Below are positions 1 through 64,000 of a DNA stretch of 64,000 nucleotides, piece by piece; the stretch's first letter is position 1; the number at the start of each line of letters is the position of its first letter. The translations under genes were made by a program, and so were the position numbers. The notes beneath the pieces were generated by a model. The model did not search any database and was not told the origin of the DNA. It saw only the letters and a list, made by a program, of their open reading frames with translations. Source of the stretch: Arthrobacter stackebrandtii (lineage in GTDB: Bacteria; Actinomycetota; Actinomycetes; Actinomycetales; Micrococcaceae); the NCBI RefSeq assembly GCF_017876675.1, contig NZ_JAGIOI010000001.1:806001-870000 (forward strand), written 5' to 3'.

Positions 1-1680
1 GGCGTTCAGCTGCCCTGTGTAGGCCGCGCCCGCGGTGGGCACCGGCAGGGTGGCCGGCAGGATGGTGAGCGGAACAGGCACGGTCCGGAGCGTGAATTCC
101 TTCGCACCGGTAAAGCCGTTGGTGTCGGTGGCCGTGACGGTGAACGTGGAAGAGCCGTGGGCCGTCGGGGTTCCGGAGATCATACCGCCGGTGCTGAGCT
201 GGAGCCCGGCGGGCAGGCTGCCTATGGAAACCGCGAAGGTATGGGGCGCCGCGCCGCCGCTTGCCGCCAGCTGGCTCGTGTAGCCCACGCCGGCGGTGGC
301 GTCAGGCAGCGAGGGCGTGGTGAGAACAATGGCGGGCGGGGCTATGGAAAGGACGTAATTGGCAGCGCCTGTGCGTTGCACGGTCGGGCTGCTGTCCTGT
401 GCCATGACAGTGATGGGGAAGGTGCCCGCCTCCGTGGGTGTACCTGATAGGACGCCGTCGGAGGACAGCGTCATGCCGGCCGGAAGTGTGCCGGATGGGA
501 GGGAGTACGTGTAGGGCGCCGTGCCCCCGGACGCAAACAGTGCCTGCTGGTAGTCCACATAGGCGGTGCCGGCCGGCAGCGAAGCCAGGGAGATGGTCAG
601 CGAGGGCGCGTCGCCGATGGTTCCGGAGTAGTACCGCGCGCTGCTGAACGGGGCGCTCTGGCCGGTGCTGGAATCCGTGGCCGTGATGTCGATGTTATAT
701 GGGCCGGGGGTGGTGGGCGTTCCTTCAAGCAGCCCGGCAGAGGTCAGCGTCAGTCCGGGCGGCAAGCCCGGCGATGAGAAGGAGTAGGGTGCGGTGCCGC
801 CGCGGCCGGTTATTTGCACGGAATAGGGCGTTCCGGCCCGCATCAGCGGCAACGTGCTCGGGGCAATGCCCACGGAGGGCGCGGCGAATACCACCGAGTA
901 GATCGGTGACGCGGCTGTTGCGCCGGCGCTGTCTGCCACCTGGATGCCAAAGCCGGACGTGCCTGCCTGGGTGGGTGTGCCGGAGATGACGCCGGTTGAC
1001 GTATTGAGGGACAGCCCCGGGGGCAGGGGGCCAGCCAACATGTCGAAGGTGTAGGGCGGGGTGCCGCCGGTGACTGCCACCGTGCCGCTGTAGGCGGTCC
1101 CCACGGTGCCGTCGGGCAGATTCTGGGTGGTCATGCTCAGTGGAGCCGGTGCCGCCGGCACCGGCTCCAGCGCAACTGTGCCCTGGCTGGAGGTGATGGA
1201 TACGCCGGCCGCGACGCCGTCACCCGGGGCGTCGCTTGCCAAAACCAGGTACCAGGGCGTCACAGGCAGCCCCACCACACCGGCATTAGAGTAGCCAAAC
1301 GTGGTGTTCTTGGCTGCACCGCCGGGTTGGTTCCACCCGGTGATGTAGCAGTTGACCCCGGGGTTGTCCGGCAGGAAGGCTCCCTGATAGATCATGGCCG
1401 TGGTGGTGGCGGAGCTCTCAATGTTCAGCGAGAAGTCCACCTGGCCGGTGCCGCCGCTATAGTCGAAGGGGATTTTCACCACGGTGTAGTGGGCCATGGT
1501 TCCTGACGGCGTGCACGTGCCTGGGTTCAGGCGCAGCGCCGTGGGGGATGCCGAGGTGATCGACACTGTGATATCAGTGGCCGCCTGCGCGCGGGGCAGC
1601 ACCGCCCCCACGGAGGCCAGGCTGAGCACGAGAGCCAGCAAGAGGCCCATGACAAATATGGCGCGAAGGCGTGAAACCAT
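1..1680 (-). CDS. Secreted protein with repeated putative Ig (He_PIG) domains, 3' end outside the window
   Basis: The reading frame is open from an ATG at 1680 to the window edge, 560 codons with no stop, so the C-terminus is missing. The start has a GGGGGA ribosome site. Residues 1-34 form a signal peptide ending in a PRAQA-type cleavage site. After a unique region of about 135 residues come at least four repeats of about 85-90 residues, each with a GG.APYTF-like strand and an SGTPT..G motif, typical of the bacterial putative Ig family. It is probably exported or surface-attached and may bind partners through the Ig repeats. No catalytic domain is visible in the part seen, so the role is unknown. 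Confidence 0.8.
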   Translation of the reverse strand, partial: MVSRLRAIFVMGLLLALVLSLASVGAVLPRAQAATDITVSITSASPTALRLNPGTCTPSGTMAHYTVVKIPFDYSGGTGQVDFSLNIESSATTTAMIYQGAFLPDNPGVNCYITGWNQPGGAAKNTTFGYSNAGVVGLPVTPWYLVLASDAPGDGVAAGVSITSSQGTVALEPVPAAPAPLSMTTQNLPDGTVGTAYSGTVAVTGGTPPYTFDMLAGPLPPGLSLNTSTGVISGTPTQAGTSGFGIQVADSAGATAASPIYSVVFAAPSVGIAPSTLPLMRAGTPYSVQITGRGGTAPYSFSSPGLPPGLTLTSAGLLEGTPTTPGPYNIDITATDSSTGQSAPFSSARYYSGTIGDAPSLTISLASLPAGTAYVDYQQALFASGGTAPYTYSLPSGTLPAGMTLSSDGVLSGTPTEAGTFPITVMAQDSSPTVQRTGAANYVLSIAPPAIVLTTPSLPDATAGVGYTSQLAASGGAAPHTFAVSIGSLPAGLQLSTGGMISGTPTAHGSSTFTVTATDTNGFTGAKEFTLRTVPVPLTILPATLPVPTAGAAYTGQLNA

Positions 1681-1715
1681 GACATCCCCCAGTGAATTGG
1701 ATACGTATCGTCCAG

Positions 1716-1744
1716 ACTATCCGGAAGCCAGGTAAAAGTCGTAA
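1716..1744 (-). promoter_or_regulatory. Candidate promoter of the Ig-repeat protein gene
   Basis: On the minus strand TTACGA and GATAGT are separated by 17 bases and lie about 36 bases before the start codon. The upstream side also repeats AAAATAC twice. The pairing is a reasonable sigma70-type promoter but is only a visual match. Confidence 0.4.
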
Positions 1745-1768
1745 GTATTTTCTACGTATTTTTGACCG

Positions 1769-4318
1769 TTATTCTTCTTTCACCAGCGGCGCGTAGCGCA
1801 GCAGCAGCCGCTTCTCGCCGATTTCAAACTTCACCTTGGCCACGGACTTGTCCCCGGCACCGGTCACTTCCAGCACGGTGCCCGAGCCGAACATGGTGTG
1901 GTTGACCCGGTCGCCCACGCTGACGGAGACGACCTCCTTCTGCGGCTGCACCCTCCCGGCCGTGTTGCGCGTGGAAATGCTGGGCGGCAGCACGCCGGAA
2001 TCGCGCCCGCCCACTGCAGTCCCGGCACCCCAGGAGGATCCCGAGTAGCGGCTGGTGCCAAAACCGCCGGCCGGCGGTGCCATGCGGGCGGTGCCTTCGC
2101 GCTTCCACTCGATGAGTTCCTCCGGGACCTCGTCGATGAACTGGCTGGCCGGGTTGTACTGGCTCTGCCCCCACATGCTGCGCACCTCGGAACGGGTGAT
2201 GTATAGCCGCTCGCGCGCACGCGTCAGCCCCACATAGGCCAGGCGCCGTTCCTCCGCCAGTTCCTTGGGGTCGGTTGCGGAGCGTGAATGCGGGAACAGG
2301 CCCTGCTCCATGCCGGTGAGGAACACGGCCGGGAACTCCAGCCCCTTGGCCGTGTGCAGCGTCATGAGCGTCACCACGCCCAGGCGCTTTGCCTCCTCGA
2401 CCGCCGCGGCGGCCTCGGCCTCCGAGCCGCCCGGCGCATCCGGAATCTGGTCGGCGTCGGCCACGAGCGAGACTTGTTCCAGGAATTCCCCCAGCGTCCC
2501 TTCCGGGTTTTCCTGCCCAAATTCGCGCACGACGGCGACCAGTTCCGCCAGGTTTTCCACGCGCGACTCATCCTGTGGGTCCGTCGAGGTACGCAGCGCC
2601 TCGAGGTAGCCGGACTGCTCCAGCACGGCTTCCAGTGCGGTCGCGGGGCTGGACGATGCGGCAATCTCGGCGAGGTCGCCCATCATCTTGGCAAAGGTGT
2701 TGACGGCATTGAGCGAACGGGAGGCGATCCCCGGGGCCTCGTCGGCGCGGGCCAGGGCGGCGGAGAAGGAGATCCGTTCCCGCTCGGCCAGGGCCGCGAC
2801 GGCACCTTCGGCACGGTCGCCGATGCCACGCTTGGGTTCGTTCAGGATCCGCCGCAGGTTCACGTCGTCGTCCGGGTTGACCAGGGCGCGCAGGTAGGCG
2901 AGGGCGTCCTTGATTTCCTTGCGCTCGTAGAAGCGGGTGCCGCCCACCACGCGGTAGGGCAGGCCCACGCGGACCAGGATGTCCTCGATGGCGCGCGACT
3001 GGGCGTTGGTGCGGTAGAAAATGGCGACGTCGCCGGGGCGGATGTCGCTTTCGTCCTGCAGCCGGTCGATCTCCTTGGCGATGAAGCTGGCCTCGTCGTG
3101 TTCGGACTCGGCCACGTAGCCGATGATCTTTTCGCCGTCGCCCTCGGCCGTCCACAACCGCTTTTCGCGGCGGTTGGGGTTGCGGGAGATGACGGCGTTG
3201 GCGGCGCTGAGGATGTTTTGCGTGGAGCGGTAGTTCTGTTCCAGCTTGATGGTCTCGGCGCTGGGGTAGTCCTCCTCGAACTCCACGATGTTGCGGATGT
3301 CGGCACCGCGGAACGCATAAATGGACTGGTCGGAGTCGCCCACAACTGTCAGCTGGGCCGGCTGAACGCCGTCCTGTTCCTCAACCCCCACAATTTCCTT
3401 CACCAGCGCGTACTGGGCGTGGTTGGTGTCCTGGTACTCGTCCACCAGGACGTGGCGGAAGCGACGGCGGTAGTAGTCGGCCACGCCCGGGAAGGCCCGG
3501 AACATGTACACGGTCTGGGCGATGAGGTCGTCAAAGTCCATGGCATTGGCCTGGCGCAGCCGCTGCGTGTACCCCTTGTATACCTCGGCCACGGCGGCGG
3601 CGAAGGGGTCGTTGAAGTTGGTGTTCATGGAATTCTCATCGTCGTCGATGAGCTCATTCTTCAGCGAGGAGATCTTGTGCATGATGGACTTGGGAGTGAA
3701 CTTCTTGGGGTCCAGGTCCAGGCCCTTGGCCACCAGCGTGATCAGGCGCAGCGAGTCCGCGGAATCGTAAATAGAGAAGTTGGAATTGAGCCCGATGACC
3801 TTCGCCTCGCGCCGCAGGATCCGCACGCACGAGGAGTGGAAGGTGGAAATCCACATGCTCTTGGCGGCGTCGCCGATCAACGCCTCGATGCGTTCGCGCA
3901 TCTCCGCCGCGGCCTTGTTGGTGAAGGTGATGGCGAGGATCTGGCCCGGGTGGGCCTGACCGGTGGCCAGCAGGTAGGCGATCCGGTGGCTTAGGACACG
4001 CGTCTTTCCGGATCCGGCCCCGGCCACGATCAGCAGCGGCCCGCCCGTGTGGACCACGGCTGCCTCCTGCTGCGGGTTCATGCCCTGCAGCAGAGTGTCT
4101 GGATCCGGCCAGCGGCCGCCAGGGGCACTGCCGGCCCCGCCGAATGACGGGCCGGCCCCGTTGCCCATCTCCATCCCAAAGGCCGGCCCGCCGGAGACGT
4201 GCTCGGGCACGTCCTCGCCGGGATCCTCCTGCTCAAAGGGCTGCCACGGCGGCAATCCGGCGCCTGCGCTGAGCGTTGGCTTGGGTTTCTGGGGGTAAGG
4301 GTCAAACAACATATCCAT
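1769..4318 (-). CDS. pcrA: ATP-dependent DNA helicase PcrA/UvrD
   Basis: A superfamily 1A 3'-5' helicase acting in nucleotide excision repair, replication restart and removal of recombinase filaments. The protein (849 aa) has an N-terminal linker, the Q-motif region LNPQQEAA, Walker A GAGSGKT, the DEYQDTN motif II, GDSDQSIYAFRGA motif III, the TLHTAKGLEF and LAYVGLTRARERLY motifs, and a C-terminal Tudor-like segment (GDRVNHTMFGSGTVLEV) typical of PcrA for RNA polymerase contact. The start is set at the ATG in position 4318; the frame runs further upstream, but that would overlap the neighbouring phosphatase gene. A TACACT -10-like box lies nine bases before this ATG and there is no strong ribosome site. 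Confidence 0.95.
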   Translation of the reverse strand: MDMLFDPYPQKPKPTLSAGAGLPPWQPFEQEDPGEDVPEHVSGGPAFGMEMGNGAGPSFGGAGSAPGGRWPDPDTLLQGMNPQQEAAVVHTGGPLLIVAGAGSGKTRVLSHRIAYLLATGQAHPGQILAITFTNKAAAEMRERIEALIGDAAKSMWISTFHSSCVRILRREAKVIGLNSNFSIYDSADSLRLITLVAKGLDLDPKKFTPKSIMHKISSLKNELIDDDENSMNTNFNDPFAAAVAEVYKGYTQRLRQANAMDFDDLIAQTVYMFRAFPGVADYYRRRFRHVLVDEYQDTNHAQYALVKEIVGVEEQDGVQPAQLTVVGDSDQSIYAFRGADIRNIVEFEEDYPSAETIKLEQNYRSTQNILSAANAVISRNPNRREKRLWTAEGDGEKIIGYVAESEHDEASFIAKEIDRLQDESDIRPGDVAIFYRTNAQSRAIEDILVRVGLPYRVVGGTRFYERKEIKDALAYLRALVNPDDDVNLRRILNEPKRGIGDRAEGAVAALAERERISFSAALARADEAPGIASRSLNAVNTFAKMMGDLAEIAASSSPATALEAVLEQSGYLEALRTSTDPQDESRVENLAELVAVVREFGQENPEGTLGEFLEQVSLVADADQIPDAPGGSEAEAAAAVEEAKRLGVVTLMTLHTAKGLEFPAVFLTGMEQGLFPHSRSATDPKELAEERRLAYVGLTRARERLYITRSEVRSMWGQSQYNPASQFIDEVPEELIEWKREGTARMAPPAGGFGTSRYSGSSWGAGTAVGGRDSGVLPPSISTRNTAGRVQPQKEVVSVSVGDRVNHTMFGSGTVLEVTGAGDKSVAKVKFEIGEKRLLLRYAPLVKEE

Positions 4319-4391
4319 GGTGCATCCAGTGTAGTTCGACCCGCTGACATTCCCCTGACTGCTGCCCACGGGGTCCGGGTTTGCCCAAGGC

Positions 4392-5240
4392 TCAGCCCAG
4401 GGCACCCGATTCCAGGGCCCCGGCCAACTGCGCCACAGCCCCGCGGGCACCTGCCACAAACCAGTCCAGCCCGTTGACGCGCACGACGGCGGTGTCCCCG
4501 CCTGCCGCTTCAACGATGCCCTTGCCGGGGAGCCAGTCCCAGGACGGCACGCTGTGCTGGAACCACACGCCCAGTTCGCCCTGCGCCACGCGGGCCAAAT
4601 CACAGGATCCCGAGCCCAGCATGCGCAGCGTGGCCGGCAGTTCGGCGGCCCGCTGCCACGGCCCGGCAGCGCGGGGCTGCGAGAGCCAACCGGGGTGGAT
4701 GTAGGTGCCGGCCGCGAGTGTGTCCACGGCGGCAGGCGCCAGGGGTGGCAGCAGCCGGCCGTTCAGCGACGCCTGTTCGGTGGTGCCGCCCAGCCACAGC
4801 TTGTCCTCCTCCGGCTGGTACACCGCGCCGAGAAGCACCTCAGCGTCGGCGGGCAGCTCCGCCGTCGTGCCTCCTTTGGTCAATCCGGCCGAAACGAGGG
4901 CGAGCGCCGTGCACCAGTAGGTGGATCCGGCGGCAAAGTTGAAGGTGCCGTCGACGGGGTCGATGACCCAGCAGCGGCCCGAGGTGCCGACGTGCCCGGC
5001 TCCCTCTTCGCCGAGGATGGAGTCGTCGGGGCGGGCGGCGCGCAGAGCGTTGAAGATGGCCTGCTCGGCGGCGAGGTCTGCGGCGGTGGCGAAGTCCGAG
5101 ATGCCGCTTTTGACGTGGCGGCCGGCCATGAGTGCGGTGCGGCCTTCTGCGCGGATGGACCGGGCCAGGGCGCCGGCCTCGCGGAGGAGCGTCGCCGCCA
5201 ATTCGGTGTCGGTGGGCGCTGGTGCTGGTGGGTGTGCCAT
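4392..5240 (-). CDS. hisN: Inositol-monophosphatase-family phosphatase, HisN-type histidinol-phosphatase
   Basis: A 282-residue Mg-dependent phosphatase. Metal ligands are visible as the GEEG motif (Glu78-Glu79), the DPVDGT motif (Asp94, Asp97) and the second motif WDWLPGKGIVEAAGG. In actinobacteria proteins of this shape dephosphorylate histidinol phosphate in histidine synthesis, but inositol-phosphate and nucleotide phosphatases share the fold, so the substrate is inferred. The gene is read away from the next gene across a 32-bp gap in which both starts have leaderless-type promoters. The stop lies 73 bp before the pcrA start on the same strand. Confidence 0.8.
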   Translation of the reverse strand: MAHPPAPAPTDTELAATLLREAGALARSIRAEGRTALMAGRHVKSGISDFATAADLAAEQAIFNALRAARPDDSILGEEGAGHVGTSGRCWVIDPVDGTFNFAAGSTYWCTALALVSAGLTKGGTTAELPADAEVLLGAVYQPEEDKLWLGGTTEQASLNGRLLPPLAPAAVDTLAAGTYIHPGWLSQPRAAGPWQRAAELPATLRMLGSGSCDLARVAQGELGVWFQHSVPSWDWLPGKGIVEAAGGDTAVVRVNGLDWFVAGARGAVAQLAGALESGALG

Positions 5241-5246
5241 GCCCCC

Positions 5247-5266
5247 AGCCTAATCTGGGCGATAAT
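5247..5266. promoter_or_regulatory. Back-to-back leaderless promoters for hisN and the membrane protein
   Basis: On the minus strand TAGGCT (5247-5252) lies exactly six bases before the hisN ATG. On the plus strand GATAAT (5261-5266) lies exactly six bases before the ATG at 5273. Both match the TANNNT-type -10 box, with RNA start at the A of the ATG, known for leaderless actinobacterial messages. Confidence 0.6.
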
Positions 5267-5272
5267 GGGGGC

Positions 5273-5899
5273 ATGGCTAAAACTCCCGCCCAGCGTGCCG
5301 CCAAGCATGGTGCCGCTGCAACTCCGCCCAGCACACCCGTCGTCAACACGAGCACGCAGCGCAGCCCGCAAAAGGCGCAGGGCAACGCGAACCTGATCCT
5401 GATTGCCGGGGCTGTGGCGAGCCTGTTCCTGTTTTGGTACTTCCACCTGCTGACGCTGAACCAGATGACGGACCTGTCCGGCGGGCTGGCCATGCCGCAG
5501 TCGATCGTGTTTGGTTTTGACGTCCCGTACGTGGAGTCGCTGCGGGCCGCCATGGACGCCGACGCCCTGGGCCAGCTGAATTATGTGGGCAAGACGGCCG
5601 GAACCCTGTTCCCGCTGATCTTCGCCATCACGGCGCTGACGCTGATAGCCGCCAATGTGGGGAAGAAGGCACTTCGCTGGGCGCTGTGGATGCTGCCGCT
5701 GGCATTTGCCGGCATCTCCCTGTGGGCCAATGCCGCCGTTGACAACATGCTGGGCGCCGAAAAGCTGGACCCCGGCGCCGTGTCGCTGGCGTCAGGACTG
5801 GTCACGGCGTCATGGATGCTGCTGATCGCCTCGCTGCTGGCCATTGGCCTGGCACTGTTCCTCGGGCGCAGGAAGAAAACCCCGCCCGCGGAGGCCTGA
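5273..5899 (+). CDS. Four-helix integral membrane protein of unknown function
   Basis: A 208-residue protein. The N-terminal 40 residues are polar and rich in Ala, Thr, Gln and Lys. Four hydrophobic segments follow (about residues 44-62, 113-131, 140-155 and 178-200), and the tail is basic (GRRKKT). A periplasmic or cytoplasmic loop of about 45 residues sits between the first two helices. I do not recognise the family. The start was chosen at 5273 because GATAAT lies six bases before it; a longer in-frame extension would run into hisN. A hairpin followed by six T follows the stop. Confidence 0.75.
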   Translation: MAKTPAQRAAKHGAAATPPSTPVVNTSTQRSPQKAQGNANLILIAGAVASLFLFWYFHLLTLNQMTDLSGGLAMPQSIVFGFDVPYVESLRAAMDADALGQLNYVGKTAGTLFPLIFAITALTLIAANVGKKALRWALWMLPLAFAGISLWANAAVDNMLGAEKLDPGAVSLASGLVTASWMLLIASLLAIGLALFLGRRKKTPPAEA

Positions 5900-5915
5900 C
5901 CCGGCCGCGTTTTTT
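5887..5915 (+). terminator. Probable intrinsic terminator
   Basis: The arms CGCGG (5887-5891) and CCGCG (5905-5909) pair, with two more inner GC pairs, and a run of six T follows directly. The stem overlaps the stop codon of the membrane protein gene and separates it from the tRNA. Confidence 0.45.
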
Positions 5916-5940
5916 GCTTGGTTGCCAATTCCGTTAGGCT
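5914..5940 (+). promoter_or_regulatory. Candidate promoter of the tRNA-Arg gene
   Basis: TTGCTT (5914-5919) and TAGGCT (5935-5940) lie 15 bases apart; the -10 box ends nine bases before the first tRNA base. Confidence 0.4.
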
Positions 5941-5949
5941 TGGTGACGC

Positions 5950-6021
5950 GCCTCTGTAGTCCAATGGATAAGACGGCCCTCTCCTAAAGGGCAAATCCGG
6001 GTTCGATCCCCGGCGGGGGCA
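5950..6021 (+). tRNA. tRNA-Arg, anticodon CCU
   Basis: A full cloverleaf can be folded. The acceptor strands GCCTCTG and CGGGGGC pair, the anticodon stem GCCCT/AGGGC encloses the loop CTCCTAA with anticodon CCT (reads AGG), and the T-arm contains GGTTCGATCCC. The discriminator base is A and the 3' CCA is not encoded. AGG is a rare codon in GC-rich genomes, so this is a single-purpose minor tRNA. Such tRNA 3' ends can serve as integration sites, but no integrase or duplicated end is seen nearby. Confidence 0.95.
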
Positions 6022-6156
6022 CTTTTCATGCCCGCATTCGGCGCATCCTGCACCACTTTCCCGCTCCACCAAAGCTCCATCACCTTCCGGGCCGATTCCG
6101 GCAACGCTCCGTCACTTTTCGGGCCGATTGCTGCTCTCGAGAAAGGGGGGCACCCC

Positions 6157-7074
6157 ATGAATTCCGTTCCTCCCCCCGCACATGCCCACTCGGGCCGCGG
6201 AGTGGCTGTCATGCTCATCGGCGCCGTCCTCTTCGCCGTGATCTTCCTGATCGCGGGGCTGCTGCCGGCATGGGGGCCCGAGGAAATCTTCGGCTGGCGC
6301 GTGGTGCTGACCCTGCTGACGCTGGCCTGCATCCTGCCGTTCATGCCTGCTGCCCGCCGTGAGTCGAGGTCGCTCCTGCTGAGGGTCCGACGGCGGCCAT
6401 CCCTCCTTCTGCCCGGGGTGCTCGCGGCCGGGATTGTGGGCGTGCAGCTGTGGCTGTTCATGTGGGCGCCGGTCAACAACATGGCCCTGGCGGTGTCTTT
6501 CGGCTACTTCCTGCTGCCGCTGACAATGGTGCTGGCGGGGCGGATCTTCTTTGCCGACAAGCTCAGCCCGCTGCGCAAGTGGGCTGTGGCTGCGGCCGCC
6601 GTGGGCGTGGCCCACCAGGCATTCTCGGCCGGCGGCCTGGACTGGCCCACCCTGCTGGTCTGCCTGGGCTATCCCGTGTACTTTGTGCTGCGCCGCCGCT
6701 TCCGCTTCGACAACCTCCCGGCCTTCGCCGCCGAACTCCTGTTCCTGCTCCCCGCGGGCGTGTTCTTCATCCTCACCGGCCCTCACGGCCCCGGATCCGG
6801 CGGCGGCACCGACGGCATCTGGGCGGCCTGGTCCATCGGGATCCTGGGCGGCGTGGCCATGGTGCTGTACCTGCTGGCGAGCAAGTGGCTGCCGCTGTCC
6901 CTGTTCGGCCTGCTGGGCTATGTGGAGCCGGTGCTGCTGGTGGGCGTTTCCGTCATCCTGGGCGAGGCACTGGGCTGGTCCGCACTGTTCACCTACGGCC
7001 CCATCCTGCTGGCACTGCTGTTCCTCTCGATCGACGGCCGGCGCGGCGCCCGCCCTAGCCTCGCGGGCGCATAA
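6157..7074 (+). CDS. EamA/RarD-type drug/metabolite transporter
   Basis: A 305-residue membrane protein with ten hydrophobic segments arranged as two EamA repeats. Motifs such as GWRVV near helix 2, WLFMWAPVNNMALAVSFGYFL near helix 4 and LGYVEPVLL near helix 9 resemble RarD, a permease family without a settled substrate. The ATG at 6157 is preceded by AAAGGGGGG. The last 20 bases overlap the end of the convergent Nudix gene, so the two transcripts run into each other. Confidence 0.8.
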   Translation: MNSVPPPAHAHSGRGVAVMLIGAVLFAVIFLIAGLLPAWGPEEIFGWRVVLTLLTLACILPFMPAARRESRSLLLRVRRRPSLLLPGVLAAGIVGVQLWLFMWAPVNNMALAVSFGYFLLPLTMVLAGRIFFADKLSPLRKWAVAAAAVGVAHQAFSAGGLDWPTLLVCLGYPVYFVLRRRFRFDNLPAFAAELLFLLPAGVFFILTGPHGPGSGGGTDGIWAAWSIGILGGVAMVLYLLASKWLPLSLFGLLGYVEPVLLVGVSVILGEALGWSALFTYGPILLALLFLSIDGRRGARPSLAGA

Positions 7075-7819
7075 GCGGCGGGTTCAACACGGCCCGGACC
7101 GGCTCGCCGGCAACGAATCGGGACTCCGGGGCAAGCCGGAACAGGGCCGCCGGGCGCCCGGCCTCCCCCGCGCTCATGGCCCCGGTGTCCTCCAGGAACC
7201 CCGGCGTGCCTGTGGCCTTGCGGTGAAAGTTGCGGGGGTCCAGGCGGGTGCCCCACACGGCCTCGTAAACCGCCCGCAACTGGGCGACGGTGAATTCTTC
7301 ACCGCAAAACGCAGCCCCGAGGGGCGAATACTCCAGTTTTGACCGGGCCCGTTCCACGGCGTCGGCAATGATCTGCCGATGGTCAAACGCCACATCCAGC
7401 ACCCCGTCCAGCACGTCGGAAACGGGGTGCCAGCCGGCATGGGCGGCATCGCTCCCGGCGGCCAGCACGGGGAAGTCCGGCGCCAGCAGCAGGTGCGCCA
7501 CGGTCAACACGTCCCCGCGCGGGTCCCTGCCCGCGGGCCCGTAGCTTTGCAGCTGCTCCAGGTGCCCCGGCAGCCGGGCCACCCCTGTTTCCTCAGCCAG
7601 CTCCCGCGCCGCGGCATCCCTCAGGCCTTCCCCCGGCAGCACAAACCCTCCCGGCAGGGCAAGACCCCCCTTGAATGGTTCAATCAGCCGGTTGATGAGC
7701 AGCACGCGAAGCTCCCCACCACCCACGGTGAGGGCAACGACGTCGACCGTCACCGGAAAGCGTGCGGGATGCAGATGGGCGTGGGGAGCGGGATCCGCAT
7801 GGAGATGGGAATGTGGCAT
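7055..7819 (-). CDS. nrtR: NrtR-type transcription regulator with an intact Nudix domain
   Basis: The protein (254 aa) has a His-rich N-terminus (residues 3-17), a Nudix domain with a complete box (Gly58, Glu64, RELAEETGV to residue 80) and a C-terminal winged-helix region (about 165-235) containing TVAQLRAVYEAVWG and DPRNFHRK, the usual NrtR arrangement. NrtR proteins bind ADP-ribose or related NAD-cycle metabolites and control NAD genes through palindromes of about 21 bp with a GT-N7-AC core. Two such palindromes lie just upstream (7837 and 7879). The start has TAGGCT exactly six bases before the ATG. The full Nudix box suggests it may also hydrolyse a nucleotide ligand. It faces the SPFH and NAD-kinase-like genes and is inferred to control them and itself. 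Confidence 0.85.
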   Translation of the reverse strand: MPHSHLHADPAPHAHLHPARFPVTVDVVALTVGGGELRVLLINRLIEPFKGGLALPGGFVLPGEGLRDAAARELAEETGVARLPGHLEQLQSYGPAGRDPRGDVLTVAHLLLAPDFPVLAAGSDAAHAGWHPVSDVLDGVLDVAFDHRQIIADAVERARSKLEYSPLGAAFCGEEFTVAQLRAVYEAVWGTRLDPRNFHRKATGTPGFLEDTGAMSAGEAGRPAALFRLAPESRFVAGEPVRAVLNPPLMRPRG

Positions 7820-7825
7820 GCAGCC

Positions 7826-7831
7826 AGCCTA
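7826..7831 (-). promoter_or_regulatory. Leaderless -10 box of nrtR
   Basis: TAGGCT on the minus strand, six bases before the ATG. Operator 1 lies just upstream of it, where the -35 region would sit. Confidence 0.55.
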
Positions 7832-7836
7832 GACAC

Positions 7837-7857
7837 TTATCGTCATGTTGACAATAA
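7837..7857. promoter_or_regulatory. NrtR operator 1
   Basis: A 21-bp inverted repeat with arms TTATCGTCA and TGACAATAA (one mismatch) around a 3-base centre and a GT-N7-AC core. It contains the TTGACA -35 box (7848-7853) of the SPFH promoter and lies in the -35 region of nrtR, so a bound regulator would block both directions. Confidence 0.75.
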
Positions 7858-7877
7858 ATGATTGCACCCCCTATGCT
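7848..7877 (+). promoter_or_regulatory. Promoter of the SPFH / NAD-kinase-like operon
   Basis: A perfect TTGACA (7848-7853) and TATGCT (7872-7877) are 18 bases apart. The expected RNA start, near 7884, falls inside operator 2. Confidence 0.65.
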
Positions 7878-7878
7878 T

Positions 7879-7905
7879 TTGTTATCGTCACAATGACGAT
7901 AACAA
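7879..7905. promoter_or_regulatory. NrtR operator 2
   Basis: A perfect inverted repeat: arms TTGTTATCGTCA and TGACGATAACAA around the 3-base centre CAA, 27 bp in all. It shares its core with operator 1 and covers the predicted transcription start of the SPFH gene, 16 bases before its ATG. Confidence 0.8.
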
Positions 7906-7921
7906 TTGCGAGGAGAACACC

Positions 7922-8932
7922 ATGGCCACGATCAAGCGCTTCCCCTGGATCAACCACTTCCTGGGCAGCCCCACTGGATACATCGTGCACCTGCAAAAGG
8001 GAAAGCTCAGCCACGAAGGCGTGGGGCAGGCGTTTTGGTTCCGTCCGGCGTCATCGGTCCTGAGCGAGGTCCCCGTGGATGACCAGGAACTGCCCATCAT
8101 GTTCCACGCCATCACCCGCGACCACCAGGATGTGAGTGTCCAGGCCAACGTCACGTACCGCTTCAGCGATCCGGTCTCGGTGGCCGGCCGCCTTGATTTC
8201 GCCCTCCAGCCGGGAGGCGCGGGAACCACTGCCGGCCGGGAACAGGTGGCCACCATCATCGGCCAGTTGTGCCAGAGCCACGCGATCGACCAGATTGCCG
8301 CCACCACCCTCGCCCAGTCGCTGGAACGCGGCGTCAGCGAACTGCGCGGCCTGCTGGCCGGGGCGCTTCAGGCGGATGCCCGCCTGCAGTCGACCGGCAT
8401 TGAAGTCCTGGGCGTGCAGGTCCTGGCCGTGCGGCCGGAGTCGGACGTGGAGCGGGCGCTACAGACGCCGGTCCGCGAGCAGCTCCAGGCCGAGGCCGAC
8501 CGTGCCACCTATGAGCGCAGGGCGCTGGCGGTGGAACGCGAGCGGACCATTTCGGAGAACGAGATGGCCAGCAAGATCGAGCTGGCCGCACGCCGCGAAC
8601 ACCTCGTGTCGCAGGAGGGAACCAACGCCCGCCGCGAAGCCGAGGAAATGGCCGCCGCCGCACTCATCCGGGCCCAGGCCGAGGCCGAACGCCAGGGCAT
8701 CAGCGCCAAGGCAGAGGCCAACCAGCTGGAGCTTGTCGGCGAGGCAACCGCAGCACGTGAAGCTGCAACGATGGCCGTCTACAAGGACATGGACCAGGCC
8801 ACCTTGCTGGCCCTGGCCTTCCGCGAAGCCGCCGCCTCGCTGCCCAACATCAACAACCTGACCATCACCCCGGACCTGCTCAGCGGCGCGCTGGCAGGAT
8901 TGTTCCAGACAACCACGCCTGCCGGGAAGTAG
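7922..8932 (+). CDS. SPFH/Band-7 domain protein
   Basis: A 336-residue protein with an SPFH (stomatin/prohibitin-like) domain at about residues 10-190 and a long Glu/Ala/Arg-rich helical region at about 185-290 expected to form a coiled coil. The C-terminal part (residues 290-336) is mildly hydrophobic. There is no N-terminal transmembrane helix, so it would have to be peripheral or cytoplasmic. SPFH proteins assemble into large ring or cage scaffolds. The start at 7922 has a GAGGAG ribosome site. It lies 57 bp before the NAD-kinase-like gene, behind an NrtR-type operator, which suggests a role tied to NAD metabolites; what it scaffolds is unknown. Confidence 0.85.
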   Translation: MATIKRFPWINHFLGSPTGYIVHLQKGKLSHEGVGQAFWFRPASSVLSEVPVDDQELPIMFHAITRDHQDVSVQANVTYRFSDPVSVAGRLDFALQPGGAGTTAGREQVATIIGQLCQSHAIDQIAATTLAQSLERGVSELRGLLAGALQADARLQSTGIEVLGVQVLAVRPESDVERALQTPVREQLQAEADRATYERRALAVERERTISENEMASKIELAARREHLVSQEGTNARREAEEMAAAALIRAQAEAERQGISAKAEANQLELVGEATAAREAATMAVYKDMDQATLLALAFREAAASLPNINNLTITPDLLSGALAGLFQTTTPAGK

Positions 8933-8989
8933 CCCGGCAGGCGCAGGCTCCGAAACAATCCAGCAGGAACCCACCCGAAAGGCAGCACC

Positions 8990-9868
8990 ATGGGCACGCC
9001 CCGACTTGTGATCGTCCACCGTCGCACCGAATTCCAGGAGCTCCTGGACCGCCACGCCACCGCCGGCCAGGCCGAATTCTTCCTCCGGACCCGCGGCCGC
9101 TCACTGGCACCCGTACAGGAACAGCACGAGGTCATTGCAGCAGCCCTGGCCCGCGTGCGCGCAGCGGTCCCGGACGGCTGGCGCAGCGCCGAGGTGGAGC
9201 GCGGGGACCTCAGCCGGTTCATGTTCACCGCCGATGACGTCGTTGCCGTGGTGGGCCAGGACGGCCTTGTGGCCAACACCGCCAAATACCTCAACAGCCA
9301 ACCCGTGCTGGGCATCAACCCCGACCCCGCACACAACCCCGGCATCCTGGTCCGCCACTCCCCCGGCGCGGCCGCCGCGCTCCTGGCCCGGGGCGCGTTC
9401 CGGTGCAGCGAGCTGTCCATGGTCACGGCCCGGCTCGACGACGGGCAGGAACTCTCCGCCCTCAACGAGATCTTTGTCGGGCACCCCTCACACCAGTCCG
9501 CCCGCTACCAAATTGCGACGCCGGACGGCCGGGTTGAGCGGCAGTCGTCCTCCGGGCTGATTGTCTCCACCGGGACGGGCGCCACCGGCTGGTGTGCCTC
9601 GATTGCCCTGGAGCGCGGGGGCCGGGCGCTGCCGGCGCCGACGGAACCGCGCCTGGCATGGTTCGTCCGGGAGGCCTGGCCGTCGCCGGCCACCGGGGCG
9701 TCGTTGACCGAGGGCCTGCTGGAAGCCGGCGAACCGCTGCGGATCACGGTGGCAGCGGACCAGCTCGTCATCTTTGGCGACGGCATGGAAGGCGACCGCC
9801 TGACGGCGTCGTGGGGGCAGGAACTCAGCATTGAACTGGCCCTCCGGCCGTTGCGCCTGGCACAGTAG
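8990..9868 (+). CDS. Divergent NAD-kinase-like protein
   Basis: The 292-residue sequence follows the ATP-NAD kinase layout: a GQDG motif (VGQDGLVANTAKYL, Asp91) in place of GGDG, the NE pair (Asn159-Glu160), and TGTGATGW (194-201) in place of the TPTGSTAY loop. The catalytic-type Asp and the NE pair are kept, but the first Gly-Gly is Gly-Gln and the Asp usually found before the last motif is Ser. It may phosphorylate NAD, another NAD-derived molecule or a lipid-like substrate, or only bind a dinucleotide. It is the second gene of the NrtR-controlled operon. This divergent form differs from the housekeeping NadK, which should be encoded elsewhere. Confidence 0.7.
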   Translation: MGTPRLVIVHRRTEFQELLDRHATAGQAEFFLRTRGRSLAPVQEQHEVIAAALARVRAAVPDGWRSAEVERGDLSRFMFTADDVVAVVGQDGLVANTAKYLNSQPVLGINPDPAHNPGILVRHSPGAAAALLARGAFRCSELSMVTARLDDGQELSALNEIFVGHPSHQSARYQIATPDGRVERQSSSGLIVSTGTGATGWCASIALERGGRALPAPTEPRLAWFVREAWPSPATGASLTEGLLEAGEPLRITVAADQLVIFGDGMEGDRLTASWGQELSIELALRPLRLAQ

Positions 9869-9876
9869 CCGCCACA

Positions 9877-9936
9877 GCGGCGATGGTGCCGGGGCGAGCA
9901 TGGTGCCGGGGCGGCGATGGTGCCGGGGCGAGCATG
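9877..9936 (+). repeat. Short GC-rich direct repeat
   Basis: A 26-base block beginning GCGGCGATGGTGCCGGGG occurs at 9877-9902 and again at 9911-9936, 34 bases apart; the inner ATGGTGCCGGGGCG occurs a third time between them. It fills the gap between the NAD-kinase-like gene and the next gene. Confidence 0.7.
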
Positions 9937-9955
9937 CGCAGGGGATGATGGACGC

Positions 9956-10291
9956 ATGAACGTCACCAAAACCATCATCTTGTTCGCCCTGGCCGCCGTG
10001 GCCGAGATCGGCGGCGCCTGGCTCATCTGGCAGGCCGTGCGCGAAGACAGGGCGTGGTGGTGGGCGGGACTGGGCATCGTGGCACTCGGGGCCTACGGCT
10101 TCATTGCCGCCATGCAGTCCGACGCCAACTTCGGCCGGGTGCTGGCCGCCTACGGCGGCGTGTTCATTGCCGGCTCCCTGGTCTGGGGCATGATCGTCGA
10201 CAAATTCTCGCCCGACCGCTGGGACGTCATCGGCGCACTCGTGGCCCTGGCCGGCGTCAGCATCATCATGTTCGCCCCGCGCGCCGCCTGA
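9956..10291 (+). CDS. UPF0060 (YnfA-type) small membrane protein
   Basis: A 111-residue protein with four hydrophobic helices and the family pattern [15 protein letters not shown] near the N-terminus, ALGAYGFIA in helix 3 and the Asp-rich [11 protein letters not shown] before helix 4. The family resembles small multidrug resistance transporters and its substrate is not established. The ATG at 9956 has GATGAT six bases upstream, so the message may be leaderless; an in-frame upstream ATG would read through the direct repeat and is less likely. Confidence 0.85.
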
Positions 10292-10473
10292 CGCACCTGA
10301 CGCTGTCGCAGCAACGGGCCTTTCCCACTGACGCCGGCGCATCAATGGCAGGTTTTTCACTGACCCCATCGCACCTCCGTACGGCCCGATCAAGCGCAGT
10401 CCGGACCCGGAAACGGCAACAGGTCCTTGGCCTGTGGAGTCTGGACGGGGCCGGCGCTAGGCTCGTGCCATGA

Positions 10474-10833
10474 GTGAAAAAGGCGAAGAGCGTCGACGAG
10501 TATCTCAGCGCGCTCAATCCTGAGAACCGGGCCGAACTTGAACGCATCCGCGCACTCGTCAAACAGCTCGTGCCGGGCACGGAAGAAACCATGAGCTACG
10601 GAATGCCGACGCTCAAATACAAAAACCGGGCGCTGGTGTATTTCACGGCGTCCAGGAAGCACATGAGCTTCTACCCCTCATCGTGGGCGATCGAGGAGCT
10701 GAAGGACCGGCTCACGGACTACAAGACCACCGAGCACTCGATCCAATTTACGCTCGACAACATCCTGCCCAGCGGCCTCATCGAAGACTTGGTCCGCGTG
10801 CATGTGCGCGAGATTGACGCCGAAAGGGAGTAG
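10474..10833 (+). CDS. DUF1801 (YdhG-like) protein
   Basis: A 119-residue protein with the DUF1801 signature: a SVDEYLSAL start, the central SYGMPTLKYKNRALVYF motif and an ATFYP-like SFYPSS loop. The family has a phosphatase-like or binding fold with no settled reaction. The GTG start at 10474 follows TAGGCT (10459-10464) by nine bases. An ATG at 10470, exactly six bases after the box, opens another frame that ends after 17 codons, so the GTG is preferred. Confidence 0.75.
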   Translation: MKKAKSVDEYLSALNPENRAELERIRALVKQLVPGTEETMSYGMPTLKYKNRALVYFTASRKHMSFYPSSWAIEELKDRLTDYKTTEHSIQFTLDNILPSGLIEDLVRVHVREIDAERE

Positions 10834-10894
10834 TCCGGCGGAAACGCGGACAGCCCGCCCCTGGGGCAGGGGCAGCGCCGCAGGTCCGGCCAGC

Positions 10895-10900
10895 TAGGAT
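10895..10900 (+). promoter_or_regulatory. Leaderless -10 box of the Nudix gene
   Basis: TAGGAT lies seven bases before the GTG start at 10908. Confidence 0.5.
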
Positions 10901-10907
10901 CGACTAC

Positions 10908-11315
10908 GTGAAATCCGTGTTGAAAGTCTCCGCCGTCTGCCTCTACGACCAAAAAGGACGGCTCCTTACCGTCCGCAAGCAAGGCACCAGCAAGTTCATG
11001 CACCCCGGCGGCAAGCCGGAACCGGGCGAGACCGCGGCAGAAGCCGGATCACGCGAACTTTCCGAAGAGATCGGCCTGAGCATCGCCCCGGAAAAGCTGG
11101 ACCTCATGGGCGTCTGGACCGGCACCGCCGCCAATGAGTCCAACACGGACATCGAGGCCACGGTCTTCACTGCTCCCGGCACGTGGGATCCCGCCGCAAT
11201 CCACCCGGGCGCCGAAATTGCAGAGCTGCGCTGGCTGGACCCTTCACGGGCCTCCGGCCACGACGACCTCGCACCGCTTCTCACCGAATACGTCATTCCC
11301 CTCCTGCAGGCCTAG
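10908..11315 (+). CDS. Nudix hydrolase, MutT-like
   Basis: A 135-residue single-domain Nudix protein. The box is complete: GGKPEPGETAAEAGSREL followed by SEEIGL. Proteins of this size clear oxidised nucleotides or other nucleoside diphosphate derivatives; the substrate cannot be told from sequence. The gene starts at a GTG with a leaderless-type promoter. Its TAG stop shares the palindrome CTAG with the stop of the convergent amidohydrolase, so the two coding regions overlap by four bases. Confidence 0.85.
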   Translation: MKSVLKVSAVCLYDQKGRLLTVRKQGTSKFMHPGGKPEPGETAAEAGSRELSEEIGLSIAPEKLDLMGVWTGTAANESNTDIEATVFTAPGTWDPAAIHPGAEIAELRWLDPSRASGHDDLAPLLTEYVIPLLQA

Positions 11316-12502
11316 TCTTCCTGCGGGCCGAGGTGGCTCCAAGCCAATGAAGCCAGCGCCGCTGCCTGGTCGCCGAGGACGGCGTCGTCGAACAGTACGC
11401 GCGGCGAGTGGTTGAACTCTGCGGTGGCAGGATCCACGCCGTCGGGCGAGCAGTTGAGGAACACGAACGTCCCGGGGACTTCAGCCAGCACCAGTGAGAA
11501 GTCTTCCGAGCCCATCAGTGCCGTCTCCAGCGTGAGCACGCGGTCCGCACCAAAATGCCCGCGCAAAACGTCAAGCGTGGCGGCGGTGCTGGCGGCATCA
11601 TTGGTGGTCACCGGGTAGGTGGTCACGAATTCCACGTCGGCGGTGCATCCGTGGGCCGCGGCAATGCCTTCGGCCAGCCGTTTGGACTCTACGGCGAACG
11701 TGTCCGTCGACGCCGCGGAGAGCGTCCGCACGGTGGCGCCCAGCCTGGCCGAATCGGGGATGACGTTCAGGCCCTCGCCGGCGGACAGCTGCGTCACGGA
11801 GACAACAACCGGGTCAAAGGCATCGAACTTCCGCGTCGCCATGACCTGCAGGGCCGTGCCGATTTCCAGCAGGGCCGGGACTGGATCCACGGCGGTGTGG
11901 GGCTGGGAGCCGTGGCCGCCGGAGCCGTTGACGGTGATGTGCAGTTCGTTGGCGCCGGCCAGGATCGGGCCCGGCTTCGTCATGAACACGCCCCGGGGCC
12001 CCGGCCCCACGTGGATGGCGTAGGCGGCGACGGGCTTCTCGCCGGTGGCGCCAAGGACGCCCTCGCCGATCATGACGCCGGCGCCGTTCCAGCCCTCCTC
12101 GCCCGGCTGGAACATGAAGACGACGTTGCCGGCGAGTTCATCGCGGCGGGCGGCCAGCAGCCGGGCGGCGCCGATGAGCCCGGCCGTGTGGAGGTCGTGC
12201 CCGCAGGCGTGCATGTAGTCGTTGGTCGAGGCGTAGTCCAAGCCTGTGAGCTCCTTGACGGGCAGCGCGTCCATGTCGCCGCGCAGCAGCACGGTGGGCC
12301 CCGGGGCGGCCCCGCGCAGCACCGCCACAACAGACGTGGTTTCCCTGCCGAGCGTGATGTCCAGGCCGAGGCCGTCGAGGGCGGCGAGCACCTTACCCTG
12401 GGTCCGCGGCAGGTCAAGGCCAACCTCCGGATGCCTGTGAAGATCGCGGCGGACGGCCACCAGGTCCTCGAGGATTGCTGCGCCGGCGTCAATGAACGGC
12501 AT
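11312..12502 (-). CDS. M20-family amidohydrolase (hippurate hydrolase / N-acyl amino acid deacylase type)
   Basis: A 396-residue zinc peptidase-fold enzyme that cleaves amide bonds of N-acylated amino acids. Metal-site motifs are RGDMDALPV, ACGHDLHTAGLIGAARLL, QPGEEGWNGAGVM and the late GSEDFS motif. The dimerisation domain lies at about residues 185-300. The start at 12502 has an ideal AAGGAG site eight bases upstream; longer in-frame starts lack one. The exact acyl substrate is unknown. Confidence 0.88.
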   Translation of the reverse strand: MPFIDAGAAILEDLVAVRRDLHRHPEVGLDLPRTQGKVLAALDGLGLDITLGRETTSVVAVLRGAAPGPTVLLRGDMDALPVKELTGLDYASTNDYMHACGHDLHTAGLIGAARLLAARRDELAGNVVFMFQPGEEGWNGAGVMIGEGVLGATGEKPVAAYAIHVGPGPRGVFMTKPGPILAGANELHITVNGSGGHGSQPHTAVDPVPALLEIGTALQVMATRKFDAFDPVVVSVTQLSAGEGLNVIPDSARLGATVRTLSAASTDTFAVESKRLAEGIAAAHGCTADVEFVTTYPVTTNDAASTAATLDVLRGHFGADRVLTLETALMGSEDFSLVLAEVPGTFVFLNCSPDGVDPATAEFNHSPRVLFDDAVLGDQAAALASLAWSHLGPQED

Positions 12503-12674
12503 GATGCTCCTTCTCTCGTCGTGCGGGACGATGCGCCCCCACACCGAAGATACATCCAATGGCGCCCTGCCGGCCCAACATGTACGACGCCGGGCCCCGC
12601 CTTCCCAGCCGGCCGGCACCCTGGGTGCGGGAGCGGTTGGGGACGCGCCCGCCATGCTTCACAACTGGATGGTG

Positions 12675-14576
12675 CTAGCCGGCGTCCGGCGCCTCGGCAT
12701 CCGCCACGGCGGCGACGGCCTGGGCGAACTGGGTGTCGTGCAGCTCGGCGTAGCGCCCGCCCCGGACAATGAGCTCGTCGTGCGTGCCGCGTTCCACAAT
12801 GGTGCCGCCCTCCAGGACCAGGATCATGTCGGCGGAGCGGATCGTGGAGAGCCGGTGCGCAATGACCAGCGCAGTGCGCCCCTCGAGTGCCTCACCCAGG
12901 GCCGCCTGCACGGCGGCCTCGTTCGTGGAGTCCAGTGCCGCCGTTGCCTCGTCCAGGATCACGACGGCGGGCTGCACCAGCAGGAGCCGGGCAATGGTCA
13001 GGCGCTGGCGTTCGCCGCCGGAGAGCCGGTAGCCGCGCTCGCCCACCACGGTGTCCAGGCCGTCGGGCAGCGCCTCGGCAAACGCAGAGAGCCGGGCACG
13101 CTTGAGCACATCCCAAATTTCGGCGTCCGTGGCATCGGGCTTGGCCAGCTGGAGGTTGGAGCGGATGGACTCGTGGAACAGGTGCCCGTCCTGGGTGACC
13201 ATGCCGACGCCGGCGCGCAGCCCGTCAAAGGACAGGTCCCGCACGTCCACGCCGCCGAGGCGCACGGTGCCGGAATCGACGTCGTACAGCCGGGACAAAA
13301 GCTGGGCAATGGTCGACTTGCCGGCGCCGGAGGAGCCCACGAGGGCCACGGTCTGGCCGGGCTCGGCGCGGAAGGAGATCCCGTGCAGGACCTCTTCGCC
13401 GCCGCGGGTGTCCAGCACGGCCACGTCCTCCAGGGACGCCAGCGAGACCTTGTCGGCCGAGGGGTAGCCGAAGCGGACGTCGCTGAACTCAACGGCGAGC
13501 GGCCCTGCCGGCACAGCCACCGTGGTCTCCTTCTCGGCGATGAGCGGCTTGAGGTCAAGGATCTCAAACACCCGGTCAAAGGAGACCAGCGCGCTCATGA
13601 TGTCCACGCGGGCGTTGGCCAGGGCGGTGAGCGGGGCGTAAAGGCGGGTCAGCAGCAGTGCCAGCACCACGACGTCGCCCGCGTTGAGCGTCCCGCCGAT
13701 GGCCAGTGCGCCGCCCAGGCCGTAGACCAGGGCCAGCGCCAGGGAGGAGACCAGCATGAGCGCCGTGAAGAACACGAACTGCATGATGGCCGTGCGCACG
13801 CCGATATCGCGGACGCGGCTGGCGCGGGCGGCAAATTCGCGGGATTCCTCGGCGGGGCGGCCAAACAGCTTGACCAGCGTGGCGCCCGGCGCGGAGAAGC
13901 GCTCGGTCATCTGGGTGCTCATGTCGGCGTTGAGGTCGGCGGCCTCGCGGCGCAGCCCGGCCAGCCGGCGGCCAAAGCGGCGGGCCGGCATGAGGAAGAT
14001 CGGCAGCAGCACCAGCGCCAGCAGCGTCACGAGCCAGGAGGTGTTGAGCATGACAATGAGCGTCAGGACCAGCTGCACCGAGTTGGACACGATGCCGGAG
14101 AGCGTGCCGGAGAAGGCCTGCTGCGCGCCGATGACGTCGTTGTTCAGGCGGCTGACCAACGCGCCCGTGCGGGTGCGGGTGAAGAACGCGATCGGCATGC
14201 GCTGCACGTGGTCAAACACGGCCGTGCGCAGGTCCAGGATGACTCCCTCGCCCAGGTTCGCGGAAATCCAGCGAATCACCAGCGACAACCCGGCATCCAG
14301 CACGGCCACCAGGGCAATCAGCCCGGCCAGGCGCACCACCACGTCCAGGGCCGATTTCGCCACAATGGCATCAACCACCTGCCCGGCCAGCACCGGCGTT
14401 GCCACGGCGAGGGCTGCGGAGACCACGGACAGCACCACAAACACCAGCAGCTTGCGGCTGTAGGGCTTGGCAAAGCGGATCGTGCGGCGCAAGGTGTCCT
14501 TGGAGATGCCGCCGTTGGACTTGTCCGAGCGCATGGTGCTCCAAAGTGAGCTCCAGGCCGCGCCTTCCATACTCAT
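12675..14576 (-). CDS. ABC exporter with fused membrane and ATPase domains
   Basis: A 633-residue type IV (MsbA-like) half-transporter. The six-helix membrane domain spans about residues 35-320, and the ATPase domain about 350-605 with Walker A GSSGAGKST, signature LSGGERQRLT, Walker B VVILDEATAALD and the switch His in IAHRLST. It likely works as a homodimer pumping lipids, peptides or drugs outward; the substrate is unknown. The start ATG at 14576 follows AAAGGA. The unusual insert between residues 370 and 395 (about DKVSLASLEDVAVLDTRGGE) separates the first ATPase strand from the rest. It stands alone, with no partner half-transporter beside it. Confidence 0.88.
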   Translation of the reverse strand: MSMEGAAWSSLWSTMRSDKSNGGISKDTLRRTIRFAKPYSRKLLVFVVLSVVSAALAVATPVLAGQVVDAIVAKSALDVVVRLAGLIALVAVLDAGLSLVIRWISANLGEGVILDLRTAVFDHVQRMPIAFFTRTRTGALVSRLNNDVIGAQQAFSGTLSGIVSNSVQLVLTLIVMLNTSWLVTLLALVLLPIFLMPARRFGRRLAGLRREAADLNADMSTQMTERFSAPGATLVKLFGRPAEESREFAARASRVRDIGVRTAIMQFVFFTALMLVSSLALALVYGLGGALAIGGTLNAGDVVVLALLLTRLYAPLTALANARVDIMSALVSFDRVFEILDLKPLIAEKETTVAVPAGPLAVEFSDVRFGYPSADKVSLASLEDVAVLDTRGGEEVLHGISFRAEPGQTVALVGSSGAGKSTIAQLLSRLYDVDSGTVRLGGVDVRDLSFDGLRAGVGMVTQDGHLFHESIRSNLQLAKPDATDAEIWDVLKRARLSAFAEALPDGLDTVVGERGYRLSGGERQRLTIARLLLVQPAVVILDEATAALDSTNEAAVQAALGEALEGRTALVIAHRLSTIRSADMILVLEGGTIVERGTHDELIVRGGRYAELHDTQFAQAVAAVADAEAPDAG

Positions 14577-14894
14577 GCGTGTGTTCCTTTAACTTAAGAG
14601 GGCAAGCTACCAGCCTAAACGCCGCGCACCGGCAGGGGAATTCCTTTGGGCCCAATTCCGCTGCTGGCCCAGCTTTTCGCCCTTTTCCATGGACGACGGC
14701 GCGCTGCCGCCACTCGCGCCGCTACGCCACACACGGGGCGTGAGTCAAATCACGCGCTTCATAATTGCGTAACAAAAGGAAATGTTCACTGAAGGATTCG
14801 GCCCCTGCGGTGGTAGCGTCCAGTCATGGGCCTCCCGCGGCCCCACCAATCCGCGGGCGCAGTTCACCAACTTTGAAGCAAAGGAATCCCCACC
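14577..14894. other. Intergenic region between the ABC exporter and the amino-acid importer
   Basis: A 318-bp divergent promoter region without a convincing gene. It becomes AT-richer near 14755-14785, where CATAAT may be a -10 box. The importer gene has a long leader of about 115 bases in which I see no known riboswitch motif. Confidence 0.4.
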
Positions 14895-15719
14895 ATGAAA
14901 CGTCGCAGCCTCGGACTCGTTGGCATCCTCGCAGCAGCCACCCTGGCCCTGGCGGCCTGCGGCGGAACAGGCGGCGGCAGCGAAAGCGGCGGCAGCGCGC
15001 CGTCGGGCGGAGACACCTCCCTGAGCAGCGTGAAGTCCGCCGGCGAGATTGTCTTCGCCACGGAGGGCACGTACAAGCCGTTCAGCTACCACGAGGGCGG
15101 GGCCGGCGAGCTCACCGGCTACGACGTCGAGGTGGCCAGGGCCGTGGCGGACAAGCTGGGCGTGAAGGCCAAGTTTGAGGAAACCCAGTGGGACTCCATC
15201 TTTGCCGGGCTGGAAGCCAAGCGCTTTGACGCGGTCGCCAACCAGGTCACCGTCAACCCCACGCGCCAGGAGAAGTACGAGCTGTCCACGCCGTACACGG
15301 TGTCGCAGGGCGTCATCGTCACGCAGGACGGCACCACGGACATCACCTCCTTCGCCGACTTGAAGGGCAAGACCACGGCGCAGTCGCTCTCCAGCAACTG
15401 GTACACCCTGGCCAAGGACAGCGGCGCCAACGTCGAGGCCGTGGAAGGCTGGGCGCAGTCGGTGTCGCTGCTCAAGGACGGACGCGTGGACGCCATCGTC
15501 AACGACAAGCTCACCTTCCTCGACTACCAGCACACCAACCCGAAGTCGGGCCTGAAGATCGCCGCCACCACGAAGGACTCCTCCGAGTCGGCGTTCGCCT
15601 TCCGCAAGGGCTCCACCGCATTGACCGACGCCGTCGACAGCGCACTGAAGGACCTCGCCGCCGACGGCACCCTGGCCAAGCTCAGCGAGAAGTACTTCGG
15701 CGAGGACGTGTCCAAGTAG
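14895..15719 (+). CDS. Amino-acid ABC transporter substrate-binding lipoprotein, probably cystine
   Basis: A 274-residue protein with a lipoprotein signal ending LALAAC (Cys22) and a Ser/Gly-rich linker to about residue 45. The family-3 binding fold has the typical TEGTYKPFSYH opening, the GYDVEVARAVADKLG helix and the FDAVANQVTVNPTRQEKYELSTPY segment, closest in pattern to cystine-binding proteins such as TcyA. It captures the ligand outside the membrane and feeds the permease and ATPase encoded just downstream. An AAAGGAA site precedes the ATG. Confidence 0.88.
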   Translation: MKRRSLGLVGILAAATLALAACGGTGGGSESGGSAPSGGDTSLSSVKSAGEIVFATEGTYKPFSYHEGGAGELTGYDVEVARAVADKLGVKAKFEETQWDSIFAGLEAKRFDAVANQVTVNPTRQEKYELSTPYTVSQGVIVTQDGTTDITSFADLKGKTTAQSLSSNWYTLAKDSGANVEAVEGWAQSVSLLKDGRVDAIVNDKLTFLDYQHTNPKSGLKIAATTKDSSESAFAFRKGSTALTDAVDSALKDLAADGTLAKLSEKYFGEDVSK

Positions 15720-15754
15720 TGCGGGGCAACCCCCGGTTCGCGGCAGGCAGGGGC

Positions 15755-15766
15755 TAGAGTTCAGCC
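15755..15766 (+). promoter_or_regulatory. Leaderless promoter ahead of the amino-acid permease
   Basis: TAGAGT (15755-15760) lies exactly six bases before the permease ATG at 15767, in a 47-bp gap after the binding-protein gene. The permease and ATPase may therefore also be made separately from the binding protein. Confidence 0.5.
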
Positions 15767-16426
15767 ATGGACTTTGACTTGTTTTGGAGTTCCCTCGGGC
15801 CCCTACTGCTCGGAGCTGTGAAGGGCACCATCCCGCTGGCCCTGGCCTCGTTTGCGCTGGGCCTGCTGATCGCGCTGCTCATCGCTGTCATGCGCATCAG
15901 TTCCAACAAGCTGGCCAACGGGGTGGGCCGGGTGTACGTCTCCATCATCCGCGGCACTCCCCTGCTGGTGCAGCTGTTCGTGATCTTTTACGGGCTGCCC
16001 GCGGTGGGCGTGAAGATCGATCCCTGGCCCAGCGCCATCATCGCCTTCTCGCTCAACGTGGGCGGCTATGCGGCGGAGGTGATCCGCGCAGCGATCCTGT
16101 CGGTGCCGCAGGGCCAGTGGGAGGCGGGGCACATGATTGGCATGTCCCGCGGGCAGTCGCTGCGCCGGATCATCCTGCCGCAGGCCGCCCGCGTGTCCGT
16201 CCCGCCACTGTCCAACACGTTCATCTCGCTCGTGAAGGACACGTCCCTGGCGTCCCTGATCCTGGTCACCGAGATGTTCCGCGTGGCCCAGCAGGTGGCC
16301 GCGTTCAGCCAGGAATTCATGCTGCTCTATCTTGAGGCGGCGCTCATCTACTGGGTCATCTGCCTGATCCTGTCCACCGCCCAGACCCAGGTTGAAAAGA
16401 GGCTCGACCGCTATGTCGCCCACTAA
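15767..16426 (+). CDS. Amino-acid ABC transporter permease
   Basis: A 219-residue His/Glu/Gln/Arg-opine family permease with five hydrophobic helices. The ATPase-coupling loop [22 protein letters not shown] carries the EAA motif. It has the conserved [18 protein letters not shown] segment after helix 1. It forms a homodimer with the ATPase encoded next. The last 14 bases overlap the start of the ATPase gene, consistent with coupled translation. Confidence 0.9.
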
Positions 16427-17255
16427 GTCGGGTTCGCCCGCCGATTCCGGCATGGGCGGCGCCGCCGGCCCCGCCCTTGAAGTCCGCGGCCTGGCCAAGT
16501 CTTTCGGCACCAACCAGGTGTTGCGCGGGATCGACCTCACCGTGCCCCGCGGCAAGGTGGTGGCGCTGATCGGCCCCTCCGGCTCGGGCAAGACCACCGT
16601 GCTGCGCTCGCTCAACGGCTTGGAGACGCCCGACGCCGGAACCGTCACCGTGGGTGCCTCCGGCGTGTCCGGGCTGCCCGCCCTGACGGTCGATTTCAGT
16701 GATGCCGGGGTGCCGAAGAAGGCCCACTCCCGGCAGGTGGCGGAACTGCGGGACCGCAGCGCCATGGTGTTCCAGCACTACAACCTCTTCCCGCACATGA
16801 CGGTGCTGCAAAACGTCATTGAGGGTCCGGTGCAGGTGCAGAAGCGCCCGCGCGCCGAGGCTGTTGCCGACGCCGAGGCCCTGCTGGCCCGGGTCGGCCT
16901 GGCCGACAAACGCGACGTCTACCCCTTTGAGCTTTCCGGCGGGCAGCAGCAGCGCGTGGGCATAGTCCGCGCCCTGGCGCTGAAGCCCCAGCTGCTGCTC
17001 TTCGACGAGCCCACGTCCGCCCTGGATCCCGAACTGGTGGACGACGTCCTGGCCGTGATCAAGGAACTGGCCGACGAAGGCTGGACCATGGTCATCGTCA
17101 CCCACGAGCTTGCCTTTGCCCGGCAGACCGCGGACGAGGTGGTGTTCATGGCCGGCGGCGTCGTGGTGGAGCGCGGCCCGGCGGCGCAGGTGCTGCGCAA
17201 TCCCCGGGAAGAACGCACCCAGGCCTTCGTCCGCCGGCTCCTCCACGAGCTCTAG
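16413..17255 (+). CDS. Amino-acid ABC transporter ATPase
   Basis: A 280-residue ATPase with Walker [10 protein letters not shown], a Q-loop in [17 protein letters not shown], the signature LSGGQQQR, Walker [15 protein letters not shown] and the switch His in VTHELAFAR. The family matches the polar amino-acid uptake group. An insert of about 30 residues after the first beta strands ([20 protein letters not shown]) is longer than usual. The ATG at 16413 was chosen for its AGAGG site; a TTG at 16392 is also in frame. Confidence 0.9.
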
Positions 17256-17266
17256 CCCCCAACAAA

Positions 17267-17364
17267 CCAACGCCGCATCAGATAAGCCGCCCTATTCCCC
17301 AACGCGGCATCACATAAACAGCCTTTTTGGCGAACGCCGCAAGCGCTACATAGCACGCGACATC
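17267..17364 (+). repeat. 32-bp tandem repeat cluster 1 (three units)
   Basis: Three units start at 17269, 17301 and 17333, exactly 32 bases apart. Unit 1 opens AACGCCGCATCAGATAA, unit 2 AACGCGGCATCACATAA, and unit 3 is degenerate (AACGCCGCAAGCGCTAC). It lies just after the ABC ATPase stop and in the tail of the convergent tetR gene's downstream region. The same three-unit pattern recurs at 20635 and, inverted, at 21784. Confidence 0.85.
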
Positions 17365-17423
17365 TTCCGCCAACTCGAGAAGATATTCGCTTGACAACCA
17401 ACATAAAAGGGTCACATCCGGAG

Positions 17424-18074
17424 TCACGGCGCGTGCAGCAGCGGCAGCACCACTTCGTCCACAAGTTCGACCAGGAACTCGTCGCCGATGCCGGACTTCA
17501 TAAGCCATTCATGGCGGATCAGGTTGTGCCCGGCTTCAAGCCGCAGCTCGGAAATGGCCGCACTGGCGAGCTCCCCGCGATCTGCCGCCCGCTCGGCCAG
17601 CAAGCGCATGATGGCCAGGTTGCGGCCCCTGGCACGGTTGCTGAACTGTTCCGCCATGGCGGGGTCGCGCAAGGTGTCGCTGAGCATGCCCTTCAGTGCC
17701 TTGCCTGCAGGGCCGGAAAGGCCCACCACCAGCAGCCGGTAGTGGTTCAGGATGTCTCCGCGCAAAGTGCCGGTCTGGTGGGGCTCTCCCGGATCCAGCA
17801 GGCTCGATTTCACCGCATCGATGATCAGTTCAGCCTTGCCCGGCCAACGCCTGTAGAGGGAGGCCTTGCTGACCTGGGCGCGACTGGCAATGGACGCCAT
17901 GCTCAACGGTGCGTACCCGGATTCGTCGAGTTCTGCCAATGCGGCGTCGAAGATGGCCGCCAGCAATTGTTCGCCCCTCCGGCGTGGTTTGCCCCGGTGG
18001 TCGGCCGCTGGGATTCCTTGGCGGTCGGCGGCCGCTGGATTGCCGCTCCGGGCGGCTGGGGGAACGTGGTTCAT
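17424..18074 (-). CDS. TetR-family repressor linked to the phosphotransferase gene
   Basis: A 216-residue protein. After a basic N-terminus, the helix-turn-helix lies at about residues 33-80 (TVAS-like SMASIASRAQVSKASLYRRWPGKAELI), followed by a helical ligand-binding domain. Its start overlaps the stop of the upstream phosphotransferase gene as ATGA, so both are one transcript. A perfect palindrome in the promoter of that operon (20575-20595) is its probable binding site, giving self-repression relieved by an unknown small molecule. Confidence 0.85.
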   Translation of the reverse strand: MNHVPPAARSGNPAAADRQGIPAADHRGKPRRRGEQLLAAIFDAALAELDESGYAPLSMASIASRAQVSKASLYRRWPGKAELIIDAVKSSLLDPGEPHQTGTLRGDILNHYRLLVVGLSGPAGKALKGMLSDTLRDPAMAEQFSNRARGRNLAIMRLLAERAADRGELASAAISELRLEAGHNLIRHEWLMKSGIGDEFLVELVDEVVLPLLHAP

Positions 18075-20533
18075 GCCAGATCAGCCCCCGACACCAGCCC
18101 CGTGGTGCCATCGACGGTCACGCGCTGCCCGTCGCGCAGGACCGAGGTTCCCGTTCCGGTTCCCATGATGGCCGAGAGTCCGTATTCCCGGGCGACTATG
18201 GCGGCGTGCGACGCCGCGCCACCCGTGTCGACGATGACACCGGCTGCTATCTGGAACAGCGGGGTCCAGCTGGGATTGGTGTAGGGACAGACCATGATTT
18301 CGCCCTGCAGGAGGCGCGAAAAATCACCAGGCCCGCGGATGATGCGCACTGCACCTGTGGCACGGCCTCCCCCGGCCGGCGTGCCGGAGACGAGGCTGCC
18401 ACCCTTGTCACGGCCGGCCTTCAGCGTTAGAGGTGAGATGAGCGGGGCTCCGGCCAGCAGGGCACGCCGCCGCATCCGGTCCTCGACGAGGGCACGAAGA
18501 TCGGCCTTTCGTCCCTGCGTGAGCGTGGCCGGTTCCTGGATTCCGGTGACTTCCTCGAGCCTCAAATGGAATACGGCGTCTGCCGACGGGAGAATTCCTG
18601 CATCCGTGAGCCTGGCCCCGGCTTCAAGCATGGCGTGGCGGATGGGCGGGACCAGGCGCATGGCGTGGAAGTGGCTGTCTTCACGGAATGCAATGCCGCT
18701 GCGCGTGCCCCGGGCCGCGGAAGCAATGGCGGCCCGGAGCCGGCCCGGCACACGCGTGCGGCCCGCCACCCGCAGCTCGGCGACCCCTGCCCGGTCTTCT
18801 TGCCCAACCGGTTCGGGCTGGTCAAGCATGGCCCGGACGGCGCCATAAAGCACGGCAGGGTCATCAACCCAGGTGGGCTCCGAAACGAGAAAGGCGCTGG
18901 TGGTTTCGCGGTGGCCGAATTCCGCCAGATAGCCGTCAATCTGCTGATGCAGGGGTGCGAACGCCGGGTCGGTGGCAATGAGGTCTCCCAGTTCCCCGGG
19001 TGAGTTGTCCAGGACCGCGGTGCGCCACTGCCTGTTGCCGGACACCGCCAGAGCCAGCCCTCGCAGCGCCCGGTTGGCGTCGCCGGTGCGCGTCGCCGTC
19101 ACCGTTGACAGGGAGGAGAACTCCCGGCCCAGGCCCGTCAGCCCCAACAAGACCTTCAGCCGTGCCAGTTCAAAACCAACCCGGGGCAGGTAGTCGATGC
19201 GCAGCGTGATGAACCCGTCAAGGACTGCCATCGCCCTGCGCGGGACGTCCACGAGCTCGGCCCACGCCATTCCCGACACATCCAGCCGGGACAGCTCGGC
19301 GGCGTCGCTGTCGAAGGCAAGGAAGCGTGCGTCCTGCATCCAGTTCGAGGGTCGGAAGCGGCGAATTTTCGGCACCAGCCGGAACGGGGCAGTGAGCGTG
19401 TGCACGGTCGGGCGCGGGCGCGGCGGCACCATTTCCTGCACCACGCCGCGAGACTCCGGCAGGATGTCCTCGATGGACAGCTCAATTCCCGGAATCTCCG
19501 CCATCATCCGGGTCAGAATGCGGCCATGGCCGTGCACGGTCCAGCTGGACATGTCGAGGGGGTACGGACGCACGGGCAGCAGTTCGGCAATGATGCCTGT
19601 CATGAGTTTCCGCAGCGGGTTGACCTCCACCGGCGCAGGAGGGACGGCGGTGAGCGGGCGGGCCTGGACAATCCACAAACGGTCCCCGGCCATGGCCCAC
19701 TCGATGTCCTGCGGGCCGCCAAAGTGTTGTTCGATGCGGGAGCAGACCTCGGCCAGCCGCAGCAGCGCCGACTCTCCCAGCGGGGGCGATTCGGTGCCGC
19801 CGCGCTGGGACTCGGTTCCGCCGTCGGGCTTGGACCGGATGACCACCTCGCGCAGGCCGGCCTGGCGGGAGAGGACCCGGCCGTCGCGGGAAAGCACGAA
19901 CTGGTCGGGTGTCACCAGGCCGGACACCACCGCCTCGCCCAGGCCGGCGCTGGCGTTGACGACGATTTCGCTGCGCACGCCGGTGACCGGGTTGGCTGTG
20001 AAGGCAACCCCGGCGGTGTCGGCGTCGACCATGGCCTGGACGACGACGGCGATCTGCACCTGTGCGTGGTCGATGCCCGCCTTGTTGCGGTAGGCGACGG
20101 CGCGGTCGGTCCAAAGCGACGCCCAGCACCGGCGCACCGCATCGACGACTTCCGGCTCCCCCATGATGTTCAGGAAGCTGTCCTGCTGACCGGCGAACGT
20201 TGCACCGGGGAGGTCCTCGGCAGTGGCACTCGAGCGCACGGCCACGGGGCCGGATCCCAGCCTGCGGTAAGCGTCCAGGATGGCCGCGGCGACGTTGTCG
20301 GGGACCGGTGCGGCCGCGATGGCGCCGCGCAAGCCGCCGGCAGCCGTGCCGGTGGCGAGACCGGCCGCGTCGATGGCGGCGCGGTAGCTGGCGGTCAGGA
20401 CGACGAAGCCGTCGGGCACGGCAAACCCGCCGCGGATCAGTTCACCGAGGTTGGCTGCCTTGCCTCCGGCCATGCCGAGGTCGCCGCGCCCGACCTGCGC
20501 GAGCCCCGCCACCAGTGCATCCTGTGTGCCCAT
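18071..20533 (-). CDS. rph: Rifampin-phosphotransferase-like (PEP-synthase-family) enzyme
   Basis: An 820-residue enzyme with an N-terminal ATP-binding domain (about 1-290; VRSSATAEDLPGATFAGQQDSFLN, ENPVTG-like ANPVTGV and DIEWA motifs), a middle helical domain (about 310-690) and a C-terminal swivelling His domain with GGAASHAAIVARE (His776). PEP synthases carry a PEP-binding barrel after the His domain; here the protein ends there, which is the order of rifampin phosphotransferase (ATP domain, drug domain, His domain). Such enzymes inactivate rifamycins by transferring the beta-phosphate of ATP. The drug specificity is inferred. It is co-transcribed with a TetR, and GGGGAG precedes the ATG. 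Confidence 0.75.
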   Translation of the reverse strand: MGTQDALVAGLAQVGRGDLGMAGGKAANLGELIRGGFAVPDGFVVLTASYRAAIDAAGLATGTAAGGLRGAIAAAPVPDNVAAAILDAYRRLGSGPVAVRSSATAEDLPGATFAGQQDSFLNIMGEPEVVDAVRRCWASLWTDRAVAYRNKAGIDHAQVQIAVVVQAMVDADTAGVAFTANPVTGVRSEIVVNASAGLGEAVVSGLVTPDQFVLSRDGRVLSRQAGLREVVIRSKPDGGTESQRGGTESPPLGESALLRLAEVCSRIEQHFGGPQDIEWAMAGDRLWIVQARPLTAVPPAPVEVNPLRKLMTGIIAELLPVRPYPLDMSSWTVHGHGRILTRMMAEIPGIELSIEDILPESRGVVQEMVPPRPRPTVHTLTAPFRLVPKIRRFRPSNWMQDARFLAFDSDAAELSRLDVSGMAWAELVDVPRRAMAVLDGFITLRIDYLPRVGFELARLKVLLGLTGLGREFSSLSTVTATRTGDANRALRGLALAVSGNRQWRTAVLDNSPGELGDLIATDPAFAPLHQQIDGYLAEFGHRETTSAFLVSEPTWVDDPAVLYGAVRAMLDQPEPVGQEDRAGVAELRVAGRTRVPGRLRAAIASAARGTRSGIAFREDSHFHAMRLVPPIRHAMLEAGARLTDAGILPSADAVFHLRLEEVTGIQEPATLTQGRKADLRALVEDRMRRRALLAGAPLISPLTLKAGRDKGGSLVSGTPAGGGRATGAVRIIRGPGDFSRLLQGEIMVCPYTNPSWTPLFQIAAGVIVDTGGAASHAAIVAREYGLSAIMGTGTGTSVLRDGQRVTVDGTTGLVSGADLA

Positions 20534-20574
20534 GCCAACTCCCCGTTGTGTCCCGGCAGGTCAAACCCGCCAAA

Positions 20575-20595
20575 TAGAGTACCACCAGTACTCTA
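20575..20595. promoter_or_regulatory. Palindromic operator of the rph-tetR operon
   Basis: The arms TAGAGTAC and GTACTCTA are perfectly complementary around CACCA. On the minus strand TACTCT inside the palindrome can act as -10 box of the operon. Position, symmetry and the linked TetR gene make it the likely repressor site. Confidence 0.7.
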
Positions 20596-20632
20596 ATTCG
20601 CAGGCTTCGGCCCCGTCAATCCCTTCCCTCCC

Positions 20633-20730
20633 CCAACGCCGCATCAGATAATCCGCGTTTGTCCCCGATCCCGCACCACATAAACGCCTGTTTTCGCGGA
20701 CCCCGCATCACCTGTGGATAACTTCTGCGG
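20633..20730 (+). repeat. 32-bp tandem repeat cluster 2 (three units), upstream of the DUF559 gene
   Basis: Units start at 20635, 20667 and 20699, 32 bases apart. Unit 1 opens AACGCCGCATCAGATAA, unit 2 GATCCCGCACCACATAA and unit 3 GACCCCGCATCA. Unit 3 also contains TGTGGATAA (20713-20721), a perfect DnaA-box sequence on the opposite strand. The cluster ends 30 bases before the DUF559 start codon and is the mirror of cluster 3 after the gene. Confidence 0.9.
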
Positions 20731-20760
20731 GGATTCCGGGATGGCGACACAATTTAACCC

Positions 20761-21711
20761 ATGGATGCCAACGATGAACTACCCAGCGACAGCACACCCT
20801 TCACCCGCGATGAGGCCCTGGCCATGGGCCTCCCTCTGGGCCGGCTCAAGGGCAAACGGCTCAAACACGTCAGCCGGGGCATCTACCGTCCGCCCGATTG
20901 GGAATTCAACCTGCGGGAGGCGGCCCGGGCGCTTTCGGCAGCGTCTCCGGGCGGCTGGATCTCACATGCCACGGCGGCCAGGATCCATGGGCTCGTCCTG
21001 CCGCCCTGGCTGTCCGATTCCGACGAGCTCCACCTGAGCAAGCCCCGGGAACTGCCGCAGCTGCGCCGCAAGGGCATCACGTCGCACAACGTCACTGCGC
21101 GCCCGGGAGAAGTCGAATTCGACGACGGGATATGGATCAGCACCCGGGCCCGTACGTGGCTCGACCTGGCCCGCGTCCTGCCCCTGCGCGACTTGGTCTG
21201 CCTGGGCGACCAGCTCATCCGGATGCCCCGGCCGGAGTTCGAAGGCCGCGGCGATCCATTCACCACGCTCAAATTTCTGCGCAGCATGGTTGACTCGCAC
21301 AAGAACCTGCAGGGGATTGTGCGCGCCCGCGAAGCCCTGGACCTGATGAGGGTGGGTGCCGATTCACCGCCCGAAACCCTGTTGCGCCTGGCCATGGCGG
21401 ACGCCAACCTGCCCGAGCCAGAACTCCAGCTGAAACTCCGGGACAGCCGCAATTCGCCGTCGGCCGATGCGGGCTACCGTACACTCCGCATCGCCCTCCA
21501 GTACGACGGTGCCCATCACCTCAATGAGATCCAGCGCCTCAAGGACCACCACCGGGACAAGGCCTTCATGGCCGCCGGTTGGACGGTGCTGAAATTCACC
21601 GACCGTGACCTCAATGAGGGTTTCCAGGATGCCGTCCGGCGCATCAAGGGGGCGTTGCGGCAAGCCCATGTCGATCCCACCGTGGAATCGGGTTTTGCTT
21701 CGGGCAGCTGA
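20761..21711 (+). CDS. Winged-helix + DUF559 (Vsr-like nuclease fold) protein
   Basis: A 316-residue protein. The N-terminus (about 12-60; FTRDEALAMG, LKHVSRGIYR) resembles the winged-helix part of AbiEi-type antitoxins, and the C-terminus (about 225-305) resembles DUF559, a relative of Vsr endonuclease: DAGYRTLRIALQYDGAHH, a helix with KDHHRDKAFMAAGW and the VLKFTDRDL strand. The position usually Glu before YDG is Gln here, which could weaken nuclease activity. It lies between two inverted clusters of 32-bp repeats, the downstream one overlapping the stop codon. The function is unknown; a role linked to these repeats is a hypothesis. Confidence 0.75.
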   Translation: MDANDELPSDSTPFTRDEALAMGLPLGRLKGKRLKHVSRGIYRPPDWEFNLREAARALSAASPGGWISHATAARIHGLVLPPWLSDSDELHLSKPRELPQLRRKGITSHNVTARPGEVEFDDGIWISTRARTWLDLARVLPLRDLVCLGDQLIRMPRPEFEGRGDPFTTLKFLRSMVDSHKNLQGIVRAREALDLMRVGADSPPETLLRLAMADANLPEPELQLKLRDSRNSPSADAGYRTLRIALQYDGAHHLNEIQRLKDHHRDKAFMAAGWTVLKFTDRDLNEGFQDAVRRIKGALRQAHVDPTVESGFASGS

Positions 21712-21784
21712 TGCGGCGTGCTGAAAAGCGGCCGTTTATCTGATGCCGCGTCGGGGAAAACAGCGACTTATCTGATGCGGCGTT
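21689..21784 (-). repeat. 32-bp tandem repeat cluster 3 (three units, inverted)
   Basis: Read on the minus strand, units begin at 21784, 21752 and 21720, 32 bases apart. They open AACGCCGCATCAGATAA, GACGCGGCATCAGATAA and CACGCCGCATCA. The innermost unit includes the TGA stop (21709-21711) of the DUF559 gene. Together with cluster 2 it forms inverted ends of a 1.15-kb segment. Confidence 0.9.
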
Positions 21785-21812
21785 GGAGCAGGGGTGGGGC
21801 GGGGGAAGCTGG

Positions 21813-22646
21813 TCAGCCGATGCGGCCGGGGTGCGTGTACACGTTCAGGGTCTCGCCGCGGCTGAACCCCACCAGCGTCACCCCGCTGCTTTGGGCCAGT
21901 TCAACAGCCAGGGACGACGGCGCACTCACCGCCGCGAGAACCGGCACCCCCACCATCGCCGCCTTTTGAACGAGCTCAAAGGAGGCGCGGCCGGAAACCT
22001 GCAGGACGGTCTCCGACAAGGGCAGTCGCCTTTCGCGGAATGAGGCACCCACCACCTTGTCCACGGCGTTGTGCCGGCCCACGTCCTCGCGCAGCATGAG
22101 CAGTTCGCCGTCGGGGGCAAACAGGCCCGCCGCGTGGACTCCCCCGGTTTTCTCAAACAGCTTCTGTTGTTCGCGCAGGGTTTCCGGCAGCGCCGCCAGC
22201 ACATCCGCAGCGATAAGCACCTGGTCCACCGGTGCCGTGACGGCAAAGTGGGAGGACTTGTGGACGGCATCGATGGACGCCGTCCCGCAGATCCCGCAAG
22301 CACTGGAGGTCGTGACGTGGCGCTGGGCTGCCGGCAGCGGCATGGCCACATCGGGGCGCAACTGCGCCTCCACCACGTTGAAGGTCTGCTGCCCGTTCTC
22401 GTCCTCACCCGCACAGAAGCGCAGCGAAATGAGCTGGTCGGGGTCAAAGACGATGCCCTCGGACACCAGGAATCCCGCCACCAGGTCAAAGTCGTCACCC
22501 GGGGTGCGCATCGTCACCGTGAAGGACTCGTGCCCCAGCCGGATCTCCAGTGGCTCCTCCACGGCGAGCGCCTCCTCGCGGACAACACGGCGGTTGCCGC
22601 CCACATCGATCTTGGTGGCCTTGACCCTGCGAATAAGCCGTCCCAT
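21813..22646 (-). CDS. fdhD: Formate dehydrogenase accessory sulfurtransferase FdhD
   Basis: A 277-residue protein that carries sulfur to the molybdenum cofactor of formate-dehydrogenase-like enzymes. The functional CxxC motif is present as SSACGICGTAS, with the family segments DFDLVAGFLVSEGI, LMLREDVGRHNAVDKVVG and SGRASFELVQKAA. It starts at an ATG with GGGAGG upstream and faces the molybdopterin oxidoreductase gene, its likely client, across a 65-bp gap. Confidence 0.95.
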   Translation of the reverse strand: MGRLIRRVKATKIDVGGNRRVVREEALAVEEPLEIRLGHESFTVTMRTPGDDFDLVAGFLVSEGIVFDPDQLISLRFCAGEDENGQQTFNVVEAQLRPDVAMPLPAAQRHVTTSSACGICGTASIDAVHKSSHFAVTAPVDQVLIAADVLAALPETLREQQKLFEKTGGVHAAGLFAPDGELLMLREDVGRHNAVDKVVGASFRERRLPLSETVLQVSGRASFELVQKAAMVGVPVLAAVSAPSSLAVELAQSSGVTLVGFSRGETLNVYTHPGRIG

Positions 22647-22711
22647 GAAAACCTCCCAAATACCAAACCGTCTATCATCAGACTAGATGCTCCACGATGA
22701 AGGGACCCATC

Positions 22712-25042
22712 ATGGCTGGCAAAGCGCCCCGGGAAAACATTGACGAACAGCAAATCACGATTGGCAGTGCGCAAAAGAAAGCCGTGGGAATCCCCGGCAT
22801 CCTGCACTCCATGGAGGTCTCGCTCAAGCAGATGGGCCCGGTCCGCACGGCCCAGACCCTGCTGAAAATCAACCAGAAGGACGGCTTCGACTGCCCCGGC
22901 TGCGCCTGGCCCGAACCGGACAAGCGGCACACCGCGGAGTTTTGCGAGAACGGGGCCAAGGCGGTCGCCGAGGAAGCCACCAAAAGGCGCGTGCCGCCGT
23001 CGTTCTTTGCAGAGCACAGCGTGCGCGAGCTGCGCGAATGGGACGACTACCGGCTGGGCCAGCAGGGCCGCCTGACCGACCCCATGTACCTGGCCGAGGG
23101 CGCCGAGCACTACGTTCCGGTGTCGTGGGAGCGGGCACTGGGGGTCCTGGCGGACGAGCTCAAGGCGCTCAAGAGCCCCGACGAGGCCATTTTCTACACG
23201 TCGGGCCGCACCTCCAACGAGGCCGCGTTCCTGTACCAGCTCATGGTCCGCGGGTTGGGCACCAACAACCTGCCGGACTGCTCCAACATGTGCCACGAGT
23301 CGAGCGGTTCCGCCCTGACGGAGACCATTGGGATCGGCAAGGGCTCGGTGTCCCTGGAGGACATCTACCAGTCGGAGCTGATCCTGATTGCCGGCCAGAA
23401 CCCCGGCACCAACCACCCCCGCATGCTCACCGCGCTGGAGAAGGCGAAGAAGAACGGGGCGGTGATCGTCGCGATCAACCCGCTGCCCGAGGCCGGGCTG
23501 ATGCGTTTTGAAAACCCGCAGACCATCCGCGGCCTGGTGGGCGGCGGCACCCCCCTGGCCGACGACTTCCTGCAGATCAAGCTCGGCGGCGACCAGGCGC
23601 TGTTCCAGGGGTTGGGCAAATTCCTGTTGGAAGAGCAGCGCCGCCCCGGCTCCCCCAACGCCGGCCGCATCTTCGACACCGCGTTCATAGACGACCACAC
23701 CACGGGATTCGAAGAGTATTTGGCACAACTGAGCCACGTCAGTTGGGATGAGATCGTCACAGCCACCGGGCTCACCGAGGCGCAGATCCGCGCCACCGGC
23801 GAACGCCTCCTCGCGTCCAAGGCCACCGTGGTCTGCTGGGCCATGGGCCTGACACAGCACAAGCACTCGGTGGCCATGCTGCGCGACATCGTCAACGTGC
23901 TGCTCCTGCAGGGCAACATTGGCAAGCCCGGCGCCGGCGTGTGCCCGGTCCGCGGCCACTCCAACGTCCAGGGCGACCGCACCATGGGCATCTTCGAGCG
24001 CATGCCGGCCGCCTTCCACGACGCCCTGGACCGCGAATTCTCCTTCACCTCCCCGCGCCCCGACGGCTTCGACACCGTCGCCGCGATCGAGGCCATGCGC
24101 GACGGCCTGGCCGGCGTCTTCCTTGGCATGGGCGGCAACTTTGTCCGCGCCACACCGGACTCCGCCGTCACCGAGGCCGCACTGAACAAGCTCTCCCTGA
24201 CGGCGCAGATCTCCACCAAGCTGAACAAGTCGCACCTCATCACGGGCCGCTCGGCCCTCATCCTGCCCACCCTCGGCCGCACCGAGCGCGACACCCAGGC
24301 CACCGGAGACCAGCGCGTCACGGTCGAGGATTCCATGAGCGCCGTGCACGCCTCGCGCGGGCGCCTTGCCCCGGCGTCGGACAACCTGCTCTCCGAGGTG
24401 GCCATCGTCTGCCGCCTCGCCAAGCTGCTGTTTTCCACGGACGACGGCGGCACCCGCCCGGGTGCGCCCCTCGCCGACTGGGACGCCCTGGCAGGCGACT
24501 ACAGCCTGATCCGCACCCACATTGCGGCAGTGATCCCCGGCTTTGAGGACTTCGAGGCAAAGATTGACGTGCCCGGCGGCTTTGTTTTGCCACACGGCCC
24601 CCGCGACTCCAGGACATTCACCACCGAATCCGGGCTGGCCCATTTCACGGCCAACGAGCTCGAATACCCCAAGGTGCCGAAGGGGCGGCTGCTGCTGCAG
24701 ACCCTGCGCTCCCACGACCAGTACAACACCACCATCTACGGCAAGGACGACAGGTACCGCGGCATCAAGAACGGGCGCCGCGTGGTGTTCGTAAACCAGA
24801 AGGACCTGGACGCGTTCGGCATCGCCGACGGCGCCATGGTTGACCTGGTCTCCGAGTGGAAGGACGGCGTGGACCGCCGCGCCCCCGACTTCCGCGTCGT
24901 GGCCTATTCAACGCCCGTGGGCTGCGCCGCCGCGTACTACCCGGAAACCAACGTCCTTGTGCCGCTGGACTCCAAGGCCGATGTCAGCGGAACACCAACC
25001 TCCAAGTCGGTGGTAATCCGCCTGGAGCCCGTCGCGTCCTGA
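22712..25042 (+). CDS. FdhF/YdeP-type molybdopterin oxidoreductase
   Basis: A 776-residue molybdopterin enzyme of the YdeP branch of the formate dehydrogenase alpha-subunit family. Visible family segments are FDCPGCAWPEP near the N-terminus, TSGRTSNEAAFLYQL, NNLPDCSNMCHESSG, the GQNPGTNHPR loop and VRGHSNVQGDRTMGI. A classical four-Cys iron-sulfur motif at the N-terminus is not complete. The physiological substrate of this family is unsettled; formate is not certain. The ATG at 22712 has AAGGGA six bases upstream, while an in-frame ATG at 22697 lacks one. Divergent fdhD supports a sulfurated cofactor. Confidence 0.85.
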   Translation: MAGKAPRENIDEQQITIGSAQKKAVGIPGILHSMEVSLKQMGPVRTAQTLLKINQKDGFDCPGCAWPEPDKRHTAEFCENGAKAVAEEATKRRVPPSFFAEHSVRELREWDDYRLGQQGRLTDPMYLAEGAEHYVPVSWERALGVLADELKALKSPDEAIFYTSGRTSNEAAFLYQLMVRGLGTNNLPDCSNMCHESSGSALTETIGIGKGSVSLEDIYQSELILIAGQNPGTNHPRMLTALEKAKKNGAVIVAINPLPEAGLMRFENPQTIRGLVGGGTPLADDFLQIKLGGDQALFQGLGKFLLEEQRRPGSPNAGRIFDTAFIDDHTTGFEEYLAQLSHVSWDEIVTATGLTEAQIRATGERLLASKATVVCWAMGLTQHKHSVAMLRDIVNVLLLQGNIGKPGAGVCPVRGHSNVQGDRTMGIFERMPAAFHDALDREFSFTSPRPDGFDTVAAIEAMRDGLAGVFLGMGGNFVRATPDSAVTEAALNKLSLTAQISTKLNKSHLITGRSALILPTLGRTERDTQATGDQRVTVEDSMSAVHASRGRLAPASDNLLSEVAIVCRLAKLLFSTDDGGTRPGAPLADWDALAGDYSLIRTHIAAVIPGFEDFEAKIDVPGGFVLPHGPRDSRTFTTESGLAHFTANELEYPKVPKGRLLLQTLRSHDQYNTTIYGKDDRYRGIKNGRRVVFVNQKDLDAFGIADGAMVDLVSEWKDGVDRRAPDFRVVAYSTPVGCAAAYYPETNVLVPLDSKADVSGTPTSKSVVIRLEPVAS

Positions 25043-25090
25043 CGCGGCCCGGCGCCGGCCCGAGGGGCCCAGGCTTGTTTGGCGGGCGGA

Positions 25091-25771
25091 TCAGGGCGGC
25101 GCGTCGTGGGCCAGGAGCAGTGGCAGCTTGACGCCCATGGTGCATTCGAGCAGTTCGGTCACGGAGGAGTCCTGGCCGTAGAGGTCCGTGAGGCGAAGGC
25201 TGATGAGGGTGTTCATGAGCATGCCGTGGGCCAGGAAGTCACGTGTCATCTCCTCACCCAGCCCGGCCTCATCCCGCACGAGGCGGTAGATGTCGACGAA
25301 CCCTTCGCGGGCGCGCGCGCCGATGACGGGCTCGTGCCCGGAGATGAATGACTGCATCAACATGAGCAGGATGCCCCGGTCCTGGACCAGGTCCGCATAG
25401 GCCAGCGACATCAGCTGCTTGAGCTGAATCTCGCGGCTGTCTCCTTTGGCCGGGTCCAGCGCGGCCACCTTCTCGGCGAGCCGCCCGCCGTCGTAATCAG
25501 CAATGACGGAACGGAAGCTGCCCATCAGCTTGCCCATCGCACGGTCCAGCGCCTCCAGGAACAGCTTCTCCTTGGTGCCAAACATCCGCACCACGTAGGG
25601 CTGGCTGATGTTGGCGGCCTTGGCCACCTGGTCGGTGGTGGCCCCGACGTAACCGCGCTCGGCAAACACCGCGGTGGCGGCGGCGAGGATCAGCTCCCGG
25701 CGCTCGGCCGCCGGCATGCGCACGGCCCTCGCGTCGGGCTGCTGAACTTTTTTTGCACTCATGCTTGACAT
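25091..25771 (-). CDS. TetR-family repressor of the divergent MFS pump
   Basis: A 226-residue regulator. The helix-turn-helix is at about residues 25-70 (ILAAATAVFAERGYVGATTDQVAKAANISQPYVVRMFGTKEKL), with a C-terminal ligand-binding domain. It is divergent from a DHA2-type efflux gene, and a GTAATC-N4-GATTAC palindrome lies between them, the usual set-up for drug-inducible efflux. The ATG at 25771 is used; an in-frame ATG three codons downstream is equally possible. Confidence 0.85.
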   Translation of the reverse strand: MSSMSAKKVQQPDARAVRMPAAERRELILAAATAVFAERGYVGATTDQVAKAANISQPYVVRMFGTKEKLFLEALDRAMGKLMGSFRSVIADYDGGRLAEKVAALDPAKGDSREIQLKQLMSLAYADLVQDRGILLMLMQSFISGHEPVIGARAREGFVDIYRLVRDEAGLGEEMTRDFLAHGMLMNTLISLRLTDLYGQDSSVTELLECTMGVKLPLLLAHDAPP

Positions 25772-25803
25772 GTTATCAGTTGATTACTAACTTGGATCCA
25801 TAA

Positions 25804-25819
25804 GTAATCATCCGATTAC
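25804..25819. promoter_or_regulatory. Probable TetR operator for the MFS gene
   Basis: GTAATC and GATTAC form a perfect inverted repeat around ATCC. The related half-site GATTAC also occurs at 25783-25788, near the tetR start, so two sites may serve the divergent promoters. Confidence 0.6.
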
Positions 25820-25853
25820 CTCAAGCTGTGCAAGCCTCCACGAATCGAAGACC

Positions 25854-27389
25854 ATGAACCGCAAAATCCCCGTCTGGCTGGCGGTCGCCGCCGCCTCGCT
25901 GCCCGTCTTTATGGCCACCCTGGACAACCTTGTGGTCACCAACGCACTGCCCGTCATCCACGAAAAGTTGGGGGCCGGCGTGGAGGAACTGCAGTGGATC
26001 GTCAACGCCTATGCGCTGAGTTTCGCCACCTTCATGCTGCTGGCCGTGGGCCTGGGCGACCGCTTCGGCCGCCGCCGGGTCTTCCTGGCCGGCCTGGCCA
26101 TCTTCACGCTCGCCTCGGCCGGCGCGGCGCTGAGCACCGACCCCACGGCGCTCATCACGGCCCGCGCCATCCAGGGCCTGGGCGCTGCGGCCATCATGCC
26201 GCTGTCGCTGACCCTGCTCGCCGGATCCGTCAGCCGCGAACGCCGGCCGCTCGCCATTGGCATCTGGGGCGGTGTCTCCGGGCTGGGCGTGGCGCTGGGC
26301 CCGCTGGTGGGCGGCGCCGTCGTCGAGGGCTGGAACTGGGAGGCCATCTTCTGGCTCAACGTCCCCCTCGGCATCATCGCCATCCCGCTGGTTCTCGCGG
26401 GCCTGCCCAACAGCTTCGGCGCCCGCGTCCGGGCCGACATCATCGGCCTGGCCCTCTCCGGACTGGGCCTGCTGGGTCTCGTGTTCGGGATCGTCCGCGG
26501 CAACGAGGCCGGCTGGGACAGCCCCCAGGTCCTCTTCGCCCTGATCGGCGGCGGCCTGCTCCTTGCAGCCTTCCTCCTGCGCGAAGCCCGCACCCCCGCC
26601 CCACTGCTGCCCCTGCGCCTGTTCCGCGACCGCAGCTTCACCGTCGCCAACATCGTGGGCCTGACGTTCAGCTTCGGCATCTTCGGCTCGGTCTTCATCC
26701 TGATCCAGTTCCTGCAGGTGGTCCAGGGCTACAGCCCGCTGGAGGCCGGCGTCCTGACCATGCCGTGGACCCTCGCACCCATGGTGGTGGCCCCGCTGGC
26801 AGGCCTCCTCGCTCCCCGCCTGGGCACCCGCACCCTCATGATCACGGGCCTGGCCCTGCTCGCGGCGGGCATGTTCTGGCTCGCGGCCAACCTCAGCGCC
26901 ACCGTCAGCTACCCCCTGATGGTGCCCGGATTCGTCGCGGCCGGCATCGGCATGGGCCTGGTCTTCGCCCCCATGTCCACGGCGGTCCTCGCCAACATGC
27001 ACACCAACGACCATGCCAAGGCCTCCGGCACCAACTCCACCCTCCGCGAGGTGGGCGTGGCCCTCGGCGTCGCCGTGCTGACCGCCGTGTTCACGGGTGC
27101 GGGCGGGCAGCTGACCCCCACCGGCTTCGTCGACGCCGCCATCCCGGCCGTTTATGTCGGAGCCGCGGTCCTGGTGCTCGCCTTTGCCGCAGCCTTCTGG
27201 CTCCCCTCGCGCGATCATGCCCGAACGCTCGCCGCCGCCGTCCCCGAGGATGACCCCGCCGCCCTGCCAGATGCCGGCATCGCAGCAACCCTTCCGCATG
27301 CCGCCCTTTCCCCGCACCTGCCGGATGCCGACCAAGACGCGCACGACGGCGGGACTTCCGTTGGGCATCCGGCTTCCGTTCGCGCCTGA
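25854..27389 (+). CDS. DHA2-family (EmrB/QacA) drug efflux transporter
   Basis: A 511-residue proton antiporter with 14 predicted helices. Motifs include the D1-type LDNLVVTNALPVI in helix 1, GDRFGRRRVFLAG (motif A) and the GLGAAAIMPLSLTLL and GPLVGGAVVEGWNWEAIFWLNVP segments. The last 60 residues are a hydrophilic tail without a known domain. It probably exports hydrophobic drugs or dyes; the substrate cannot be read from sequence. It is under the divergent TetR. Confidence 0.88.
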   Translation: MNRKIPVWLAVAAASLPVFMATLDNLVVTNALPVIHEKLGAGVEELQWIVNAYALSFATFMLLAVGLGDRFGRRRVFLAGLAIFTLASAGAALSTDPTALITARAIQGLGAAAIMPLSLTLLAGSVSRERRPLAIGIWGGVSGLGVALGPLVGGAVVEGWNWEAIFWLNVPLGIIAIPLVLAGLPNSFGARVRADIIGLALSGLGLLGLVFGIVRGNEAGWDSPQVLFALIGGGLLLAAFLLREARTPAPLLPLRLFRDRSFTVANIVGLTFSFGIFGSVFILIQFLQVVQGYSPLEAGVLTMPWTLAPMVVAPLAGLLAPRLGTRTLMITGLALLAAGMFWLAANLSATVSYPLMVPGFVAAGIGMGLVFAPMSTAVLANMHTNDHAKASGTNSTLREVGVALGVAVLTAVFTGAGGQLTPTGFVDAAIPAVYVGAAVLVLAFAAAFWLPSRDHARTLAAAVPEDDPAALPDAGIAATLPHAALSPHLPDADQDAHDGGTSVGHPASVRA

Positions 27390-27727
27390 CTCACCCGGGC
27401 GCCGCCTGGTCCGGGACCCCGGCGGGCAATGGTGGACTCATGCGGCAGGCCGCCAGGCTTGCGGCGGCCCGGCTCCCTGCCTGGCCGGTTCCAAGCGTGG
27501 TGTTCTGCACAACGATTCCGGCCGACTGGACGCAACCATCTCGCCGCCGCCCTTATGCTTCGGCGCACCGTTCATGTTGGACCGTGCGCAACTACAAGAG
27601 CTGCGCACGGTTCCAGGGAAACCATACGCAGACGTGGCAGCCGCGGACCCTGCCATGGGGGCGTGACGTTAACCGGGCGTGGCGTCTACCGGGTCCGTGC
27701 GCAGAACAGGCGCCCGCACCGGGAGGA
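27390..27727. other. Intergenic region after the MFS gene
   Basis: A 338-bp gap between convergent genes. I see no supported gene. A 9-bp inverted repeat, CCGTGCGCA (27582-27590) and TGCGCACGG (27602-27610), could form a hairpin but has no T-run. A 30-codon ATG frame starts at 27574; nothing supports it as a gene. Confidence 0.35.
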
Positions 27728-28603
27728 CTACTCCCAGGGGTGGTGCCCCCAGCCGTCGCCGTTCAGCCAACCCAGTGTCTGTTCCCAAAAGGTGTGCCGG
27801 TAGCGGCTGTGGAACAAGGCGAAGTGCCCCAGCGATGTTTCGCCGTAGTCGGAGGGGTGCAGGTGGATGACGCGGGAGGGGCTGTTGGGTGTGTAGGCGA
27901 CGGCACGCTCCATGGCGGGAATCGTGGCATAGGAGTCGTCGTCGGGGGCCAGGGCCAGGATCGGTGCCGTCACGGCCGCCTGGTGGGCGCGGAGGGACAC
28001 GCGCTGGGAGCCGCGGGCCGCCGTCGTAAAGTCCTTGCGGGAACGGGCCCAGTCAAGGGCAACGCCAACCGGCAGGTCCTCCATGAGCCCCAGCCGCTTG
28101 GCCGGAAAGTAGCCGACGGTGGGCAGCAGCGGCAGCATGAGTGCGGCCCGCCCCCAGTGGCCCAGCTGGTGGCGGAGGGTGAGGTCTCGCCAGTAGGCGT
28201 GCTGGGCGCCCACGGTGAGGATCCGTCCGAGCCGGGCCGCGTTGGCTGCCAGCCCCACGCCGAACCCGCCAAAGCTGTGGCCCACATAGTGCACGGGTTT
28301 GCCGCCGCTGTGTGAGAGCGCCCAGTCCAGGACGGTGTCGATGTCCAGCGAACCCCACTGGTACCAGCGGACCTTCTGCCCGCGCAGGGACCCTCCCCGG
28401 GAATCGCCGATCCCGCGGTAGTCGAACGTGAGGGCGGTGTAGCCGGCGGCGGCCAGGAATGCGGCGTAGCGGTGGTAGTAGCCGGCCGTGACCGCGGTGG
28501 CTGAGCCGATCACGACCGTGCCCCGGTGCTCAACGCTGCAAGGCACCTCAAACAGTGTGCCGTGGATTTCGCGCCCGTCGTCGCAGGTGAAGGTCAGTTC
28601 CAT
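27728..28603 (-). CDS. Alpha/beta hydrolase
   Basis: A 291-residue serine hydrolase fold with the nucleophile elbow GHSFGGFG, the oxyanion-side segment LTFDYRGIGDSRG, an acid candidate in LALAPDDDSYA and a late His in ETSLGHFALFH. The substrate is unknown. Its ATG overlaps the last ten bases of moeA, so it is the third gene of the mobA-moeA operon, although nothing in its sequence points to cofactor synthesis. Confidence 0.8.
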   Translation of the reverse strand: MELTFTCDDGREIHGTLFEVPCSVEHRGTVVIGSATAVTAGYYHRYAAFLAAAGYTALTFDYRGIGDSRGGSLRGQKVRWYQWGSLDIDTVLDWALSHSGGKPVHYVGHSFGGFGVGLAANAARLGRILTVGAQHAYWRDLTLRHQLGHWGRAALMLPLLPTVGYFPAKRLGLMEDLPVGVALDWARSRKDFTTAARGSQRVSLRAHQAAVTAPILALAPDDDSYATIPAMERAVAYTPNSPSRVIHLHPSDYGETSLGHFALFHSRYRHTFWEQTLGWLNGDGWGHHPWE

Positions 28604-29892
28604 GGCAGCGGCACCGCCGGCACGGATTCGCCCATCTTCACTCCGTGCGGCGGAACCACCATGAGACCGTCGGCCTGGGACAGCCCGCGCATCATGGCCG
28701 AATCCGTGTGGGCGCACGGCGAGGCCAGCCCGTACACCAGCCGGTAGGGCATGATCCGCGTGGGCCCGTGGTACGCCTTGACCGGGGATCCGCACACCAC
28801 CGTCCCCACCGCCGGGCGGGGCAGGCTGCCAAGCCGTGCCAGCAGCGGCGCGCCAAGCGTCAGCAGCCCCACCATTGCGGCGAGGGGGTTTCCCGGCAGG
28901 CCAACGATGAAGCGCCCGTCGGGCAATTCGGCCAACAGCGTGGGGTGCCCGGGGCGCATGGCAATGTGCCGAACATGGAACGTGCCGCCCATGGACAGGA
29001 TGGCTTCGCGCAGGAAATCAGCTGAGGAATGGCCGGTGGCACCCGTGGTGACCACGACGTCGGCCGGGTCGTCTCCGTCATCGGCCAGCGCATCCAGCGT
29101 GGACGCCAGATTGTCCGCGGCCCGCTGCAGCCCCACCACGGCACCTCCCAGCGATCCCACCACGGCGCCCAGTTGCGGGGAAAACGCGTCGCGCACAAAT
29201 CCGGGGTCGGGGATGCCGGCAGGCACCACTTCGTCCCCCGTCAGGACAATCTTCACGGCGGGCCGGCCCAGGACGGAAAGCTCGTCGTGGCCGCCCAATG
29301 CCGCAAGCGAAATATGGGCCGGGTTCAGCGTGGTTCCGGCCTTGGCCAGCAGTTCCCCCGCTTCCGCTTCCTGGCCTGCAGGGCGGATGTGCTGGCCGTT
29401 CTTCGGCTCACCGGGCCGCGCCCCGCCGCCCAGGACCAGCACCGGCAGCCCCTCCGAATCCGTGGAAATCTGCCCCGATTCACTGCGCAGGACCGACTTG
29501 GCGCCCTTGGGAATCAACCCTCCGGTGACGATCGGCACGGCCTGTCCCGGCGACAGCGGCTCGCCCGGCCCGGCCAGGATCCACGGCGCGCTGCCCGCCA
29601 CCGCCCAGCCGTCCATCGCGGACGAGGCATAGTGCGGCATCGCGTGCCGTGCGTGCAGGTCCGATGCGAGAATCCGGCCCAGCGCGGGGCCCAGCGGCAC
29701 CGCGTGGGGCGGCAGCGGCTGCGCCACGGTCCAAGCCAGCTCCCGGGCCTCCTCCCAGCTGTGGGGAAGCACGACGGCGGGCACCTCTCCGGGCGCCCCT
29801 GCGGCACCTGGCGCCGGGGCAAGGTCGGGCACCGGTGAGGTGGCCGGGTCGGGCAATTCCCCGGGCGAGAACGGACTCTGCTGTTGGACCAT
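28594..29892 (-). CDS. moeA: Molybdopterin molybdotransferase MoeA
   Basis: MoeA inserts molybdate into adenylylated molybdopterin. The 432-residue protein has the conserved HYASSAMDGWAV near the N-terminus, VLTGDEVV in the middle domain, the active-site region TTGATGHSSADF (MoeA usually reads TGGVSVGD here) and MRPGHPTLLA...GLPGNPLAAM. The first 40 residues form a Pro/Ala-rich extension. It begins eight bases after mobA, in the same operon. The divergent active-site loop suggests a paralogue; a second MoeA may exist elsewhere. Confidence 0.85.
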   Translation of the reverse strand: MVQQQSPFSPGELPDPATSPVPDLAPAPGAAGAPGEVPAVVLPHSWEEARELAWTVAQPLPPHAVPLGPALGRILASDLHARHAMPHYASSAMDGWAVAGSAPWILAGPGEPLSPGQAVPIVTGGLIPKGAKSVLRSESGQISTDSEGLPVLVLGGGARPGEPKNGQHIRPAGQEAEAGELLAKAGTTLNPAHISLAALGGHDELSVLGRPAVKIVLTGDEVVPAGIPDPGFVRDAFSPQLGAVVGSLGGAVVGLQRAADNLASTLDALADDGDDPADVVVTTGATGHSSADFLREAILSMGGTFHVRHIAMRPGHPTLLAELPDGRFIVGLPGNPLAAMVGLLTLGAPLLARLGSLPRPAVGTVVCGSPVKAYHGPTRIMPYRLVYGLASPCAHTDSAMMRGLSQADGLMVVPPHGVKMGESVPAVPLPWN

Positions 29893-29900
29893 GGTTGCCG

Positions 29901-30926
29901 CTATTCTGCGGCGGGCGCTTCGGCGGCGGCGGCACCCGTGGAACCGGGCGCCGGCGCCTCCGCGGCGGACAGCTTCTTCGCCAGCCCCAGCGCGGCCTTC
30001 ATGGCCGTGGCCTCGTCGACCTGCCCGGATCCGGCAGCGAGCCCTGCAGCCATGCCAGCCACAAAGGTGGTCAGCGGCGCGGCCGGGCGCACGATCGAAT
30101 GCGCGGCCACCCCCGCCAGGTTCAGCACGGCGTGGATGTCCACCTCAATGTCTGCGATCTCAAAAGCCTCAAGCAGTTTCTGCGTCCATGCCTGCAAGAG
30201 CTCGTCGTGGTTCTCCAACTGGTGTCCTTCCGCGGTGGGCGGCGCCACGGCAATGCCTTGCGCGCGGGCGTCGTCCCAGGTGTCAATGTCTGCCGCCAAT
30301 CCGGTTGGCACGGCACATTCGATCATCTTCACACTAGCAATCAACGAGAAGACCGACGCATTCTCCAGCCGGTGCGCCACCCGCGCCCCGGCCACGGCAG
30401 CCCGAAGTTCCGGCAGCGGGTAGATCGCCGCCAGCGGCTGCCGCTTCCCGCCGGCCACGGCCATGATGCCCTCCCCGGGCGCGCACGCGGCCCATTCCGC
30501 CACCAGCCGCCGCGCCAGATCCCCCGCGCCCGGCATGTCGCAGGCCAGCACCAGCACGTGCCCGGACTCCCCCGCCAGGGCACCAATTCCGGCGGCAAGG
30601 CCCGCCGCGGGCCCGGCGAAGGGCGGGTCTTCCTGCACCGTCGCGACGCCCCCGGCGTGTTTGGCACCTGCCAGCCACTGCGGAATCCTGTCCCCGGGAC
30701 CCACGACGACGACCACGGCCTGCGCTGTTTCGCCGGCCTCCGCCGTGGTTTCCCCGGGCGACGGGGCCGTGCCGGTTCTTACGACGCCTGCAGCAGCATC
30801 CACTGTCCGTGCCAGCAGCGTCTGCCCGTCCACCACCAGGCCGGCCTTCGGAACGCCGCCCAGGCGCCGGGACAACCCCCCGGCCAAAACCACTGCCTGC
30901 AGGGACCGGGGCGAATTCTCACTCAT
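29901..30926 (-). CDS. mobA: MobA-like molybdenum cofactor nucleotidyltransferase fused to DUF6457
   Basis: A 341-residue protein. Residues 7-210 form a nucleotidyltransferase with the GGLSRRLGGVPKA signature and ACDMPGAG metal-binding motif, as in MobA, which attaches a nucleotide (usually GMP) to the cofactor. Residues 225-320 match the DUF6457 helical domain (LLQAWTQKLLEAF, AHSIVRPAAPLTTFVAG). The tail is Ala/Pro-rich. The ATG at 30926 has TACGAT exactly six bases upstream. In many actinobacteria the DUF6457 domain accompanies Mo-cofactor proteins, either fused or separate; its function is not known. Confidence 0.85.
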   Translation of the reverse strand: MSENSPRSLQAVVLAGGLSRRLGGVPKAGLVVDGQTLLARTVDAAAGVVRTGTAPSPGETTAEAGETAQAVVVVVGPGDRIPQWLAGAKHAGGVATVQEDPPFAGPAAGLAAGIGALAGESGHVLVLACDMPGAGDLARRLVAEWAACAPGEGIMAVAGGKRQPLAAIYPLPELRAAVAGARVAHRLENASVFSLIASVKMIECAVPTGLAADIDTWDDARAQGIAVAPPTAEGHQLENHDELLQAWTQKLLEAFEIADIEVDIHAVLNLAGVAAHSIVRPAAPLTTFVAGMAAGLAAGSGQVDEATAMKAALGLAKKLSAAEAPAPGSTGAAAAEAPAAE

Positions 30927-30932
30927 CCTGCC

Positions 30933-30938
30933 ATCGTA
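30933..30938 (-). promoter_or_regulatory. Leaderless -10 box of mobA
   Basis: TACGAT on the minus strand, six bases before the mobA ATG, with no ribosome site in between. Confidence 0.5.
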
Positions 30939-31005
30939 TCCGCCATTCCGGCCTGCCTCCGGGGACGGGCGTTCAGGGAAAATTAATTGTGCACTCACTG
31001 CATAT

Positions 31006-31020
31006 TTGCAGGAACTGCAA
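31006..31020. promoter_or_regulatory. Candidate operator ahead of the second TetR gene
   Basis: TTGCAG and CTGCAA form a perfect inverted repeat around GAA, 63 bases before the tetR start and between it and mobA. It may be the site of that TetR. Confidence 0.45.
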
Positions 31021-31083
31021 TTACCATTTTGTTTGTGCCCAACGGAACCGCGTGGCACACAGCGCACCTTTATTGGAGCCACC

Positions 31084-31749
31084 ATGGGCATCGCATCAAC
31101 GGAACCCCTGCCACGCGGGCTGCCGCCCCGGGACACCCTGCGCAGCAGGAAGCAGGCCGCCACCCGGCTGGCCATCCGCCGTGCAGCCATCGAGCTTGGC
31201 CTGGAACACGGTTACGACAACGTCACCGTCGACATGATCTGCACGGCCTGCGGCGTCTCCGCCCGCACCTTTTTCAACTACTTCGGCAGCAAGGAAGGCG
31301 TCTACACCAGCCCCCGGAAGCCGCTGCCCGGCAATGCCGCGCTGACGGCCTTCATTGAGGGAGGCAGCGCGGGAGTCTTCACCGGGCTCTTCGACCTCAT
31401 CGCGGGAACCTTTGTTGAGGCGGAATCCAGCTTGGAACTGTTCCAGGCACGCCACCGGCTCATCCAGCAGACACCGGAACTGCTGGGCAAGGAAAAGGAG
31501 CGCATCAGCGAGACGGAGGAGATCTTCGTCGGCTATGTGATGGAGCGTTTCCGCCACGACGGCAGGACTGTCCAGGACACCCCGGACCTGGAGGATGAGG
31601 CCCGCATGGTGGTCGCCCTCGTCTCCGGAGCGCTGCGCTTTGCCCTGCAGAAGTGGGCTGCCGGAAACTTCACCGACGACCGCGCCCACCTTGTTGAATC
31701 GGCCTCCGCGCTGATCAAGCGCATCACAAGCAACGAGCACTGGCCCTAA
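31084..31749 (+). CDS. TetR-family regulator upstream of an MFS pump
   Basis: A 221-residue regulator with the helix-turn-helix at about 28-75 (AAIELGLEHGYDNVTVDMICTACGVSARTFFNYFGSKEGV). The Phe-Asn-Tyr-Phe recognition helix end is typical of TetR. It starts at the ATG in 31084, preceded by TTGGAG. It lies 143 bp before a DHA2 transporter on the same strand, probably its target. Confidence 0.85.
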   Translation: MGIASTEPLPRGLPPRDTLRSRKQAATRLAIRRAAIELGLEHGYDNVTVDMICTACGVSARTFFNYFGSKEGVYTSPRKPLPGNAALTAFIEGGSAGVFTGLFDLIAGTFVEAESSLELFQARHRLIQQTPELLGKEKERISETEEIFVGYVMERFRHDGRTVQDTPDLEDEARMVVALVSGALRFALQKWAAGNFTDDRAHLVESASALIKRITSNEHWP

Positions 31750-31892
31750 CCCGATACCGCGCCGCCGTCCGCCAGGCACCTTGCGCATGTGCCTGCGCCA
31801 ACATCCGGAGCCGACGTCCGCCGTCGTGCCTCACACAGAAAACAACCGCAACAACCGCCGCCTGCCTGCCATCCGGCCGCTAGGAACCCATC

Positions 31893-33635
31893 ATGAGCAC
31901 ACCCTCCCAGACCGTCCACCCGCCCACCGAAACTGACCGGCGCGGCATCCTGCTGGTGTTTGCCAGCCTCATGCTGACCATGCTGCTGGCGTCCCTGGAC
32001 CAGACCATTTTCAGCACCGCGCTGCCCACCATAGTTGGCGAACTCCACGGCGTGAACGAGATGCTGTGGGTCATCACCATCTACATCCTCGCCTCGACCA
32101 TCATGCTGCCCATTTACGGCAAGCTCGGGGACCTCATGGGCCGCAAGGGCCTGTTCATCGGCGCCATTTCGGTGTTCATCATCGGCTCGATCATTGGCGG
32201 CCTTGCCCAGGACATGACGTGGCTGATCATTGGCCGCGGCGTTCAGGGGCTGGGTGGCGGCGGCTTGATGCTGCTCTCGCAGGCCATCATCGCCGACGTG
32301 GTGCCGGCCCGTGAACGTGGCCGCTACATGGGGATCATGGGCGGCGTGTTTGCACTGTCGTCCGTGGCGGGGCCGCTGCTGGGCGGCTGGTTCACGGACG
32401 GGATCGGCTGGCGGTGGGGGCTGTGGATGAACATCCCGCTGGGACTGCTGGCAATAGCCTCCGCGGCCTTCTTCCTGCGGCTGCCGGAGCATCCGCGGGT
32501 GAAGGCCCGCGTGGACGTGGCCGGCATGGCGCTGCTGGGCCTCACCTCCACCCTGCTGGTGCTGGTCAGCACGTGGGGCGGCACCAAGTACCGCTGGGAC
32601 TCGCCGCAGATCCTGCTGATGGGCGCCGGCACGCTGCTGGCCGCCGGACTGTTTGTGGCGGTGGAGCACCGGGCCGAGCAACCGATCATGTCGCTGCACC
32701 TGTTCAAGGACCGCAATTTCAACCTGACGACGGCGGCCGGGCTCATCACCGGGATTGCCATGTTCGGCACCTTGGCCTACATGCCCACGTTCCTGCAGAT
32801 GGTGACCGGGGCCAACGCGACCCAGGCCGGCTTCCTCATGATCCCCATGATGGCCGGGGTACTGCTGACCTCGATCGCGTCCGGGCAGCTGGTGACGCGC
32901 ACCGGACGGTACAAGTGGCTGCCCATCACCGGCATGTTCATTGTGGCCGGGGCGCTGGTGCTGCTGTCCACGATGTCTCCGGCCATGCCGGTGTGGGTCA
33001 TTTGCAGCTACCTGGCCATCATGGGCATCGGGCTCGGCACGTCCATGCAGATCCTGGTGCTCATTGTGCAGAACCAGTTCCCCAACTCCCAGGTGGGCAT
33101 GGCCACGGCCTCCAACAACTACTTCCGGCAGATCGGTGCCTCGCTGGGCTCGGCCGTGGTGGGCAGCCTGTTCGCCACCCGTCTGGCCTCGCTGCTGACC
33201 GAGCGCCTGCCCAGTTCGGGGGTGGGCGGTTCCGGGGACGGTGGCGGGATCAATGCGCTGACGCCGGCCCTGGTGCGGGCCATGCCGGAGCCGCTGCGCT
33301 CCATTGTAGTTGGATCCTACAGCGACGCCCTGACGCCAATCTTCGTGTACATGGTCCCGCTGCTGGTCCTGGCCGGGATCCTGCTGCTGTTCGTCAAGGA
33401 GATCCCGCTGGCCACCACCATTGACCGGAGCATGCCGGCCGACGCAACCGCCACGGGCGGGGAGGCCGGCGTCGGTCGTGAAGCGAAGGTGCATGCGGGC
33501 ATCGCCGCCGGGGATGGCTCGAGAAGCGCGGTGGACGGCGGCCGGGCAACCGGGCTCGGAGCCAGGCACCTCGGCGACGGAAGCGGCGCCGGGCCTGGCA
33601 GAACCGACACCTCCAGGGGCGCTGAGCCAGCCTGA
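31893..33635 (+). CDS. DHA2-family MFS drug transporter
   Basis: A 580-residue transporter with 14 helices. Helix 1 has LASLDQTIFSTALPTIVGEL, motif A appears as GKLGDLMGRKGLFIGA, and GPLLGGWFTDGIGWRWGLWMNIPLG marks helices 5-6. A non-membrane tail of about 75 residues, rich in Gly, Ala and Arg, follows residue 505. It likely exports drugs or siderophore-like compounds. Only a weak AGGA site precedes the ATG; the TetR gene upstream probably controls it. Confidence 0.88.
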   Translation: MSTPSQTVHPPTETDRRGILLVFASLMLTMLLASLDQTIFSTALPTIVGELHGVNEMLWVITIYILASTIMLPIYGKLGDLMGRKGLFIGAISVFIIGSIIGGLAQDMTWLIIGRGVQGLGGGGLMLLSQAIIADVVPARERGRYMGIMGGVFALSSVAGPLLGGWFTDGIGWRWGLWMNIPLGLLAIASAAFFLRLPEHPRVKARVDVAGMALLGLTSTLLVLVSTWGGTKYRWDSPQILLMGAGTLLAAGLFVAVEHRAEQPIMSLHLFKDRNFNLTTAAGLITGIAMFGTLAYMPTFLQMVTGANATQAGFLMIPMMAGVLLTSIASGQLVTRTGRYKWLPITGMFIVAGALVLLSTMSPAMPVWVICSYLAIMGIGLGTSMQILVLIVQNQFPNSQVGMATASNNYFRQIGASLGSAVVGSLFATRLASLLTERLPSSGVGGSGDGGGINALTPALVRAMPEPLRSIVVGSYSDALTPIFVYMVPLLVLAGILLLFVKEIPLATTIDRSMPADATATGGEAGVGREAKVHAGIAAGDGSRSAVDGGRATGLGARHLGDGSGAGPGRTDTSRGAEPA

Positions 33636-33767
33636 CGGTTCCCGGGGACGGCGCAGGCTGACGGGCGGCTGCGGAGGCCGTCGTATTCCTCGGCAGCCGC
33701 CTTTGCTCCACGCGGGCAGGCACCGTGATCCGTGCGGCCGTTTCGGGATCACGGGAGCCGTTAAATC

Positions 33768-33797
33768 AATGAACCCCGTCCGTGGACGGGGTTCATT
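33768..33797. terminator. Hairpin between convergent MFS and NlpC/P60 genes
   Basis: The arms AATGAACCCCGT and ACGGGGTTCATT pair perfectly over 12 bases around CCGTGG. There is no strong T-run on either side, but its position between two convergent genes fits a two-way terminator. Confidence 0.55.
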
Positions 33798-33814
33798 GGA
33801 TGATGATGGTCTTT

Positions 33815-34660
33815 TTAGTGACCCATCGCAATGAAAACGGGACCCGAACCGACGTAGGCGGAGAAGACAGTGGTCGTGAAACCATTCCATCCACCATGTA
33901 CGGCCTGGCCGTTGCCAATGTAAACAGCAATGTGGGCAAGGCCCGCGCCGCCGTCTGCGTAGTAAATCAGGTCACCGGGCTGAGCTTCAGCGGCGGAGAC
34001 CGTCCGGCCAAGGCTCAGGTAGCCGGCAGGCCAGCCGTGGTAGTTGATGCCAGCTGCAGCCAAGGCGTTGGAGGCCAGCGCGGTGCAGTCCTGGGAAACG
34101 CCAACCTGGGCCAGTGCGGCGCTGGCGATGGTGGCGCCAATTCCGCTCTGGGCTACAGGAGCCGGAGCTTCTTCAGGGGTGGTGGTAGTGACGACAGGTG
34201 CCGCGGCAGGTGCTTCCACCGGTGCTTCCACGGGTGCTTCCACGGGTGCTGCCACCGGCGCCTCGACGGCTGCTGCAGGAGCGGCCGTGGTGTCGGCGAC
34301 TGCGACAACGTCGTTGCTCTGTGCCTCTACAACTGCCGGTGCCTCAACAACAGGAGCCGGGGTGGAGGTGATTGCGGGAGTGGCGAATGAAATCTTCACC
34401 GTTGATGCTGCCGTGATGCCGGATGCGAGCTCCGACTTCAGGTTCAGCGTTGTTGCACCGTCAGATGCGCGCTCCACGGTGGGAGTTGCTGCATTTGCTG
34501 CGATGCCGGATGTCAAAACCAAGCCAGATGCTGCTGCTACAACAACGGCCTGACGACCAACCCCGCCGACGTTGGAGCTGACGGCTTTAGTAAGGGCGGA
34601 AATCGTGCCGGTTTTAACAACCTCGGCGCGGTGGCGCCCGAGGGCAGTATTTGAAGCCAA
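33815..34660 (-). CDS. Secreted NlpC/P60 peptidoglycan hydrolase
   Basis: A 281-residue protein started at the TTG in 34660, which has GGGAGAGGA upstream. A basic N-terminal stretch and a hydrophobic segment (about 40-58, AVVVAAASGLVLTSGIAANA) form an export signal. A linker of alternating Val, Glu, Ala and Pro (about 115-165; EAPVEAP repeats) would span the wall. The C-terminal NlpC/P60 domain (about 185-281) has the catalytic Cys in SQDCTALASNALAAAG and the His in LAHIAVYIGN. It cuts stem peptides of peptidoglycan. A c-di-AMP riboswitch lies in its leader. Confidence 0.85.
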   Translation of the reverse strand: MASNTALGRHRAEVVKTGTISALTKAVSSNVGGVGRQAVVVAAASGLVLTSGIAANAATPTVERASDGATTLNLKSELASGITAASTVKISFATPAITSTPAPVVEAPAVVEAQSNDVVAVADTTAAPAAAVEAPVAAPVEAPVEAPVEAPAAAPVVTTTTPEEAPAPVAQSGIGATIASAALAQVGVSQDCTALASNALAAAGINYHGWPAGYLSLGRTVSAAEAQPGDLIYYADGGAGLAHIAVYIGNGQAVHGGWNGFTTTVFSAYVGSGPVFIAMGH

Positions 34661-35016
34661 GAAGGATTCCTCTCCCAAAGCCTGCGAGGTAAGCTGTCGG
34701 ATTCGGATGGGAGTCACCCGGCCGCTCCACGTTGGCACACTTCTGGAATAGTTTCCCATCCAGGTGGTTGAACGCTTCGCGGCTTCACCCCAAGGACTTT
34801 GCACATGGTGCAAGATCCAAATAATGGTTCCCCCGCCCCTGCCAGACGATTGATACGAACGGACCATGAGCAGTGGCAGAGCTAGGCAATCCACTCATGG
34901 GCGCCAACTTGATTCGAAGTTGGCGCGGTTACGACGTTACAACACATTTTTGGCTATGTCACGTTAAGGTCACGGTCCTGTGACTAACTCGTAACCCAAG
35001 ACGGGCTGTGGAGGAG
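34661..35016 (-). promoter_or_regulatory. Leader and promoter region of the NlpC/P60 gene
   Basis: A 356-bp gap. Its downstream half is the riboswitch listed separately. The upstream part (34930-35000) is AT-richer and has several GTAAC/GTTAC words, including GTTACGACGTTAC at 34926-34938, in the position of the promoter. Confidence 0.5.
34679..34845 (-). ncRNA. c-di-AMP (ydaO/yuaA) riboswitch ahead of the NlpC/P60 gene
   Basis: The three conserved blocks of the ydaO family occur in order on the minus strand: GGGGGAACC (34826-34834), GGGGTGAAGCC (34781-34791) and ATCCGAATCCGACAGC followed by TTACCTCGCAGG (34681-34708). The element ends about 20 bases before the start codon. ydaO RNAs bind c-di-AMP and commonly shut off cell-wall hydrolase genes in actinobacteria. 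The outer boundaries are approximate. Confidence 0.88.
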
Positions 35017-35826
35017 TTAAAGCCAGCCCATGGGATCGACAGTCTCGTCATCGACGATGACCTCAAAGTGCAGGTGGCAGCCGGTGGAGGCGCCTGTGGT
35101 GCCGCTGAGGCCCACGATGCCGCCGCGCGGGACTTCCTGGCCCACCGCAACGTTGATGCTGCTCATGTGGTTGTATGACGTGGAGAGGCCGTTGCCGTGG
35201 TCCACGACCACGCGGTTGCCTCCGCCATACTGGTGCCAGCCGGCAAAGGTGACAACCCCGCCTGCCGCTGCAAGCACACTGTTGCCGCAGCCAATGGCGA
35301 AGTCCTGGCCGGTATGCATCTCGCCGACCTGACCCGTGATGGGGCTGATGCGGCCGCCGAACGGGGAACTGGTGACCATGTTTGTCAGTGGTGCGGACAG
35401 GGTCCCCTTGGAGGCCTGCAGGGTGACATTGGAGGCCTGGACCTTCAGAGTCTCCTTCAGCTGGCCGTCCGGGTTCAGGGCACTGGCAACGTCTGGGGTT
35501 GCGAAACTAATGGGAACTTCGGCGCCTGCGGTGACGATGGTCTCGACGGAGGCGGACTGTTCCGGGGCTGCATGCAGCGTGTCCGGGGCCTGGGTGGACG
35601 GCAGGGTGACGGCCAGGACGAGGCCAGTTGCGGCCATGGCCACGCCAACCTTTTGTCCGGCACCGCTGGCGGCGCCTGCACGCAGCAACTGGGCCATGGA
35701 AACGCCTGAGGGTGCACTGGCGCGTTCTGCAGCAATGGCTTCACGGCGGCCTCCTGATGTGGAAGCAGGCACGTGAGTTACTGGCGACGACGCACGACGG
35801 CGCCCCCGCTGCTTAACATCTGACAC
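35017..35826 (-). CDS. Secreted M23-family (LytM-type) peptidase
   Basis: A 269-residue protein started at the GTG in 35826 with GAGAGG upstream. Residues 58-77 form the export segment (VGVAMAATGLVLAVTLP). A spacer of about 80 residues leads to the M23 domain (about 155-269) with zinc ligands in MHTGQDFAIGCG (His and Asp) and GCHLHFEV. It hydrolyses peptide cross-links or acts as an activator. It lies upstream of the NlpC/P60 gene on the same strand, and both share a riboswitch class, so they respond together. Confidence 0.88.
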   Translation of the reverse strand: MSDVKQRGRRRASSPVTHVPASTSGGRREAIAAERASAPSGVSMAQLLRAGAASGAGQKVGVAMAATGLVLAVTLPSTQAPDTLHAAPEQSASVETIVTAGAEVPISFATPDVASALNPDGQLKETLKVQASNVTLQASKGTLSAPLTNMVTSSPFGGRISPITGQVGEMHTGQDFAIGCGNSVLAAAGGVVTFAGWHQYGGGNRVVVDHGNGLSTSYNHMSSINVAVGQEVPRGGIVGLSGTTGASTGCHLHFEVIVDDETVDPMGWL

Positions 35827-36199
35827 AAAAAACCTCTCTATAATGCACCTGCGAAGTTAGCTGTCGGATTCGGATCAGAGAGTCGTGCTTTTGATCCGGC
35901 CCACGCTTTTGGCACAGCTCAAGCCATGGCGCAATCCAACGGAATGCGCCAGAAGAGAGTTGTGCTGTTTGTGGGCTTCACCCCAAGACAGGCTGGATTG
36001 CCTGTCAAAAGTGGTTCCCCCGCCCCTGCCTTACGGATTACTGTCCAGCCTGCGAAGGCAAGGTTCGGTGTCGCAGGATGGTAACGCTTTGGTTACGGCG
36101 TCAGATGATTACTATACGGTAAAACCGGTAAACGTAATAATTCCGTTACCTAGATCATCAATACCTGTGTGTCACCCGGTCGGACGACACTAGGAAACT
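35827..36199 (-). promoter_or_regulatory. Leader and promoter region of the M23 gene
   Basis: A 373-bp gap. Its downstream half is the riboswitch. Upstream lies an AT-rich promoter region with TATAGT (36111-36116, minus strand) and TTACGT 15 bases earlier, and the direct repeat GTAACG (36081) / GTTACG (36092) spaced 11 bases just inside the transcript start. Confidence 0.5.
35846..36032 (-). ncRNA. c-di-AMP (ydaO/yuaA) riboswitch ahead of the M23 gene
   Basis: The same ordered blocks occur as in the neighbouring element: GGGGGAACC (36013-36021), GGGGTGAAGCC (35974-35984) and ATCCGAATCCGACAGC followed by TAACTTCGCAGG (35848-35875). The loop between the second and third blocks is longer than in the other copy. 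Its 3' end is about 20 bases before the GTG start. Boundaries are approximate. Confidence 0.88.
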
Positions 36200-36895
36200 C
36201 TAACTCATGGAGACGAAAACATGTGACGCAACTTCCGGCGGAAGCTCCAGCGCACCCTCGATCCCGGGCACCCGGACGGAGATGTACTCCCCTGCCCGTG
36301 CCAGCGAAATCTGGGCCCCGGGGCGCAATCCGCCCTCATCGAGCTGCTGCAGCAGCTCCGGCTCGACCTGGATCCGCTCAGACAACCTGTGAATAATCAC
36401 TCGCTGGCCCGGCGCATAAGTACTCATGGCAGACAGCAGCGTCACGAGTCCGGCAGAAAACTCCGGCGCAACGGTCCCGCCAAGCTCTTCCAGCCCCGGG
36501 ATGGGGTTCCCGTACGGAGACTCGTCGGGCTGGCCCAGCAGGTCAAACAACCGCTGCTCCACCCGCTCGCTCATGACATGCTCCCAGCGGCAGGCTTCCT
36601 CATGCACGTACGCCCAGTCCAGGCCGATGACGTCGGAGAGCAGGCGTTCTGCGAGGCGGTGCTTGCGCATGACCCGGGTCGCCTTGTCGCGTCCGGCAGG
36701 CGTCAGCTCCAGGTGGCGGTCGCCGGAGACGATCACGAGCCCGTCGCGTTCCATCCGGCCAATGGTCTGGGAGACGGTGGGCCCGGAGTGGTGCAGGCGC
36801 TCGGCGATGCGCGCCCGCAGGGCAACAATGTTCTCCTCTTCCAACTCCAGGATGGTTCGCAAGTACATTTCGGTCGTGTCAATTAGATCAGCCAC
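36200..36895 (-). CDS. DtxR/IdeR-family metal-dependent regulator
   Basis: A 231-residue regulator. It starts at a GTG (36895) with an ideal AGGAGG eight bases upstream, giving the family N-terminus VADLIDTTEMYLRTILELEEE. The helix-turn-helix covers about 25-60 (ERLHHSGPTVSQTIGRMERDGLV), the metal-binding dimer domain follows (KHRLAERLL, HEEACRWEHVMS), and residues 155-231 resemble the SH3-like domain. It represses iron or manganese genes when metal is bound. Which metal is not decided here. Confidence 0.88.
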   Translation of the reverse strand: MADLIDTTEMYLRTILELEEENIVALRARIAERLHHSGPTVSQTIGRMERDGLVIVSGDRHLELTPAGRDKATRVMRKHRLAERLLSDVIGLDWAYVHEEACRWEHVMSERVEQRLFDLLGQPDESPYGNPIPGLEELGGTVAPEFSAGLVTLLSAMSTYAPGQRVIIHRLSERIQVEPELLQQLDEGGLRPGAQISLARAGEYISVRVPGIEGALELPPEVASHVFVSMS

Positions 36896-36947
36896 GTCAG
36901 CATCCTCCTGTATATTGGGCAAGAATTTTGGGCAAAGACCACCGTCT

Positions 36948-36962
36948 CTACGTTAGCCTGAA
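36948..36962. promoter_or_regulatory. Possible DtxR-type box upstream of dtxR and serC
   Basis: On the minus strand TTCAGGCTAACGTAG resembles one half of the DtxR/IdeR iron box (core AGGCTAAC). The other half is weak, so self-control is only suggested. Confidence 0.3.
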
Positions 36963-37110
36963 TGCCCTACCCGAAGGTAACTGCACCCGCCCAAGGCAAC
37001 CTTCCGCCGTCGAACTATATTTCGGCAAGTCACGGATTTTTCCTCTCAGCGTAGTTCTGCGGCAGAATTGGCATCAGCCCTTAGGCAACTCAATGTCTTC
37101 CATCGCTTAA

Positions 37111-38253
<1,143 letters not shown>

Positions 38254-38324
38254 CCAGCCGCACTGTATTAGCAGTTGCACTGTCTTAACAGTGACGTGCC
38301 ACAAAAAGTGAGCCGACACAGTTC

Positions 38325-38361
38325 GGGCCGCTTCCACACTCTGGAAGCGGCCCGGGCTGTT
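38325..38361 (+). terminator. Intrinsic terminator of serC
   Basis: GGGCCGCTTCC (38325-38335) and GGAAGCGGCCC (38343-38353) pair perfectly over 11 bases, followed by GGGCTGTTTTT. Confidence 0.85.
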
Positions 38362-38443
38362 TTTAGTTCACAGCTGCAGGGCCGCCACCGCCCGACGGCA
38401 CCCACCCGCGCAGGCGCCACGGCGGCAATGAAGCGTTAAATGT

Positions 38444-38499
38444 TTGGGCCCCGCCATCAAGAATGGCGGGGCCCAAGCCGTGCGCGAACCTTGGTTCGC
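38444..38499 (-). terminator. Two hairpins after the DUF3027 gene
   Basis: Reading the minus strand, the palindrome GCGAACC-N2-GGTTCGC (38484-38499) is followed by a 12-14 bp perfect stem with arms GGGCCCCGCCAT and ATGGCGGGGCCC (38446-38474). No long T-run follows, but the place and strength fit a terminator of the minus-strand operon. Confidence 0.6.
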
Positions 38500-38502
38500 T
38501 AT

Positions 38503-39048
38503 CTAGTTCTCTCCGTCCGCCTCTGTGGCGTCGTCCGCGGCGTCGTGGCCGTCCCCGTCGTGGTCGTGGCCTGCGTCGGTGACGTCGCCATCCCCGGTGG
38601 CGGAGTGCTCGCCGTCGTCGTGCCTCTGTTCAGCATGGGCGGCAGCCTCGGCCTCGGCAGCCGCCTGGTCTTCGGGACGCACACGCTCGGCCCACGGAAC
38701 CCACTGTGGGGCCAGGACGGAGTCCTCGGTGGGCAGCATGCCAACCTCGTTGACGGTGGACTCCTTGCCGCGCGAGACGCGGGCCAGGGAGGCAAACCAG
38801 GTCCAGCCGCGGTAGCCGTCCTTCTTGGACTCAAACAGGTGCGTCACACAACGCACGCCCTCGCTCCGGGCGCCAAGGTGCGCACCGATCTCGGCGTCGG
38901 CTGCAATGCTCAGGATGGCGTTGCGGGCCGTGGCCACGTCGGCGGCGAGGAAGGCGTCGGGCTTGCCCACGCGCCACACGGGAACACCGGGACGCGGTGC
39001 TGCGCTCTCGCTGGCAGGGGCGGCGGAATCGCCGGGCAGTTCAGTCAT
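38503..39048 (-). CDS. DUF3027 protein
   Basis: A 181-residue actinobacterial protein of unknown function. The family core is residues 40-125 (GARSEGVRCVTHLFESK, WTWFASLARVSRGKESTVNEVGMLP, LAPQWVPWAERVRPED). The last 45 residues are a low-complexity Asp/His/Gly/Ala tail that could bind metal. The ATG at 39048 is used; a GTG at 39057 is also in frame and would leave only two bases after the cold-shock gene stop. The tight pairing with the cold-shock gene suggests joint translation. Confidence 0.8.
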   Translation of the reverse strand: MTELPGDSAAPASESAAPRPGVPVWRVGKPDAFLAADVATARNAILSIAADAEIGAHLGARSEGVRCVTHLFESKKDGYRGWTWFASLARVSRGKESTVNEVGMLPTEDSVLAPQWVPWAERVRPEDQAAAEAEAAAHAEQRHDDGEHSATGDGDVTDAGHDHDGDGHDAADDATEADGEN

Positions 39049-39059
39049 GGTGGGCACCG

Positions 39060-39440
39060 TTACGCGTCAAAGTTGTCGGCAACCTTGCGCAGTGCGGCAG
39101 CGATCTTGCCCGCATCTCCGTCAGGATACTTGCCGTTGGTCAGGGATCCTACAGAACGTTCCAGCAGGGACACGAGGTCCTGGACGATGGGTGCCAGGTC
39201 CCGTGCGGGCATGCGCTTGGCCTTCGCCACCGACGGCGCACGGTCCAGGATGCGCGCGGCCATGGCCTGGGCGCCCTTGCGGCCGTCGGCCACGCCGAAC
39301 TCCATGCGCATGCCGGGCTTGATGTCACCGGCGTCTGCCGGGAGGGCGTTGGCGCGCAGGAAGACTTCACGGCCGTCGTCGGCGGCAATGATGCCGAAGC
39401 CCTTTTCGTTGTCGTACCACTTCACTTTGCCGATAGGCAC
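39060..39440 (-). CDS. Cold-shock-domain protein with helical C-terminal extension
   Basis: A 126-residue protein. The first 65 residues are a cold-shock domain (GKVKWYDNEKGFGII, REVFLRANAL), which binds single-stranded RNA or DNA. The usual RNP2 motif VFVH is VFLR here, and the chain continues with a helical tail of about 55 residues not present in CspA. This long form is typical of actinobacteria. It starts at a GTG with AAGGGG upstream and is followed by the DUF3027 gene. Confidence 0.88.
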   Translation of the reverse strand: MPIGKVKWYDNEKGFGIIAADDGREVFLRANALPADAGDIKPGMRMEFGVADGRKGAQAMAARILDRAPSVAKAKRMPARDLAPIVQDLVSLLERSVGSLTNGKYPDGDAGKIAAALRKVADNFDA

Positions 39441-39640
39441 TTGCTTTACCCCTTAAAAGTCGTCGGTGTAAGCCGGGTTCCTTGCCAGTGCGGTTGCTCT
39501 TCGCCGTTCTCCGGCGGCCCATGATCGGGGGCGGGAATCTGGCGGGCGATGCCTGCAGTGACAGGTTGTACAGCTCTACTAGCTTCTAGATTACCGTGTC
39601 GGGGGAATTGCTGCGGCTTTGCCCTGTAACTGTCCGCTGT

Positions 39641-39646
39641 TAGCGT
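39641..39646 (+). promoter_or_regulatory. Leaderless -10 box of the small membrane protein gene
   Basis: TAGCGT lies seven bases before the ATG at 39654, with no ribosome site between. Confidence 0.45.
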
Positions 39647-39653
39647 TATGGGC

Positions 39654-39893
39654 ATGAGTCCGCTATATTCCGCACCGCAACCTGTCAGCCGCACTTGGCG
39701 GATCTTCAACTACACGGCCATGGGCTTCGCCGTGCTGGCGCTGCTGGCCCTCATTGTGGTCCTGGTCAGCAAGTGGGCCGGCGGCACGCCGTGGCCAGGC
39801 TTCAACTGGATCGCCATGATCGCGCTGCCCGTGGCGTTCCTCATGATGGGCGCCAGCGTCATGCGCGCCGCCGCCATCCGCCGCCGCCTCTAG
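39654..39893 (+). CDS. Small two-helix membrane protein
   Basis: A 79-residue protein with two hydrophobic segments (about 17-37 and 48-68), a short WPGFNW turn and a basic C-terminus (RAAAIRRRL), which would place the C-terminus inside. No family is recognised. The start is set to the ATG seven bases after a TAGCGT box; an ATG at 39648 is in frame. Confidence 0.6.
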   Translation: MSPLYSAPQPVSRTWRIFNYTAMGFAVLALLALIVVLVSKWAGGTPWPGFNWIAMIALPVAFLMMGASVMRAAAIRRRL

Positions 39894-40038
39894 CCCTCCT
39901 TCCTCCTGACTTCCGGTCCCCTTCTCCGGCCGGGAACTCCGCCCCAAAAACTGTCCCGTGCCTGCACCGGCCGCCGGGAGTAGGATCAGAAAATCGCAGG
40001 AACTCCGGCGGTCGGTTTGTGATTTTCTTGGAGGGGCC

Positions 40039-40830
40039 ATGGGCTACGAGGAGGCAGTGTCCGCCCACTATGGACACGGCGGCATTGAGGAAAAGCTGCT
40101 GGGGATGATCACAGCCGACGGCGGGAATCCCGGGCATTTTGCCCCTGCGGATTTGCACGGCGCGGACCAGTTGCATGTCGGCGGGGCGTTGGCAACAACC
40201 CGAATCGCCGGCCGCGCAGGAATCAACGGAGGCAGCCATGTCCTGGACCTCGGCTCCGGCATGGGCGGGGTGTCCCGGCACCTGGCCCACGACTTTGGCG
40301 CCACGGTCCATGGCGTCGACCTGACCCCGGCCTTCGTGGACTTGGCCCGATCGCTGACCGAACGCACCGGGCTCTCCGGGCAGGTCACCTTCAGCCAGGG
40401 CAGCATCCTGGCCCTGCCGTTTGGGGACAACTCCTTTGACACCGCCCTCATGGTGCATGTGGGCATGAACATCCGCGACAAGGACAAGGTGTTCGCGGAA
40501 ACGGCCCGCGTGCTGCGTCCGGGCAGCGTCTTTGCCGTCTACGAGGTCATGCTGCTGGGCGGGGACCTTGAGCAGTTCCCGCTGCCCTGGGCCGCCTCGG
40601 AGGAGACGTCGTTCGTGCAGCCGCCGCTGGCCTACAGCGATGCCCTGGCCCAGGCAGGTTTCGACGTGGACTACGAGGCCAAGCCATTGGCCGAGGGCAT
40701 CGAGTTTCTGGAGCACGCCATCGCCGGCGAGGGCCCGGCGGGCGTAGACAAGGACGCGATCGTGAACCTGCTGGCCGCCTTCAAGGCTGGAATCCTGGCC
40801 CCGGTGGAAATCTACGCCCGGCTGGCCTGA
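40039..40830 (+). CDS. Class I SAM-dependent methyltransferase
   Basis: A 263-residue methyltransferase. The SAM-binding motif I is VLDLGSGMGGVSRHLA, the acidic strand-2 end is VHGVDLTP, and motif II is VTFSQGSILALPFGDNSFD. The sequence resembles methyltransferases acting on small molecules such as sarcosine or quinone-like compounds, but the acceptor is unknown. GGAGGGG precedes the ATG. It is followed by a palindromic element before the convergent gene. Confidence 0.82.
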   Translation: MGYEEAVSAHYGHGGIEEKLLGMITADGGNPGHFAPADLHGADQLHVGGALATTRIAGRAGINGGSHVLDLGSGMGGVSRHLAHDFGATVHGVDLTPAFVDLARSLTERTGLSGQVTFSQGSILALPFGDNSFDTALMVHVGMNIRDKDKVFAETARVLRPGSVFAVYEVMLLGGDLEQFPLPWAASEETSFVQPPLAYSDALAQAGFDVDYEAKPLAEGIEFLEHAIAGEGPAGVDKDAIVNLLAAFKAGILAPVEIYARLA

Positions 40831-40859
40831 ACCCAACCACCCCACCCGCCCGCCCCACA

Positions 40860-40930
40860 ATCCATGACGCAGTTGTTGTACGAAAAATACCCGGATAGCG
40901 CATTCCCAGTCCAACTACTGCGTCATGGAT
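40860..40930. repeat. 71-bp palindromic element between convergent genes
   Basis: The arms at 40860-40878 (ATCCATGACGCAGTTGTTG) and 40912-40930 are inverted copies with one mismatch in 19 bases, separated by 33 bases. There is no T-run. It has the size and shape of a REP-like or miniature element and may also end transcription from both sides. Confidence 0.65.
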
Positions 40931-40934
40931 CCGG

Positions 40935-41732
40935 CTAGAACAGGATCCGCACCGCACCCAGCCTCTCGGCAAGGCCAGGGTCCCCGGACACCGTGGCGAT
41001 TCCGGTTTCAGCCACCCGGCCCGACAGGCTGCGGCAGAGTTCGATCCCGTCTGCACGCAGCAGTGCCTGGGGATCACCATCCCCCAGTTGCCAGGTTCCG
41101 GACAGTTCCCCGGCCAGAACAAGTTCGACGGCGGGTCCGTCACCCCACGCCGTGGCCGTGTCGCGCATGATTTGCCCCAGCACCAGGGCATCGGCAGTCG
41201 TGGCCGCGCGTGGCTGCCCGGTCGCCCCGGCGAGGTCGAAGCCGTGCATCCAGGCATCCCGCAGGTAAATGACGTTGAACAGGCAGCCCAGCCGCAGCGG
41301 CACATTTCCGGGTGCCATGGTCTTGTCCACGGCAAGTCCGGCGAGGACCCGCGGAAAGGTCGCCACACGGCGGGCCACCTTGGCAATGTTGTCCCGGTAC
41401 GCACTGCACAGCTCGGCGGCGGACAGCCCGGCGTGGTCGTCAACCTGCACCTGGTTGGCCGCGTCCAACAGCGAAAGGTGCGGGTACCGCCGTCGTCCCC
41501 TGACCCGGCGCCACAGCACCGTTGGCATGGCAAGGGCATCCTCCTGGGCACCCAACAGGTGTGCAGCCAGGTGGCGGACGGTCCATCCAGTGCACTCCGT
41601 GTCCAAGTCCCACTGCGCAGGGGTGAGGGCGTCGAAGGAGCCGGCCAGGGCGGTCATGACGGAGACGTAGGCATCGGCGGCAGCAGCCTTGCCGGTGGCC
41701 TCAACGGTGGAGGCATGGATGGCGGAATTCAT
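40935..41732 (-). CDS. Mycothiol-dependent maleylpyruvate isomerase (MDMPI)-type protein
   Basis: A 265-residue DinB-like protein. The N-terminal domain has the helix motif CTGWTVRHLAAHLLGAQEDA, in which the His can bind metal, and the middle domain has YLRDAWMHGFDLAGATG, also a metal-ligand type segment. The C-terminal 80 residues resemble the SCP2-like part found in this family. Such proteins use mycothiol for isomerisation or conjugation; the substrate is unknown. The ATG at 41732 has GAGGAGGG upstream and follows the tetR stop by ten bases. Confidence 0.75.
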   Translation of the reverse strand: MNSAIHASTVEATGKAAAADAYVSVMTALAGSFDALTPAQWDLDTECTGWTVRHLAAHLLGAQEDALAMPTVLWRRVRGRRRYPHLSLLDAANQVQVDDHAGLSAAELCSAYRDNIAKVARRVATFPRVLAGLAVDKTMAPGNVPLRLGCLFNVIYLRDAWMHGFDLAGATGQPRAATTADALVLGQIMRDTATAWGDGPAVELVLAGELSGTWQLGDGDPQALLRADGIELCRSLSGRVAETGIATVSGDPGLAERLGAVRILF

Positions 41733-41742
41733 GGTGCCCTCC

Positions 41743-42372
41743 TCAGGGCGTGTAGCGGGCCAGCCACATCTCCAGGGCGGGGTCCAGCAGCCGGGCGTAC
41801 CGGCCTTCGCCGGGACCGGCGTGCGGCTCATTGGCCAATTGTTGGGAAACGACGCCGGCAATCACCGAGGTGAGCAGCAGCACGGCATCGTCGGTGGCGG
41901 CAGCCGGGGTGAGCCGGTTCCGCTCGACCGCAAGCGTCAGCAGCGCCCGCGTTTCAGCGACAATGGCGGCGCTTGGCGCGTAGGCCCCGGCCGACGGCTG
42001 GAAGCCCGGCACGGGGCGCCAGTTGAGCAGTTGGGCGCTGACGGGGTTGGCGAGAGACCAGTCCACGTAGGCGCGGGCACCGGCAAGGAGTGCGGCGACG
42101 GGATCGCCTGCGGGGATCGCCTGGTCTGCCGCGGCGCCTCTGACGGCAACCAGCAGCTCCGCGGCACCTTGTGCGAAGAGGGCGTCGTAGAGTGCCATCT
42201 TCGACGGGAAGTACACATACAGCGACGGCGGCTTCATGCCGACGGCCCGGGCCACGGCCGAGAGCGACATGCCGGCCACCCCGTCGCGCGCCATCAACTC
42301 GACGGCGGCGGCGAGGATTTCCTCGATAGTGGCCTGCCGGCGGGCGTGTCGCCTGCCCTGGAGTGCATCCAT
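41743..42372 (-). CDS. TetR-family regulator
   Basis: A 209-residue regulator with a basic N-terminus and a helix-turn-helix at about 20-65 (AAVELMARDGVAGMSLSAVARAVGMKPPSLYVYFPSKMAL). The C-terminal half matches the WHG-type TetR ligand domain. It is the first gene of a two-gene operon with the MDMPI-type protein. A CCTAA-N5-TTAGG palindrome sits 15 bases upstream and may be its own operator. Confidence 0.85.
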   Translation of the reverse strand: MDALQGRRHARRQATIEEILAAAVELMARDGVAGMSLSAVARAVGMKPPSLYVYFPSKMALYDALFAQGAAELLVAVRGAAADQAIPAGDPVAALLAGARAYVDWSLANPVSAQLLNWRPVPGFQPSAGAYAPSAAIVAETRALLTLAVERNRLTPAAATDDAVLLLTSVIAGVVSQQLANEPHAGPGEGRYARLLDPALEMWLARYTP

Positions 42373-42386
42373 CTCCCCATTGTGTG

Positions 42387-42401
42387 CCTAATACCGTTAG
42401 G
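42387..42401. promoter_or_regulatory. Probable TetR self-operator
   Basis: CCTAA and TTAGG are inverted around TACCG, just upstream of the tetR start. The half-site TTAGG occurs again at 42416-42420. Confidence 0.5.
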
Positions 42402-42415
42402 AAAACAAGGAGATG

Positions 42416-43834
42416 TTAGGAATCAGTTTTCGCCGCCGGCCCGGCCGCTGCCTCCCCCTGGCCCACGTCCGCGACCCAGGCCGCATGCAGGGCGGCGAGC
42501 TCGGCCGCGACTGTTGGTTCGGCGTCGTACAGGTTGGTGGTCTCGGCAGGATCCGCGGCGAGGTTGCACAGGAAGTAGCCGCTGCCGGGCTCGGCGTGCT
42601 CGACGTCCCGGATGGCCTCCGCGACGGGCGATCCGGGCTCGACCCAGTGCAGTTTCCAGTCGCCGCGGCGTACCGACCACTGCCAGCCGCAGTCCCAGTG
42701 CAGGGTCTCGTGGCCGTCGGTGGCGAGCAAATTGAGCCCGTCGCTGGTGGCGTAGGCGGCAGGATCTGCCCCGGCTGCGGCCATGGCGGTGGGCAGGATG
42801 TCCATGGAGCTGGTCAGCCCTTCGCGCACGGCGCCGGCAGGCACCCGGCCCGGCCAGCGCAGCAGGAACGGCACGCGCACTCCGCCTTCCCACAGCGTGT
42901 ATTTCGTGCCGCGCAGGGGCAGGTTGACGCCATAGTTGCACGTGGAACCGCCGTTGTCCGTCAGGTAGACCACGATGGTGTCCTCGGCCAGGCCCAGCTC
43001 GTCGAGCTGGTCGAGGATGAGCCCGATCTGCGCGTCCATGAGTTCCAGCTGCGCCAGGTAGTAGGCGCGGCCGTTTTCCAAATGGGGGCTGATGGCGCCG
43101 TCGTACCAGTCGATGTACTGGCCCGCGCCTGGGTTCCAGTCCTCGTACGCGGGCAGTCCGCGTTTCTGCAGCTCCTCGGCAGGCAGCTGCCAGCAGAAGT
43201 TGTGCACCGCGTTGAACGCCACGGTGGCCAGGAACGGCTTGTCGGCGTGCTCCGCCACAAACTGGCGGGTCCTTTCGCCGATGGCGTCGGTCAGGAAGCC
43301 CTCCAGTTCCTGCGGCTCCTCTCCGTTCCACAACGGCTGGACGGCCATGGGGAACGCCGCCTCGCCGTATTCCTCCACGGCGTCCTCGGAGTGGTGGAGG
43401 TAGTTGAGCCGGCCCATGGATTCGCCGGCCAGCCCGTAGAAGGACTCGTCATAGCCGTGCTGCGGCGGGGTTCCACGGTCGCCGTGGTGTTCGGTGCCGT
43501 AATGGACCTTCCCGAAGTAGCCGGTGGTGTAGCCTTCGCCGCGGAGCAGTTCCGCCATGGTGGGCACGCTCTCGGGACCGATCTCCGAGTCCGTGAACCA
43601 GCGCGCACCCCACCGCTGCTGGTACTGCCCAGCCGCCAGCCCTGCCCGCGACGGCGAGCAGATCGGCGCGGTCACGTACGCGTTCGTGTAGGACGCACCC
43701 TCCTGCGCCAGCCGGTCCAGGCAGGGGGTTTGCACATCGTCCTGCACGCCCAGGATGGACCTGTCGGCATAGCCGTGGTCATCCGAGACAATGACGATGA
43801 TGTTCGGCTGTCGCGTCGTTGCGGTGGTCGGCAT
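42416..43834 (-). CDS. Sulfatase (formylglycine-dependent, Cys type)
   Basis: A 472-residue type I sulfatase. The modification motif is CSPSR with the key Cys59; it must be turned into formylglycine by a maturation enzyme not encoded in the window. Metal ligands are in IIVIVSDDHG, and the later motif GYTTGYFGKVHYG carries the usual Lys and His (the GKWH of most sulfatases is GKVH here). There is no signal peptide, so it acts inside the cell on imported sugars. A GGAGAA site precedes the ATG. Confidence 0.9.
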   Translation of the reverse strand: MPTTATTRQPNIIVIVSDDHGYADRSILGVQDDVQTPCLDRLAQEGASYTNAYVTAPICSPSRAGLAAGQYQQRWGARWFTDSEIGPESVPTMAELLRGEGYTTGYFGKVHYGTEHHGDRGTPPQHGYDESFYGLAGESMGRLNYLHHSEDAVEEYGEAAFPMAVQPLWNGEEPQELEGFLTDAIGERTRQFVAEHADKPFLATVAFNAVHNFCWQLPAEELQKRGLPAYEDWNPGAGQYIDWYDGAISPHLENGRAYYLAQLELMDAQIGLILDQLDELGLAEDTIVVYLTDNGGSTCNYGVNLPLRGTKYTLWEGGVRVPFLLRWPGRVPAGAVREGLTSSMDILPTAMAAAGADPAAYATSDGLNLLATDGHETLHWDCGWQWSVRRGDWKLHWVEPGSPVAEAIRDVEHAEPGSGYFLCNLAADPAETTNLYDAEPTVAAELAALHAAWVADVGQGEAAAGPAAKTDS

Positions 43835-43951
43835 AACTTCTCCTATATATAAGGGTGTATTTCGGGTGTGATGCCCGGGTTCCCGGCGTGCGGCGGCCCG
43901 GCGGCAGGCAAGTGGCGGCCCGTCACAAGGGCGGCGTGCCGGCAGGAACGA

Positions 43952-44905
43952 TCAGGCGTCCAGGCCCAGGACGGCCTTGAGCGATTCCAGCGCGTCCGCG
44001 ACCGGTGGCAGCTGCGGGTGCCAGGCACGCTCCCATTCCAGCGAAATCCACGGATCTGTGACACCATGCGCTTCAGATATGCCAGCCACCAGTTCGCGCA
44101 TTTGCGCAAGCGGCAGTTCCCCGTCGCCCGGCAGCGTAAGCGTGACCGTGTTGCCGCCCGGGTTCCGCACGCCGTCCTTGTACTGGGCATAGGCCAGCGA
44201 ATCCGCCAGCAGCTGCGCCGTCCGCTCGGGCGCCTCGTCATGGCGCCACGGGTGCATCAGGTCCCAAATCACCTTGACCGGCGCATCCGCGTCAACGTGC
44301 TGCAAAAGCCGCGCAATGTCGGAGGCCCGCGGGTGTGAATCGTGCGTCTCCAGCAGCATCGTCACGCCCAGCTCCCGCGCCCGCGCCGCCGCCGCGTTCA
44401 GCCGGTCCGCACCCAGCCGGTCCGCCGCCTTGTGTGCCGCCGACGCCGCCTGGCCCATTTTGCACGGCTCAATCCCGGCCCCAGGGAACACGCGCACCTG
44501 TGCGGGCGCCCCGGCATTTCCCCGGGAGAGGTCTGCGGCAAGTTCGACGGCGGCCAGCAAGTCCGAGAGCACCGGATCGGCTGCGCCGTGCGCGCCGTGG
44601 GCAGCGCCGTCCCCTGCAGGGGCACCCGCGGCGGCGTCCGCGGCACCCGGGGTGGGCAATGCGCCGTCGGACTTCTCCAGGGGTGCGCACACCTTGACGT
44701 AGCTGGCCAGCGTCACAAGCTCGAGACCGGCGGCGCACAGTGCCGCAGCGATGGCGGCGCGCTCGGCGGCGTCCATGCCGGGATGGGCGAACTCGCCGTC
44801 GGCCACGCGGATCTCGAGTCCTGTGGCACCAGCGGCCCGCGCGGTGTCAATAACCTGCGCAAGTGAGTCCCCGGGACAGCCCAGGGTGGAGAACGCCAAC
44901 GGCAT
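43952..44905 (-). CDS. Sugar phosphate isomerase/epimerase-like TIM-barrel protein
   Basis: A 317-residue protein of the AP-endonuclease-2/xylose-isomerase-like barrel family. Typical strands are STLGCPG at the start, TGLEIRVADGEF, VTMLLETHDSH (metal ligands Glu and His) and VKVIWDLMHPW (Asp and His). It has a disordered Ala/Gly insert of about 35 residues near position 85. It likely isomerises a sugar acid or sugar from the glycan breakdown pathway. It is transcribed away from the second sulfatase. Confidence 0.75.
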   Translation of the reverse strand: MPLAFSTLGCPGDSLAQVIDTARAAGATGLEIRVADGEFAHPGMDAAERAAIAAALCAAGLELVTLASYVKVCAPLEKSDGALPTPGAADAAAGAPAGDGAAHGAHGAADPVLSDLLAAVELAADLSRGNAGAPAQVRVFPGAGIEPCKMGQAASAAHKAADRLGADRLNAAAARARELGVTMLLETHDSHPRASDIARLLQHVDADAPVKVIWDLMHPWRHDEAPERTAQLLADSLAYAQYKDGVRNPGGNTVTLTLPGDGELPLAQMRELVAGISEAHGVTDPWISLEWERAWHPQLPPVADALESLKAVLGLDA

Positions 44906-44986
44906 GGTGGCCCTTTCATCGGCAATGATGTTTTCCGTACCAGACTAGCCGGGCAACCGCTTTCCATCAATGCTCCGCCAGGGAGC

Positions 44987-44997
44987 AAGTACTCCTT
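44987..44997 (+). promoter_or_regulatory. Candidate operator (AAGTACTCCTT) upstream of the second sulfatase
   Basis: The sequence continues AAGTACTCCTTTATTCCT, identical over 18 bases to the site at 51454. It lies 68 bases before the sulfatase start, so it is placed to control that gene or the divergent isomerase. Confidence 0.55.
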
Positions 44998-45055
44998 TAT
45001 TCCTCCCGTGGCACACTGGTATCTCTGGTGGTTCACCCCCTTTCAAGGAGCATCG

Positions 45056-46612
45056 ATGGCCAGCCCGGCACGCCCAAGCAGCACGTCCACCCAGCCCCGC
45101 GAACTGCCCAACATTGTGTTTTTCCTCAGCGACGACCAGGGCCCGTGGGCGCTGGGCTGCGCCGGCAACGAGGACATCCGCACGCCGGTGCTGGACGGGC
45201 TGGCGGAGGAGGGCACCCGGCTGGAGAACTTTTTCTGCGTCTCTCCCGTCTGCTCCCCGGCCCGGGCCAGCCTGATGACGGGACAGGTCCCGTCGCGCCA
45301 CGGCGTCCACGACTACCTGACGGGCACCGAGGTGGGCGCAGGGGCCCCCGATTACCTGGCCGGGCAGGCGATTTTCACCGACGTGCTGGCGGAGAACGGC
45401 TACCGCATGGGGCTCTCCGGCAAGTGGCACATGGGCGCCAACGACGCCCCGCGCAAGGGATTCGTGCACTGGTACGGATTGGAGGGCGGCGGCAGCCCCT
45501 ACACAAAGGCCACCATGTACCGCAACGGCGAGCGCGAGGAAACCACCACGTACCTGACGGACGCCATCACCGAGGATGCGCAGGCGTTCCTGTCCCGGGA
45601 AGCCGCACGGCAGGCGCCCCCAACACACGATGGTGCCGGCGCCAAAACAGGAACCGAGCCGTTCTTCCTGGCCGTGAACTACACGGCCCCGCACAAGCCG
45701 TGGAAGGGCCAGCACCCGAAGGAGTTCGAGGACCTCTACAAGGACTGTACTTTCGACAGCTGCCCGCAGGAGGAGCCGCACCCCTGGCAGCCCACCGTTG
45801 ACGGCGTCGCCATCGGCGGCGAACCGGACGTCCGGGCTGCGCTCGTCGGCTATTTCGCGGCGGTTAGCGCCATGGATGCCGCGATCGGCCGGATCATGGA
45901 CCAGCTGGAGGAATTGGGCCTGCAGCAGAACACGCTGGTCATCTTCAGCTCGGACAACGGCTTCAATTGCGGCCACCATGGCGTGTGGGGCAAGGGCAAC
46001 GGCACGTTCCCGCAAAACATGTACGACTCCTCCGTGAAGGTCCCCGCCATCTTCCACTGGCCGGGCCGCATCGCCGCGGACCAGGTCCGCCACGAGCTGC
46101 TCTCCGCCTACGACGTCGCCGCCACCATTCTGGACCTCGCCGGCCTGGACCCCGCCCCCTTCGAGACCGGCCCCGGCGCCTCGTTCGCACCTCTGCTGCG
46201 CCACGCTGACGGCGGCCCCGCCGCAACTGAACGGGCGGACGGGGCCGTGGTGGTTTATGACGAATACGGGCCCGTCCGCATGATCCGCACGCACGAACAC
46301 AAGTACGTGCACCGCCATCCGCACGGTCCGCATGAACTGTATGACCTGGTGGCGGATCCCGGCGAGCGCGTGAATCTGATGCACGACGCCGTTCCCCACC
46401 CCGCGCTGCCGGGTCTCCGCGTGCAGTTGGCCGGCTGGTTTGCGCGGCATGGGGTGCCGGAATTCGATGGTGCCGCGCTGCCGGTTGCCGGTGCCGGGCA
46501 GCATCTGCCGGTGGGTTCCTGGAATGTTCCGGCCACCGGGGGGCCGGCAGTTCCATCGGTGGGTTCGGACCCGCTGGGTGCATTCACCGGCCCCAATTGG
46601 GATGGCGTGTAG
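45056..46612 (+). CDS. Sulfatase (Cys type), second gene
   Basis: A 518-residue sulfatase. Motifs are IVFFLSDDQGPWALG (metal Asp), the modification site CSPAR (Cys66), MGLSGKWHMG (Lys and His) and VIFSSDNGFNCGHHG. There is no export signal. The ATG at 45056 has AAGGAG seven bases upstream; the longer frame has no such site. Sequence around WKGQHP and DEYGPVRMIRT is typical of sugar sulfatases in glycosaminoglycan clusters. It is convergent with the disrupted chondroitinase gene. Confidence 0.9.
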   Translation: MASPARPSSTSTQPRELPNIVFFLSDDQGPWALGCAGNEDIRTPVLDGLAEEGTRLENFFCVSPVCSPARASLMTGQVPSRHGVHDYLTGTEVGAGAPDYLAGQAIFTDVLAENGYRMGLSGKWHMGANDAPRKGFVHWYGLEGGGSPYTKATMYRNGEREETTTYLTDAITEDAQAFLSREAARQAPPTHDGAGAKTGTEPFFLAVNYTAPHKPWKGQHPKEFEDLYKDCTFDSCPQEEPHPWQPTVDGVAIGGEPDVRAALVGYFAAVSAMDAAIGRIMDQLEELGLQQNTLVIFSSDNGFNCGHHGVWGKGNGTFPQNMYDSSVKVPAIFHWPGRIAADQVRHELLSAYDVAATILDLAGLDPAPFETGPGASFAPLLRHADGGPAATERADGAVVVYDEYGPVRMIRTHEHKYVHRHPHGPHELYDLVADPGERVNLMHDAVPHPALPGLRVQLAGWFARHGVPEFDGAALPVAGAGQHLPVGSWNVPATGGPAVPSVGSDPLGAFTGPNWDGV

Positions 46613-46639
46613 CCGGGCAATGCAGTGGCCCGCCCTGCG

Positions 46640-46670
46640 CCGCGCCGGCCGAACGGGCCGGCCGGCGCGG
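46640..46670. terminator. GC-rich hairpin between convergent sulfatase and lyase genes
   Basis: CCGCGCCGGCC (46640-46650) and GGCCGGCGCGG (46660-46670) pair perfectly over 11 bases around a 9-base loop. No T-run is present. Confidence 0.5.
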
Positions 46671-46692
46671 TCTCTCGTGCCCCTGTGCCTGC

Positions 46693-49443
46693 CTAGGACC
46701 TCGTCAGCCGCAGTTCACTGCTCAGGCCGTCCGCGCAAGGCACGATGATTTTTGTGGTGCGGCGCCCGGCGCGCACCGTCACACCCTGCTCCTGGGTGTC
46801 CCACGCACCTTCCAGCTCCACCGTGATGAGGCTTCCCTGGCTGGGCGAGCGGCGCCACGGCGCTCCATACGGGGAGAGCAACGGATCGGATTTGTCCTTT
46901 CCGTTGTAGAAGCGGAGGTCAGGGTCGGTCACAGAGAGAATCAGGTCCTCGCCGTCAGGCTGGACCAGCACCACGGAGGGAGCGTCGACTGCCATGACCA
47001 CACCGTCGGTGAGTTTCTTGGCGGCCTCAAACACGGCCAAGGCAGTGATTCCAGTGTCCCGGTCGTGCACCACATGCGCTGTGTCATCATGCCGGATCAC
47101 CTGGTACGGGGCGCCGTTCCGCCCACCCATCTCGGCTGAGAAGGACGTCATGGCCTCCGCTGTTGTGCCCACCACCATGGCGTACTCATATTTTCCGCGC
47201 TTGGGCTTGGTGCCGTGGTCAAGGACTGCTGTCGCATACGGCAAGGCGCCCTCGGCCTTGCCGCTCTGGTCCGGCGCCGTCTGAACTGACCGGGATACTT
47301 CCAGCCGCTGACCCCGCGGTATGTAGTAGCCGACATTTTGCGGGTCCAGGAGCCAAACAGAATCCGTGAGATTTGCGCCCTTGCTATAGGGAAGGGCTGT
47401 AACCGCGCCCTCCCGCGAATCTTGCGTCGGCACGGACACATCGGCCAGGTGGCATTGGAACAGCGTGGTTTGGGTGGTGTTGGTGCGGTCGCGGTTCTCG
47501 ATCCCACTGCCTAGAGCCACCACCCTGTTGTCAAAGAGGAACACCGACTTGCGGGCATAAAACGAGCCGTCATGGACCTCGCTTTCATGCAGGCTCATAA
47601 GGAACGCCCCGTTCCTGCCGCCGATCGCACCGCCACCGCCCAAACGCTGGTCTGTCAGCAGCATCTCCTCACCCAAGGGGTGGATTGCGGCGGCCAACCG
47701 CTCAAAGGGGAGCTGGATAGCGGTGGTCCCCGGGAACCTGTTCCAGTCCCAGCCAGGTTGGACAAAGCCCGATCCTGCATTGCTCACCGGATCACCGCCG
47801 CCCATCACCTGCACCTGGCCATAGGTGATGTAGCGGCCGTACTCGTTGGAACCGCCATAAATCTCGGCGGACCAGAGGTGCCGGTTGTGCCCGCGGACGG
47901 AAACCAGCCAGCTGTCCCGCCGCTGCGATACCAGCGCGGCATGGTTCATCACCTGGCACCCGCTCGGATCCGGTTCCGCAACTACGCCTGCTGCCGCCAG
48001 CTGCTCCGCCAAGGCTCGTTGCGCCGAAGAGGGCTTTGCCGGCAGAAGCCGCAGGAACGCAGCACCCATGACCGGATCCAAGGCCAGGTTGCCGTCCGGG
48101 CTTCCGGCCAGAGTCATCATCTCGTAGCCGCCCAGCTTCAGCGATTCGCCGCCCTTGGGGTGCCTGCCGGAAAGGCTGATTGGAAAGTTGCTCTTGTTGG
48201 AGTAGAAACGCATCGACAGCAGGGCCCGGTTCCAGCGCTCGTGCGATTCCGGGGAGATTGCAAAGCTGGTGCCGGAGAGCACGGCAAGCGTTGTTGAGCC
48301 GCCCGTGAGCCCGTCCCGCGCGTAGGCCGGATAGTGGCCCATGTGGTGGAAGGTTGCGGAGTCCGGCTTGAACCCGCTCTGGATCCCCGGCGAAGGAACA
48401 ATGGCATTGTTCAGCCACTGCTGCAACAAGCTCAGGTGGGCCACTTGGGATGCCTCACCCTCGGTGATCAAGACACTGCCAAGCAAGGGATGCAACGTCG
48501 TGTTGAGGATGTCGAAAATGCCGTTGTACAACACCTCGGCGTGCTCCTCCCCCATCCGAATCCTGCCCAAGCCCGCCATCCAGTGCAGGGTTCCACGGAC
48601 TTCGTCGAGCCTGCCCCGCGATGCCAGCAACTCCCGCATCAACCACACCGAATCGTAGAAGCCACGGTTCTGGTAGCCAAGATGGTGGATGGTCCCCTGG
48701 ACGCTCCCTTCGGTCCAACCTTGGTCGTGGAAGTAGTCAAGCAACCGGAGATACAACTCGGCCAAACTGCCCTGCAGATCGGGGTCTTTTGTCGAGTCAT
48801 AGGCCGAGGCCACCTCAAACATTTGGTTGGTAAAGTCCTTCAACGCAATCGTCGGTGCGAGCCTGTTGATGTCAGCCGCGATGGCCGGCGGGTAGATGGT
48901 GGTCTGGTAGCCATTGATCGGCTTTCCGCCACCCAGAACACCTGACTGCGGCACTCCCAGTGCGTCGACCTTCACCACGAGCACCTCAACGGAGGGTGCC
49001 GTGACTTTTACTTGCTTGCGGACAGACTGGCCATAGGCTTCCTTGACCGCGGCGAGGTCGGCCAGCTGCCCGGCAGTGGGTTCCGGCGCAGGCAGCTGTT
49101 GGGCGGCCAGCCGGGAGAACCAGAGCAGGTCCTGCCAATGCTGGTTCGCATCCGTGTGGACCCCGGGGTTGACGAACGGCGCCTGCCTGTCCGGGCTGGG
49201 AAAGTTTGAACGCAGCGGCCGGTTGACGATTAGTTGGTCGAGGTGAAGGGTTCCGGCATCGGACGGGGCAATGAAACGGAGTGTGTCCATGTCTGCATGC
49301 ACCTTCCCATCCATGTCCTCGTAGCGGATCCATGCCGTCCGCCAGCCGGTGAAGTCCAGGCTCATCTCGCACCAGGCATCCGTGCGCTGCCCTCGTCCGG
49401 CTTCGATGCGCAGCTTCCCGGGCGACGCCGTGGACTGGTACAC
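46693..49443 (-). pseudogene. Chondroitinase-ABC-like PL8 lyase, C-terminal part (split by IS110)
   Basis: About 917 codons of a large glycosaminoglycan lyase. The fragment starts inside the N-terminal carbohydrate-binding-like domain (DFTGWRTAWIRYEDMDGK), then has the helical catalytic domain with ATFHHMGHYPAYARD (catalytic His and Tyr), SLSGRHP (Arg) and YGGSNEYGRYITYG (Glu side), followed by the C-terminal sandwich domains. All catalytic residues remain, but the signal peptide and first 142 residues are on the other side of the insertion. Without an internal promoter and signal it should not be exported. Joining 49443 to 50843 restores the frame as ...FW-VYQST.... Confidence 0.88.
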
Positions 49444-49738
49444 CTGTGAGACTTGTTTTAGCTGGTCTGGGACTGGCTGGCAGGATAGTTACCGGCCGCT
49501 CCACACTGCAGGCGTGACCCTTGGTACAACTGACCCTCATGGTGTCCTTTTGTGGACTTGTCCGTCTACCAGGATGGTTCGGCCGGTACCCGTCCGGCCC
49601 ACCACGGTAGCTTGATTAGAAGATTGTCCACCCTCACGGGCGTGACCCCTCACAGTTCTGTTCCGTAGTGATTCCTACCCGGACTTGTACCGGCCGTCAA
49701 CGGCCACCAACCAAGTCCATCACAAAAGGAAAAGCACG
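49444..49738 (+). ncRNA. Probable bridge-RNA region of the IS110 element
   Basis: The long non-coding left end of IS110-group elements encodes a bridge RNA that pairs with target and donor DNA. This stretch holds several inverted motifs, for example TGGTACAA...TTGTACCGG. The RNA's exact ends and guide loops were not derived, so this entry rests on the family layout. Confidence 0.4.
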
Positions 49739-50827
49739 GTGACCGCTCTGTCTATCGTCTCTCATTGCCACCCATTTGTCGTGGGTGTCGACACTCACGC
49801 ACGCAACCACGTCTACGCCATCCTTGACGCCACCAATGGCGCACTGCTGGATACGCAGTCTTTCCCGACTACCGCGGCCGGTATCAACCGCGCCATCAAA
49901 TGGGTCGCACGCCGCACCAACGCCGACGCCGATACCCTCTGGGTTATCGAGGGAGCCGCGTCCTACGGAGCGATCCTCGCCGGTACCGTAGCCGCCCATG
50001 GATTCCCCGTTACCGAGGCTCCTCGTATGGATGCCAAGAAGAACCGCGGTGTCGGTAAAACCGATGCCTTGGACGCCCACCGGATGGGCATGGCCGTGCT
50101 GTCGTTGCCGGTCGAGAAACTGCGCTGCCCCCGCTTGAATGAAGGGATCCGCCAAGGCTTGCGGATCCTGGTCACCGCCCGCGAGTCCATGACCAAGGGC
50201 CGTACCCGTTCGATCAACGCATTGAACGCTTTGGTACGAAGTAACAATCTCGGCATTGATGCCCGCAGGAAGCTCACCCCAGTCCAGATCGAGGAGATCT
50301 CACGCTGGCGTGAACGCGTGGAAGAACTGGCTTTGAGTATCGCCCGCTCCGAGGCGGTCCGCCTCGCCAAACACATCCTGGACCTCGGTGAGCAGTTGGA
50401 GTCCAACGAGCAAAAGCTGGACGAGCTGGTCAAGGTCAGCGAAGCCGCGCCCCTGCTTGAGGAGAAGGGATTCCAGGCGGTCGCCGCGGCGAAATGTCTG
50501 GTGGCGTGGTCGCACGAGGGACGGGTCCGTAGCGAGGCTGCCTTCTCCTGTCTGGCCGGCGTGAATCCCATCCCCGCATCGTCCGGGAACACCGTTCGGC
50601 ATCGGCTGAACCGTGGAGGCGATAGAAGGCTCAACAGTGCTCTTCACATGGCCGCGATCACCAGGATGACCTACGACTCTGAAACCTGCGACTACGTCGA
50701 GAAACGACGTGCCGAAGGTAAGACCGACAAAGAAATCCGACGTTGCATCAAGCGCTATCTGGCCCGTCGGGTGTTCAGGATTCTGACTGCCGCGGCTCAG
50801 GCGACAAAGGTGCAGGAAGCGGCTTGA
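49739..50827 (+). CDS. IS110-family transposase (recombinase)
   Basis: A 362-residue recombinase. The N-terminal DEDD (RuvC-like) domain shows VVGVDTHARNHVYAILD (Asp18), VIEGAASYGAIL (Glu) and KTDALDAHRMG (two Asp). The C-terminal Tnp domain has the LAGVNPIPASSGNTVRHRLNRGGDRRLN signature with its serine. Both domains appear intact, so the element may be active. The GTG at 49739 has AAAGGA upstream. Confidence 0.92.
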   Translation: MTALSIVSHCHPFVVGVDTHARNHVYAILDATNGALLDTQSFPTTAAGINRAIKWVARRTNADADTLWVIEGAASYGAILAGTVAAHGFPVTEAPRMDAKKNRGVGKTDALDAHRMGMAVLSLPVEKLRCPRLNEGIRQGLRILVTARESMTKGRTRSINALNALVRSNNLGIDARRKLTPVQIEEISRWRERVEELALSIARSEAVRLAKHILDLGEQLESNEQKLDELVKVSEAAPLLEEKGFQAVAAAKCLVAWSHEGRVRSEAAFSCLAGVNPIPASSGNTVRHRLNRGGDRRLNSALHMAAITRMTYDSETCDYVEKRRAEGKTDKEIRRCIKRYLARRVFRILTAAAQATKVQEAA

Positions 50828-50842
50828 CAGATATAGAAGAGT

Positions 50843-51268
50843 CCAGAAAGCCAGGGTATTGACGTCAAGACCAATGTCCGCACCGTTTCCTCCAGAGGCA
50901 GCCGAGGGCGGCACAATCCCAAGGGGCGCCTGAACTGTGAGCACGGCTTGGGATTCGTAATCCCACCGCAAGCTCGAGTTGCCAGTGTGGTTGACCTCGG
51001 ACACAATGCCCAGTTGCGACTTGCCGGAGGTACTGAACTGTGTGGGAACTGCCGTTTCCAACAGGAATACCGGCGGTTTTAGCATCATTGCCTTGGCTTC
51101 CAGCTCCGCCAGCGTTGCAGGTGGCACGGCGGGGATGTCCGCGACTGGCTCCGACGGCGGGCTCTCGGCACCGGCTGGCGACAAGGGTGCAACCGCCACC
51201 GTGGCCGCGCCGGCAGTTGCAGCGGCAAGCAGGCCGCGTCGGCTGATATTCGTGAATGGACCGGGCAT
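50843..51268 (-). pseudogene. Chondroitinase-ABC-like lyase, N-terminal part (split by IS110)
   Basis: The first 142 codons of the interrupted lyase. It starts at the ATG in 51268 with AGGAGG upstream. A Tat-type signal is visible (SRRGLLAAATAGAATVAVAPL), followed by the start of the N-terminal domain (PPVFLLETAVPTQFS, GNSSLRWDYESQAVLTV). The frame meets the insertion after ...NTLAFW. Together with the other part the protein would be about 1060 residues, near the size of chondroitinase ABC. Confidence 0.88.
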
Positions 51269-51553
51269 AAGGATCGTCCTCCTGAGGGGAACACTGGGGA
51301 AAAGCAAATGTGATCCACAGTACATATGCCCGTGAAGCGATGATTCAAGAAGGACCTCGCCACCACATGAACAATGGCCCAGGCCGCACCGATTTTCACT
51401 GCTTGAGGGCTTCCGCACGGTGCCGGAGGACTGTCCGAAAGGTCCAATCCCGGAAGTACTCCTTTATTCCTTCCGCAGGCCTGCGCTTGACTGCCAGGTA
51501 CCTCAGCGTCCCGGCACCAAGAACCGGGGCCGGATCAACAAAGGAAATATGCA
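51269..51553. promoter_or_regulatory. Divergent control region between the two lyase genes
   Basis: A 285-bp region without a gene. It carries the AAGTACTCCTT motif at 51454 and serves the promoters of the disrupted chondroitinase and the PL8 lyase. I could not place clear -35/-10 pairs. Confidence 0.45.
51454..51464 (+). promoter_or_regulatory. Candidate operator (AAGTACTCCTT) between the lyase genes
   Basis: It reads on as AAGTACTCCTTTATTCCT, the same 18 bases as the site at 44987, and lies 100 bases before the PL8 gene start. Confidence 0.6.
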
Positions 51554-53923
51554 ATGACGCATGGACTCTCCCGCCGCCACCTCCTGCAGGGCGCCGGTGC
51601 CCTGACATTTGCCGGACTGCTGGCGGGCGGTTTCGCACCGCTGGCCCAGGCCGTGGAACAAGCCAGCCCGGATGACATGCATGCCCTGCGCGAGCGGTGG
51701 GCGGACCAGGTCACCGGCCGCAGGCTGGTCTCGGCAGGCGACGCAGACTATGCCGGGTCCCTGGCCGCACTGGACGCCGCGGTCAGCGAATCCCTCGCCA
51801 GGCTGCTGCCGGAAGGCGCCCGGCCGCAGGTCTTCAGCGACAACCCCTTCACCTCCGACGTCCACATGGTCACCACGTTCAAGCGGCTGGCACAGATGGC
51901 CGCGGCGTGGACCACCCCCGGCTCGCAGCACGAGGGCAGCGCCACCCTGCTGTCCCACGCCCTCGCGGGGCTGGAGGACAGCAACCGGCTCATCTACAAC
52001 AAGGACCAGCAGGAGTTCGGCAACTGGTGGAACTGGGAAATCGGCGTCCCGCGCCCGCTGGGCGAGGCACTGGCCATCCTCGGCAGCCACGTGCCGGAGG
52101 ACCTGCTGGGACGGTACATGGCCGCCGTCGACCACTTCATCCCGGAACCCACCATGCAGTTCTCGGATGAGCGCGGCAAGATCATTTCCGAAGGCGCCAA
52201 CCGCGTGGACATCTGCCAGGGCATCATTGTCCGCTCCATCGTGGGCAACGACCCCGTGCGGCTCGCGGCGGCGGTCAATGCGCTGAGCGACGTGTGGCAG
52301 TACGTCACGAGCGGCAACGGATTCTTCACCGACGGCTCGTTCGTCCAGCACTCCACCATTGCCTACACGGGGACCTACGGCCTGGTGCTGCTCAGCGGCC
52401 TGGCCAAGCTGTTCTCCCTTCTCGGCGAATCGGAGCATGCCGTCTCGGACCCGAGCCGCGACATCCTGTTCAAGACCGTCGAGGACTCCTTCGCCCCGTT
52501 CCTGCACAACGGCCAGATGATGGACTCGGTGCGCGGGCGCGCCATTTCCCGCACGCAGGAGCGCAGCTACGACAACGGCAACATGGCCATCGAGTCCGTG
52601 CTGCTGCTCGCCCGCGCCGTCGACCCGGCCACCGCGGCGCGCTGGCGCGGACTGTGCCGGGGCTGGATGGACCGCAACAGCTACCGCAGCCCGCTGCAGG
52701 GTGCGTCCATCCCGCGCACAGCGCTGCTGAAGGAGCTCGCCGGCTCCGGCTCCGCCGCCATGGCGGAAACGCCGGGCCACAGCTTCTTCGCCGGCATGGA
52801 CCGTTCCGTGTACCGCGGCAACGGCTGGGCCGCGGCGCTGGGCCTGTGCAGCAACCGCATCGCCTGGTACGAATGCGGCAACGGCGAAAATGACCTCGGC
52901 GCCCAGACCGGTTCCGGCATGACCTACCTCTACACCGGCAAGCCGGACCACTACGACGACGGCTTCTGGCCCACCGCGAATCTCGCAAAGCTGCCCGGCA
53001 CCACGGTGGACACCACTCCCCTGCCGCCCAGGGTGGAGGGCCAGTGGGGTGCCGTCACGCCCAAAAACGAGTGGACGGGAGGTGCCACGCTCGGCGAAAA
53101 CGGCGTGGCCGGCATGCACCTCATCGCCCCGGGCAAGACCGGCATGTCTGCCCGCAAGGCCTGGTTCTACAGCCCCGACATGGTGGTGGCCCTCGGCGCA
53201 GACATCCACACCACGAGCGGCGCCACGGTGGAAACCATCGTGGAGCACCGCAACCTCGGCGCCGAAGGCGGTGCAGCCATGACGGTCGACGGCGCACCCC
53301 ACACCGCGCCTGCCGGCACCTCCGCGGTGCACCAGGGTGCAACGTGGGCGCACGTGGACGGCACGGGCGGCTACCTGCTGCTGGGTGCGGAGCCGCTGAC
53401 GGTGCTGCGGGAGCGGCGCGAAGGTTCCTGGAAGAAAGTCAACACCGGAGGCCCGGCGGACCCGCTCGAGCGCGAGTACGCCACCTTGCTGATCGACCAC
53501 GGCACCGGACCCGACGCCGGCTACGCCTATGCGCTGCTCCCCGGAGCCACCGCCAAGAAGACGGAGCAGGCCGCGCGCAAGGCCCCGTCGGTGCTCCGCA
53601 ACGACGCCGTCGGGCAGGGCGTGTCGTTCGGCAACAAGGACTCGGCCGCCGTGTTCTGGCAGGACGGAACCGTCGGTGACATCAGCGCCGACAGGGCCGC
53701 CTGTGTCATGTTTGACGGCAATCCGGGCCACGGCCGGCTCGCGGTCTCCGACCCCACCCAGGCGGCGGACTCCATCACCGTGACGCTGGCCGGCACAGCC
53801 TACCGCCGTGTCACGTCCGGCACTGGCGCCACCCTGGCCCTGGACGGCGGCGGAAACACGGTGGTCACGGTCAGCACGGCCGGGCTGATGGGCCGGACGG
53901 TGGAGCTGGCCTTGCACCGCTGA
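51554..53923 (+). CDS. Exported PL8-family polysaccharide lyase (hyaluronate/chondroitin lyase type)
   Basis: A 789-residue lyase with a Tat signal (SRRHLLQGAGALTFAGLLAGG, cleaved near residue 33). The alpha-toroid domain (about 40-390) has the catalytic Asn in NWWNWEIGVPR and the His and Tyr in FVQHSTIAYTGTYG, with the Arg in RGRAISR. Beta-sandwich domains follow to the C-terminus. PL8 enzymes cut hyaluronate, chondroitin or xanthan by beta-elimination; hyaluronate/chondroitin is inferred from the sulfatases around it. AAAGGAA precedes the ATG, and a 24-bp terminator hairpin follows the gene. Confidence 0.88.
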   Translation: MTHGLSRRHLLQGAGALTFAGLLAGGFAPLAQAVEQASPDDMHALRERWADQVTGRRLVSAGDADYAGSLAALDAAVSESLARLLPEGARPQVFSDNPFTSDVHMVTTFKRLAQMAAAWTTPGSQHEGSATLLSHALAGLEDSNRLIYNKDQQEFGNWWNWEIGVPRPLGEALAILGSHVPEDLLGRYMAAVDHFIPEPTMQFSDERGKIISEGANRVDICQGIIVRSIVGNDPVRLAAAVNALSDVWQYVTSGNGFFTDGSFVQHSTIAYTGTYGLVLLSGLAKLFSLLGESEHAVSDPSRDILFKTVEDSFAPFLHNGQMMDSVRGRAISRTQERSYDNGNMAIESVLLLARAVDPATAARWRGLCRGWMDRNSYRSPLQGASIPRTALLKELAGSGSAAMAETPGHSFFAGMDRSVYRGNGWAAALGLCSNRIAWYECGNGENDLGAQTGSGMTYLYTGKPDHYDDGFWPTANLAKLPGTTVDTTPLPPRVEGQWGAVTPKNEWTGGATLGENGVAGMHLIAPGKTGMSARKAWFYSPDMVVALGADIHTTSGATVETIVEHRNLGAEGGAAMTVDGAPHTAPAGTSAVHQGATWAHVDGTGGYLLLGAEPLTVLRERREGSWKKVNTGGPADPLEREYATLLIDHGTGPDAGYAYALLPGATAKKTEQAARKAPSVLRNDAVGQGVSFGNKDSAAVFWQDGTVGDISADRAACVMFDGNPGHGRLAVSDPTQAADSITVTLAGTAYRRVTSGTGATLALDGGGNTVVTVSTAGLMGRTVELALHR

Positions 53924-53941
53924 TCCCGCGCACCCACCCAC

Positions 53942-54002
53942 AGCACGACGGCGGGAGGCCACCTTTGGCAAACTAAGGTGGCCTCCCGCCGTCGTGCTTT
54001 TT
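53942..54002. terminator. Strong 24-bp terminator hairpin
   Basis: The arms 53942-53965 (AGCACGACGGCGGGAGGCCA...) and 53975-53998 are perfectly complementary over 24 bases around a 9-base loop, followed by TTTTT on the plus strand. It ends the PL8 transcript and, being symmetric, may also stop the convergent oxidoreductase transcript. Confidence 0.95.
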
Positions 54003-54043
54003 GCGATGAAATGCGAACCGGCCGGCGGCCCGTGAGCTGCGGG

Positions 54044-55033
54044 TCAGGGGACGGGGACGGGCGCCAGTTCCACGGCCGTGCCGGTCTCGGCGGCGGCGTA
54101 GGCGGCGAGCACCAGTTCCACCACGTGGCTGGCGTGTGCCAGGCTGACGGCGGGCGCGGCGCCGCCCACAGCCGCCTTGAAGTCCGCGAGCTGCGCCGTG
54201 AACGCGTTCTGGATGTCGTGCGGCGAGGTGGTGTGCAGGACGGTGCGTTCACCGTCGATCTCCATGAATGTCCCGCGCCGGGGGTCCACAGTGGCGGTGC
54301 CCAGCTCGCCCACCACGAGCATCTCGTCGATGTTGTTGGGGCAGTCGGAGGCGATGGTGATGCGCAGCTGGACGCCGTTTTCCAGGAGCAGTTCCATGGT
54401 GCCGTCGGTTTCCACGGGAGAGCCGAAGCGGTTGAGCACCGTGGCGGTGATCCGCGCCGCGGGCGCCCCGCCCAGCCACAGGCTGCGGTCCAGGCAGTGG
54501 GCGCCGATGTTGATGAAGGCGCCGCCGCCGGAGACGGCCTTGTCAAAGAACCAGTCCGGGCGGCTGCCGGGGCGGTAGTCGGTGCTGCGGTAGTCGTGGA
54601 CCATCAACACCCTGCCCAGCCGTCCGGCGTCGAGGGCGGTCCGCAGCGCCAGCTTCTCCGCCATGAAGTGCTGGATCATGCCCACCACCATGACCACCCC
54701 GGCCGCAGCGCACGCATCCTCCATGGTCCGGGCGTCCTCCAACGTGGTGGCCACGGGTTTTTCCACCAGGACATGCACACCGTGGGCCGCCGCGGCGAGC
54801 ACCATCTCCTTGTGCAGGCTGTGCGGGGTGTTGATCACGACGGCGTCCACAACACCCGCTGCCAGCATCTGCCGGTAGTCGGTGTAGACGGCGGCGCCCC
54901 AGGGTTCCGCCACCTTGGCCGCAGCGTCCGCCTTCAGGTCGCAGACTGCCGCCAGGGACAAGCCCGCAATGTCGTCGGCACCCTGTGCGTGGAGACCGGC
55001 TACAGCGCCCGCCCCAATAATTCCCAAGCGCAT
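54044..55033 (-). CDS. Gfo/Idh/MocA-family oxidoreductase
   Basis: A 329-residue NAD(P)-dependent enzyme with the N-terminal Rossmann motif GIIGAGAVAGLHAQG and the EKP motif (HVLVEKPVATTLE), plus the catalytic-side segment GGGAFINIGAHCLD. Enzymes of this family act on sugars, inositols or sugar acids; here the substrate is likely a product of glycan breakdown. It lies 28 bp downstream of the regulator gene on the same strand and is probably in the same transcript. Confidence 0.88.
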   Translation of the reverse strand: MRLGIIGAGAVAGLHAQGADDIAGLSLAAVCDLKADAAAKVAEPWGAAVYTDYRQMLAAGVVDAVVINTPHSLHKEMVLAAAAHGVHVLVEKPVATTLEDARTMEDACAAAGVVMVVGMIQHFMAEKLALRTALDAGRLGRVLMVHDYRSTDYRPGSRPDWFFDKAVSGGGAFINIGAHCLDRSLWLGGAPAARITATVLNRFGSPVETDGTMELLLENGVQLRITIASDCPNNIDEMLVVGELGTATVDPRRGTFMEIDGERTVLHTTSPHDIQNAFTAQLADFKAAVGGAAPAVSLAHASHVVELVLAAYAAAETGTAVELAPVPVP

Positions 55034-55061
55034 GGCTCACTCTTCTCTATTGCTTGTGTTG

Positions 55062-56201
55062 TCATTTGTGGACGCCGTCGCCGGCGTTGGTTTTGGCGCC
55101 GCAGGAGTCCCTGACCACCAGCCGCGGCCGCAGCCGCACCTGGTGGACGGGGCAGTCTTCGCCTTCAACCAGGCGGCGCAGCAGGATTTCGGCCGCCATC
55201 TTGCCCATCCGGTGTTTTGCCGGGGACACTGCGGTCAGCGGCACTTCCGCGAGGTCTGCCAGTTCGTCGTCGTAGGAGACCAGGGCGAGCTGGTCCGGGA
55301 TGGTGATGCCGGCCCGCCGGGCTGCAGCCTCAAGCAACGCCGCCTCCCGGTCGCCGAAGACCAGTGCGGCCGTTGCCCCGGCGGCCATGAGCTGCTGCAG
55401 CAGCTGCTCCGCGGCGCCGTCCTCCCATTCGTTCTTCAGCGCCTGCAGGACGAGCGGGTCAAAGCCGAGGTCCGCGGCGGCGCGCTCATACCCGGCCACG
55501 ATGGCCGGCTCCGTCGGGTTGCTTGTTCGGGTCAGCAGCCCGACGCGCCGGTGGCCCAGGCCGCGCAGGTGCGCGACGGCGTCGTAGGCGCCGCCCTGGT
55601 GGTCGGAACAGACATGCTCCGTCCGGTCCCCCGGCCCCAGGTCCATCAGGCTGCGTTCAAGCAGGACGACGGGAACGTTCAGTCCCGTCAGCTCCCGCAC
55701 GCGCCGTTGCGGATCGGGAATGCCCGTCAGCGTGGGGACAAGGATCAGCCCGTCCACGCCGGAGTCAATCAGGAACTGGATGCTGGAATCCTCGCGCTCC
55801 GGCTTGTAGTTGTAGGTGGCCAGGCGCAGGCTCACATCCTGCGCCGACAGCGTTTCCTCGAGACCCTGCAGCACGCGGGGGTAGTACAGCTGGGTGTCGG
55901 GCAGCAGCACGCCAACCGTGAAGCGGGACCGGCGCCGGGCAGGCTGGCGCTCGGCCACGAAGCTCCCCGAGCCCTGGCGGCGCACCACCAGCCGGGCCTG
56001 TTCCAGTTCCTCATACGCCCGGCGCACCGTGGTGAGGGAGAGCCCCGTCTCGGCAGCCAGCTGCGCCTCGGTGGGCAGCTTGGCGCCCACGGCCCAGGTG
56101 CCGGCAAGGATGCCGCGGCGCAAATCGCCGGCGAGCGCCTGGAATTTCAGCTCCCTCGAGTCCGCGTCACGGATCCTTCCGACGAGTGGTTTCTTCTTCA
56201 A
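55062..56201 (-). CDS. GntR/LacI-type regulator (AraR-like domain order)
   Basis: A 379-residue regulator: a GntR winged helix (about 15-85; LRRGILAGTWAVGAKLPTEAQLAAETGLSLTTVRRAYEELEQ) joined to a LacI-type sugar-binding domain (about 95-375; TVGVLLPDTQLYYPRVLQGLEE, GVDGLILVP, VSYDDELADLA). This order is known from AraR. It probably senses a sugar from the glycosaminoglycan pathway and controls the surrounding genes. The start is a TTG at 56201 with AAAGGGAG close upstream. Candidate operator copies lie at 44987, 51454 and 56382. Confidence 0.85.
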   Translation of the reverse strand: MKKKPLVGRIRDADSRELKFQALAGDLRRGILAGTWAVGAKLPTEAQLAAETGLSLTTVRRAYEELEQARLVVRRQGSGSFVAERQPARRRSRFTVGVLLPDTQLYYPRVLQGLEETLSAQDVSLRLATYNYKPEREDSSIQFLIDSGVDGLILVPTLTGIPDPQRRVRELTGLNVPVVLLERSLMDLGPGDRTEHVCSDHQGGAYDAVAHLRGLGHRRVGLLTRTSNPTEPAIVAGYERAAADLGFDPLVLQALKNEWEDGAAEQLLQQLMAAGATAALVFGDREAALLEAAARRAGITIPDQLALVSYDDELADLAEVPLTAVSPAKHRMGKMAAEILLRRLVEGEDCPVHQVRLRPRLVVRDSCGAKTNAGDGVHK

Positions 56202-56381
56202 GGCTCCCTTTCATGCCGTTGCATGGATCGAGTGTGCCAAGGGGATAAGAGAGGAATAAATAAGGACTAAGAAAATTCCTCTGCCAATGTCGCAAGGACT
56301 TGACCCTACCCTGGCCCGCCACTATGCCCGGCTGCGCGATTTCCTTGAGGGTAGCCGGAATATTGCCGCAAAGATACTCCC

Positions 56382-56392
56382 AAGTACTACTT
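56382..56392 (+). promoter_or_regulatory. Candidate operator (AAGTACTACTT) upstream of the sugar importer
   Basis: It lies inside the perfect inverted repeat CAAGTA-C-TACTTG (56381-56393) and continues GAAT, similar to the TTATT following the other two sites. It is 82 bases before the binding-protein gene and between it and the regulator gene. Confidence 0.5.
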
Positions 56393-56415
56393 GAATCATC
56401 TCTTTGCGGGCTGTT

Positions 56416-56431
56416 TGAGTGTTGTCACTCA
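56416..56431. promoter_or_regulatory. Second palindrome upstream of the sugar importer
   Basis: TGAGTG and CACTCA form a perfect inverted repeat around TTGT, 43 bases before the binding-protein start. The regulator that would use it is unknown. Confidence 0.4.
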
Positions 56432-56474
56432 TCCGTGATGAACGGCACAACTATTTGAAACAAGGGTGTATTCA

Positions 56475-57785
56475 ATGGCAAGCAAATTCCGTTTTGCCCG
56501 GGCTATGGCAATGATGGCCGGTGCCGCACTGGCACTGTCGGCGTGCGGCGGCGCCGGCACCTCCACGGGAGGCGGTGACACCGAAGGCGGCACGTTGACG
56601 TACTGGTCCATGTGGAAGGTGGGCGAGCCGCAGCAGCTGGTGCTCGAAAAGGCCATCGCCGACTTCGAAAAGGAGACCGGGTCCACCGTCAAGGTGCAGT
56701 GGCAGGGCCGCTCCAACATCCAGAAGCTGGTCCCGGCTCTGAACACCAACAACGTCCCCGACATTGTGGACGGCCCCTACGCCAAGCTGGCCCCCGTGCT
56801 GGGCAACACCGGCGAGGCCCTGCCCCTGGACGGCGCCTACGCCTCCGAGGTGGAAGGCACCAAGGTCTCCGAGCTGATCCCGGAGAAATACCTCGCCGTC
56901 TCCAACATCTCCGACGCGGACGGCAAGCCGTGGATGCTGCCGTACAGCCTCAGCTCCGACGGCATCTGGTATGACGCCGGAGCCAACCCGGAGCTGGAGA
57001 GCAACCCTCCGGCGTCCTGGGACGACTTCATCGACCTGCTGGACACATATAAGGCCGCCGGCAAGGTCCCGATGGCAGCCGACGGCGACATTGCCGGCTA
57101 CAACTCCATGTGGTTCACCACCGCCCTGGTCCGCACCGACGGCACCGGTTCCTTCGCCAAGGTCGTCGAGGACAAGACCGGCGCGGCATGGGATGCGCCC
57201 AGCGTCCTCGAGGCCGCCAAGAAGGTTGAACAGATCGCCCAGGGCGGCTACCTGATCAAGGGATACAACGCCAGCAAGTGGCCCGCCCAGCAGCAGGTCT
57301 GGGCCACGGGCGGCGCCGAGATGCTGTTCAACGGTTCCTGGATCCCCACCGAGACAGGCACCTACGCGTCCGAGGACTTCAAGTTCTCCTCCTTCCCGTT
57401 CCCTCCCGTTGAAGGCAAGCCCTCCTCCGTGCGTGCCGACTTTGTTGGCTGGGCCATCCCCAAAAAGGCCAAGAACACTGAGCTGGCGCAGAAGCTGGCA
57501 ACCCACATGCTGAAGAAGGAGTACCAGGACGCCTACGGCACCGATGCCAAGGTCCTGCCCATCCGCACCGACGCCGCCACGGCCCCGGAAATGGCGTCGG
57601 TCAAGAAGTCCCTGGACAGTGCCGAGGAAATCTACCTGCAGAATGACGGCGTCACGTTCCCCGGCTACGTGGAAAAGGTCTTCTGGCCCATCGACGACGA
57701 GCTGTTCCTGGGCAAGATCAACGCCACCGAATTCGTCGAAAAGATGAAGAACGCAACCATCCAGTACTGGAAGGACAACAGCTGA
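56475..57785 (+). CDS. Sugar ABC transporter substrate-binding lipoprotein
   Basis: A 436-residue family-1 binding protein with a lipobox LALSACG (Cys after about 23 residues), a Gly/Thr-rich linker and the fold opening GTLTYWSMWKVGEPQQ. Segments such as VQWQGRSNIQKLVPALNTNNVPDIVDG and NGSWIPTETG are typical of oligosaccharide binders. It likely carries unsaturated disaccharides from lyase action. The ATG at 56475 has AAGGG upstream. It begins a five-gene run (binding protein, two permeases, two sulfatases). Confidence 0.88.
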   Translation: MASKFRFARAMAMMAGAALALSACGGAGTSTGGGDTEGGTLTYWSMWKVGEPQQLVLEKAIADFEKETGSTVKVQWQGRSNIQKLVPALNTNNVPDIVDGPYAKLAPVLGNTGEALPLDGAYASEVEGTKVSELIPEKYLAVSNISDADGKPWMLPYSLSSDGIWYDAGANPELESNPPASWDDFIDLLDTYKAAGKVPMAADGDIAGYNSMWFTTALVRTDGTGSFAKVVEDKTGAAWDAPSVLEAAKKVEQIAQGGYLIKGYNASKWPAQQQVWATGGAEMLFNGSWIPTETGTYASEDFKFSSFPFPPVEGKPSSVRADFVGWAIPKKAKNTELAQKLATHMLKKEYQDAYGTDAKVLPIRTDAATAPEMASVKKSLDSAEEIYLQNDGVTFPGYVEKVFWPIDDELFLGKINATEFVEKMKNATIQYWKDNS

Positions 57786-58738
57786 TGTCCAGCACAACCG
57801 CACGCCGTTCCCGCTCCGCGGCAGTTGCCGCGGAGCGGGGGCAGGGCAGCAGCATCGAAAGGCAGCGGCGCAAGCTGCTGGTGCCTTTCGTCGGCCCGGC
57901 TTTCATCGTCTACACGATCCTCTTCATCATTCCCGCCATTGGTGCAGCCTGGATCAGCCTGCACGAATGGGCGGGCTCCGGCCCCATGACGTTTGTGGGC
58001 GTGAAGAACTACATCATGGTGTTCCGGGACGAGCTGTTCATGAAGTCCTTTGGCAACACCCTCCTGCTCCTTTTCGTTGTGGGCATCACGATCTTTGTCC
58101 TGGCCTTTGCCATGACACTCGTCCTGCGCGACATGGCGGGGAAAAAGGTCGTCCGCAACGTCATCTTCTTCCCGCACCTGATCAACGCCCTGGTCTTCGG
58201 CATCCTGGCAGGGTTCATCTTCAACCCTGGCGGCATGGTCAACTCCCTGCTCAAGCCGCTGGGCGTCTCGGAACCGCCGGCATGGCTGGCCCAGGACAAC
58301 ATCTTCCCGCTCATCATGGCAACCCTGGTGGCCGTCACCACCGGCTACTTCACCACGATCCTGATGGCCGGCGTCGACCGCATTCCGCCGTACTACTACG
58401 AGGACTGCGCCCTGGCCGGCGCCAATGCGTGGCAGCGCCTGCGCTACGTCATCCTGCCCCTGACATGGGACGTGTTCGGCACCTGCGCCGTGCTGTGGAC
58501 CATCTCATCCATCAAGATCTTCGAGATCATCTGGGTCTTTGGCGGCAGCAGCGGCGCCGGCATTCCGCCGACCCAGAGCTGGACCACGGCCGTGTACACC
58601 TACGTCACGGCATTCTCGGGACAGTCCACACCCGCCTACGGCGCAGCCACCGCCTCCGCCATCATCTCCCTGGCGCTGGTTTCCGTCCTCGTCGTGCTCC
58701 TGCGCCGCGCCATGCGCCGCGACGCCGTTGAATTCTAA
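57785..58738 (+). CDS. Sugar ABC transporter permease 1
   Basis: A 317-residue MalF-type permease with six helices. The coupling loop YYYEDCALAGANAWQRLRYVILP has the EAA-type motif. The ATG overlaps the binding-protein stop by one base (TGATG). The cytoplasmic N-terminus is basic. No ATPase gene lies in the operon, so it probably uses a shared MsmK/UgpC-type ATPase encoded elsewhere. Confidence 0.9.
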   Translation: MSSTTARRSRSAAVAAERGQGSSIERQRRKLLVPFVGPAFIVYTILFIIPAIGAAWISLHEWAGSGPMTFVGVKNYIMVFRDELFMKSFGNTLLLLFVVGITIFVLAFAMTLVLRDMAGKKVVRNVIFFPHLINALVFGILAGFIFNPGGMVNSLLKPLGVSEPPAWLAQDNIFPLIMATLVAVTTGYFTTILMAGVDRIPPYYYEDCALAGANAWQRLRYVILPLTWDVFGTCAVLWTISSIKIFEIIWVFGGSSGAGIPPTQSWTTAVYTYVTAFSGQSTPAYGAATASAIISLALVSVLVVLLRRAMRRDAVEF

Positions 58739-58748
58739 GGATCGTTCC

Positions 58749-59708
58749 ATGTCTACCCTCACCGCACCCGAAGAGACTCCCCCGGCCGGCACGGACGGCC
58801 CCGGCAAGAACGGCCGCCGCACCGCCGGCACGCCCCGGCGCACCAAGAACCACCGCGGCGTCAGCCCGGCCCTGCGCGCCGAAAGCAACATCATCCGCAG
58901 CATCGGCGTGTTCCTGCTGTGGGCCGTCGTCGCCGTCAGCATCGCCATGCTTGTGTGGATGGTCCTGCAGGCATTCCGGGACACCCGCTCCATTCTCGCC
59001 AGCCCCTGGGGCATGCCGGAGACCCTCGACTTCTCCAACTTCGTCACTGCCTGGACGGTCAGCGATTTCGCCACCGCCACCTTGAACTCCGCCGTCACCA
59101 CGGCAGTGTCGTCATTCCTGGCAGTCGCCCTCGCCGCCCCGGCCGCGTACTACCTGGCGCGGGTGGAGAGCCGCCTGACCAACGGGTTGACGTTGTACTT
59201 CATCCTCGGCCTGGGCGTCCCGACGCAGGTCATCCTGATCCCGCTGTTCGTCATGCTCAACAAGGTGTACCTGACCGACAGCCTGATCGGGCTGAACCTG
59301 GTCTACATTGCCAGCTCCATGCCGTTCACGGTGTTCCTGCTGACGGCGTTCTTCCGCAGCCTGCCGCTGGAAATGGAGGAGGCCGCCGCGCTTGACGGCG
59401 CCTCAGCCCTGCGCACCTTCGTCCAGATCACGCTCCCCCTGGCCAAGGGCGGCATCCTGACCGCGTTCGTCCTGCAGGTCGTGGCGCACTGGAACGAGAC
59501 CCTGCTGGCGCTGACCTTGATCCAGTCCACCGAGAAATACACCCTGCCCGTTGCCTTGATTTCGTTTGTGCAGCAGCAGACGTATTCCGGCGCCGACTGG
59601 GGCGGCCTGTTCGCGGGCCTCTGCATCGTGGTCCTGCCCATGCTGATCATCTACATCTGGCTGGGCCGCCGCCTCACCGAGGGCCTGACCCTGGGCATGG
59701 GCAAGTAG
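58749..59708 (+). CDS. Sugar ABC transporter permease 2
   Basis: A 319-residue MalG-type permease with a 55-residue cytoplasmic N-terminus and six helices. The coupling loop is PLEMEEAAALDGASALRTFVQITLPLAKGG. The ATG at 58749 has AAGGAT upstream and follows permease 1 by ten bases. Its stop overlaps the GTG of the next sulfatase (TAGTG), so translation is coupled. Confidence 0.9.
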   Translation: MSTLTAPEETPPAGTDGPGKNGRRTAGTPRRTKNHRGVSPALRAESNIIRSIGVFLLWAVVAVSIAMLVWMVLQAFRDTRSILASPWGMPETLDFSNFVTAWTVSDFATATLNSAVTTAVSSFLAVALAAPAAYYLARVESRLTNGLTLYFILGLGVPTQVILIPLFVMLNKVYLTDSLIGLNLVYIASSMPFTVFLLTAFFRSLPLEMEEAAALDGASALRTFVQITLPLAKGGILTAFVLQVVAHWNETLLALTLIQSTEKYTLPVALISFVQQQTYSGADWGGLFAGLCIVVLPMLIIYIWLGRRLTEGLTLGMGK

Positions 59709-61168
59709 TGCCTGCACCCAACCTGCTGTTCATCGTCGCCGACCAGTTCCGGGCCATGTGCCTGGAACCGGGCGGCGACCCTGTTTCCACCCCGTTTTTG
59801 GATGCCATGGCGTCCGACGGCGTGTCCCTCACCAACGCTGTCAGCAGCTACCCGGTATGCAGCCCCCACCGGGCCATGATGATGAGCGGGCAGTACCCGG
59901 AAGCCAATGGCGTCACCCACAACGTCAATTCAGAGACGGCCGAATGGGGTGTGGGCCTGCGCCCGGACGCCCCGTCCTGGGCGGCCGTACTGCGCGATGC
60001 CGGCTACAACACCGGTTACATTGGCAAGTGGCACCTCGAGGCGCCCGTGCCCGAGGACGCCATCCACGGTGCCGGACCGCTCGAGGACGGGCGCTACTGG
60101 GACGCCTGGTCGCCGCCGGACCGCCGCCATGGCTTTGATTATTGGTATTCCTACGGCTGCTGCGATGAGCACCTCACCCCTCATTACTGGACAAGCAACG
60201 CTGCGAGGCACCAGCGCAGCAACGTCACCGGGTGGTCGGCCGCCCATGAGACGGACGTGGCCATTGAGTTCCTCAAGCAGGCCTCCGGTAAAGGCTCAAA
60301 CGGGGCCGATCCAACGCCGTTTGCCCTGGCCGTGTCCTGGAACCCGCCGCACCAGCCCTTCGACCAGCTGCCGCCGGACTACGACACCAGCTACGCATCC
60401 CTGGCACCTGAGGTTTTGCTGAACCGGCCCAATGTGGAGCTGCATACCGACGTGGGGCGGGAAGCTGCGGCCATCGCGCCCCTCTACTACGCGGCCGTCA
60501 CCGCCATTGATGCCCAGGTGGGCCGGCTCCTCCAGACGCTGGACGAACTGGGCCTGGCCCAGGACACACTGGTCATCTTCACCTCCGACCACGGACAGCA
60601 AATGGGCAGCCACGGCCTGCTCTACAAGAACGTGCCCTACGAGGAATCGATGCGCATCCCCTTTGTTCTGCGCTGGTCCGGGCGGCTCGAGGCATCAGCG
60701 GCCGAGAATGCGGGAATCTCCAGCATCGACATCGCCCCCACCATTCTGGGACTGCTGGGCCGCGGCGCCGACGTGCCGTCCGCCATGGCCGGCCGCGACC
60801 TCTCACCCGCGCTCCTTGCCCGGGGCGAGCCCGCACGAATGGGGGACGCAGCTGGCAGCCACGGTGCGCCGTCGTCCCTGTATTTCTACTACCCGCGCAA
60901 CAAAGGCGATGTGGACATCCGGGGCCTGCGCACCGCCACGGGAAAGATCATTGCCCGGTTCAACGCGCAGGACGGTCTCAGCACGGCCGTCTACGACCTC
61001 GTGAACGACCCGTTCGAATTGCACAACATCGCCGATCCCCACATGGTCAGGGCCATGGCCCGGGAACTTGCCGCGGCCCTGGCCGCAGCCGGACAAACAT
61101 GGACCGGAGCCGCTGCCCTGGCTGCGCTGGCGGAGCCGGCAGAAACCAACATGGGAGTACAAGCATGA
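59708..61168 (+). CDS. Sulfatase (Cys type), third gene
   Basis: A 486-residue sulfatase. Motifs are LLFIVADQFRAMCLE (metal Asp), the modification site CSPHR (Cys51), GYNTGYIGKWHLEA (Lys and His) and LVIFTSDHGQQMGSHG. It starts at a GTG that shares one base with the permease 2 stop. There is no export signal, so it desulfates imported sugars. It overlaps the next sulfatase by four bases (ATGA). Confidence 0.9.
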   Translation: MPAPNLLFIVADQFRAMCLEPGGDPVSTPFLDAMASDGVSLTNAVSSYPVCSPHRAMMMSGQYPEANGVTHNVNSETAEWGVGLRPDAPSWAAVLRDAGYNTGYIGKWHLEAPVPEDAIHGAGPLEDGRYWDAWSPPDRRHGFDYWYSYGCCDEHLTPHYWTSNAARHQRSNVTGWSAAHETDVAIEFLKQASGKGSNGADPTPFALAVSWNPPHQPFDQLPPDYDTSYASLAPEVLLNRPNVELHTDVGREAAAIAPLYYAAVTAIDAQVGRLLQTLDELGLAQDTLVIFTSDHGQQMGSHGLLYKNVPYEESMRIPFVLRWSGRLEASAAENAGISSIDIAPTILGLLGRGADVPSAMAGRDLSPALLARGEPARMGDAAGSHGAPSSLYFYYPRNKGDVDIRGLRTATGKIIARFNAQDGLSTAVYDLVNDPFELHNIADPHMVRAMARELAAALAAAGQTWTGAAALAALAEPAETNMGVQA

Positions 61169-62535
61169 ACATCCTGCTCATCATGGCCGACCAGTTCGCC
61201 GCCCATGCCCTGACGCGCCCGCGCCCGGAGCATGCACATTTCAGCACGCCGAACCTTGACCGGCTGGCGGCCTCTTCCACCGTGTTCACCGAGGCGTACA
61301 CGCCGTTTCCGCTGTGCGTGCCGGCCCGCAGCGCCATGGTCACCGGGAAGTACCCGCACCAGCTGGGCATCATGTCCAACAAGTTGAACGAGGCCGGGCA
61401 GGGCGGCGGCACGCCGGGGCCCGCCGAACCCGGCCACGGCCCGGAGTCGCTGGGGCACTGGTTCACGGCCGCGGGCTACGACTGTGCCTACGCAGGCAAG
61501 TGGCATGCCCTCCAGGCCAGCGCCACCGCGGATGACGGATTCGACCCCATCCACCCCTTTGGCGACGAGGGCCTGGTGGAGTCATGCCACGCGTGGCTCG
61601 GGGGCCGGGGGAAGCCCTCGCGCCCGGTGCCCGGCGGGCCCGCGAAGGAACGCCCGTTCTTCCTTGTCGCTTCCTTCGACGACCCCCACACCATCTGCGA
61701 ATACGCCCGCTCCCAGCCCATGCCGTATGGTCCCGTTCCCCGGGTTGCCGCAGCGGATTCGCCGCCCCTGCCGCCCAATTTCCACAAGGCGCCATACGCG
61801 CCCGAGGCCCCGGGGATGGAACAGCTGGCCGCCGCGCGCCTCTACGGGACGGCAGGGTATGGCCCGGATGAATGGCGCCAGTACCGGCAGGCCTACGCCG
61901 CGCTGGTGGCCCGCCTTGACCAACGCATTGGGCAGCTGCTGGAAGGGATCGACCTGGCGGGCACCGCCGTCGTCTTTGTCAGCGACCACGGCGACGGCGA
62001 CGCCTCCCACGGCTGGAACCAAAAGACCGCACTGCACCAGGAATGCATCAAGGTTCCCTTCATGGTCCATGTTCCGGGGCGTCCGGCGGGAGTGGTCGGG
62101 GAGCCCGTGGCCGCCGTGCTGGGGCTGCTGCCCACGCTGTGCCAGATCGCGGGGATTGCGGCACCGGACGGCCTCGCGACGGCGTCGGCCCTGGACGGCG
62201 ACGGCGCGCCGGTGGTGGTGCAAACCTCGTTCCAGGACGCGTCCGCACTGCCCGGCGCCGGCACCTCCGGGCGCGCGCTCATCCACGGGGACTGGAAATA
62301 TGCCGTGTACAGCTGGGGCACGCACCGCGAACAGTTGCACAACTTGGCTGCGGACCCCGGAGAGCAGCGCAACCTGGCCGTGGAAAGCTCCTGCGCGCCC
62401 GACCTCGAGGACATGCGCGAACGCCTGCTGGACTGGGCCCTTGCCAGCGGCGACACCGGGTTTCTGAAGCGGCTGGTCCTGCCGGCGTCCGCGGCATCCG
62501 GGCTGCATGGGGAAATCTTTCACGTCCCGTACTAG
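61165..62535 (+). CDS. Sulfatase (Cys type), fourth gene
   Basis: A 456-residue sulfatase with MNILLIMADQFAAHAL (metal Asp), the modification site CVPAR (Cys51), YAGKWHALQ and VVFVSDHGDGDASHG. CVPAR is a less common but valid CxPxR form. GGGAG lies upstream of the ATG at 61165, which overlaps the previous stop. It is cytoplasmic and probably removes a different sulfate position from the third sulfatase. It ends the importer operon. Confidence 0.9.
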   Translation: MNILLIMADQFAAHALTRPRPEHAHFSTPNLDRLAASSTVFTEAYTPFPLCVPARSAMVTGKYPHQLGIMSNKLNEAGQGGGTPGPAEPGHGPESLGHWFTAAGYDCAYAGKWHALQASATADDGFDPIHPFGDEGLVESCHAWLGGRGKPSRPVPGGPAKERPFFLVASFDDPHTICEYARSQPMPYGPVPRVAAADSPPLPPNFHKAPYAPEAPGMEQLAAARLYGTAGYGPDEWRQYRQAYAALVARLDQRIGQLLEGIDLAGTAVVFVSDHGDGDASHGWNQKTALHQECIKVPFMVHVPGRPAGVVGEPVAAVLGLLPTLCQIAGIAAPDGLATASALDGDGAPVVVQTSFQDASALPGAGTSGRALIHGDWKYAVYSWGTHREQLHNLAADPGEQRNLAVESSCAPDLEDMRERLLDWALASGDTGFLKRLVLPASAASGLHGEIFHVPY

Positions 62536-62578
62536 CAACTGGGAACTCGCTGGGCGTAAGCTGACAGTACTTACCCAC

Positions 62579-62597
62579 GGAATATCCAGCGTATTCC
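62579..62597. promoter_or_regulatory. Inverted repeats before the response regulator gene
   Basis: GGAATA and TATTCC are inverted around TCCAGCG, 23 bases before the start. A second inverted pair, GTAAG and CTTAC, lies just upstream (62556-62574). They may be operator or terminator parts. Confidence 0.4.
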
Positions 62598-62619
62598 CAG
62601 CCAATGGTCGGAGACTGAA

Positions 62620-63333
62620 ATGGTGAAAAAGACCGGACCTGAAGCCAAGCTGCTCGTTGTTGACGACGAGCCCAATATTCGCGAACTCCTCTCCACCTCC
62701 CTGCGCTTCGCCGGGTTTGAGGTCATCGCCGCAGCCAACGGGCGCGACGCCCTGGCCGCGGCCGAAGAGCACAACCCCGACCTTGCCGTCCTTGACGTCA
62801 TGCTGCCGGACATGGACGGATTTACGGTCACCCGCCGCCTGCGTGCGGCCGGCCGCCATTTCCCCGTGCTGTTCCTGACGGCCCGCGACGACACCGAGGA
62901 CAAGGTCACCGGCCTGACGGTGGGCGGCGACGACTACGTCACCAAGCCGTTCAGCCTGGATGAGGTGGTGGCCCGCATCCGTGCCGTGCTGCGCCGCACC
63001 CAGCCCCTCGAGGACGACGACGCCGTGCTGCGCGTTGCGGACCTGGAGCTCGACGACGACGCCCACGAGGTGCGCCGCGCCGGCAAGACGGTGGAGCTCT
63101 CCCCCACCGAATTCAAGCTGCTGCGCTACCTGATGCTCAACCCCAACCGCGTGCTGTCCAAGGCCCAGATCCTTGACCACGTGTGGGAGTACGACTTCAA
63201 CGGCGACGCCTCCATTGTCGAGTCCTACATCTCCTACCTGCGCCGCAAGGTGGACATCGACGCCTCGCTGCCTGCCCTGATCCAGACCAAGCGCGGCGTG
63301 GGCTACGTGCTGCGGACCCCCGACAAGCGCTAG
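62620..63333 (+). CDS. OmpR/PhoP-type response regulator
   Basis: A 237-residue regulator. The receiver domain (about 10-125) has the acidic pair DDEPN, the phospho-acceptor Asp59 (AVLDVMLPDMDG), Thr in FLTARDD and Lys in YVTKPFSLDEVV. The winged helix (about 140-233) has SPTEFKLLRYLMLNPNRVLSK, DHVWEYDFNGDASIVESYISYLRRKVD and GVGYVLR. The pattern is nearest to mycobacterial PhoP/TrcR. CGGAGA precedes the ATG. The sensor kinase follows 15 bases later. Confidence 0.92.
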   Translation: MVKKTGPEAKLLVVDDEPNIRELLSTSLRFAGFEVIAAANGRDALAAAEEHNPDLAVLDVMLPDMDGFTVTRRLRAAGRHFPVLFLTARDDTEDKVTGLTVGGDDYVTKPFSLDEVVARIRAVLRRTQPLEDDDAVLRVADLELDDDAHEVRRAGKTVELSPTEFKLLRYLMLNPNRVLSKAQILDHVWEYDFNGDASIVESYISYLRRKVDIDASLPALIQTKRGVGYVLRTPDKR

Positions 63334-63348
63334 CGCACCGCCAATCCA

Positions 63349-64000
63349 TTGATTACGTTGTGGAAAAACGCCTCCCTGCGTTCACAGCTGGTGGCCATCA
63401 TCAGCGCGCTCCTGAGCGTGTCCCTGCTGGCCCTCGGCGCCACGACGTTTCTCCTGCTGCACTCCTTTCTGGAAGACCAGATGGACACGCAGCTGACCAC
63501 CTTCCAGCGCTCGATCGTGGGCTATGGGACGGTGGATTCGCAGAACACGGGCCAGTCCCCGTTCGCCTTTGACTACTATGTGAGCTTCCACTACTCGGAC
63601 GGCACCAAGGCGGACCAGAACCGGCGGGGCCAGGACAAGCCCGTGTACCCCACGTTCTCCATGGCGGACGCCGAGGCCCTCAACGGCCAGATCTTCACGG
63701 TTCCCAGCAGCGACGACGGCGCCCCCTGGCGCCTGACCGTCATTGCCCCGCAGAACTTCACGCTGACCGATACCTCCGGCGCCAAGAGCATCTACACGGG
63801 CTATGTGGTGGTGGGGCTGCCCTACGAGGCACTGAACCTGACCATGGAGCGGCTCGCGGTGGTGATTGCCGGCGTCGCCATCCTGGCCGTCACCATGGGC
63901 ACCATGATCGCGTACTGGACCGTCAGCCGGTCCTTCCGGCCGCTGAGCCGGGTGGAAAAGACGGCCGCAGCCATTGCCGCGGGCGATCTCTCCCGCCGCG
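63349..64000 (+). CDS. Sensor histidine kinase, 5' part (cut by window end)
   Basis: An open frame of 217 codons running off the window. It begins at a TTG (63349; Met-Ile-Thr-Leu-Trp-Lys), a second TTG at 63358 being possible. It has a transmembrane helix (about 12-40), an extracellular sensor domain of about 120 residues (FDYYVSFHYSDGTK, PQNFTLTDTSG), a second helix (about 162-190) and the start of a HAMP domain (SRSFRPLSRVEKTAAAIAAGDLS). The kinase core lies outside. It is the partner of the preceding response regulator. Confidence 0.9.
   Translation, partial: MITLWKNASLRSQLVAIISALLSVSLLALGATTFLLLHSFLEDQMDTQLTTFQRSIVGYGTVDSQNTGQSPFAFDYYVSFHYSDGTKADQNRRGQDKPVYPTFSMADAEALNGQIFTVPSSDDGAPWRLTVIAPQNFTLTDTSGAKSIYTGYVVVGLPYEALNLTMERLAVVIAGVAILAVTMGTMIAYWTVSRSFRPLSRVEKTAAAIAAGDLSRR

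Follow-up and report, generated by a model that had tools for sequence, protein, structure and literature searches.

We identified a family of 32-bp repeats, dispersed across the genome of Arthrobacter stackebrandtii, whose arrays bracket a gene for a protein with an AbiEi-like half and a DUF559 half. The protein and its flanking repeats probably constitute a repeat-enzyme pair, in which the protein binds the repeats and contributes to their maintenance or spread.

Repeat clusters and the DUF559 gene in the window

The window is the whole stretch of DNA analysed, 64,000 nucleotides of a genome (G000) assembled as a single contig of 4.43 Mb. The features considered here are as follows.

17269..17340, plus strand: cluster 1, with units 17269-17300 and 17301-17332 and a truncated third unit 17333-17340 (sequence, 17-mer scan)
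20620..20634, plus strand: C/T-rich tract before cluster 2 (sequence)
20635..20711, plus strand: cluster 2, with units 20635-20666 and 20667-20698 and a terminal half-unit 20699-20711 (sequence, period-32 array)
20761..21711, plus strand: AbiEi-DUF559 gene, 316-aa product (Pfam, PADLOC, AlphaFold model)
21708..21784, minus strand: cluster 3, with units 21784-21753 and 21752-21721 and a terminal half-unit 21720-21708 (sequence, scans)
21785..21801, minus strand: C/T-rich tract before the first unit of cluster 3 (sequence)
40862..40928, no strand assigned: palindromic element CCATGACGCAG...CTGCGTCATGG, of a second repeat family (palindrome scans)

The first-pass annotation had placed three repeat clusters in this region, and they lie where it put them. 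The conserved 17-mer starts exactly at 17269(+), 20635(+) and 21784(-) and recurs with two mismatches at 17301(+) and 21752(-), and these five matches at up to three mismatches compare with a shuffle mean of 0.14, none of 100 shuffles reaching five. The second unit of cluster 2 (20667) was missed by the 17-mer scan because it differs from the 17-mer at five positions. Nine 32-base units had been counted; their positions and period hold good, but the full units are six, the third member of each cluster being truncated, and what had been described as a fixed order of units 1, 2 and 3 is really a run of n units with a truncated end. The other half of the unit, taken to vary, is itself constrained, TTT being conserved at unit positions 25-27.

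Clusters 2 and 3 point inward, as had been noted, cluster 2 from upstream of the DUF559 gene and cluster 3 with its half-unit over the stop codon of that gene; cluster 3 also lies just past the stop of a convergent gene, judged by eye to be FdhD-like. Cluster 1 is a solo array, 13 bp past the end of an ABC-transporter ATPase gene (named by eye). Searched against Rfam, positions 16500-22800 gave nothing at E 1 or below.

DUF559 proteins with an AbiEi-like half form a wide and little-studied family. The one encoded in the window consists of an AbiEi-like DNA-binding half (about residues 14-138) and a DUF559/Vsr-like nuclease half (about residues 200-300), with a Pfam DUF559 match over the cut-off at residues 241-298 and a PADLOC AbiEi match at residues 28-138 (E 2e-13). 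The AlphaFold model of the 316-aa protein (pLDDT 87.6) matches both AbiEi (6y8q, E 1.7e-5) and the catalytic domain of I-Bth0305I (3r3p, E 0.023, probability 1.00, TM 0.75 of target). Residues E205, D236, H253 and D262 are invariant across 37 aligned proteins. Position 247, probably one of the active-site acids of the nuclease fold, carries Gln in each of the 32 close homologues in the alignment and Glu in four of five distant paralogues, and the nuclease half may therefore be inactive. Judged by ORF position and by eye at the window locus, no AbiEii toxin partner adjoins the gene, its divergent and convergent neighbours being of other kinds.

A genome-wide family of 32-bp arrays and its turnover

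The 32-bp repeats are real and belong to a family dispersed genome-wide. In G000 the 17-mer is found exactly at six places and at up to three mismatches at 78, against 3 for the reversed pattern; the family is grouped in about 40 clusters of 1-4 units, commonly ending in a truncated unit, and some clusters lie head to head, 76-77 bp apart. A generic scan of 744 kb of G000 gave 53 pair matches (12 in the reversed control), which fall, with one genic exception, into two unit families, A (GCATCASATAA) and B (TCGCASCAATGG), mixed arrays also occurring; the same scan of 745 kb of a relative, G202, gave 37 (3 in the control). The match at position 812071 lies inside a gene and is probably due to chance. 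A second close homologue of the window gene, 66% identical, is present in G000 and is bracketed by type-B arrays.

Over 90 full units, the frame runs RACGC, five variable bases, CAS (itself required by the scan that gathered these units), a variable stretch, TTT at positions 25-27 (77-81% per column) and a C-rich run to the end. A C/T-rich tract often stands ahead of the first unit, C making up 0.57 of the 14 nt that precede 66 arrays and 0.40 of the 14 nt that follow the stop codon in 991 called genes. Both the generic pattern and the G000/G202 pair scan need CA at unit positions 11-12, so that types such as CGGTTGC escape them; such types are picked up by the scan for a flank-derived unit described below. 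With genes called by a simple codon-usage caller, 10 of the 66 arrays touch ORFs, and among the 56 free of called ORFs, 48 begin past the stop of a co-oriented gene, at a median distance of 29 bp, and 8 are in the opposite orientation.

Places, types and unit number of the arrays turn over between relatives. The stretches compared contain 31 array sites of G000, and the positions corresponding to 28 of them could be located in G202. The scan detects an array in G202 at 14 of the 28, eight being of the same type (three of them gene flanks) and six of another type; one of the six lies inside a gene, probably by chance. At the other 14 the scan found no G202 array, and two of them do hold something by eye or in a looser scan: an array of another type at 745837, and a type-A unit at 823269, the site of window cluster 1. 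The latter unit, at G202 position 296004, is at the matching place within a single spanning alignment, and the proposal that cluster 1 is a gene-less copy fits both this and its being one of some 40 clusters in G000. Several further G202 sites are short empty sites, for example 23 bp where G000 has 212 bp. Between two genomes about 99.5% identical, two arrays were compared, and one of them differs by exactly one 32-bp unit.

The G000/G202 pair, whose flanks agree at about 80-95%, showed neither a target-site duplication nor a clean element border, and a closer pair (G024/G284) had too few arrays for border analysis. We also considered spread by plasmids or phages. Four plasmid records and one phage record were matched, all at under 40% identity, so that neither collection showed a close homologue.

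Co-inheritance of repeat unit and gene

The window gene is not alone in having inward-pointing arrays: most of its close homologues are flanked in this way, each by a unit type of its own. Among 34 loci from 28 genomes (omitting L104, near-identical to L103, and L110, which has an internal stop), a strict scan found inward arrays on both sides of 19 close homologues, on one side of 12 and on neither side of three; the corresponding numbers in a loose scan were 23, nine and two. In identical scans of 827 other genes, none had arrays on both sides, and arrays on one side only were upstream of 8 and downstream of 19 (strict) or upstream of 21 and downstream of 42 (loose). A separate count, with window cluster 2, which its scan misses, entered by hand, gave both sides for 25/34 and one side for 7/34. 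We additionally scored 80 named loci, partly from genomes already in the 34-locus set; for the 75 with both flanks available, arrays were on both sides in 34, on one in 20 and on neither in 21, against 1 of 149 control windows. A rescan free of the RACGC requirement, taking 22 of the 23 rows scored as having none (L306, truncated, omitted) and run with no separate control, recovered a period-32 repeat in 15, the seven matchless loci scoring at most 25/36.

The units on the two sides of a gene resemble each other, upstream and downstream units being alike at 13.1 of 15 positions within a locus and at 7.2 between loci (permutation p 5e-5, 34 loci). Six pairs of loci in the same genome share 5-10 of the 15 positions, and the closest proteins of other genomes 7-15. 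The repeat unit therefore tends to follow the lineage of the gene rather than the genome, since units agree within loci, differ between loci of one genome and in some cases reach full agreement with those of the closest foreign proteins. More than a dozen distinct gene-unit pairs are present among the loci read.

The AbiEi-DUF559 gene itself is mostly vertical. At 21 of 36 gene loci the neighbours on both sides are identical, yet the unit types are many, which lends no support to the suggestion that the gene and its ends move as one unit. The window gene is a copy at a second place, beside fdhD, as in three other genomes; by coordinates, a close homologue stands beside fdhD in 4 of 23 genomes and is absent there in 19. 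The empty site lacking the window gene that the first-pass annotation had proposed to look for has no single form, because the neighbourhood beside fdhD differs between genomes (in this comparison the downstream stretch of G128 is unreadable, and G211 and G052 were probably read on the wrong strand).

In most genomes tested, the dispersed arrays match the gene that the genome carries. The type-A 17-mer class (RACGCSGCATCASATAA) has 50 and 24 copies in the two genomes with a type-A gene and at most one in each of the remaining 293 (295 family genomes in all); thus it is abundant solely where its gene is present, and the possibility that it might be common in genomes lacking that gene is not borne out. 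The partnership of gene and repeat proposed in the first-pass annotation holds up in the checks that the annotation had set for it. A second unit, CGGTTGCAACC, was read from the flanks of four genes, and dispersal was predicted for the genomes G270, G211, G076 and G170, in which we counted 74, 45, 44 and 8 copies, 3-4 per genome sitting beside the gene itself. Elsewhere this type was found twice in G052, once in G284 and in none of the other 17 genomes, and the reversed control gave at most 1 per genome. Across 11 genomes for which both arrays and a gene flank were available (usually one row per array, with arrays within about 3 kb of a DUF559 gene dropped), the dispersed arrays score 10.4 against the flank of their own gene and 7.7 against those of others (p 5e-5); the own flank ranks first in only 6 of the 11 genomes, and is the best match for only 84 of 180 dispersed arrays. 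The main dispersed type of G170 (TCCTGCAG) is unlike the flank of its own gene.

At least three tandem matches to the generic pattern were found in 39 of the 295 family genomes, and 37 of these 39 have a homologue at E 1e-75, presence counts that are uncorrected for kinship, arrays and homologue both being concentrated in two genera. The frequency of such genomes is 32 of 35 where the homologue reaches E 1e-110 or better, only 5 of 20 where it lies between E 1e-75 and 1e-110, and 2 of 240 where there is none (G086, with 8 matches, and G260, with 3). Three genomes depart from the first group: G052 has no match, its gene having an internal stop and its unit no CA; G198 has the gene and no generic match; and G270 has two generic matches, its unit lacking CA, though it holds the 74 copies of its own unit. 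Reversed controls for the generic pattern are near zero in most genomes, and give 38 in G000 (against 130), 6 in G076 (against 8) and 6 in G202. A cognate gene was not found for type C in G202, for the TCCTGCAG type of G170 or for the arrays of G086 and G260.

Finally, we examined 14 distant DUF559 genes, 30-42% identical, 13 being from Arthrobacter-group genomes and one from Tsukamurella. The scans made revealed no 32-bp arrays beside them. Seven of the 14 have a palindrome scoring at least 14 on each side, as none of 60 control genes has, and the palindrome arms upstream and downstream of one locus are more similar than otherwise (12.4 vs 5.4, p 2e-4). The CCATGACGCAG...CTGCGTCATGG family represented in the window is also found beside the distant paralogue at 526 kb of G000. 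Matches were taken on both strands, each element being counted about twice, and on this basis 744 kb of G000 contain 17 strand-wise matches to the palindrome of the 526-kb paralogue, most of them as two arms 53 bp apart, as against 1 for the reversed control; the Tsukamurella palindrome has 20 strand-wise places in 8 records and that of StoSoilB13 11 in 2 records. The palindromes of L073 and L074 showed no clear dispersal in the stretches examined.

Explanations and comparison with known systems

We infer that the AbiEi-DUF559 protein binds, cuts and copies the arrays. The AbiEi-like half most likely recognises the 32-bp units, a natural step since AbiEi binds repeats at its own promoter (part of PMC7319586), and specificity would lie in the variable bases that separate RACGC from the TTT block. 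Several molecules could be accommodated on one face of the DNA, because the units are about three helical turns apart. The Vsr/homing-endonuclease-like half would then nick or cleave the DNA at the array or close to it. In the course of repair or copying, units would be added, existing arrays changed to the type now current and new ones seeded elsewhere, for the most part past stop codons, where little harm would be done. This would be the role that RAYT has for REP, performed by an unrelated enzyme. Simple transposition would not lead one to expect the strong 3'-end orientation of the arrays, which counts against such an explanation; together with Gln 247, this orientation leaves room for a rival in which the protein does no more than bind and the arrays affect transcription.

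According to that rival, the protein is an AbiEi-type repressor with an inactive nuclease half, binding arrays at its own promoter and dispersed ones that form a regulon, an insulator or a roadblock terminator at 3' ends. AbiEi is autoregulatory, binding inverted repeats in its own promoter (as described in part of PMC7319586), the window protein resembles AbiEi by PADLOC and by structure, and arrays do lie upstream of the gene; the residue at 247 and the placement of 48 of 56 non-genic arrays past a co-oriented stop are also as it would have them. We nevertheless consider it unlikely, as arrays lie downstream of the gene too, many distant paralogues retain the bracketing but not the array, and from one related species to another sites appear, disappear or change type, where those of a regulon would be expected to remain fixed.

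It is more doubtful still that the arrays are 3'-untranslated RNA elements, acting as terminators or in stability and spread for that reason, with an indirect link to DUF559. Their orientation and distance to stop codons are consistent with such elements, and head-to-head arrays fold strongly (4/4, z -4.6 to -10.0), but six solo arrays fold about like shuffles (z -2.0 to 0.6), and this want of a clear RNA fold speaks against a role at the RNA level. Terminator-like sites in 17200-21900 number one, away from the clusters, against 3.1 in shuffles, and with the folding scores this leaves a terminator or RNA-structure reading of solo arrays unsupported. The tracking of the gene by the unit would also be left unexplained.

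Two further accounts are very improbable. That the gene merely sits, or has repeatedly landed, in a repeat hot spot with no dealings with the repeats would suit the 21 of 36 genes with identical neighbours, on account of which the association is partly that of one old locus; however, unit type tracks the gene lineage across loci and genomes, the flanks match each other, none of the 827 other genes is bracketed, and the other loci of distant paralogues are bracketed by other repeats. A defence or addiction module, in which chromosomal arrays would restrain the nuclease and DNA without arrays would be attacked, or the reverse, would accord with the place of AbiEi-family antitoxins in a phage-defence toxin-antitoxin system (on partial sources) and with the Caulobacter DUF559 protein VsrA, which is needed for the DNA-damage response of cells lacking cytosine methylase (part of PMC12907096), but it is without direct evidence, and no toxin partner gene was seen beside the window gene by ORF position.

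Returning to the repeat-enzyme pair, we suggest by analogy that it would work like REP/RAYT without being a member of that system. The likeness lies in many short intergenic copies, a bracketed enzyme gene in single or few copies, head-to-head pairs and lineage-specific families, as REP/REPIN-RAYT systems are described in part of PMC3733652. Bracketing of the enzyme gene by cognate repeats, as in REP/RAYT, was found at 19-23 of 34 loci and at 0 of 827 other genes, and the dispersal of one repeat in many intergenic copies was found with the exception of G170. In contrast, the enzyme here is AbiEi-DUF559, whereas RAYT (TnpA-REP) is a Y1 HUH transposase; its Pfam family, PF01797, has no match in G000 and is present in 2 of 23 genus genomes. 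RAYT was thus rejected as the mover of the G000 arrays, being absent from that genome. The repeats differ too, being directional 32-bp tandem arrays that begin with RACGC, whereas REPs are palindromic and GTAG-tagged; the six solo arrays folded here are unstructured, and array orientation follows the upstream gene.

Mycobacterial interspersed repetitive units, also from actinobacteria, are short direct repeats that lie at gene ends, run in the direction of the gene and vary in unit number. They differ from the present arrays in unit length and sequence, and we know of no cognate enzyme gene for them. CGTC-tagged REPs, palindromic repeats with a CGTC end that are intergenic like the arrays here, apparently have no dedicated transposase, according to part of the 2013 account in PMC3733652; the words 'Actinobacteria', 'Arthrobacter' and 'DUF559' do not appear in that text. 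The RepRanger paper (PMC12306157) includes an Arthrobacter among its genomes, and the word RAYT is absent from it.

Each half of the protein has its own relatives. The DNA-binding half is shared with AbiEi, the antitoxin of a type IV toxin-antitoxin system (6y8q), which binds repeats at its own promoter (part of PMC7319586); here no AbiEii neighbour was seen, and a nuclease-like domain replaces the antitoxin half. The C-terminal half has the fold of Vsr and of the EDxHD homing endonuclease I-Bth0305I, a group of enzymes described in part of PMC3943268, and copying driven by DNA breaks would be in character for such a protein. The window gene differs in lying outside any intron or intein as far as seen, and in having Gln in place of one conserved acid.

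A wider reading, to which we give a little less than an even chance, is that AbiEi-DUF559 proteins constitute a second, independent class of repeat-dedicated enzymes, each recognising and propagating its own repeat, with the specificities of the two changing together, and that they may partner some orphan REP families. Under this reading the class would act on 32-bp tandem arrays in one Arthrobacter subfamily and on palindromes in others, including that of Tsukamurella. A search covering part of the literature found no link between DUF559 and repeats. Some bacterial repeat families, such as the CGTC-tagged REPs (part of PMC3733652), have no known enzyme, and DUF559 proteins with an AbiEi-like half would supply a candidate. 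If the reading is true, these proteins would provide a natural set of DNA-recognition proteins whose target sites are written beside the gene, and a test bed for the co-evolution of selfish or domesticated enzymes with their repeats.

Palindromic elements and distant DUF559 paralogues

We identified a member of a second dispersed repeat family within the window, which matches a palindrome beside a distant DUF559 paralogue at 526 kb in the same genome (G000).

40862-40928, strand not given: palindromic element of the second dispersed repeat family

In the other copies of this family in G000, the starts of the two arms lie 53 bp apart. Matching palindromes were found on both flanks of eight distant DUF559 genes (L115, L116, L122, L074, L379, L380, L381 and L382), with a motif that differs from locus to locus, each having one of its own.

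Interrupted homologues and array counts

The DUF559 homologues at L110 (genome G052) and L158 (genome G039) each contain an internal stop codon; the generic 32-bp array pattern has no matches in G052 and 16 in G039. The reversed control pattern gave 38 matches in G000, far above the counts in other genomes.

Array types in a related genome

The record of G202 (NZ_JADHDY010000002.1) bears the name Sporosarcina beigongshangi, while the genome itself is Arthrobacter-like and close to that of the window; the label is probably a mislabelling. Contig C34 of G202 carries, at approximately 13805-13930 and 253288-253413, arrays of a separate family, whose units measure roughly 30-40 bp (TTGAAACTGCAGCACCTGCGA) and which close with a palindrome.

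We additionally identified a third array type, type C (TCTATCACCTTCCGGGG), on contigs C12 and C34 of G202. A search for a DUF559 gene cognate to these type C arrays found none in G202. At some orthologous gene ends, type C is present in G202 where type A, the type flanking the DUF559 gene of the window, stands in G000.
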